Shown: positions 1-26,875 of the stretch, in pieces
Layout: every line of letters starts with the position of its first letter
How positions within the stretch are numbered: the stretch's first letter is position 1
Virus record (IMG/VR): IMGVR_UViG_3300025410_000080
Span: 1 to 26,875 of that record
From: a virus
Reading direction: 5' to 3' (one strand)
Length of the DNA: 26,875 nt
Position numbers and translations under genes: made by a program
The notes under the pieces: generated by a model
What the model saw: only the letters and a program-made list of their open reading frames with translations
Databases searched by the model: none
What the model was told of the DNA's origin: nothing

Positions 1-1
1 A

Positions 2-193
2 AATAAAGTCATTACTGAAAACCGTATTACCGAAATGTTTAAGTTAATCGTGCCAGAAGATAAATCTTTTGATATGAATACTATTACATACGATATGGTT
101 GAGGAATTATTCCCATTCTCTATTCAATTAGAGGTTGTGGACAACATCACTAAAACAATTAGCCCAAGTTACGAATCCGCAAAGGGAAAGTAA
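2..193 (+). CDS. Tail assembly chaperone, lambda gpG-like (3' part)
   Basis: C-terminal 63 residues of a gene that begins before the window. The reading frame is open from base 2 to the TAA at 191-193. The protein shows no catalytic motif. Identity rests on context: it lies directly upstream of the tape measure gene, and its last codons form a lambda-type slippery heptamer leading into a second open frame, the classic G/GT arrangement of siphophage tail chaperones, which keep the tape measure soluble during tail assembly. The short form ends at 193; the long form continues by frameshift to 540. The gene call is by synteny plus the frameshift signal, not by sequence similarity I can demonstrate. 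Confidence 0.75.
   Translation, partial: NKVITENRITEMFKLIVPEDKSFDMNTITYDMVEELFPFSIQLEVVDNITKTISPSYESAKGK
181..193 (+). promoter_or_regulatory. Programmed -1 ribosomal frameshift site (AAAGGGAAAG-TAA)
   Basis: In the zero frame the codons are AAG GGA AAG TAA. Two overlapping in-phase -1 heptamers are present: A AAG GGA (181-187) and G GGA AAG (184-190). The second is identical to the slippery heptamer known for the lambda G/T frameshift. The zero-frame stop follows at once. A -1 slip enters the frame that starts with GTA at 190 and stays open to 540. Confidence 0.85.
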
Positions 194-540
194 CTGGGTC
201 GATCCGTAGGCAAACAAAGGCTTATATCCTTGCACACGGGTCTGACCCGAACCAAATAGACGAAGAAACATTTACCGACATTTGCATAATGTATGCAGAT
301 GGGCTAATTGGCAATCGTGGAATACTGGAAGTATTAGGCACATTGACGGCTGGTCAATTTAATTCAATGTTGCCAAAAGGTAAGCCAAGCTATAAATTAC
401 AAGATATAATACCTAGAGTGTATGGGTATATTTACCCGCCATTAACAGAACAGGATAAGAAGGCGCAAGTTAATGAGCAATTATTAACATTTATGTTAAT
501 GAATCCAAAAGCACCAAAAAGTCTGTTCAAAGGAAAATAA
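190..540 (+). CDS. T-like extension of the tail assembly chaperone (frameshift product)
   Basis: This frame is open from the slippery site to TAA at 538-540, adding 116 residues to the upstream chaperone. The first ATG inside it (289) has no Shine-Dalgarno sequence (preceding bases are gacatttgcata), while the frame upstream of that ATG is open and protein-like, so translation by -1 frameshift is favoured over independent initiation. In lambda the T domain of gpGT binds the tape measure protein; the same role fits here because the tape measure gene begins at the next base, 541. An independent 83-aa product from 289 is the alternative but weaker reading. Confidence 0.8.
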   Translation, partial: VTGSIRRQTKAYILAHGSDPNQIDEETFTDICIMYADGLIGNRGILEVLGTLTAGQFNSMLPKGKPSYKLQDIIPRVYGYIYPPLTEQDKKAQVNEQLLTFMLMNPKAPKSLFKGK

Positions 541-2442
541 ATGGCAAATATCGCAAGTCTTGGGGTTAAGTTAGGCATAGATACAGCCGACTTTACACAA
601 GGCATCGAAAAAGCCAAAGAAGCCTTACAGAATTTCAAAGAACGGGCTGGCGAATTACTGTCCGTTGCCGCATTTGCTGAAATGACAAATAAGGCGATGG
701 AATATGCAGATTCCGTTGTTAAAACAGCAAAAGCCAATGATGTAGCGGTTGCATCCGTTTTAAACCTATCATCTGCGTTGATGAAGAATGGCGGGGATGC
801 CGAAGAAACCAGCCGTATTTATTCTGGATTTACTCAAAAAATTGAATCTGCCGCATTAGGTAGTGGCAAGGTTCAAGAAGCATTTGCCAGGTTGGGCGTT
901 TCCCTAAAAGACCTTAAAACGCTATCTGAAGAAGATTTATTTAATAAAACCGTGCAAGGCCTTGCAAAAATGCAAGATTCTGCGGAACGAAACGGTTTGG
1001 CGTTTCAAGTTCTTGGTCGTGGTATCAGGGGCGTTGATATTAAAGGATTGGCGGCAGACCTTGTTGAAGGCAAGGGCGAGATGGACAAATATGCCCAAGC
1101 CGTTACCCAAGCACACGAATTAAGCATTAAATTAAAAGAAGCATCACATCAGCTTACATTGGAATTTACTAATGCAGTATTTCCATCGTTATTACAGCTT
1201 TATGATGCGTTGCATAAAGATGCTACTGCTATACAGTTTTTTGGCGAAGTATTGCAAACAACGGCTGAAACCGTTGCCGTAGTCTTTAAATATACTGCTA
1301 CAGTTATTGTTGGTTTCTTTACAGAAATACAAGGCGTTATTGCGGCCACCACCGATGCTATTCACGGTGACTTTTCTAAAGCATTGCAAGACCTAAAAGA
1401 CTATGACGATAAAGTCAAAAAGATGGCCGAATCCGATGAGGAATTTGCCCAGAAGATTTTAAATCGTTCAAAAGAAACACCAAAGCAAGAGCCACAACAA
1501 GATGTAAACAGACCAGTTACATTTGCTGGCGAAAAACAATTATTGCAAGCCCAAGATTTATCAAAAGAGTATGCAAGGCAAGCGGCCATTCAGTTTCAAA
1601 TGTTATCCGCTAAAGAAGCTGAAACACATCTTACTAAGAATCAAAAAGATTATGTTTCTGAAATTACCAAAGTGCTTACAGAAATGCAAAAGGCTTTGGA
1701 CAATGTTGATAAAAAGATTGCTACAACCGATCCATCAACTGCCGCTGGTCAAGCTGTAATTAAAGCCCTTAAAGAGCAAAAACAACAAATTATTGATACT
1801 GCACAAGTCTATGTTGAAAAGACTGAACAAGAAGTATTAGCAACTCAGGCTTTCCAACAATCATTTAGTTATGGTTGGCAAAAAGCATATGAGCAATATG
1901 TAGAAAATGCAAACAATGCGGCAATGCAAGCGCAAGAAATGTTTGCCGATATTACCAACTCAATGACTAATGCGTTGGAAAAATTTGTAGAAACTGGCAA
2001 ATTAAACTTTGGCGATTTAGCAAAAAGCATTTTGGCAGATATGTTAAAGATTGAATTGCGGGCGCAAGAAATGAAGTTATTTCAAGCAATGGGCGGTTTA
2101 GGTGGATTATTTGGAATTGGTGGTGGCGAAGCAACTCAATATTCTGCCGAATTTATGGCGGCCGCTGGTGGCGGCAATATTCCAGCTAATATGCCTACTA
2201 TAGTAGGTGAGAATGGCCCAGAATTAATTATTCCGCAAACTGGTGGTACAGTTGTGCCAAATAACAAATTGGCTGATGTTATGGGCGGTTCAAATCAACC
2301 ATCTGTAATGTATAACGGCCCTTATATTGCCAATATGTCTGCCATTGATACTCAGTCGGCTACACAATTTTTGGCTAGAAATCAAACCGCAGTATGGGCG
2401 GCCAATCAATCTGCCCAACGATCATTACCGCAAAGTAGATAA
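541..2442 (+). CDS. Tail tape measure protein
   Basis: A 633-aa protein starting right after the stop of the chaperone; AAAGGA about six bases before ATG serves as ribosome-binding site. The N-terminus (VKLGIDTADFTQGIEKAK) matches the usual opening of siphophage tape measure proteins. The middle is long, helical and Gln/Ala/Lys-rich, with one hydrophobic segment at about residues 243-268 that could insert in the host membrane during DNA ejection. The C-terminal part is Gly-rich and carries the frequent tape-measure motif VGENGPELIIP near residue 555. It sets tail length and is threaded in the tail lumen; at roughly 0.15 nm per residue (general rule) it would correspond to a fairly short tail of about 95 nm. 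Confidence 0.92.
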   Translation: MANIASLGVKLGIDTADFTQGIEKAKEALQNFKERAGELLSVAAFAEMTNKAMEYADSVVKTAKANDVAVASVLNLSSALMKNGGDAEETSRIYSGFTQKIESAALGSGKVQEAFARLGVSLKDLKTLSEEDLFNKTVQGLAKMQDSAERNGLAFQVLGRGIRGVDIKGLAADLVEGKGEMDKYAQAVTQAHELSIKLKEASHQLTLEFTNAVFPSLLQLYDALHKDATAIQFFGEVLQTTAETVAVVFKYTATVIVGFFTEIQGVIAATTDAIHGDFSKALQDLKDYDDKVKKMAESDEEFAQKILNRSKETPKQEPQQDVNRPVTFAGEKQLLQAQDLSKEYARQAAIQFQMLSAKEAETHLTKNQKDYVSEITKVLTEMQKALDNVDKKIATTDPSTAAGQAVIKALKEQKQQIIDTAQVYVEKTEQEVLATQAFQQSFSYGWQKAYEQYVENANNAAMQAQEMFADITNSMTNALEKFVETGKLNFGDLAKSILADMLKIELRAQEMKLFQAMGGLGGLFGIGGGEATQYSAEFMAAAGGGNIPANMPTIVGENGPELIIPQTGGTVVPNNKLADVMGGSNQPSVMYNGPYIANMSAIDTQSATQFLARNQTAVWAANQSAQRSLPQSR

Positions 2443-2444
2443 AT

Positions 2445-3128
2445 ATGGCAGATATAAGCACCATTCTGGCAATGTCAGAGCAAGTAAATATTATGGATCA
2501 ACGATTGGTTGGGCAAGCCATTAGCCGTAATCAGCGTATTTCTACATCCGAAATTGTTACTGTTATTCCATTCCAATTTACTTTTAAGCCAAACTCATAT
2601 CAGCTTTACAGTCAGAATCGTAATCTATTGGCTAATTTGCGTTACTACGATAAGTCGTTAGAGCAATATCTTAATTTTGGTTCTACTGGCTGGGTCAACT
2701 ATATTGCTTATCAAGGCAATATGACCCCAACACAGATTTCAGCTTGCCAATGGGAAACAGCATCTGCTGGCAAGAATTTAGTATTAGGCAATCTGCCATC
2801 CATATCTTCAACATCTTATATCGTAAAGGCTGGCGATTTCTGCCAGGTTGATCGTTATGCTTATATTGCTACCGCTGATGTTATGCGTGGTTCTGGGACT
2901 ACCGTTACTATTCCTGTTCACCGCACCTTATTGACAACCTTAGTATCACCAGAAAATGCAGTTATTGGGCAATATGGCACAACCGTTGCATTAGGCGGCA
3001 ATACTTATACTGGATGTACCTTTCCAATCATTTTGCAACAATATCCAACTTATAATTTAATCCCAATGACTAATGACAGCTTTATCCAATGGTCAGGGCC
3101 ATTTAAAGCATTTGAATCGGTATTATGA
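2445..3128 (+). CDS. Minor tail / tail-tip protein of unknown family
   Basis: A 227-aa protein beginning two bases after the tape measure stop and ending in a four-base ATGA overlap with the next gene, so it is translated in the same operon. It looks like a globular beta-rich structural protein (many Tyr, Asn, Thr and Ser residues, no signal peptide or membrane segment). I do not recognise a catalytic motif. Its slot after the tape measure is where distal tail or tail-tip subunits lie in lambda-like tails, so a role in closing the tail tube tip is inferred from position only. Confidence 0.7.
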   Translation: MADISTILAMSEQVNIMDQRLVGQAISRNQRISTSEIVTVIPFQFTFKPNSYQLYSQNRNLLANLRYYDKSLEQYLNFGSTGWVNYIAYQGNMTPTQISACQWETASAGKNLVLGNLPSISSTSYIVKAGDFCQVDRYAYIATADVMRGSGTTVTIPVHRTLLTTLVSPENAVIGQYGTTVALGGNTYTGCTFPIILQQYPTYNLIPMTNDSFIQWSGPFKAFESVL

Positions 3129-3718
3129 GCCAAGTAATAGCACCAATACAAAATACTAACAATATTCGATATGCGGATTTTGTGCGTATTGTTACGCCAT
3201 CTACAGAATATCGGTTTTCTACTGCGCCAACGGCTATTACCGTGTCAGCGGTGGATTCACAACCTTTTGATGGATTAGGTCAATTAATTGGTATTGGCAA
3301 GGTACAGCGGGATATTAAATCTACCGCTAATCAAACCACAATTACTTTAATTGGTATTGATACAGCCCTTTTGGGCGTGGTGTTAAATGGTAATTTAAAA
3401 GGCGCACAAATTACCATGTGGAAAGGTTTTTTCAATACTGATGGCAGTTTAATAACATCTGGTGGTGCTGGCGGTCTTTATCAGTATTTCTATGGATTTA
3501 TCAATACTTTCAACATTGGTGAACAATGGATGGAAGAAGTGCGTATGTATGTAGGTACAGTAACAGTTAGTGCCGCAAACATTCAAATGATTTTACAAAA
3601 CAGAACGGTTGGTCGATTTACTAATGATTCAAGCTGGGAATATTTCACCCCTGGCGATACATCAATGAATCGAGTGGCCACTATATCGACAATATATTAT
3701 GCTTTTGGAAAGCAATGA
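3125..3718 (+). CDS. Minor tail / tail-tip protein (hub-like)
   Basis: A 197-aa protein, overlapping both neighbours by four bases (ATGA at each end). The C-terminal stretch NRTVGRFTNDSSWEYFTPGD, a few residues before the end, resembles the 'N-R-T-x-G-R ... F-x-P-x-D' segment found at the end of many small tail-tip/hub proteins placed between the tape measure and the J-like protein. No cysteines, so it is not a lambda gpL-type Fe-S protein. Likely part of the tip that connects tube and central fibre; exact family not settled. Confidence 0.65.
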   Translation: MSQVIAPIQNTNNIRYADFVRIVTPSTEYRFSTAPTAITVSAVDSQPFDGLGQLIGIGKVQRDIKSTANQTTITLIGIDTALLGVVLNGNLKGAQITMWKGFFNTDGSLITSGGAGGLYQYFYGFINTFNIGEQWMEEVRMYVGTVTVSAANIQMILQNRTVGRFTNDSSWEYFTPGDTSMNRVATISTIYYAFGKQ

Positions 3719-4137
3719 TACGGTACGCAAATAAATTTGATTTTGATGCAATTTACAAGATATTAGAACACTTTTGCCAAACACATCGATTTGAAATATT
3801 AAAAGATGAAGCAAAGTGGTCAAGGGATTATGTAGGTAAGCAATTAAGTATGATTCTGGCTGGTGCTGGATTTATATTAATTGCAGAAGATTTAAGTGGT
3901 GTTTTAGTCGCAATGAAAGCCCCGTGTTTTTTTATTGAAGGGGAATATTCGCTACATGAGATTATGTGGCATAGCACAAACGACAAAACATCATTAAAGC
4001 TGTTTAAGAAGTTTATTGAAATTGGTACAGAAATGAAGAAAACTGGCGAAATAAAAGAAGCGCATTTTTCCTGTTTTACTGATTCTGATTTCAGTAGATA
4101 TGGTGCAACTAAGTTACAGAACACTTGGAAGATATAG
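3715..4137 (+). CDS. GNAT-like acetyltransferase encoded in the tail module
   Basis: A 140-aa protein whose size and pattern (MIRYANKFDFDAIYKIL at the start, a beta-strand pair FILIAEDLSGVLVAMKA near residues 53-69, then LHEIMWHS) fit the compact GNAT fold common in environmental phages at this location. The canonical acetyl-CoA loop Q/R-x-x-G-x-G/A is not obvious, so the enzymatic call is moderate. It sits between a tail-tip gene and the J-like gene, where lambda has the NlpC/P60-type gpK; no NlpC/P60 domain is visible in this window. The start overlaps the previous gene by four bases. Possible roles are modifying a tail protein or a host protein; the substrate is unknown. Confidence 0.6.
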   Translation: MIRYANKFDFDAIYKILEHFCQTHRFEILKDEAKWSRDYVGKQLSMILAGAGFILIAEDLSGVLVAMKAPCFFIEGEYSLHEIMWHSTNDKTSLKLFKKFIEIGTEMKKTGEIKEAHFSCFTDSDFSRYGATKLQNTWKI

Positions 4138-4138
4138 C

Positions 4139-7100
4139 ATGGGTGGCGGTGGTGGCGTTTTAGGTGCGATTGTTGGTACTGTTATTGCCATTGTTGGCGT
4201 AGTTACAGGACAACCAGAATTAGTAATGATGGGCATGACTATGGCCGCATCATCTATTGTGTCGGCCTTAACCGCACCAAAAGCCCCAACTAGCAACGGT
4301 CAACAATTAACAACGGGTACTAATTTACAGATTCAACCAGCAACTAACAACAAATTGCCAATCGTTTATGGTAATTGCTATATTGGCGGGACAATTACTG
4401 ATCTTTCAATTACTTCTGACAATCAAAATTTATATTATGTTCTTTCACTCTGCGAAGTTACAGGCAATGGTTCGGATTCCATTGCTTATGGCAATATCTA
4501 TTATGGTGGTAAGTTGTGCTTGTTTAGCGGCCTTACTTATACTGATTCGAGTGTTAGCGTTGCCACTATTTCTGGCAATACTATTACTTACTCTGGCACA
4601 TTATCTATACCCGTCACTTCTGGTTTATTGGTTTCATTTGCTAACTCTGGCACACCAATTTATTACACCGTAAGCGGCATTAATACTGTTACCAAAACAA
4701 TCGTATTAAACAAATCTATTGACCCATCAGTAACCGTTGGCAACACAATGTATGCGGTTAATCCTGGTCAAAACTCTAGTACGGCAGTTACAGGGTTGGT
4801 TGATCCAGCCACAGGATTAGTTGATACCAAAGTAAATGGGTATTTAAATATATATTTGTATAGCAACGGATCAAATAATCCCGTAAATAGCAGTCAATCT
4901 GCCATTACGGTAATGCAATCATCTGGACTTACTTATACATGGGATAGTAGTAAATTAATGACCAACTGCGCTTTTGCTATTGTGCATTTAACTTATAACG
5001 CCAATGCTGGTGTTACATCGATTGCTCAAACACAGTTTGAAATCATTAATTCGCGAATAGCACCAGGCGATGTTATTTATGATTATTTGACTAGCACCGT
5101 ATATGGCGGGGCAATTCCAGCATCACAAATTGATACCGCTAGTTTGACTGCCCTAAATGCTTATTGCGCCCAGACTATTACATTTAATAACTATCTTGGC
5201 GTACCAGAAACACAGCCCAGATTTACATTTAATGGCGCAATCGACACCACTAAAAACATATTAGACAATGTGCAAAGCATTGTGAATTGTTGCGATTGTT
5301 TGCTTAAATACAATGAAATTTACGGAGTTTGGTCAGTTATTGTTAATCAGCCAACTTACAGCGTGGCTATGGATATTAACGATAGCAATATGGTTTCTGC
5401 TATTCAAGTGGTGTCTTTAGATATTTCAAATACCTATAACATTGCACAATGCCAATTCCCAGACATTAGCCTAAATAGTTCATTTAACACTAGCACGGTT
5501 AATTTGGCTTTAGTTGCGCCATCATTGTTATACCCTAATGAGCCACAAAACGCCCAGACTATTCAACTGCCATTAGTCAATAATGATGTGCAAGCCCAGC
5601 TTTTAGCCACACGGTTCTTAAAAGCGGCACGGATGGATTTGCAAATAGCGTGTACCGTAAACTATATTGGCTTAGAGTTGGAAGCGGGTGATATTGTTAC
5701 CGTAACCAATGCCAACTATGGATGGGTTGCAAAACTATTTAGAGTAATTAAAGTAGAACAAAACTTTGCGCCAGACGGCACAATTTCTGTGGCATTGACT
5801 TTATTGGTTTATGACCCATCGGTTTATAACGATGCCAGCGTTACGCAATATAAACCACAACCAAATAGCGGATTGCCAGCACCTAACAGTTTTGGCACTA
5901 TACCAGCCCCAGTTATTGCTAATTCATTACCAAATGCGGCAAATCCATCATTCCAAGTAGACATAACAAGTTCTACAAATGGCATTGTGCAATATGCAGA
6001 AATTTGGTATTCGGCTTATTCCAATCCATCTCCATCACAGCTTATATTTGCTGGCACAACTGCCGTGCAACCTAATGGTATACCCTATGGTAATTCAGTT
6101 GCATTGCCACCAGTAACGCTATCAACAATTTCTGCTGGTAATTGGTATTTCTTTACCAGAATGGTAAATTCTTTAGAAACATCGTTATATAGCCCGCCAA
6201 GCAGTTTATTTACATGGCGGCCAACAACATTCCAACAATATGCAGAACGCTATTTAAGTATTGCTTATGCTACAAGTCAAACTGGTACAGGATTTACTTC
6301 AAATCCTAGAGGGGCAACTTATTATGGTATTGCAAATACTAATATTCCATCATTTGATTTAACGCCAACAGATTACATCTGGTATCCAGCAAATCCTGTA
6401 TTTGGTAGCTCTGGCACATTAAATTATTTGTTATTTTGCAATCGTGGCAATAACTTTATTAGTTTTGCTACTGGTAATGCCGCACCATCAGCGGGTTCTG
6501 CATTGTTTGTACCAACTGACCCTAACTATGACCCTACTATTTGGCAAGGGTTGGAAGATGGTTACAACATTATTGATCTTAATGCCCGTACTGGTCAGCT
6601 TATTCAAACTGGTACTACTACGGTAGGTACTGGAGAAATTGCGGTAAACAACAACCCACAAGGTCAAGTAGTTGCATCATTGGCGCAATTATTGACTTTC
6701 CCTGGCGGGGCGCAAACTTATACATCTAGCGTTGCTACATTAACCGTTGATGTATATGGCCGTGTTGTTGGATTTGTACCACCAGATACATTTAATTACA
6801 CTATGACCGCTTTTGATGCTTCCAGCGGTCAAATTGTTTTCCATGTAACACGGGGAACAGAATATTTATCTGGAAATTGTTTAGTATTTCAAAATGGCTT
6901 ATTGCTTGATCCTAGCGAATATACCGATACTGGTGGTTCAACTGGAAATGTCACTTTAGCAACTGGGGCTAATTTAAACGATATTATTACAATCATTTCT
7001 ATGGCTTCTGTGGCCGTGTCAACCAGCACTACCTATAATAGTTTTAGCAGAAATTCAGACACATTAAGTAATACTGGATCATATACTGCATCAGGGTTTA

Positions 7101-7474
7101 CGCTAGTTAGCGGTAACGAATTGTTATTCTTAAACGGTACAGTAATTAATGCTCAAGACTATAATATATCTGGCCAGACTATCAGTTTTGTAAATGCCGT
7201 TTCTGGTGATTTGCAAGTTATTCAATGGACGGACAATAATCAAGGTCAGCCAAATGGCAATCCATCAAATACTGATGTTTATACAATTCCTGGTCAGGCA
7301 ACTTATCCGTTTACTTTCAATCCATTAGCATTTAATCTATATAATAATGGGGTATTATTATTAGAAACTGTGGATTATTCTGTAACAACTGGAAGCTATA
7401 CATTGGCACAAACACCAACAAGCAACCTTAATATCCTAGTAGAGCAATCATTTAATAGAAATGGGGCAGTATGA
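4139..7474 (+). CDS. J-like central tail-tip / host-specificity protein
   Basis: About 1111 residues. I place the start at ATG 4139 rather than the upstream in-frame ATG at 4100, because 4139 follows the previous stop by one base, has GGAAG at a good distance and gives a Gly-rich N-terminus. The first 45 residues form two hydrophobic stretches (AIVGTVIAIVGVV and MMGMTMAASSIVSAL), then LPIVYGNCYIGG typical of J-type tail proteins. The middle is a large beta-rich body; the C-terminus contains three related beta-sandwich modules, each with an 'x-N-G' turn (N919-G920, N999-G1000, N1070-G1071). It probably forms the central tip that contacts the host and carries the fibres. It ends in an ATGA overlap with the S74 fibre gene. 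Confidence 0.82.
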   Translation: MGGGGGVLGAIVGTVIAIVGVVTGQPELVMMGMTMAASSIVSALTAPKAPTSNGQQLTTGTNLQIQPATNNKLPIVYGNCYIGGTITDLSITSDNQNLYYVLSLCEVTGNGSDSIAYGNIYYGGKLCLFSGLTYTDSSVSVATISGNTITYSGTLSIPVTSGLLVSFANSGTPIYYTVSGINTVTKTIVLNKSIDPSVTVGNTMYAVNPGQNSSTAVTGLVDPATGLVDTKVNGYLNIYLYSNGSNNPVNSSQSAITVMQSSGLTYTWDSSKLMTNCAFAIVHLTYNANAGVTSIAQTQFEIINSRIAPGDVIYDYLTSTVYGGAIPASQIDTASLTALNAYCAQTITFNNYLGVPETQPRFTFNGAIDTTKNILDNVQSIVNCCDCLLKYNEIYGVWSVIVNQPTYSVAMDINDSNMVSAIQVVSLDISNTYNIAQCQFPDISLNSSFNTSTVNLALVAPSLLYPNEPQNAQTIQLPLVNNDVQAQLLATRFLKAARMDLQIACTVNYIGLELEAGDIVTVTNANYGWVAKLFRVIKVEQNFAPDGTISVALTLLVYDPSVYNDASVTQYKPQPNSGLPAPNSFGTIPAPVIANSLPNAANPSFQVDITSSTNGIVQYAEIWYSAYSNPSPSQLIFAGTTAVQPNGIPYGNSVALPPVTLSTISAGNWYFFTRMVNSLETSLYSPPSSLFTWRPTTFQQYAERYLSIAYATSQTGTGFTSNPRGATYYGIANTNIPSFDLTPTDYIWYPANPVFGSSGTLNYLLFCNRGNNFISFATGNAAPSAGSALFVPTDPNYDPTIWQGLEDGYNIIDLNARTGQLIQTGTTTVGTGEIAVNNNPQGQVVASLAQLLTFPGGAQTYTSSVATLTVDVYGRVVGFVPPDTFNYTMTAFDASSGQIVFHVTRGTEYLSGNCLVFQNGLLLDPSEYTDTGGSTGNVTLATGANLNDIITIISMASVAVSTSTTYNSFSRNSDTLSNTGSYTASGFTLVSGNELLFLNGTVINAQDYNISGQTISFVNAVSGDLQVIQWTDNNQGQPNGNPSNTDVYTIPGQATYPFTFNPLAFNLYNNGVLLLETVDYSVTTGSYTLAQTPTSNLNILVEQSFNRNGAV

Positions 7475-8973
7475 CACAAGCACTTAATTTAGCTAATTTA
7501 GCAAATTACATTAATTCATCTGGTAAGTTAGATGCTTCTCAAGCATTAACTGGTACGGTTACATCAACTGGATTAAATATTTCTAACGATGGTTCTATAT
7601 CAGGTCTTACTGTTGGTAAGGGTGGTGGTGCTGTAAGTGGTAATATTGCGTTAGGTACTAGTGCTTTACAAGCAAATACAAGTGGCACTCCAAATACCGC
7701 ATTAGGTTATCAATCGTTATATAGCAATACAACTGGTGTAGATAATATTGGAGTTGGTTATTACGCATTAAAAACAAATATAACTGGTAATGCCAATATT
7801 GCTGTTGGGGATTATGCACTTCAAGCAAACACAAATAACTATAATATTGCTATTGGTTATCAAGCCGCTTATACAAATACTACTGGTGATTCAGTTGTTG
7901 CTATTGGACAACAAGCCTTGTATAGCAACACAACTGGTACAGGAATAGTAGCTATTGGTCGTAATGCTGTAAGAAATAACACAACTGGTAATGCTAATAT
8001 TGGTATTGGTGGATATGATTCAACAGCCGCTATTGCCGCTGCTTTAGGTCAAAATACAACTGGTGCTTATAATGTGGCAATTGGTACAGGCGCATTAACA
8101 TCTAACACCACCGCATCTAACAACACAGCAGTAGGTTATCAGGCTGGGTATAGTAATACTACGGCAACAAATTGTGTATTTATAGGAAATCAAGCTGGAT
8201 ATTACAGCAATGCTGGTGGAAATACTTTTGTTGGTGATTTGGCTGGTTACAACACAACTTCAGGAAATTACAATACTGCTTTTGGTCGCAGAGCTTTATT
8301 AAACAATACAACAGGTTTATATAATTGTGCTATTGGCGGTCAAGATGATGGCAATATATCAGTTTTATCGGCAGTTACAACAGGCTCTAAAAATACTGGT
8401 GTTGGTAATGGTTCATTGCAAGGGGTAACAACTGGTGACCGAAATGTTGGTTTAGGTTGGCAAACTGGTTCTAATTTAACAACTGGTATTGGCAATATTC
8501 ACATTGGTTATTCAACAACAGCTTCATCTGCTGGAGTAAATTATGAAATAGTTGTTGGAACATCACCAACAGGTAAAGGTGGAAATACAGGATATATTAA
8601 CCCCAATGGTGGCGGTGTTTATCAAGGTAACAACTCAGCATCTTGGTCTACCACTTCTGACCAGCGTTTAAAGAAAAACATTGTAGATAACACAGTAGGG
8701 CTTTCTGCCATTACAGCAATTCAAGTGCGTAATTTTGAATACCGCACAGCTGATGAGGTGACTGAGTTAGAGCCACAAAACGCAATTGACATCAAAGGCG
8801 TTCAGCTTGGTGTGATTGCACAAGAGCTTAAAGCCATATTGCCTGATTGCGTTAAAGAAGAATCCACAGGCGTTATGTCAGTAGATACAACTAATTTAAT
8901 TTGGTATCTTATCAACGCAGTTAAAGAACTCAAAGCAGAAGTAGATTCCCTTAAACAACAATTAGGAAAATAA
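7471..8973 (+). CDS. Tail fibre with YadA-like head repeats and S74 self-cleaving chaperone domain
   Basis: A 500-aa protein. Residues about 60-350 are repeats of roughly 17 residues with the pattern NIAIGxxALxxNTTGxx, the left-handed beta-roll type repeat known from trimeric adhesin heads. The C-terminal part (from about 396) is an intramolecular chaperone of the peptidase S74 type: Ser396-Asp397 in TTSDQRLKKNI is the expected autocleavage point with Lys401/402 close by, followed by VIAQELKAILPDCV and a final coiled coil. In this family the chaperone trimerises the fibre and then cuts itself off, here releasing about 105 residues. Four-base overlap with the J-like gene suggests the fibre attaches to that tip. 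A host-receptor role is inferred. Confidence 0.88.
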   Translation: MTQALNLANLANYINSSGKLDASQALTGTVTSTGLNISNDGSISGLTVGKGGGAVSGNIALGTSALQANTSGTPNTALGYQSLYSNTTGVDNIGVGYYALKTNITGNANIAVGDYALQANTNNYNIAIGYQAAYTNTTGDSVVAIGQQALYSNTTGTGIVAIGRNAVRNNTTGNANIGIGGYDSTAAIAAALGQNTTGAYNVAIGTGALTSNTTASNNTAVGYQAGYSNTTATNCVFIGNQAGYYSNAGGNTFVGDLAGYNTTSGNYNTAFGRRALLNNTTGLYNCAIGGQDDGNISVLSAVTTGSKNTGVGNGSLQGVTTGDRNVGLGWQTGSNLTTGIGNIHIGYSTTASSAGVNYEIVVGTSPTGKGGNTGYINPNGGGVYQGNNSASWSTTSDQRLKKNIVDNTVGLSAITAIQVRNFEYRTADEVTELEPQNAIDIKGVQLGVIAQELKAILPDCVKEESTGVMSVDTTNLIWYLINAVKELKAEVDSLKQQLGK

Positions 8974-8974
8974 A

Positions 8975-9202
8975 ATGATTGAACTTACCCATGAAGAACA
9001 AGTAGCAAAAGACTATTCTGCTGCTATGGATTCTGTAAACCTTATCAATGCTGGCAAACCTAGTGATTGGATTGGAACGGATGAAGAATGGACTGATACT
9101 GTAGCTCGTAACAAAGCTCATCTTGAAATTCAAGTAGCTAAAGGCGCAGAGTATTACGGTTCTAATGATTTAACATCATTTACAGCGGCAATTAACAAAT
9201 AA
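8975..9202 (+). CDS. Small protein following the S74 fibre, unknown function
   Basis: A 75-aa acidic protein beginning two bases after the fibre stop, with AGGAA as ribosome-binding site. No signal peptide, membrane segment or known motif. It is rich in Asp, Glu and Trp (WIGTDEEWTDTV) and predicted mostly helical. Its tight linkage suggests a helper of fibre assembly or attachment, but this is position-based only. Confidence 0.65.
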   Translation: MIELTHEEQVAKDYSAAMDSVNLINAGKPSDWIGTDEEWTDTVARNKAHLEIQVAKGAEYYGSNDLTSFTAAINK

Positions 9203-9227
9203 TTTAACCACAATAGGAATATAAAAA

Positions 9228-9383
9228 ATGAAAGATATTACATTAACACTTACACAAGATGAAGTAACTGGCTTGTTAATGGCTTTAGGCGAGTTTCAAA
9301 TTAAAAGCGGATTAGGGCCTTTGGCTGGTAAAATTAAAGAACAATTAGATGCACAAGCGGAAGTAATACCGCCCAAAGAATAA
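9228..9383 (+). CDS. Small protein of 51 aa, unknown function
   Basis: ATG at 9228, TAA at 9381-9383, preceded by AGGAA at about nine bases. The peptide starts MKDITLTLTQDEVTGLL and reads as an amphipathic strand followed by helices, ending in a Pro-Lys-Glu tail. Regular residue composition and a good ribosome-binding site in a tightly spaced rightward operon support it as real although it is very short. The 'T-x-T-L-T-x-x-E' opening is common in small phage proteins of unknown role. Confidence 0.6.
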   Translation: MKDITLTLTQDEVTGLLMALGEFQIKSGLGPLAGKIKEQLDAQAEVIPPKE

Positions 9384-9448
9384 AATACAAGACATGATTT
9401 AAAGCCGCCTGTGAGGGCATAGGGGCTATATCGAGAATTGGATTAATC

Positions 9449-9937
9449 ATGGCAATGTTTTCGCAAAATACGATCACTCAAGTTAGTGGTTTTGATAACC
9501 CTTGTATAGCGGGTGAATTGGTCTGGGAACAGCAGACTTATTGGAATTTAGACATCGTAGGGTCTGATGGTGTAACGCCATTAGATTTAACATCTGCCAC
9601 GATTGATGCACAAATCATTCGTAGAACAGTTACAAATTTGCAAGATTCAAGATATGGCTTGTCGTTTGATATTGGTGATTACAGCCCAACTCCAACGCCT
9701 ATTAGTCTTACTATTACAAATGAAGTTGCCGCACAAGGCAAATTTACTTTAGTTATTAACGATTCAACCTGGGGATTAATGGCTGATGATCCAGAATTAG
9801 ATATTGGCGCACAAGACTGTGTTGCTTATTCTGGTCGCATCAAAATCAGCTTTCCCGCATCAGGATCAAACCCCGCAAATGATTACATTATCTTCTTGTT
9901 GTTTTTGATCCGCTCTGATGGCATTGTTGTGGAGTAA
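9449..9937 (+). CDS. Fibre-base or fibre-associated beta-sandwich protein
   Basis: A 162-aa protein between the first fibre unit and the big G-x-S fibre, ending two bases before the latter. It has the alternating pattern of a beta-sandwich (DGVTPLDLTSATIDAQIIRR ... GKFTLVINDSTWGLM ... DYIIFLLFLIRSDG). The 'PLDLT-x-A' and 'G-x-F-x-L-x-I' features recall N-terminal domains of baseplate upper/fibre-anchoring proteins, suggesting a connector of the following fibre to the tail. The family is not certain. Ribosome-binding site is weak (TTGGATTAATC). Confidence 0.65.
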   Translation: MAMFSQNTITQVSGFDNPCIAGELVWEQQTYWNLDIVGSDGVTPLDLTSATIDAQIIRRTVTNLQDSRYGLSFDIGDYSPTPTPISLTITNEVAAQGKFTLVINDSTWGLMADDPELDIGAQDCVAYSGRIKISFPASGSNPANDYIIFLLFLIRSDGIVVE

Positions 9938-9939
9938 TC

Positions 9940-12900
9940 ATGGGTATAAAAGTTAATGTAACGGATCAAAATAATGTGTCCGTGTCTGTAGTGCCACAAG
10001 CACGGCAGACAGTTAAAGTTACAACTCCACCTAATCAAACCATTAAAATTGATCGTGGTTTAGTTGGCCCACAAGGATTAAGCGGGTACTCAGGTTATTC
10101 TGGCTATAGTGGCGCATCTGGATTTGGTTATTCTGGTAAATCAGGATATTCGGGTTATTCTGGTTATTCTGGTTTTTCTGGAATTAGCGGATATTCTGGT
10201 TATTCTGGTAGCGGTATATCAGGGTATAGCGGTTTTTCTGGAATTTCTGGATATAGTGGCGCAGTAGGTCAATCTGGTATATCTGGCTATTCTGGATTTT
10301 CTGGTCAATCTGGCTTTAGTGGATCAGGTGTAAGTGGCTGGTCAGGATTTAGCGGCACTTCTGGATGGTCAGGTTTTAGTGGATATTCTGGCTCTGGTGT
10401 TTCTGGATATTCTGGTTACAGCGGTATTAGCGGTTATTCGGGGTTTAGTGGTATATCAGGCTATTCTGGATATAGCGGCATAAGTGGCTACAGCGGGTCA
10501 GGCGTTTCTGGTTATTCTGGATTTAGCGGATATAGTGGCCAACAAGGTACATCCATTAACATTAAAGGCACAGTTGCAACACCAGCAGATTTACCAGCCG
10601 TAGGCAATCTTCCAAATGATGCTTACATTGTTTCTTCCAATGGCGATCTTTATGTATGGTCTGGCACAACTTGGAATAATGTAGGTGAAATTGTAGGGCC
10701 ACCAGGCACATCTGGTTATTCTGGTTTTTCGGGTTACTCTGGTATTTCTGGTTACAGCGGTTTCTCAGGCATTTCTGGATATTCTGGTTACTCTGGTATA
10801 TCTGGCTTTAGCGGAAGCGGTATAAGCGGTTATAGCGGGTTTTCTGGTTATTCTGGGTCTGGTGTATCGGGTTGGTCTGGATTTAGCGGTATAAGCGGTT
10901 TTAGTGGATTTTCAGGCTATTCTGGTAGCGGTGTTTCTGGTTACTCAGGATTTAGCGGTATATCAGGATATTCTGGCGCAGTCGGACAATCTGGCACAAG
11001 TGGATATTCTGGATTTTCTGGAATCAGCGGTTACTCTGGTAGCGGAGTATCGGGATATAGCGGCTACTCAGGAATAAGTGGGCAAAATGGATTATCAGGC
11101 TATAGTGGCATTTCTGGATTTAGTGGCTATTCTGGTATTAGTGGTTACTCTGGTTCTGGCGTATCAGGATATTCTGGATATTCGGGTAGCGGCATTAGTG
11201 GATATTCTGGCTATTCTGGTATTTCTGGGTATAGCGGAATTAATGGTGCATCAGGTTATTCTGGAATAAGTGGTTACTCTGGCATCAGCGGATTCTCTGG
11301 ATATTCTGGCATTAGCGGATATTCGGGTAGTGGTGTAAGTGGATATAGCGGTTACTCAGGCTATAGCGGATCAGGTGTATCTGGATATTCTGGCTACAGC
11401 GGCATTTCTGGTTATTCTGGTAGTGGCGTTTCTGGTTATAGCGGTTACAGCGGCTACTCAGGAATTAGCGGATTCTCTGGTTATAGCGGTAGTGGTGTTT
11501 CTGGCTACTCTGGTTACAGCGGATATTCTGGCTCTGGCGTAAGTGGCTATTCTGGTTATTCTGGAATTTCTGGATATTCTGGCGCAGTTGGTCAAAGTGG
11601 CTATTCTGGAATTTCTGGTTACTCAGGATTTAGTGGTCAAAACGGTGGCGGTGGCGTACAAGGCTTTTATGGTTCTTTTTATGACACAACCAATCAAACT
11701 GCCGCAAATACAACAACAGCTTATGTTGTAAACATTGGTAATCAATTTGAAGCTAATGGCGTAAGCATTGTTTCTGGTAATCAAATTAAATTTGCAAATG
11801 CTGGTACATACAATCTTGAATATTCATTGCAATTTGCAAATTCAGATTCCAATGGCGATAATGTCGATGTATGGCTAAGAAAAAATGGTTCTGATGTTGC
11901 AGATAGTAATTCTATTTACAATGTGCCAGGTACAGCGCATGGCGGTGCTGGTGCGTTAATTGCCGCAGTTAATTATGTTTTAACAGTTTCCGCTGGTGAT
12001 TATTTGCAATTAGCTTGGGCAGTTTCTAATACAAGCATTTCTATTACAACAACTAGCGCACAGACTGGGCCAACTGTGCCAGTAACGCCAGGTGTAATTG
12101 TTACCGCAACTCAAGTAATGTATACCCAATCAGGTTACAGCGGTATAAGCGGTTATTCTGGCTTTAGCGGTATATCTGGCTACTCAGGCATATCAGGCTA
12201 TAGCGGTTCTGGAGTGTCAGGCTATAGCGGATATTCTGGTTCTGGCGTAAGCGGTTATTCTGGATATAGCGGTTACTCAGGCGCAGTTGGCACATCAGGC
12301 TATTCTGGCTTTAGCGGAATATCTGGTTATTCTGGAACAAATGGTACTAATGGCGCATCAGGCATTAGCGGCTATAGCGGCTATTCTGGATCAGGAATTA
12401 GTGGATATAGCGGTTATTCTGGAATTTCTGGTTACTCAGGATATTCTGGATCAAGCGATACTTGGCTAGGCGCATGGTCTAGTTCAACCGCTTATGTAAT
12501 TAGAAATATTGTTTCTTACAATGGTTCTAGCTACTACTGTATTTTGGCTAATACTAACCAAATACCAACAAACACTACTTATTGGAATCTACTAGCGCAA
12601 TCTGGTTATTCTGGTTATAGCGGCACAAATGGTACAAATGGTGCATCTGGATATAGCGGTTACTCTGGAGCAACTGGCGCACAAGGTACATCTGGTTATA
12701 GTGGGTATAGCGGTGCTACTGGCGCAACTGGCACATCAGGTTATTCTGGCTATTCTGGTTACAGCGGTTATGGTATTGCATTAACTTATGATTCGTTTAC
12801 AGCCACCGCCAGTCAAACAACATTTAGCACATCATTAAGTTATACATCTGGCAAAATTGAAGTGTATTTGAATGGCGTTAAGATGGTTAATGGTACAGAT

Positions 12901-12984
12901 GTAACAGTAACTAGCGGCACATCGATTGTATTTGGTACAGGATTAACTTCTGGTATGAGGGTCGATGCAGTTTATCCACATTAA
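9940..12984 (+). CDS. Giant collagen-like G-x-S repeat fibre / adhesin with inserted binding domains
   Basis: A 1014-aa protein. Residues 1-42: short beta-rich anchor ending in VGPQG. Residues about 43-205, 256-565, 730-837 and 887-945 are Gly-x-Ser triplets (GYS, GIS, GFS, GVS, also GAS), a collagen-like periodicity with almost no proline. Three globular domains interrupt them: 207-254 (KGTVATPADLP ... GDLYVWSGTTWNNVG), a phage-fibre module; about 570-728, a C1q/TNF-like jelly-roll candidate (YGSFYDTTNQ ... SAGDYLQLAW); 838-886, resembling a CBM5/12 carbohydrate-binding module with W842, W846, Y852, Y860-N-G, Y865, P876, W882. The end (946-1014) is a beta-sandwich with V-Y-L-N978-G979, like those in the J-like protein. 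Likely a trimeric adhesin binding host surface glycans; domain names are pattern-based. Confidence 0.85.
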   Translation: MGIKVNVTDQNNVSVSVVPQARQTVKVTTPPNQTIKIDRGLVGPQGLSGYSGYSGYSGASGFGYSGKSGYSGYSGYSGFSGISGYSGYSGSGISGYSGFSGISGYSGAVGQSGISGYSGFSGQSGFSGSGVSGWSGFSGTSGWSGFSGYSGSGVSGYSGYSGISGYSGFSGISGYSGYSGISGYSGSGVSGYSGFSGYSGQQGTSINIKGTVATPADLPAVGNLPNDAYIVSSNGDLYVWSGTTWNNVGEIVGPPGTSGYSGFSGYSGISGYSGFSGISGYSGYSGISGFSGSGISGYSGFSGYSGSGVSGWSGFSGISGFSGFSGYSGSGVSGYSGFSGISGYSGAVGQSGTSGYSGFSGISGYSGSGVSGYSGYSGISGQNGLSGYSGISGFSGYSGISGYSGSGVSGYSGYSGSGISGYSGYSGISGYSGINGASGYSGISGYSGISGFSGYSGISGYSGSGVSGYSGYSGYSGSGVSGYSGYSGISGYSGSGVSGYSGYSGYSGISGFSGYSGSGVSGYSGYSGYSGSGVSGYSGYSGISGYSGAVGQSGYSGISGYSGFSGQNGGGGVQGFYGSFYDTTNQTAANTTTAYVVNIGNQFEANGVSIVSGNQIKFANAGTYNLEYSLQFANSDSNGDNVDVWLRKNGSDVADSNSIYNVPGTAHGGAGALIAAVNYVLTVSAGDYLQLAWAVSNTSISITTTSAQTGPTVPVTPGVIVTATQVMYTQSGYSGISGYSGFSGISGYSGISGYSGSGVSGYSGYSGSGVSGYSGYSGYSGAVGTSGYSGFSGISGYSGTNGTNGASGISGYSGYSGSGISGYSGYSGISGYSGYSGSSDTWLGAWSSSTAYVIRNIVSYNGSSYYCILANTNQIPTNTTYWNLLAQSGYSGYSGTNGTNGASGYSGYSGATGAQGTSGYSGYSGATGATGTSGYSGYSGYSGYGIALTYDSFTATASQTTFSTSLSYTSGKIEVYLNGVKMVNGTDVTVTSGTSIVFGTGLTSGMRVDAVYPH
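10066..12774 (+). repeat. Degenerate 9-base G-x-S coding repeats (four blocks)
   Basis: Four blocks (about 10066-10555, 10705-11640, 12130-12450, 12600-12774) repeat codons for Gly-aromatic/aliphatic-Ser. The protein repeat is strict but the DNA is not: Ser is written TCT, TCA, TCG, AGC and AGT, Gly GGT, GGA, GGC and GGG, Tyr TAT and TAC in changing order. These create long open shadow frames on the same strand that are not genes. Confidence 0.85.
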
Positions 12985-12997
12985 ATAATATAAAAAC

Positions 12998-14572
12998 ATG
13001 ACAAAACAAGATGAAATAAATGAGTTGATGAACAACTATGAACGGGCGGTATTCTTAAAAGGTGACGAAGTTTATCCTAGAGAATCCACCCGTTATTTTT
13101 GGGCTAGAAATAATCTTTTAGGCAAAAAGATATTAGAGATTGGTTGCTCTAATGGCTATGGCCGACAGTTTTTGCCAAAAGACATTGAATATACAGGGTT
13201 AGATTACGACCTTAAAATAATTGAAAACGCCAAAGCACAAGGATGGGATGGTATTAACAAATTTGTTAATGCCGACATCAACACTTATTCGCTAGAACAA
13301 TACGACACCATTATTGCTTTTGAAGTTATTGAGCATTTAGACAATGGTTTAGAAATTGCCAAAAAACTAAAAAAGCATTGCAAACGATTATTGATTACTT
13401 GCCCCTGGAATGAACCAAAAGGGTTTTGGGGTGAACATCATAAATTACACGGAATAAACGAAAGCCATTTTCAAGGTTTTGATATTTCTTATATTGGGGA
13501 ACATGGGCAGATTACAAGTTACCCGCAACCCATTAATGAACACAATCGTTTTAATTTAATGATTGCCAAATGGGACAAAGCGGCACAAAGGAAAGAAATT
13601 TTATGTTCTGTGGCCACTAGAGGTCGTTATACAACGACTTTGCCAATGGTTTTGATGGCTATAGCCAATCAGACTAAAAGCCCAGACAAGCTGGTTATTT
13701 TTGACGATAACGACAATCCCGAAGATATGCGGGAAAACCCTATATACCAGCATATATTTCAAATATTGGATTACAAGAAAATTGCATGGGAATGGTTATT
13801 TGCCGACAAAAAAGGTCAGCATCATATCCATCAAAAAGCGAATGAGATGGGCTACAAATGGGTTTGGCGTGTAGATGATGATGCTATTCCAGAACCCAAT
13901 GTATTAGAACAGCTTTATACCTATGCAAGCGAAGTGTCTAAAGTTGGCGATCCAATAGGCGCAGTTGGTGGGTCAATTTTGACTTTACCAGCAATATTTG
14001 ATACATCAAAATCTACAGGAAAAATTGCCGACATTGATAAAGAACCCAATATTCAATGGGGAATTATCAATAAATCAGATTTTGTAGAGCATTTGCATTG
14101 CTCATTCTTATATCGTGCTGGCGTACATGACTATAACTTAGGTTTATCCCGTGTAGCCCATCGGGAAGAAACGCTATTTACTTATGGATTGCATCAAAAA
14201 GGATATAAATTACTGGTTGCCCCTCATGCAGTAACTTGGCATTTAAAAGCGCAAGGCGGCATAAGGTCTGAAACAAATGAAGGGATGTACGCCCATGATG
14301 AACAAATTTTTAGAAATACACTACAGCTTGCCGACTACACCGTTGTTGTGCTTAATTGCGGGGCTGGTGATCATATCGTGTTTTCTCATGTGCTACCTGA
14401 TATACATAACCCTATGGTATTTACTTGCTATCCAGAAATCGTGCCAGGCAGATCAATAGCAGAAGCACAAGCATTGTTTGGCGATTTAGACCGCTGGAAT
14501 ATCTATAAAAAGATGGCGCAATGGGATTGGAAAGATAGCTTAGAAAATGCTTATAGAAAGCTGTATATATGA
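12998..14572 (+). CDS. Methyltransferase - GT2 glycosyltransferase - partial GT9 fusion
   Basis: A 524-aa three-part protein. Residues 1-190: class I SAM-dependent methyltransferase with motif I ILEIGCSNGYG (45-55), acidic GLDYD (67-71) and FEVIEHL (108-114). Residues about 200-425: GT2-type glycosyltransferase, beginning CSVATRGRY (203 on), with the metal-binding DDD at 293-295 (RVDDDAIPEPN). Residues about 449-524: VVVLNCGAGDHIVFSHVLP, which looks like the nucleotide-sugar fold start of a GT9 (heptosyltransferase-like) protein but stops before its second half, which appears to be supplied by the next gene through an ATGA overlap. It sits directly after the Ser/Tyr-rich fibre, so glycan decoration of a virion protein or of host surface sugars are both possible. 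Domain calls 1 and 2 are firm, the third is inference. Confidence 0.85.
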   Translation: MTKQDEINELMNNYERAVFLKGDEVYPRESTRYFWARNNLLGKKILEIGCSNGYGRQFLPKDIEYTGLDYDLKIIENAKAQGWDGINKFVNADINTYSLEQYDTIIAFEVIEHLDNGLEIAKKLKKHCKRLLITCPWNEPKGFWGEHHKLHGINESHFQGFDISYIGEHGQITSYPQPINEHNRFNLMIAKWDKAAQRKEILCSVATRGRYTTTLPMVLMAIANQTKSPDKLVIFDDNDNPEDMRENPIYQHIFQILDYKKIAWEWLFADKKGQHHIHQKANEMGYKWVWRVDDDAIPEPNVLEQLYTYASEVSKVGDPIGAVGGSILTLPAIFDTSKSTGKIADIDKEPNIQWGIINKSDFVEHLHCSFLYRAGVHDYNLGLSRVAHREETLFTYGLHQKGYKLLVAPHAVTWHLKAQGGIRSETNEGMYAHDEQIFRNTLQLADYTVVVLNCGAGDHIVFSHVLPDIHNPMVFTCYPEIVPGRSIAEAQALFGDLDRWNIYKKMAQWDWKDSLENAYRKLYI

Positions 14573-15000
14573 TATTAATTGCCCCGTTTGCCAAACCATT
14601 AATTAACGGCAAAACTAACCCTAAAAATTACCCTTATTGGAAAGAATTGTTAGCATTAATTTCTGAGGAAATTGTCCAAGTCGGAGTTGATGGCGAAGAA
14701 CAGATAGCCCCCAAATTCTTAAAGAATCTTCCAGTTGCAAGATTGCGTGAATTAATTGCTGAGTGCCGCATCTGGATTGGTTGTGATAGTTTTTTTCAGC
14801 ATCTAGCATGGGATTGTCAAAAGCCTGGCGTTGTATTATGGTCTGTGTCTGATCCATTAATCTATGGGCATCCAGAAAATACTAATTTACTAAAGTCCCG
14901 TGATTATCTTGCCCAGAATCAATTTCTCTGGTGGGATTTTACTGAATATAACCCTGATGCGTTTTTAAAACCCGAAGAAGTGATAAAATACATTCTGTAA
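14569..15000 (+). CDS. GT9 glycosyltransferase C-terminal half-like protein
   Basis: A 143-aa protein. Residues 55-100 carry the GT9 signature: RLRELIAECRIWIGCDS (Asp73-Ser74), then QHLA (H78-A80), GVVLWSVSDP (D95-P96) and IYG, matching the usual 'fig-DSG-x-x-HLA ... P-x-x-x-L-x-x-x-x-D-P' pattern with the Gly after Ser replaced by Phe. The N-terminus (MILIAPFAKP) matches the middle of a GT9 protein, so the first Rossmann domain is missing here and probably corresponds to the end of the upstream fusion protein. The ATGA overlap at 14569-14572 would make equal amounts of both. It may be a working split enzyme or a decayed one. Confidence 0.75.
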   Translation: MILIAPFAKPLINGKTNPKNYPYWKELLALISEEIVQVGVDGEEQIAPKFLKNLPVARLRELIAECRIWIGCDSFFQHLAWDCQKPGVVLWSVSDPLIYGHPENTNLLKSRDYLAQNQFLWWDFTEYNPDAFLKPEEVIKYIL

Positions 15001-15048
15001 TACATCGGACAATACAATATATTCCCTAAACTTTGATATGGTTTTGTT

Positions 15049-15261
15049 ATGTCCGATTTTCAAATTGACCCAGTTAAATACGGCCAGTTATGGCAAAAAG
15101 TTGACGATTTAACCGTAAAGGTTGATAAGCTGGAAGAAGGCATGGAAACGCTATTAGCCCTTGCCAATCAATCAAAGGGCGGTTTCTGGGTTGGGATGGC
15201 CGTAGTGTCGGCATTTAGTACCTTTATTGGATTTTTAACCCATTACTTTATGAGCAAGTGA
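15049..15261 (+). CDS. Small membrane protein, coiled coil plus C-terminal TM (holin-region)
   Basis: A 70-aa protein: residues 10-40 form an amphipathic heptad helix (WQKVDDLTVKVDKLEEGMETL), residues 45-67 a single membrane segment (FWVGMAVVSAFSTFIGFLTHYF), then a short Lys tail. This plan resembles XhlA-type lysis accessory proteins, but the similarity is in architecture only. It opens the lysis module. Leader 15001-15048 has a TACAAT-like -10 at 15012-15017 that could start a lysis transcript; no good -35 was seen. Confidence 0.65.
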   Translation: MSDFQIDPVKYGQLWQKVDDLTVKVDKLEEGMETLLALANQSKGGFWVGMAVVSAFSTFIGFLTHYFMSK

Positions 15262-15262
15262 T

Positions 15263-15718
15263 GTGTCAGATCATCTTGGTATTGAACAGGGCATTAAAGC
15301 ATTAAGCGGATCATTAGATTCGACTAGAAAGGCTACGCATGGACTATCTAAAAGCATTGAAGGCATCCAGCAAGATGGCGTTGACTTGGCTAATAGAAAG
15401 GCTCAAGAACGCATTAGATTGCGTAGGGAAACTGAATTAAAGAAAGAAAAGGCATTAATTAAAGCCTTAGATGAATGGAAGCGCAAAAAGCAAATTTCTG
15501 AGGAAGAAGCAAAACTTAAAATAGATTTTGTTAAGAAATATGGCGCAAAAGAATGGGATGCAGTATTGAGAATTAAATTAGATATTGAAAATCTTGAAAG
15601 AAAAGAAAATCAAGAATTTCAACATGATTTAAAAGAAATTAGGCGGGTGCAAATGTGGTGTTTTGTGGCCGCATTAATAGTAACATTATGGTTAAAGTTT
15701 GTATTGGGAGTAATATAA
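15263..15718 (+). CDS. Coiled-coil protein with C-terminal membrane anchor
   Basis: A 151-aa protein. The start is GTG at 15263 because the only nearby ATG (15261, overlapping the previous stop) is in another frame and runs into a stop after 13 codons. Residues 5-45 look like a flexible helical region, 50-125 are highly charged helix (ELKKEKALIKALDEWKRKK), and 130-151 a membrane segment (MWCFVAALIVTLWLKFVLGVI) at the very end. Tail-anchored coiled-coil topology; family unknown. It lies between two other small membrane proteins in the lysis module, so a role in lysis timing or membrane disruption is a guess from position. Confidence 0.6.
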   Translation: MSDHLGIEQGIKALSGSLDSTRKATHGLSKSIEGIQQDGVDLANRKAQERIRLRRETELKKEKALIKALDEWKRKKQISEEEAKLKIDFVKKYGAKEWDAVLRIKLDIENLERKENQEFQHDLKEIRRVQMWCFVAALIVTLWLKFVLGVI

Positions 15719-15955
15719 ATGAATAAAATATTAACGCACATTCTGACTGGAAAAGATAATCAAACTTTCTGTATTGCTAGAATGGCTTGGATGCTTGGCT
15801 TTTTGCTTGTTGGTGGTGCGGCTATATATTTAATATATGCTGGAAAAGAGATTAGCCTTACCGAACTGGCTGGCGCATTAGGCATTGTGTCTGGCTCTGG
15901 TGCGGCTAGTGTTGCTGGCAAACAGCTTGCTGGCGCAGAACCAGAAGGGCAATAA
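15719..15955 (+). CDS. Putative holin
   Basis: A 78-aa protein starting directly after the previous stop, with GGAG as ribosome-binding site. Residues 19-42 (IARMAWMLGFLLVGGAAIYLIYAG) are a clear membrane segment; residues 47-70 (LTELAGALGIVSGSGAASVAGK) are a weaker, Gly/Ala/Ser-rich second one, with a short polar tail. Size, two segments and position just upstream of Rz and endolysin fit a small holin. Its last base overlaps the Rz start (TAATG). No sequence family can be named, and one of the two upstream membrane proteins could be the holin instead. Confidence 0.6.
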   Translation: MNKILTHILTGKDNQTFCIARMAWMLGFLLVGGAAIYLIYAGKEISLTELAGALGIVSGSGAASVAGKQLAGAEPEGQ

Positions 15956-16401
15956 TGTTTAAAAATCTATTAAGTCTAGCGACTGAATTTATGGGTGGTT
16001 CTAGTGTCCAAATCTACATATATATTGGTCTTTTACTTGGTGGCTTTGGGGCTGGTTTTTATGTGGAACATTTGCGTTTTTCTAATTATCAAATACAAGT
16101 CGAACAAGCCGCCAAAGCACAAGAAGCACACAACGAAGCAGTCAAAAAACAACACGAAATAGTAACGAAAGGTATTCAAGATGAATATGATGCGAAACTT
16201 AGTTTATTGCGCCAGTATTACTCTAATGGGGTGCGCCAGCCCAGTAGCAGTACCGCAAGCCCCATTTCCACAACCGCCAGCATCGCTAATGCAAGTGCCG
16301 CCTACAATCAACTTGCTTACCAATGCAGTCAAACAACCCTAATGTTGGTGGAATTACAAAAATGGCTGACAGAACAAGTAGGTATAGCAAATGATCAATA
16401 A
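15955..16401 (+). CDS. Rz: Rz-like inner-membrane spanin
   Basis: A 148-aa protein with one N-terminal membrane segment (residues 19-37, VQIYIYIGLLLGGFGAGFY), a charged coiled-coil periplasmic part (50-90) and the typical Rz ending, Cys-x-x-T-T-x-x-L-x-x-L-Q-x-W (CSQTTLMLVELQKW). With the lipoprotein nested in its +1 frame it would form the spanin pair that joins inner and outer membrane at the last step of lysis in Gram-negative hosts. It overlaps the endolysin gene by eleven bases. Here the spanin pair precedes the endolysin, the reverse of lambda. Confidence 0.8.
   Translation: MFKNLLSLATEFMGGSSVQIYIYIGLLLGGFGAGFYVEHLRFSNYQIQVEQAAKAQEAHNEAVKKQHEIVTKGIQDEYDAKLSLLRQYYSNGVRQPSSSTASPISTTASIANASAAYNQLAYQCSQTTLMLVELQKWLTEQVGIANDQ
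16187..16342 (+). CDS. Rz1: Rz1-like outer-membrane spanin lipoprotein, nested in Rz
   Basis: A 51-aa frame lying wholly inside the Rz gene in the +1 register. ATG at 16187 (or 16190), stop TAA 16340-16342. The N-terminus is a short signal peptide ending in the lipobox L13-M14-G15-C16, so Cys16 would be lipidated after signal peptidase II cleavage. The 36-residue mature part is strikingly proline-rich (nine prolines, e.g. PFPQPPASL), as in lambda Rz1. Nested +1 position, lipobox and proline content together make this a confident call despite its small size. No strong ribosome-binding site; translation may be coupled to Rz. Confidence 0.88.
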   Translation: MMRNLVYCASITLMGCASPVAVPQAPFPQPPASLMQVPPTINLLTNAVKQP

Positions 16402-16933
16402 CTTTGAAAAAAGCCTAGAGTTGGTATTAAAGTCAGAAGGTGGCTTTACTGATAACCCTAAAGACCCTGGCAATCACTTAGATGATGGCAGACAAGGTTG
16501 TACCAACTTAGGCGTTACCCAAAAAGCATGGGAAGAATTTGTAGGCCATAAGGTATCAACTTCCGATATGAAGGCTTTGACACCAGAAAAAGTAGCCCCG
16601 TTTTACCAACAAAAATACTGGAATCCCGTGTACGGTCAAGTGCTAAGTAAAGGTATTGATTATTTATGCCTAGATTTTGCTATCAATGCTGGCCCTGGGC
16701 GTTGCGTAAAAACATTACAGTCTGCAATTAATTGTGTGCCAGATGGCGTAGTTGGCCCAAGAACGATGGAGTTGCTTAAACAAGTTGATCCAGCCGATTT
16801 AATTAATAAATTTAGCGATGCAAAAATAAGGTTTTATGAAGGACTGCCAACTTTCCCTACATTTGGTAAAGGGTGGTTAGCAAGGGTTGAAACAGTCCGT
16901 AAAGCCGCATTAGAAATGCTTAACGAATCCTAG
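16391..16933 (+). CDS. Endolysin, GH108-type muramidase with peptidoglycan-binding domain
   Basis: A 180-aa protein. The N-terminal motif SEGGFTDNPKDPG carries the catalytic Glu16 of the GH108 family; LGVTQKAWEEF follows, and residues about 60-110 complete the helical lysozyme-like domain (FYQQKYWNPVYG, DFAINAGPGRC). The second half, with PDGVVGPRTMELL and FYEGLPTFPTFGKGWLARV, is the PG-binding-3 type domain normally attached to GH108. Length is normal for the family. No signal peptide or membrane segment, so release depends on the holin. Its last 14 bases overlap the end of the convergent leftward gene. Confidence 0.9.
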   Translation: MINNFEKSLELVLKSEGGFTDNPKDPGNHLDDGRQGCTNLGVTQKAWEEFVGHKVSTSDMKALTPEKVAPFYQQKYWNPVYGQVLSKGIDYLCLDFAINAGPGRCVKTLQSAINCVPDGVVGPRTMELLKQVDPADLINKFSDAKIRFYEGLPTFPTFGKGWLARVETVRKAALEMLNES

Positions 16934-17138
16934 CTACTTTTGCTTTTTTAAGCACCATTTCGTATTCTTCTTTGGCTTTATCATCAAGTTTACGCAATGG
17001 TAATTCTTGGTAAAACTTCCATTTCTTTTGGTACTCTGGTAATTCTGATGGTGGAATCCAGCCATGTTGCCGCCACCTTTGAGTAATATCAGTACCGCTA
17101 ACTGTCCAAATGTAATCATTCATATTTTCACCTTTCAT
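16920..17138 (-). CDS. Small basic protein of unknown function
   Basis: A 72-aa protein at the end of the leftward small-gene cluster. Two starts are possible: ATG 17138 in an ATGA overlap with the upstream gene (AAAGG at seven bases), or ATG 17123 with AAGGTG six bases before. It begins with a compact Trp-rich part (DYIWTVSGTDITQRWRQHGW) then a Lys-rich helix. The opening phrase 'W-T-V-x-G-T-D-I-x-x-x-W-R' hints at a small DNA- or protein-binding fold but I cannot assign it. Its tail overlaps the end of the endolysin gene by 14 bases, marking a convergent boundary without an obvious strong terminator. Confidence 0.6.
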   Translation of the reverse strand: MKGENMNDYIWTVSGTDITQRWRQHGWIPPSELPEYQKKWKFYQELPLRKLDDKAKEEYEMVLKKAKVARIR

Positions 17139-17488
17139 TGACTTGCCTTTAATTCTTTTAATTCAAATAATCCATCCCTTTCTGGTTTGATGGCCAAATA
17201 TAGTCTAGCTAAATACGGTGATGCGTTATTGCTAATTTTAAAGCCATTTGGGTTGATTCTTGATCGTTGCTCGGCTTCTTCAATTTTGGATTGATGCCGC
17301 AAAAAAGCGCACAAATCCCGTGCTGAATGATGCCTAATACCCAAATCCCAGACTTTATTGGCTTCATTAAAAAACGCTACTAATATATGCCAATTACTTT
17401 CGACCCAATCACCAAAGTCTAAACGGTAGCTATTTGGGTCATTTTTTATAATATTTCTAACTTTTTCTTTCTTATCTTCTGGAATCAT
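17135..17488 (-). CDS. Hypothetical phage protein, 117 aa
   Basis: Starts at 17488 in an ATGA overlap with the micro-gene upstream and ends in another ATGA overlap downstream. The sequence is soluble and mixed alpha/beta, with RLDFGDWVESNWHILVAFFNEANK and a C-terminal YLARLYLAIKPERDGLFELKEL. The density of Trp and conserved-looking hydrophobics suggests a folded protein. No motif I recognise. Likely an early accessory (host-takeover) protein, judged only from the cluster. Confidence 0.65.
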   Translation of the reverse strand: MIPEDKKEKVRNIIKNDPNSYRLDFGDWVESNWHILVAFFNEANKVWDLGIRHHSARDLCAFLRHQSKIEEAEQRSRINPNGFKISNNASPYLARLYLAIKPERDGLFELKELKASQ

Positions 17489-17580
17489 TTTGATTCAATC
17501 CATATTAGGCCAATCATTAAAAAAATTGCAATCCAAGTGCAAATCCCAGTTAATGCCATTAAAGTAAAAAATACACTCAT
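17485..17580 (-). CDS. 31-aa single-pass membrane micropeptide
   Basis: ATG at 17580, TGA at 17487-17485, with four-base ATGA overlaps at both ends. The peptide is almost entirely one membrane segment (FFTLMALTGICTWIAIFLMIGLI) with a short polar tail WIESK. A run of Gs lies just before the start as a possible ribosome-binding site. Double coupling overlaps in a polycistronic cluster make chance unlikely. Function unknown; small phage membrane peptides often act in exclusion or envelope signalling, which is only a guess here. Confidence 0.5.
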   Translation of the reverse strand: MSVFFTLMALTGICTWIAIFLMIGLIWIESK

Positions 17581-17744
17581 CGTGACCCCCATAATTGAAT
17601 TTCGAGTTGCTCAACTTGTTGCATGAGCCATTTATTTTTGGTTTCTAAAAACTTTACTTTTTCTTGCAACTGGGTAATTAAATTGGCATTTTCAAACAAC
17701 AATGTTTGAACATCTTGCCTATCTTCCGTAGTAAATGTAGTCAT
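17577..17744 (-). CDS. 55-aa coiled-coil protein
   Basis: ATG at 17744, TGA at 17579-17577, overlapping the membrane micropeptide by ATGA. AAGG lies about eleven bases before the start. Residues 10-51 are a strong heptad coiled coil (LLFENANLITQLQEKVKFLE, then WLMQQVEQLEIQLW). It could be a transposon-free oligomerisation partner for the adjacent membrane peptide. No known family. Confidence 0.5.
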   Translation of the reverse strand: MTTFTTEDRQDVQTLLFENANLITQLQEKVKFLETKNKWLMQQVEQLEIQLWGSR

Positions 17745-17759
17745 TTTTTTTGTGCCTTC

Positions 17760-17930
17760 TTAGTGTACAAAAACTGTTAATTTCATACACTTTGTAACCG
17801 AATCAAACCTTGTAGTATTTACAAATTCTTTTACTTTTAGACATTCTGCTTCTGTTGTAAAAGGCATTGAATATGTTGGTACTGGTGTACCTATATTAGA
17901 AATTAAAAACCATGCAATTAAAGTGTTCAT
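17760..17930 (-). CDS. 56-aa small protein with hydrophobic N-terminus
   Basis: ATG at 17930 in an ATGA overlap with the upstream gene, TAA at 17762-17760, then a 15-base gap to the next gene. The N-terminus MNTLIAWFLISNIGTPVP is hydrophobic and could be a short signal or anchor; the rest is polar with Cys30 and Cys48, which might pair in the periplasm. The pattern 'F-x-T-x-x-x-C-x-x-x-x' in the middle is common in small phage exported proteins, but no family can be named. Confidence 0.5.
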   Translation of the reverse strand: MNTLIAWFLISNIGTPVPTYSMPFTTEAECLKVKEFVNTTRFDSVTKCMKLTVFVH

Positions 17931-18238
17931 TCTTGTGTCTTTCTTAGTATTGCTCTAGCAAATTCAATTAATTCGGTATCTTCCACGATGTAATCTGCTT
18001 CAAAACCAAACTTAGTAAATTTATCGTGAATTATTTTTAAAATATCCCTATCGCTAATTGTTAGTGTCTTTGTTGGATAACTAACATACTCACCAGCCAT
18101 ATGACTAGCGGTTCTGTCAAAGGATTCATCTGCTGGATGGGTGTAGAGTGGCTGACCATCGATACTCATTGGTTCTACTTTCCAATCAATGTAGTCATTA
18201 CACATACTGTTTACATACGCTACTGGTTTATTGTTCAT
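17927..18238 (-). CDS. Hypothetical phage protein, 103 aa
   Basis: ATG at 18238 with AAGGA five bases before. The first part contains PVAYV ... DGQPLYTHPAD, a phrase that recurs in many small phage proteins of unknown function; the second half (ISDRDILKIIHDKFTKFGF ... ELIEFARAIL) is helical. Soluble, no catalytic motif. Its end overlaps the following gene by ATGA and its start lies one base after the previous stop, so it is part of the same transcript. Confidence 0.7.
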   Translation of the reverse strand: MNNKPVAYVNSMCNDYIDWKVEPMSIDGQPLYTHPADESFDRTASHMAGEYVSYPTKTLTISDRDILKIIHDKFTKFGFEADYIVEDTELIEFARAILRKTQE

Positions 18239-18239
18239 A

Positions 18240-18452
18240 TCAATCCTTAAATTTCAAAATTGGTTTGTTTAATGATTCCAATATCCATTGGCAATATTGC
18301 TTTAATTCGTCAACCGTTTCACCGCCTACAGTTGCGGCAGTATGACCCATTGGTTTGCCCATTGAATCGTAATAGACTTCCCGCACTTCAATGTATGGTT
18401 GACCAGGCAAATCGGGATCATCTAAATGCACTAACCTTAAATTCCAAGTCAT
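18240..18452 (-). CDS. Hypothetical phage protein, 70 aa
   Basis: ATG at 18452 in an ATGA overlap with the Cys-rich gene; AGGA upstream. It begins MTWNLRLVHLDDPDLPG, contains YIEVREVYYDSMGKPMGHT and ends in a helix with WILESLNKPIL. This pattern (M-T-W-N start, two beta strands around a 'D-x-x-G' turn, then a helix) is a recurrent small phage protein of unknown role. Acidic, soluble. Confidence 0.68.
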   Translation of the reverse strand: MTWNLRLVHLDDPDLPGQPYIEVREVYYDSMGKPMGHTAATVGGETVDELKQYCQWILESLNKPILKFKD

Positions 18453-18685
18453 AATAATTCTTCCTGTCCTTCAACAATTTTGCGTAGGTCTAAATCCTCA
18501 TCCTTAAATATTTTCACAAATAAACTACGAGTAGGATTACGATCAACATCCAAGTAACATGACCCGCTAACAATATAGCGAAGAAAATGAGTGCAAGCCC
18601 AATCATTCTTTTTGCAATCTTCTTTATATCGGCAATCATCACAAGGGCATTTCTCATTAAAAAGGCTTTGGACACCCTTTCTCAT
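18449..18685 (-). CDS. Cys-rich small protein, possible zinc-binding
   Basis: A 78-aa protein with C13, C15, C18, C24 and C31 in CPCDDCRYKEDCKKNDWAC and one more Cys at 43, suggesting a metal site. The remainder (LDVDRNPTRSLFVKIFKDED) is charged and helical. ATGA overlaps on both sides (18449-18452 and 18682-18685). Small zinc-binding proteins of phages commonly bind host polymerase or nucleic acids, but no specific match is visible. Confidence 0.65.
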   Translation of the reverse strand: MRKGVQSLFNEKCPCDDCRYKEDCKKNDWACTHFLRYIVSGSCYLDVDRNPTRSLFVKIFKDEDLDLRKIVEGQEELL

Positions 18686-18759
18686 TTGCGATCCTTTGGT
18701 GGTTGTTTGTTATGGGATGGATAAGATGGATATGCTGGCATTACTGGCGGCACTCTCAT
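18682..18759 (-). CDS. 25-aa proline-rich micropeptide
   Basis: ATG at 18759, TGA at 18684-18682. The peptide starts MRVPPVMPAYPSYPSH and ends basic (PPKDRK): seven prolines in 25 residues. It overlaps the membrane micropeptide upstream by one base (TGATG) and the Cys-rich gene downstream by four (ATGA). Overlap chain and unusual composition suggest it is translated; its size leaves real doubt. Confidence 0.4.
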   Translation of the reverse strand: MRVPPVMPAYPSYPSHNKQPPKDRK

Positions 18760-18839
18760 CAAAATCCCCAGCCAAACATAACGCCAAGAATTACTCCAAG
18801 AATAATTACGCCAATCCAGTCAATAATTTTTTGTTTCAT
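18759..18839 (-). CDS. 26-aa membrane micropeptide
   Basis: ATG at 18839 preceded by AGGCG, stop TGA at 18761-18759. After MKQKIIDW the rest is a single hydrophobic segment (IGVIILGVILGVMFGWGF) that is Gly-zipper-like (G spaced by four). It directly follows the terminator hairpin of the preceding gene, so it may be reached by read-through or own promoter. Coupled by TGATG to the proline-rich micropeptide, giving a membrane peptide plus proline-rich peptide pair. Confidence 0.42.
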   Translation of the reverse strand: MKQKIIDWIGVIILGVILGVMFGWGF

Positions 18840-18851
18840 TTTGATTCGCCT

Positions 18852-18873
18852 AAAAAGATGCCCCCGTAGGGGC
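18852..18873 (-). terminator. Rho-independent terminator (UACG tetraloop)
   Basis: Read leftwards: GCCCC-TACG-GGGGC then ATCTTTTT. A five-pair all-GC stem closed by a UNCG-type tetraloop (C-UACG-G) and followed by an interrupted U tract, seven bases after the stop of the 76-aa gene. The U tract is imperfect, so termination may be partial and let some transcription enter the micro-gene cluster. Confidence 0.6.
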
Positions 18874-18879
18874 GATTAA

Positions 18880-19110
18880 TTAATCTAATTTTTTTGCAAC
18901 AACTTCATTGCGTGTATCTGTATATTCAAAAAAATAATGTTTTACAGAATTTAAAATTTGATTTGCTTTTTCAGTATGGCCCATTGAAATCATTTCTTGT
19001 GCATCAGAAAGCATACCAGCCAATGTCATGTTGATGTTGTAAGCACGGTCAAAAAAACCTTCCAAACTATTTGTTGTTGTGCCAAACATTTTGATGTCTT
19101 GATTGTTCAT
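18880..19110 (-). CDS. Hypothetical protein, 76 aa, first gene of leftward cluster
   Basis: ATG at 19110 with AAAGGA eight bases before. A helical, soluble protein (LEGFFDRAYNINMTLAGMLSDAQEMISMGHTEKANQILNSVKHYFFEY). It resembles small helical bundle phage proteins; no DNA-binding motif is clear. It is followed at once by a terminator-like hairpin, so it is probably expressed at a higher level than the micro-genes beyond. Its promoter must lie in the 19111-19300 stretch. Confidence 0.65.
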   Translation of the reverse strand: MNNQDIKMFGTTTNSLEGFFDRAYNINMTLAGMLSDAQEMISMGHTEKANQILNSVKHYFFEYTDTRNEVVAKKLD

Positions 19111-19314
19111 TTTTTACTATCCTTTTTAATTACCATCCCCCGATGGAGTAACCACAGATTAATGTATTACAAATCAATATAATACTAGGGGAAACCCTAA
19201 GTCTAAATATATATACAAATATCGGACAACAATGTCACATTTTTGCATGACTTTTTATTGAAATTTTATGCACTTATAAGCGTTTTTAAAATAGGTAAGC
19301 TACATAAGAAAAAG

Positions 19315-19379
19315 TTTCCCGATAGGGAATAATTGCTTAAAAATGTAGCATATATGAAACAAATTTCCCGATAAGGAAA
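19315..19379. repeat. Twin palindromic repeats TTTCCCGATAgGGAAa
   Basis: TTTCCCGATAGGGAA at 19315-19329 and TTTCCCGATAAGGAAA at 19364-19379, start to start 49 bases. Each is a near-palindrome (TTCCC/GGGAA), and each is followed by TTAAAAATG a few bases later (19337-19345, 19382-19390). Paired symmetric sites of this kind are typical of repressor operators or origin iterons. Confidence 0.6.
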
Positions 19380-19553
19380 GTTTAAAAATGACCTATTAAT
19401 GAGTCATTAGTTGGGTTAAGGGCTTATTTATAAGTCATTAATAAAGCATGGTAATGCAATTGCATTGTCAATAATTTTACAATTAGCCGCCAAAACTTTA
19501 CAAAAATGTCTATAACTCTGTTGATATATACACTTTTTGTCAATAACTATACA

Positions 19554-19590
19554 TATAGGTATCAATTTATATACAAAATATATACCTATA
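19554..19590. repeat. Inverted repeat TATAGGTAT / ATACCTATA
   Basis: Perfect nine-base arms at 19554-19562 and 19582-19590 separated by 19 AT-only-or-nearly bases. It lies just upstream (leftward-downstream) of the GC-rich hairpin. Could be a protein-binding site or part of an origin AT-rich unwinding element. Confidence 0.5.
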
Positions 19591-19600
19591 AGTAGAAAAT

Positions 19601-19645
19601 GGTGCGGCATCCCGTGAAGGATCGGGGGAATCCAGACACCGCACC
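19601..19645 (-). terminator. GC-rich stem-loop after the exonuclease gene, probable terminator
   Basis: GGTGCGG (19601-19607) pairs perfectly with CCGCACC (19639-19645); the 31-base interior can fold further (CCCG/CGGG). It begins five bases after the stop of the leftward exonuclease gene. Read leftwards the stem is followed by ATTTTCT, a weak U tract, so it is a plausible but not classic terminator; it could also protect the mRNA 3' end. Confidence 0.5.
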
Positions 19646-19649
19646 GTGA

Positions 19650-20411
19650 TTAGATCAGTTTGTTGCGAATACGGTAAAACTCAAGTAATCGGACAAAACA
19701 TTCCCATCCCAAATCCAAGTCGGATGGGTCTATAGGAATTAGTTTAACCTTATTTTGCTTGGCATTTACATACAGAATGGCGCAATCTGCATTAGGCATT
19801 TTTAAACCTTGTCTGTAGGCCGCCAGTTGCATCTGATGGTCAAACATTACATCAACTTTATCTAGGTCTTTTTCTGTGGTTTTTACATCACAGACCGCCC
19901 CATTGAAGCCGACATATGGCTTGGCGTGTAAATCTACTTTGCCGCCAAACTTATCATTGCCAAAACTATGTTCTGGAAGCCATGCACAAGCACTAAAATG
20001 GTCTTGTAAAGCCTTTTCTACCTCAAAGCAATACAAAGGTACTTGAGGAAGGTAAATGCCTTCCATAAACGCTTCTATGATGCCGTGAATATTTGTACCC
20101 CGTTCTGCGGCTTGTTTGCTCGTTTCACGGCTATCTTGCATAACCCGTGTAAGCCAATCAGCTTCCGATTCATTAGGGAATCTGGGCAAAGTTAAAGCGG
20201 ACAGCAATAACTGTTCGTTTTTCCACCGAGTTAATCCAGGGCGATCTATTTGCTGGATGATTGTGGTTACTGACGGTACTAGGTTTAGTTTTTTGGCATC
20301 CCGCAAAGTTGTATTGCGTTCAACTCCATTCGCACCGATTATGCGATAGGCTGGTGTACCGTTGGTTTCGTACCAATGGCCTGATTCTGCATTATTGTCT
20401 TTTACTATCAT
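19650..20411 (-). CDS. PD-(D/E)XK exonuclease, RecB/Cas4-like
   Basis: A 253-aa protein with all motifs of RecB-family nucleases in order: H109-x3-E113 in RGTNIHGIIEAF, D160 in GGKVDLH, D175-V-K177 in GAVCDVKTT, and Q193-M-Q-L-A-A-Y199. These bind two metal ions and cut DNA. Size fits a single-domain phage exonuclease used in DNA recombination or end processing. GGGGGAA precedes the start. It is the last gene of a leftward operon that also carries an SSB-like protein, so the pair likely handles DNA ends and single strands during replication or recombination. No annealing protein of Red-beta/RecT type is obvious in the window. Confidence 0.88.
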   Translation of the reverse strand: MIVKDNNAESGHWYETNGTPAYRIIGANGVERNTTLRDAKKLNLVPSVTTIIQQIDRPGLTRWKNEQLLLSALTLPRFPNESEADWLTRVMQDSRETSKQAAERGTNIHGIIEAFMEGIYLPQVPLYCFEVEKALQDHFSACAWLPEHSFGNDKFGGKVDLHAKPYVGFNGAVCDVKTTEKDLDKVDVMFDHQMQLAAYRQGLKMPNADCAILYVNAKQNKVKLIPIDPSDLDLGWECFVRLLEFYRIRNKLI

Positions 20412-20506
20412 ATATTCCCCCGAAATTTAAGGTGGGCTACTCACAATCTCTTAGCGTTCTGTGTGATGGCATACTAGACTGAATACCATTGCTTTCGCCC
20501 AAAAAC
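20412..20506 (-). other. Short gene-free leader of the exonuclease gene
   Basis: Ninety-five bases between a 66-aa gene and the exonuclease. Besides the GGGGGAA ribosome-binding site nothing definite was found; no open frame of useful length lies here. Confidence 0.4.
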
Positions 20507-20707
20507 TTATTGTTGCATCATCATAATACGCTGATATTCTGCTGGGTCTGTTACTTGATCCGCACATGACCGAATTACCGTATTAATAACGCTAATCAAG
20601 CCATCACGGGTCATGGCAATCAATTCCCGTTCTTCATCAACATTGTAAGATTCTACAATTTTTGTTTCTGTTTTTTGGTTAATTACTTCGTTAAATACGG
20701 TATTCAT
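20507..20707 (-). CDS. Hypothetical protein, 66 aa
   Basis: ATG at 20707 behind a strong AGGAG six bases away, nine bases after the SSB-like gene. Soluble and helical, with a Thr/Lys/Glu-rich N-terminal third (NQKTETKIVESYNVDEEREL) and a C-terminal part ending in MMMQQ. No motif recognised. The strong ribosome-binding site implies good expression; its operon suggests a role in DNA metabolism. Confidence 0.65.
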   Translation of the reverse strand: MNTVFNEVINQKTETKIVESYNVDEERELIAMTRDGLISVINTVIRSCADQVTDPAEYQRIMMMQQ

Positions 20708-20715
20708 ATCAACTC

Positions 20716-21327
20716 CTAAAAAGGGACATCATCATCAACAATCGGATTTTGGTCAACGCTATTTGACCATTCCGCTGATTTTTTAATAATGTCTTGTACC
20801 CACGGCCACAACTTTTCAAATGAATCTTTTGTGTATTTCTTCAAATCAAACAAAACGATTTCGTTATGGGTTTTAGGGAATCCAGCTTTGACAATCATGG
20901 ATGGAACTTGTGATAAAGCATCTAAGTTGGCGTATGTTTTGCCATTCCATTGATTGTGTACCACATTCACCATTGCCCATTTATCCAACATAGCCTTCAT
21001 ATCAAACGGCAAATCGACACCTTTAACCAACTTCTTGCCTTTCCAACTTTCAATGTCTAAACGCAATCTTGCCGCTTCATTCATTGAAAAAGTGTATTTC
21101 TTATTAATCACCAATGGTTTGCCATCAATTTCTAATGGGCCATTGCTATCTTCACCAAACAATTCAAAGCTAATCATTACTTTGTGTTGTTGTTTTGCAG
21201 ATGGTTGACCATTCTCGATAAAATTTACCGTCTGGTGTCCTAAATCGATAATGCTAAAACATCTACCCAGATAACTACCTGGTTCAATCTTTCTAAATTC
21301 TTGAGTTGGTGTATCGTCAATAATCAT
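20716..21327 (-). CDS. Single-stranded DNA-binding-like protein
   Basis: A 203-aa protein. The body is beta-rich with Phe/Tyr/Lys strands (KVMISFELFGED ... LVINKKYTFSMNEAARLRLD ... KTYANLDALSQVP), a pattern found in a group of phage proteins taken to be ssDNA-binding. The last residues are acidic and end in DDDVPF, nearly identical to the C-terminal tip DDDIPF by which bacterial SSB recruits repair and replication partners. The start overlaps the previous stop by ATGA, with AAGGAAG upstream. OB fold is inferred, not shown. It works most likely with the downstream exonuclease on replicating or recombining DNA. Confidence 0.72.
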   Translation of the reverse strand: MIIDDTPTQEFRKIEPGSYLGRCFSIIDLGHQTVNFIENGQPSAKQQHKVMISFELFGEDSNGPLEIDGKPLVINKKYTFSMNEAARLRLDIESWKGKKLVKGVDLPFDMKAMLDKWAMVNVVHNQWNGKTYANLDALSQVPSMIVKAGFPKTHNEIVLFDLKKYTKDSFEKLWPWVQDIIKKSAEWSNSVDQNPIVDDDVPF

Positions 21328-21518
21328 TTTTCTTCCTTAGTAAAAATTTTTCCAAAATCATTAAAAATTGCATCTAGCATCGTTGTTGCATGAGGTTTGG
21401 TATAACCGCAAGCAAACTTCAACGCCATTACTTCACTTTTACTGGGCATTTCGCCCTTATCCAGCTTTTCAAATGCTTCATAAACTTCATATTCCAATTC
21501 TTCCATCGGATTTATCAT
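21324..21518 (-). CDS. Hypothetical protein, 64 aa, first gene of recombination operon
   Basis: I choose ATG at 21518, since AAAGGA lies six bases before it; the in-frame GTG at 21533 would place the ribosome-binding site inside the coding part. The protein is acidic and helical (MEELEYEVYEAFEKLDKGEM ... SEVMALKFACGYTKPHATTML), with a possible helix-turn-helix-like middle. Family unknown. It is the promoter-proximal gene of the leftward recombination operon and overlaps the SSB-like gene by ATGA. Confidence 0.65.
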   Translation of the reverse strand: MINPMEELEYEVYEAFEKLDKGEMPSKSEVMALKFACGYTKPHATTMLDAIFNDFGKIFTKEEK

Positions 21519-21551
21519 ATATTGTCCTTTCACCCTGATTGGGTAGTCATA

Positions 21552-21580
21552 TATTACACTAATTTAAGGTAAGTTGCATC
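21552..21580 (-). promoter_or_regulatory. Candidate leftward promoter for the recombination operon
   Basis: Read leftwards: TGCAAC, 16 bases, then TAATAT with TG two bases before the -10, upstream of the 64-aa gene. The -35 match is poor; the call rests mainly on the -10 and on the need for a promoter in this short divergent gap. Confidence 0.3.
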
Positions 21581-21603
21581 TATTTTTGATTTGTGTTTAT
21601 AAT
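21574..21603 (+). promoter_or_regulatory. Candidate rightward promoter (perfect TATAAT)
   Basis: TATAAT at 21598-21603, with TTGCAT 18 bases upstream as a weak -35. Transcription would begin near 21610, at the foot of the folded RNA described next. The -10 is perfect; the -35 matches only three of six positions. Confidence 0.45.
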
Positions 21604-21609
21604 CACATC

Positions 21610-21729
21610 AGCGGATTGATACCCGTAACCAAAAGTCCAAGACCCTTTAGGGTTGCTTTGAGCATTTAGTAAAAGTTGTGGACTCTTTTATTAAGTGGTA
21701 TCAACTTAGAGCAACCTTAAAGGGTTTTT
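21610..21729 (+). ncRNA. Candidate small regulatory RNA with long hairpin terminator
   Basis: A 24-pair stem (21639-21662 with 21705-21728, four G-U pairs) continues after a 7-base bulge (21698-21704, GTATCAA) into a 13-pair stem (21663-21675 with 21685-21697, two G-U pairs) capped by a 9-base loop (21676-21684, TTGTGGACT). It ends in TTTTTC, as an intrinsic terminator. The whole bulge is complementary to TTGATAC at 21616-21622, and six loop bases (TGGACT) to AGTCCA at 21634-21639, allowing either pseudoknots or an alternative nested fold. A perfect -10 sits ten bases upstream. No reading frame of note lies inside. I know no family that matches; it is either a free-standing small RNA or an attenuator for the rightward early operon. 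Confidence 0.6.
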
Positions 21730-21935
21730 CTATTTCTGCTGGTTTTGATTGGCGGCTCTAACGACATCGTAGCGATCAGAATACAAGCGTTACTAGAAGG
21801 GTAAGTGGATGTAATAGCGCAATATCGGTGGCGAAGTTAGTGCCGATTCCACGAAAGACTGACGGGTTCTGCGATTCCGAGAAGGAACACAGTTGAAGGC
21901 AAATCTAGGTAGGCTAGGTTTGCTCATCCTCAAAG
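21730..21935 (+). other. Gene-free, relatively GC-rich folded stretch (possible second RNA)
   Basis: No open frame with protein-like content on either strand. Visible helices: GCAAATCTAG/CTAGGTTTGC (21899-21908 with 21914-21923, one G-U, five-base loop); coaxial GTGGA/TCCAC and ATCGG/CCGAT around 21807-21851; ATCG-TAG-CGAT near 21767-21777. GC content is visibly above the flanking sequence. Looks like structured RNA or leader, but no known family, and tRNA features (T-loop, acceptor pairing) are lacking. Confidence 0.35.
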
Positions 21936-21939
21936 GAAC

Positions 21940-21968
21940 TTGTAATACATAACTAAGATAGTTACTAT
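21940..21968 (+). promoter_or_regulatory. Candidate early promoter with overlapping palindromic operator
   Basis: TTGTAA (21940-21945), 17 bases, TACTAT (21963-21968). The -10 overlaps a palindrome ATAGTTACTAT (21958-21968). Placed 38 bases before the first rightward early gene. Both boxes match consensus at four of six positions. Confidence 0.4.
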
Positions 21969-22005
21969 ACAAACTTAACTTCTGTCTAATAACAAAGGAT
22001 AAATT

Positions 22006-22443
22006 ATGGAAATCATAGTAGAACACATGGAAGAATTGCCAGATGGCGGTGCAATTTGTGTAGTGCATTATGATGAAGAAGCTTTACAGTTTTTGGTACA
22101 AAAAGGCGTAGTTGCGGCAATTAAAGAAGGTATAGAACAGGAGAAAGAATGTTTGAAGAATTCTACAAAAAATACCCCCGTAAGGTGGCTAAAAAAGATG
22201 CTGAAAAAGCATGGAAAAAACTTAGCCCAGAAAATCGACAGCTTGCTATTAAAGCTATCGACTTACATATCCAATATTGGGAACTCCAAAACACAGATAG
22301 AGCCTACATTCCCTATCCCGCAAGCTGGCTCAATGGCGAAAGATTCTGTGACGAAATCACTCTTGAAGCCCCAAAGGAAAAAGAAATCCCCTGGACTTCA
22401 ACTGAAGAACTTACAATCAAAAAAGGTAAAGAAATCGGCTTAA
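22006..22443 (+). CDS. Early protein with overprinted basic C-terminal extension
   Basis: A 145-aa frame with AAAGGA seven bases before ATG. Residues 1-48 (EHMEELPDGGAICVVHYDEEALQFLV) read like a complete acidic small phage protein, with the 'EELPDG' phrase seen in similar proteins of about 50-60 residues. From residue 49 the frame runs for 98 codons through the next gene in another register, giving a Lys/Ser/Gln-rich basic tail (LKPQRKKKSPGL). Either the protein has gained an extension by loss of its stop, or a base error in the sequence hides the real end. Function unknown. Confidence 0.65.
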   Translation: MEIIVEHMEELPDGGAICVVHYDEEALQFLVQKGVVAAIKEGIEQEKECLKNSTKNTPVRWLKKMLKKHGKNLAQKIDSLLLKLSTYISNIGNSKTQIEPTFPIPQAGSMAKDSVTKSLLKPQRKKKSPGLQLKNLQSKKVKKSA

Positions 22444-22529
22444 ACCCGTATGCTGGCGAATCACTTTGGGAATACAGACAACGAATATCGGGTGCGTTGC
22501 GCAGTAAGACAGTTAATAGTATGGCGTAA
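22149..22529 (+). CDS. Replication-initiation / helicase-loader type protein
   Basis: A 126-aa protein with AGGAG six bases before ATG. The opening FEEFYKKYPRKVAKKDAEKAWKKL and the later YIPYPASWLNGERF are the two hallmarks of a domain common in phage replication proteins (the 'F-x-x-F/Y-x-x-Y-P-x-K ... P-x-x-W-L-N' type) usually found near helicase or loader genes. In longer relatives it is the C-terminal part of a bigger protein; here it stands alone. Its first 295 bases overlap the extension of the upstream gene and its end overlaps the next gene. Confidence 0.75.
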   Translation: MFEEFYKKYPRKVAKKDAEKAWKKLSPENRQLAIKAIDLHIQYWELQNTDRAYIPYPASWLNGERFCDEITLEAPKEKEIPWTSTEELTIKKGKEIGLNPYAGESLWEYRQRISGALRSKTVNSMA

Positions 22530-22689
22530 GACTTGGGGATTGCAAAAGTTCCGTGAATACATACCTAAAGCCAAATTTGAACAGCGCATCTGGGATTTAT
22601 ATTATGAGCAATACAAATTGGGTAATAGTGGAAAGGATGGCGAATGGTTGAGCAATGGATCGTTGCCGCAACAGGCATTGGATATTTAA
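22450..22689 (+). CDS. Small phage protein with RQL-x-x-WR motif
   Basis: Up to 79 aa, but the start is uncertain: ATG 22450 lies inside the previous gene without a ribosome-binding site, and GTG 22492 gives a product starting VRCAVRQLIVWRKTWGLQKF, the conserved-looking part. The sequence continues REYIPKAKFEQRIWDLYYEQYKLGN and ends shortly after GKDGEW. This 'AVRQL-x-x-WR-x-x-WGL-x-KFREY' pattern belongs to a small phage protein I have seen adjacent to replication genes. Basic and helical; function unknown. Confidence 0.65.
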   Translation: MLANHFGNTDNEYRVRCAVRQLIVWRKTWGLQKFREYIPKAKFEQRIWDLYYEQYKLGNSGKDGEWLSNGSLPQQALDI

Positions 22690-22790
22690 TTACTGGAATA
22701 CTGCAATTTCAAAAAGGCGCAACGGCCAACGCTATTATTTGGATTGGTTACGCTATTGGTCAAACAGGACTTTGGTTAAACCTTAAATGA
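22644..22790 (+). CDS. 48-aa two-segment membrane protein
   Basis: ATG at 22644 with AAAGGA seven bases before; TGA at 22788-22790 overlapping the next ATG (ATGA). The peptide has two hydrophobic stretches (IVAATGIGYLITGILQF and NAIIWIGYAIGQTGLWL) linked by QKGATA, a hairpin membrane protein. It overlaps the end of the previous gene by 46 bases in another frame. Strong ribosome-binding site and coupling overlap support it. Role unknown. Confidence 0.6.
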   Translation: MVEQWIVAATGIGYLITGILQFQKGATANAIIWIGYAIGQTGLWLNLK

Positions 22791-23119
22791 AATTTGATAA
22801 TGAACTGCAATCTATTTTTGAAGAAATAGAACGCAATTTTGAAGCCTTTAGTGATGCAAAAGGCACATTGGCCCAGCTTGAAGTTTATAAATCATCACTT
22901 AAAAGTATTATGATGAAGCGTAGTGGTGAAAATGCTATTGGCGCACAAGAACGGGAAGCATATGCCAGTCAAGACTATGTGCAATTAGGTCACGATATAG
23001 GTTCAGCAACAAAAGAAGCAGAACGATTAAAATGGATTCTCGAACTATCCAAAATGCGCTTTGATGCCTGGCGCACAATACAGGCTTCCAATCGACACAT
23101 CGAAAAGATTACGCTATGA
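22787..23119 (+). CDS. Coiled-coil-like early protein, 110 aa
   Basis: Helical throughout, with a heptad-like first half (ELQSIFEEIERNFEAFSDAKGTLAQLEVYK) and a second long helix (DIGSATKEAERLKWILELSKMRFDAW). No membrane segment or catalytic motif. The gene is coupled by ATGA at both ends. Probably a small homo-oligomeric protein; nothing more specific is visible. Confidence 0.68.
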   Translation: MKFDNELQSIFEEIERNFEAFSDAKGTLAQLEVYKSSLKSIMMKRSGENAIGAQEREAYASQDYVQLGHDIGSATKEAERLKWILELSKMRFDAWRTIQASNRHIEKITL

Positions 23120-23289
23120 GAGATTACGCACAACCAATGATTCGCATGACAATTCTTACTAAAAAACTATACGATGCTTTTTTAAGAAATAAATCCCATG
23201 ATGCAGTATTGTTATCTAGCGATATTGTAGATATTGCTCAAGAACTAGAAGATTTAGCGATTGATTTAGGAAAAGAAAAAATACATTGA
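23116..23289 (+). CDS. 57-aa hypothetical protein
   Basis: ATG at 23116 in an ATGA overlap, TGA at 23287-23289 forming TGATG with the next gene. Sequence: basic start (MRDYAQPMIRMTILTKKLYD) followed by an acidic amphipathic helix (SSDIVDIAQELEDLAIDLGK). Coupled on both sides and protein-like in composition, so likely real although short. Function unknown. Confidence 0.58.
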   Translation: MRDYAQPMIRMTILTKKLYDAFLRNKSHDAVLLSSDIVDIAQELEDLAIDLGKEKIH

Positions 23290-23573
23290 TGTATCGAAAT
23301 AAACGGTTGCTGGAAGTTGTACGCCAGCTTCCGTGTCAACATTGCGGAACAGAAGATGGCACAATCGTTGCCGCACATTCAAATCAGCTTAGGGATGGCA
23401 AAGGTAGAGGACTTAAAGCCCATGATTATCGGATTGCGGCCTTGTGCTTTAAGTGCCACACGGAATTGGATCAAGGCACGATATGGTCGAAAGCCGAAAG
23501 GGTATCGATCTTTGAGGATGCACACCGTAAAACCATTGGTGAACTTTTTGAACGCCAACTTTTAAAGCTCTAG
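23289..23573 (+). CDS. HNH-like / DUF1364-type zinc-binding nuclease
   Basis: A 94-aa protein. I start at ATG 23289 (TGATG overlap) rather than the TTG one codon earlier. C16-x2-C19 (PCQHCG), H30 (IVAAHSNQL), then C53-x2-C56-H57 (LCFKCHTELDQG) form the zinc and HNH-type metal site found in small phage nucleases next to replication genes ('Nin'-region style). Length and motif order fit well. It would cut or resolve DNA branches; the precise activity is unknown. The last 12 bases overlap the convergent SprT-like gene. Confidence 0.75.
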   Translation: MYRNKRLLEVVRQLPCQHCGTEDGTIVAAHSNQLRDGKGRGLKAHDYRIAALCFKCHTELDQGTIWSKAERVSIFEDAHRKTIGELFERQLLKL

Positions 23574-23915
23574 CGGATCAAATCCCAACTCATTTGCAAC
23601 CATTTTGCATCGTGTTCTAAATGCTTTACCGTGATGCGCCCATTTATCACCTTTTAAACGGTGAAAAGACATATGTACGGCTTCATGTGCAAGCGTAGTT
23701 AGGGTTGTATACAAATGCCCACATCTGGCCGATGAAACAGTAATAGTATGTTCATAATCGCCACCAGTATCGTGCATATATGTACCTAAAGCATCTTTAT
23801 CATAGGTAACTTGAAAATCAATTTCTTCTGGCAAAGGCATTTTCCATTTAGTAAACGGATAGCAACAATATAAAGTTGCATACATATTGCGTAAGATTTC
23901 TGGTGATAGCCGCAT
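23562..23915 (-). CDS. SprT-like zinc metallopeptidase
   Basis: About 117 aa from ATG 23915 (GGGG upstream; an in-frame TTG at 23921 is less likely). The HExxH motif (H77-E78-A-V-H81 in LAHEAVHMSFHR) and a third ligand candidate in KWAHHGKAF (H95), followed by FRTRCKMVANELG, match the SprT-like family. Bacterial and eukaryotic relatives degrade DNA-protein crosslinks, but the phage substrate is not known. It lies five bases or less from the end of the phosphoesterase gene, so both share a transcript. Confidence 0.8.
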   Translation of the reverse strand: MRLSPEILRNMYATLYCCYPFTKWKMPLPEEIDFQVTYDKDALGTYMHDTGGDYEHTITVSSARCGHLYTTLTTLAHEAVHMSFHRLKGDKWAHHGKAFRTRCKMVANELGFDPLEL

Positions 23916-23917
23916 AA

Positions 23918-24877
23918 TCAAACCCCGTGTATTTTGCCCCTAAACTCTACTTCATCCTCGCCCCAAACCCTAATGATTTCTGGCATAAGCAATCTTGATC
24001 GTTCAAATGACATCATCACAAATCCAGAATTCCAATCTTTAGGCGTATCTTCCGTGTAATTAAATTGTGGGCCATTTGGATCGGCTAATGTGCCAGTTTG
24101 TATGCCATATCTTGTACCGTTGTAATCATTGAAAGGTATTACAGAAAGCACATGAGTATGACCAGTAGCCATGCTAACGCCAGCATTAACTGTATTATTT
24201 CTTCCACCAGTCCATCCACCTTTCCAGCGATGTTTAATTGCTACATCTTCATTAATCCAAACAGACCAACACGGTTGCCACATTGGGAAATACTCTTTTA
24301 ACGATGTACCTGGCACACCTTCAAATGCTGGCAAGAAATTAACCACATTGGCTGTAAATCGTTGGTCATGGTTGCCCATTGGCCAAAACAATTTTGCGCC
24401 CCGTGCAACTTTTTCAATTTCGCCCAAATAATGCTGGCAACACTCTAATTCTTCTTTTACTGATGGTAACTTATCAAAGTCCATTCTAGGATGGCGGCTG
24501 ATCCCAGCACCATCAAAAGCGTCACCATTGCAAATAATTGCCGTTGGTTTAAATTCTTTAATTGATTCCAGCAAAGCCTTAAAAGCGGTGGTAGTAATAT
24601 CAGGCCAAAAATGAGCATCGCTAAAAACAATAACCCTACCTTTTTCAAGATCAAACCCCCTTCTAGTATGTCCTTCTGTTTGTTGTATTTTTTTCTTTAC
24701 ATCAACTCGTTGATCGTTAAATGTAGGTAATTCAATACCATGCCGTGTTTCAATAGACCGCCTACGGTTGTAAATTGATCTTACATCTTGTTTATGTATT
24801 TCTGCAAATTTAGCAGGACTGCCAATCTTTTTCCATTCCTTGATAAATTCTTCATCGCTTAAATAGTAGCTAGGCAT
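23918..24877 (-). CDS. Calcineurin-like metallophosphoesterase with N-terminal HTH-like part
   Basis: A 319-aa protein. Residues about 5-45 (LSDEEFIKEWKKIGSPAKFA ... DVRSIYNRRRSIE) look like a helix-turn-helix. The rest has the complete metallophosphoesterase motif set: D87-A-H89 (FSDAHFW), G118-D119 (NGDAFDG), G168-N-H-D171, a His in IKHRWKGG (H216) and G239-H-T-H242. These bind two metals and hydrolyse phosphodiester or phosphomonoester bonds. Phage relatives occur near replication genes; substrate could be DNA, a nucleotide or a second messenger. A divergent 56-base gap at 24878-24933 must carry promoters for both directions. Confidence 0.85.
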   Translation of the reverse strand: MPSYYLSDEEFIKEWKKIGSPAKFAEIHKQDVRSIYNRRRSIETRHGIELPTFNDQRVDVKKKIQQTEGHTRRGFDLEKGRVIVFSDAHFWPDITTTAFKALLESIKEFKPTAIICNGDAFDGAGISRHPRMDFDKLPSVKEELECCQHYLGEIEKVARGAKLFWPMGNHDQRFTANVVNFLPAFEGVPGTSLKEYFPMWQPCWSVWINEDVAIKHRWKGGWTGGRNNTVNAGVSMATGHTHVLSVIPFNDYNGTRYGIQTGTLADPNGPQFNYTEDTPKDWNSGFVMMSFERSRLLMPEIIRVWGEDEVEFRGKIHGV

Positions 24878-24933
24878 ACGAATTTTCCATGTGGTAAAGT
24901 TACATAATACTAATCTATTTTAATAACAAATCA

Positions 24934-25233
24934 ATGACTTACGCAAAAAAGACTGATAAAAATCAACAAGAAATTATGGATGAGTTACGCAAACATGGCG
25001 CATTTGTTGTTGATATGTCAAAAGTCGGTAAGGGTTTTCCCGACCTTGTAATTGCGTACAACAACACAACAATTCTAATGGAAGTTAAGAGTTCGCCAAA
25101 AGCCCTATACACAAAAGAACAATTAAAATTTATTGCTAACTGGACTGGTGGCACATTAGTTCGTGCCAATGATGTTGAATCTGCATTACGAGTTTTAAAA
25201 ATGCTTGATTTGGATGACGATGACAGATGTTAA
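24934..25233 (+). CDS. VRR-NUC-like PD-(D/E)XK nuclease
   Basis: A 99-aa protein with the signature order of small VRR-NUC nucleases: a helix with QQEIMDELRKHG, then GKGFPDLVIAY (P36-D37), E50-V-K52 in TTILMEVKSS, and LTKEQ-like KEQLKFIANWTGG. The acidic tail DLDDDDRC is unusual. Family members act on branched DNA such as Holliday junctions. It opens the rightward packaging-side operon; the next gene overlaps its end by seven bases. Confidence 0.85.
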   Translation: MTYAKKTDKNQQEIMDELRKHGAFVVDMSKVGKGFPDLVIAYNNTTILMEVKSSPKALYTKEQLKFIANWTGGTLVRANDVESALRVLKMLDLDDDDRC

Positions 25234-25517
25234 GAAAAAAACCCAAAAAGCCAATCAAAGGGTCAAAATATCATCATCAAGACCAAACGACTAAACACAT
25301 CAAAAATGTGCCAAAAATCGGATTGGCGCATCACGAAAAGTTACATGGCGTACATCATGTGGCCAATAAACCCAAAGACCCATTAAAGCGACACGAACAT
25401 ATTGCTGGCGTTCATAAGATCAAAGCGCATCATCCACATCTGCCAAAATCCTATTTTGCAACGCCACCGCCAAAACTGGCAAAGCCAATAATGCCCAAAA
25501 AACCCCGAAAAGGTTGA
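25227..25517 (+). CDS. Histidine- and lysine-rich basic protein
   Basis: A 96-aa protein with about 14 His and 21 Lys and only four acidic residues. It contains a partial internal repeat, HEKLHGVHHVANKPK followed by HEHIAGVHKIKAHHPH, flanked by Pro/Lys ends. Predicted disordered, strongly positive. It might bind nucleic acid or metal ions. Not a typical histone-like or Nin protein. The start overlaps the end of the nuclease gene, with no clear ribosome-binding site, so it is probably coupled. The reading frame lacks frequent rare codons and is continuous, supporting a real gene. Confidence 0.6.
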   Translation: MLRKKPKKPIKGSKYHHQDQTTKHIKNVPKIGLAHHEKLHGVHHVANKPKDPLKRHEHIAGVHKIKAHHPHLPKSYFATPPPKLAKPIMPKKPRKG

Positions 25518-25546
25518 TATAATACATATACTCAAAAGGATAATAT
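25518..25546 (+). promoter_or_regulatory. Candidate promoter -10 and strong ribosome-binding site
   Basis: GTTGATATAATACATATAC contains a perfect TATAAT; AAAAGGAT follows, just before ATG 25547. A -35 is not evident. Confidence 0.35.
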
Positions 25547-25795
25547 ATGGCAAATGCGGCAAACAAAGTAAGACAAACATTTATTGACAAAGGTGTTTCT
25601 CAAACTTTACAAAACATTAGAGAAGCAAACCCAGATTTAAAACCAAACGAAATATCAATGGCTTTATGTTATTTGCGAAAAGCAAGACATTTAAGCCGTG
25701 ATTTAGTGGAATCCACATCAAAAGGTCGAAAATTAGTCTGGCTTTATACTTATCACCATACAAAGTTGCCAAAGGATCAATATGCCAGTAGTTAA
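25547..25795 (+). CDS. Small helical regulator-like protein
   Basis: An 82-aa basic protein with AAAAGGA upstream and a TATAAT close by. It reads as a winged helix-turn-helix candidate: VRQTFIDKGVSQTLQNIRE, then LKPNEISMALCYLRKARHLSR (recognition-helix-like), and a C-terminal beta pair (GRKLVWLYTYHHT). Small proteins of this pattern in phages are thought to bind DNA. The end overlaps the next gene by 14 bases. The regulator role is inferred. Confidence 0.65.
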   Translation: MANAANKVRQTFIDKGVSQTLQNIREANPDLKPNEISMALCYLRKARHLSRDLVESTSKGRKLVWLYTYHHTKLPKDQYASS

Positions 25796-26207
25796 GAAAT
25801 CAGATGGTTGGTATTGGGGATCAAAAGGCCCATTTGCGACAAAAACCAAAGCATTGCAAGTTGGTCAAGCCGCATACGCATCTGGCTATAAAGAAGAAGG
25901 CAAGAAAAAAGGCGCAATGACATTTGGGTTAGATTTCAACGGAACATACAATGTTGATCCTAAATTTTGGAATGTATTTATTGAACTTTGCCGCCTAAGA
26001 AAAGACGAAGTGTATTGCGTTACTCATAGTACCGATCCAGACGAAAATAAAGAATTATTAGGCTCAATCGGACAAGTCATTGGTGAAGATCATTGCATAT
26101 TTGCTGATGGTCATGCCAAGATAGAAGCTGTAAAAGCATTAGGAATTGAAATTGATGTTTGGATTGATAACAACCCAATTCATATATTCCAAGACCCAGG
26201 ATATTAA
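25782..26207 (+). CDS. HAD-like hydrolase with N-terminal small domain
   Basis: A 141-aa protein. Residues 1-43 (KSDGWYWGSKGPFATKTKAL) are a basic module that often stands alone in phages. From M46 the HAD-type fold starts: motif I D51-F-N53-G-T55, motif II Thr81 (CVTHS), Lys113 (HAKIEAV) and motif IV IDVWIDN. In most HAD phosphatases position 53 is Asp; here it is Asn. AAAAAAGG lies just before M46 (25917), so a second, shorter product starting there is possible. Phage relatives are annotated only as HAD-like; substrate is unknown. Confidence 0.7.
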   Translation: MPVVKKSDGWYWGSKGPFATKTKALQVGQAAYASGYKEEGKKKGAMTFGLDFNGTYNVDPKFWNVFIELCRLRKDEVYCVTHSTDPDENKELLGSIGQVIGEDHCIFADGHAKIEAVKALGIEIDVWIDNNPIHIFQDPGY

Positions 26208-26209
26208 AA

Positions 26210-26431
26210 ATTAAGAAAAAAATCATTCGGGTTACATATGAAGCCCGATACAACGAATTATTACAAGATTATCAGCGTGTTTTACATAAATTAGGTGAGC
26301 AAACTAAACGCATTATTAAGTTACAAACCTTATTGCGTGAAGCGGCTGATTTAATGGAAATCAATGCCATACCTACCAAACAACCAAAAGTGCGAAACAT
26401 TAGGTTGCAAAAACCCAAGATCAAAGTTTAG
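26210..26431 (+). CDS. Coiled-coil ORF without canonical start (possible AUU start)
   Basis: An open frame of 73 codons from 26210 to TAG 26429-26431. It encodes a basic, heptad-rich protein (YEARYNELLQDYQRVLHKLG, then a second helix up to AADLM). No ATG, GTG or TTG lies between the upstream in-frame stop (26168) and the start of the coil. AGGA at 26198-26201 stands eight bases before ATT 26210, so initiation at ATT is possible, as in infC; an in-frame ATG comes only at 26354. A sequence error near the A run at 26216-26222 could also hide the true start. The end overlaps the HNH gene. Confidence 0.45.
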   Translation: MKKKIIRVTYEARYNELLQDYQRVLHKLGEQTKRIIKLQTLLREAADLMEINAIPTKQPKVRNIRLQKPKIKV

Positions 26432-26810
26432 TATTCATTGCATTGAACACGGTGGGCGTGATGTATGGCGATTTGCCCCAAAAGAACATCGGGCTGAAAA
26501 CAACGCCTATTATCAGACCCCCCAATGGAAAACTATGCGAACAATGCAACTAGGCAAGCAACCGTTGTGCCAGGCTTGCTTATGCAAAGGGATTGTTAAT
26601 ACTGCCAGCCACATAGACCATCTGTTTGCATGGTCACAACTGGGTAGCCATGCCTTTTACAACAACATATTACAAAGCCTATGCCCTGAGTGTCATAGTA
26701 GTAAGACAGCACTAGAACAGCAAGGCATATACAGGCACTACACAAGCGATGGCATCAAGGACTACGCTATACACGACTACAAACAGATCGTGTCATCTAG
26801 CCCTGTTTAA
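26364..26810 (+). CDS. HNH endonuclease with two zinc clusters (packaging-type)
   Basis: A 148-aa protein. First cluster: C10, C15, C26 with H29. Second: C69-x2-C72 (LCQAC) and C107-x2-C110 (LCPECH). The HNH core is H83-I-D-H86, N100/N101 and H111 (SLCPECHSSKT). Phage HNH proteins of this size, placed at the start of the packaging genes, assist terminase in cutting concatemers (HK97 gp74 is the known example). The window ends soon after, so the expected small terminase gene would lie just beyond. Overlap of 68 bases with the coiled-coil frame is in a different register. Confidence 0.88.
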   Translation: MPYLPNNQKCETLGCKNPRSKFSIHCIEHGGRDVWRFAPKEHRAENNAYYQTPQWKTMRTMQLGKQPLCQACLCKGIVNTASHIDHLFAWSQLGSHAFYNNILQSLCPECHSSKTALEQQGIYRHYTSDGIKDYAIHDYKQIVSSSPV

Positions 26811-26875
26811 ACCCCATTGTGCGTAGGTTGGGAAGCATTGCTTTGAAACTTAAATTCTGTGGATGTTTTAAAAAG
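26811..26875 (+). other. Window end, no assignable gene
   Basis: Sixty-five bases after the HNH stop. A frame from GTG near 26819 is open to the edge, but there is too little to call it. A terminase small-subunit gene is expected here by synteny. Confidence 0.3.

Follow-up and report, generated by a model that had tools for sequence, protein, structure and literature searches.

The hairpin-bearing site at 21610-21729 on the + strand of the window (the whole 26,875-base IMG/VR record that we analysed) belongs to a family of 91 distinct elements from phage contigs, in which leader segments pair far beyond chance with unpaired parts of the hairpin that follows them. An outer stem (S1), an inner stem (S2), the pairing of leader segment a with a bulge, and the pairing of leader segment b with the terminal loop all covary. 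We propose, at close to an even chance, that the element is a transcription attenuator whose leader acts as antiterminator and whose hypervariable a/b code gives the terminated RNA homotypic control in trans.

In the window, a perfect -10 box (TATAAT, 21598-21603) precedes a transcription start predicted at about 21608-21611; the -35 candidate (TTGCAT, 21574-21579) is weak despite this perfect box, and simple promoter and terminator scans leave the hairpin site unflagged. The leader opens with a small 5' hairpin (21612-21625; CGG at 21612-21614 against CCG at 21623-21625), at which protein could bind; its stem is 100% paired in 44 relatives, most of which have CAG/CTG instead of CGG/CCG. The loop of this small hairpin holds segment a (TTGATACC, TTGATAC(C), 21616-21623), the complement of the bulge, as judged from covariation and own-leader preference. 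Segment b (AGTCCA, 21634-21639), the complement of the terminal loop, was assigned by own versus cross pairing energies. Folding and covariation place the 5' arms of S1 and S2 at 21639-21662 and 21663-21675, and the 3' arm of S1, which is also the terminator 3' arm, at 21705-21728. Between the arms lie the terminal loop (TTGTGGACT, 21676-21684), whose TGGACT pairs with b, the 3' arm of S2 (21685-21697), which nascent-RNA folding and covariation also put at the centre of an alternative leader helix, and, on the 3' side of the hairpin, the 7-nt bulge GTATCAA (21698-21704), the partner of a by covariation. The U tract (21724-21729) is the predicted intrinsic termination point, and all of these features are on the + strand. 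With G-U pairs counted, S1 has 24 bp; S2 has 13. The hairpin folds at -49.6 kcal/mol, compared with -25.4 +/- 3.6 for dinucleotide shuffles (z -6.7, 0/200). A preliminary description had reported the 24 + 13 bp hairpin with its 7-nt bulge, the complementarity of GTATCAA to TTGATAC and of TGGACT to AGTCCA, the upstream TATAAT, and a U tract at the hairpin end; each is present (the U tract reaches about 21729), though b is short here, its pairing of 5-6 bp (-6.1 kcal/mol) being below that of most relatives.

Relatives were collected with scans for the core of the Rfam family RF02932 and with two patterns that had the bulge largely as N; together these gave 334 loci. A structure-only detector that used the fold, the bulge, and the U tract alone found 124 distinct hairpins in these loci, and an energy cut-off kept the 91 elements; three chance hairpins in an early list (L023, L030, and L133) were removed. 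Where the hairpin is followed by an RF02932 core, a perfect leader/bulge match of at least 6 nt occurs in 45 of 49 cases (2.9 expected from shuffled leaders), and for hairpins without the core, largely fetched with the bulge as N, the count is 47 of 75 (3.75 expected). S1 is 22-25 bp long in 84 of the 91 members and the bulge is 7 nt in 84, while S2 spans 4 to 20 bp. A -10-like hexamer (mostly TATACT, TATAAT, or TATAGT) ends 11-16 nt before a in 88 members, and across the family about 5-8 nt separate a from the predicted 5' end; the evidence for a promoter is this fixed spacing, such hexamers being common in A+T-rich sequence. Close phages have near-identical flanks around a hairpin that has diverged yet retains the leader/bulge match in other letters (e.g., TGGAAT/ATTCCA in L003 and TGATGT/ACATCA in L004). 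About one third of members (e.g., the L025 and L018 groups) keep a and have no clear b:loop match. Several members without b (L018, L041, L172, L105, and L011) carry GTGA, GTGAG, or GAGA (GNRA-like) loops in place of a code loop.

Complete relatives that have the element have one per genome. We also met a 44.4-kb contig (IMGVR_UViG_3300047557_000594) with two hairpin alleles 35.2 kb apart (L338:314 and L339:15528). The idea of two codes in one phage was rejected; the contig is likely an over-length or mixed assembly because its end repeats its start in diverged form (about 73-93% identity). Comparison of 21610-21729 with Rfam returned as best matches only chance eukaryotic miRNA models. The hairpin family is absent from Rfam, where nothing covers the hairpin itself, which bears out the earlier remark that no known family fits.

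Compensatory changes, which the preliminary description had proposed to look for in homologous phages, are abundant at a:bulge and at b:loop alike. In an alignment of 44 relatives, 98.4% of the a:bulge cells are paired and six of the seven pairs show double changes (one position is U-A in 19, A-U in 18, G-C in 5, and C-G in 1), and the complete structure is 96.9% paired versus 86.3% in shuffles (0/500) and 31-55% when slid; these counts are of sequences rather than independent events, and kinship inflates the pair counts. Each of 14 distinct bulges pairs best with its own leader among the 14 compared (14/14), and 35 distinct loops pair with their own leaders at a mean of -11.0 kcal/mol, compared with -5.4 kcal/mol for cross pairing (0/20,000 permutations). 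When 46 members were pooled across types, own pairing again exceeded cross pairing for bulge and loop alike (0/20,000). It is hardly credible that the site is an ordinary terminator or a chance palindrome: a strong stem and a U tract are what such a terminator would have, but the covariation of leader pairing excludes chance.

The element is an RNA of the + strand. The hairpin folds at -43.2 kcal/mol as + strand RNA and at -29.7 kcal/mol as the complement, with the + fold better in 90 of 91 members; G-U pairs are fixed at alignment columns 45-134, 65-113, and 70-101; and a consensus scan found no promoter on the opposite strand.

The two sets of pairings compete. Segment b ends 0-6 nt ahead of S1 and its partner loop lies about 37 bp off along the stem; because of this distance from the stem base, b:loop should be unable to form in cis while S1 is intact. 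In RNA that ends at the bulge and so lacks the S1 3' arm, leader:bulge pairing has P > 0.5 in 81 of 91 own leaders and in only 35 of 270 leader-swapped chimeras, and S2 hairpin pairing at this stage is 0.38 with the own leader versus 0.79 in chimeras, by an equilibrium calculation that leaves kinetics out. In roughly half of the members the leader helix takes in the whole stretch of loop, S2 arm, and bulge, up to about 26 bp in L214; in the window the preference for this helix is only marginal to moderate and extends over roughly 8 nt. Addition of the S1 3' arm is predicted to shift the equilibrium to the terminator with loss of the leader helix, and in the complete RNA the terminator fold is predicted to be favoured. 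The predicted logic is that of an attenuator with the leader as antiterminator. A nested fold that excludes the terminator stem had been described before; it is well supported, being predicted in the nascent RNA, where it competes with the terminator. The accompanying suggestion of a switch or a double pseudoknot holds for the switch, in that the predicted folds are exclusive, and fails for the pseudoknot in its full cis form, which we rejected on the b:loop geometry. Kissing of a and bulge in cis is possible, and a free RNA of about 120 nt, as had been suggested, is plausible.

Such kissing, in cis or between molecules (cf. phi29 pRNA), could also yield an RNA that is stable or multimeric and serves directly as decoy, in packaging, or in protection, for which termination would be a mere 3' end. 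The near-constant lengths of S1 and bulge next to a freely varying S2 would fit a geometric ruler, and the members with GNRA-like loops and no b would fit as well. We nevertheless regard this explanation as improbable, given that b:loop cannot coexist with S1 in cis, that the invariable site ahead of the replication operon suggests regulation, and that the window has no match to the Rfam model of phi29 pRNA (RF00044).

The evidence for an attenuator includes, besides covariation and the predicted switch, the -10 spacing, the U tract, the single copy per genome, and the position, which is always ahead of a structured RNA or ORF and the replication operon. On this reading, the main transcript of the phage, for replication and late genes, would begin at this site. 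The nascent leader would first pair, through a and b, with the loop, the S2 3' arm, and the bulge to form the antiterminator helix, and the polymerase is then predicted to go on to transcribe RF02932 and the operon. Should the leader be occupied, S2 would fold, followed by S1; transcription would stop at 21729, and a stable RNA of about 120 nt would be released. Loop and bulge are left single-stranded in the predicted fold of the terminated hairpin, and the released RNA would bind a and b of new leaders of its own type and drive them towards termination. Early infection would read through, and terminated RNA would accumulate with genome copies. The outcome would be a self-reinforcing, type-specific shut-off that times the operon within one infection; in late-arriving like phages, the operon of the same type would also be shut off, which would amount to exclusion. 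We infer this action of terminated RNA on same-code leaders in trans in large part from how the code varies.

Mean pairwise identity is 0.80 in S1 and 0.82 in S2, compared with 0.60 in a and the bulge, 0.35 in the loop, and 0.31 in the b region. The loop is saturated among relatives (35 distinct sequences), and there is no conserved unpaired core of the kind in which a riboswitch or protein-binding leader would hold its ligand, although a protein may still bind the small 5' hairpin; the unpaired parts, that is loop, b, a, and bulge, are the most variable. In pairs of elements whose downstream RNAs are at least 98% identical, S1 is 91% identical and loop, a, and bulge only 55-57%, and the bulge differs in 44 of 54 such pairs. 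The preliminary description does not mention this hypervariability. Judged from the sequences, the contrast between S1 and the code would be predicted by recognition between molecules, and not obviously by a purely internal match. Recognition between molecules is known from plasmid incompatibility and from P1/P7 or P4 immunity. Recombination of whole alleles, for example, is another possible source of the hypervariability; exchange of alleles would likewise require that many of them be maintained.

A cis-only attenuator would choose between leader and terminator pairing inside a single RNA, according to transcription speed, NusA, a phage or host protein on the small 5' hairpin, or some other effector, and its code would drift with only the internal match mattering. 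This would explain all of the pairing evidence equally well, and it agrees with the conserved stem of the small 5' hairpin and with the retention of a:bulge in members without b. Yet S1, which is also constrained by pairing, retains 80% identity whereas loop and b are close to random, codes change wholesale between elements with almost identical downstream RNA, and no effector is known; we consider a cis-only attenuator rather unlikely.

Thirteen nucleotides downstream of the hairpin begins a match to RF02932 (Betaproteobacteria-1, function unknown in Rfam; 21742-21867, + strand, 92.7 bits versus a gathering threshold of 49.4, E 2.3e-16), which is absent from the preliminary description. The first operon genes follow at 22006-22689 (+ strand) and include an ORF at 22149-22529 that matches replication initiation proteins (PHROG 270, E 4e-14). 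This ORF overlaps, in a different frame, another at 22006-22443, and both are retained in L007. The element separates leftward genes (an exonuclease and an uncharacterised PHROG family) from the rightward operon. After the U tract of the 91 elements we found RF02932 in 45 cases and three other RNAs, designated types C, B, and D, in 23, 14, and 5; downstream of all four RNA types lies an operon with a replication ORF of this kind, which shares the motif YPRK..A...A...W...L. Type B (about 200 nt; alignment A3, e.g., L214:1504-1738 and L189:6639-6873) is strongly conserved directly after the hairpin and has a multi-branched consensus fold with seven compensated pairs. Type C (about 230 nt; alignment A2, e.g., L239:1912-2173 and L227:1172-1433 on the - strand) has compensatory changes at 20 of 40 predicted pairs and a long-range GGTGAT/ATCACC stem; neither type B nor type C has a match in Rfam. 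Type D (about 250 nt, CTAGCCCG...CGGTAAAGGC...; L215:4418-4692 on the - strand, L248:2034-2308, and L191:3752-4026) is likewise unannotated. Two elements have a nuclease-like ORF after the U tract instead of a structured RNA. These are L054 and L062, both on the - strand, where the ORF is small (EFEVQAYLW...VRGEVKA); in L054, RF02932 lies further downstream, beyond it.

An obligate link between hairpin and RF02932 was rejected: 18 loci with the hairpin pattern lack RF02932, most of them with other RNAs. RF02932 also occurs without the variable hairpin, right after a -10-like box (GGTATACAT or TGTAAGAT), in L136, L145, L162, and other Paraburkholderia/Caballeronia loci and in L037 and L032, where its transcript may begin with RF02932 itself. 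In the window, a strong additional hairpin (GCAAATCTAG...CTAGGTTTGC, 21899-21923) sits just 3' of RF02932, and the conserved RNA may extend past the Rfam model. In the stretch that separates the downstream RNA from the first gene, several relatives (L306, L247, L236, and similar loci, about 300 nt after the hairpin) and the window (21948-21985) have a palindrome, GTTAAGGTAACTTAAC for example, that shares bases with a second promoter-like sequence and is possibly a repressor operator. The long double-stranded stem with its asymmetric bulge, just upstream of conserved RNAs, would also suit a processing signal for RNase III or a similar enzyme, which would free the downstream RNA or mRNA while leader pairing tunes cleavage. 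Such a signal needs neither a U tract nor a covarying hypervariable leader code, and we think it very unlikely.

The window also encodes a tape measure protein, tail fibres, and an endolysin. A Pfam search of 22 contigs of relatives, five of them apparently complete (with terminal direct repeats) and the others possibly fragments, found no tyrosine integrase, serine recombinase/resolvase, or ParA. For lack of these genes in the 22 contigs, a role in prophage immunity was rejected as unlikely, and control of timing or of superinfection is the better fit. The element was found in none of 300 Burkholderiales genomes (model R2 with strict filters and no positive control, which makes this weak evidence). 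In INPHARED (50,697 phage records), the window region has no full match and only a 40-base match outside the hairpin, and queries from three relatives gave no full match. From the missing integrase and ParA and the absence from the Burkholderiales set and INPHARED, we conclude that the carriers are uncultured, probably virulent phages. A betaproteobacterial host is only suggested by the name of RF02932 and by a beta-proteobacterial MAG contig (L172) that carries an element. A more tentative extension of the attenuator with trans control, to which we give an appreciable chance though one well below even, is widespread RNA-only recognition among virulent phages. Each phage type would carry a private a/b code, and the terminated RNA of one genome would silence the replication/late operon of every genome in the cell that bears this code. 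Superinfection exclusion by type, or timing that depends on copy number, would then need no protein repressor; negative frequency-dependent selection would keep the codes diverse.

If the proposal is true, phages without a detectable integrase run a protein-free, self-specific RNA switch at their main promoter, P4-like RNA control extends to apparently non-temperate phages, and recognition between phages becomes readable from sequence. The family would also be a large natural set of orthogonal RNA attenuators, of which natural examples have been described as scarce (PMC3753616). The unexplained RF02932 gains a context, and three further unannotated RNAs are revealed at the same position.

Among known systems, the CI RNA of P4 brings about termination by pairing with two segments, seqA and seqC, of the transcript to which it belongs (PMC4825925). 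The element resembles it in being an untranslated leader RNA of a replication operon that is complementary to segments of the same leader, with premature termination as the outcome in P4 (PMC4825925) and as the predicted one here. In contrast to P4 CI, both recognition segments lie within about 20-30 nt of the hairpin, the hairpin itself is the terminator, and the code is hypervariable. P4 CI also serves lysogenic immunity in a temperate phage, whereas the 22 contigs have no detectable integrase, resolvase, or ParA; no seqC-like target was identified downstream of the hairpin.

The c4 RNA of P1 and P7 is structured, its unpaired segments a' and b' match two stretches of the transcript from which it comes, and heteroimmune variants exist. 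Here, too, unpaired segments of a structured RNA match two segments of their own transcript, but the targets are downstream in P1 and upstream here, and terminator logic is absent from c4. The c4 model (RF01695) had no match in the whole window at the gathering threshold or locally at E <= 5.

In the attenuator of pT181, a leader segment is the antiterminator, RNA bound in trans favours the terminator, and specificity can be changed via the interacting sequences (PMC3753616). The same likeness is seen here in that terminator and leader-antiterminator folds are mutually exclusive in prediction and that this is lost in chimeras. The antisense RNA of pT181 comes from the opposite strand, whereas the candidate trans RNA here is the terminated sense transcript; the better + strand fold in 90 of 91 members and the fixed G-U pairs speak against an opposite-strand antisense.

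In the window and in roughly half of the family, RF02932 follows the hairpin directly; it is a module separate from the hairpin, which also precedes three other RNA types. That RF02932 might play a role like that of the put RNA of HK022 is only a thought; a terminator gate would, we speculate, be sensible if the downstream RNAs acted in a put-like way and made the polymerase ignore later terminators. As with put, which opens an early operon (PMC9378689), termination would be influenced by an element of the nascent RNA, but put suppresses termination via the polymerase, whereas the element described here is itself the terminator, with a switch.
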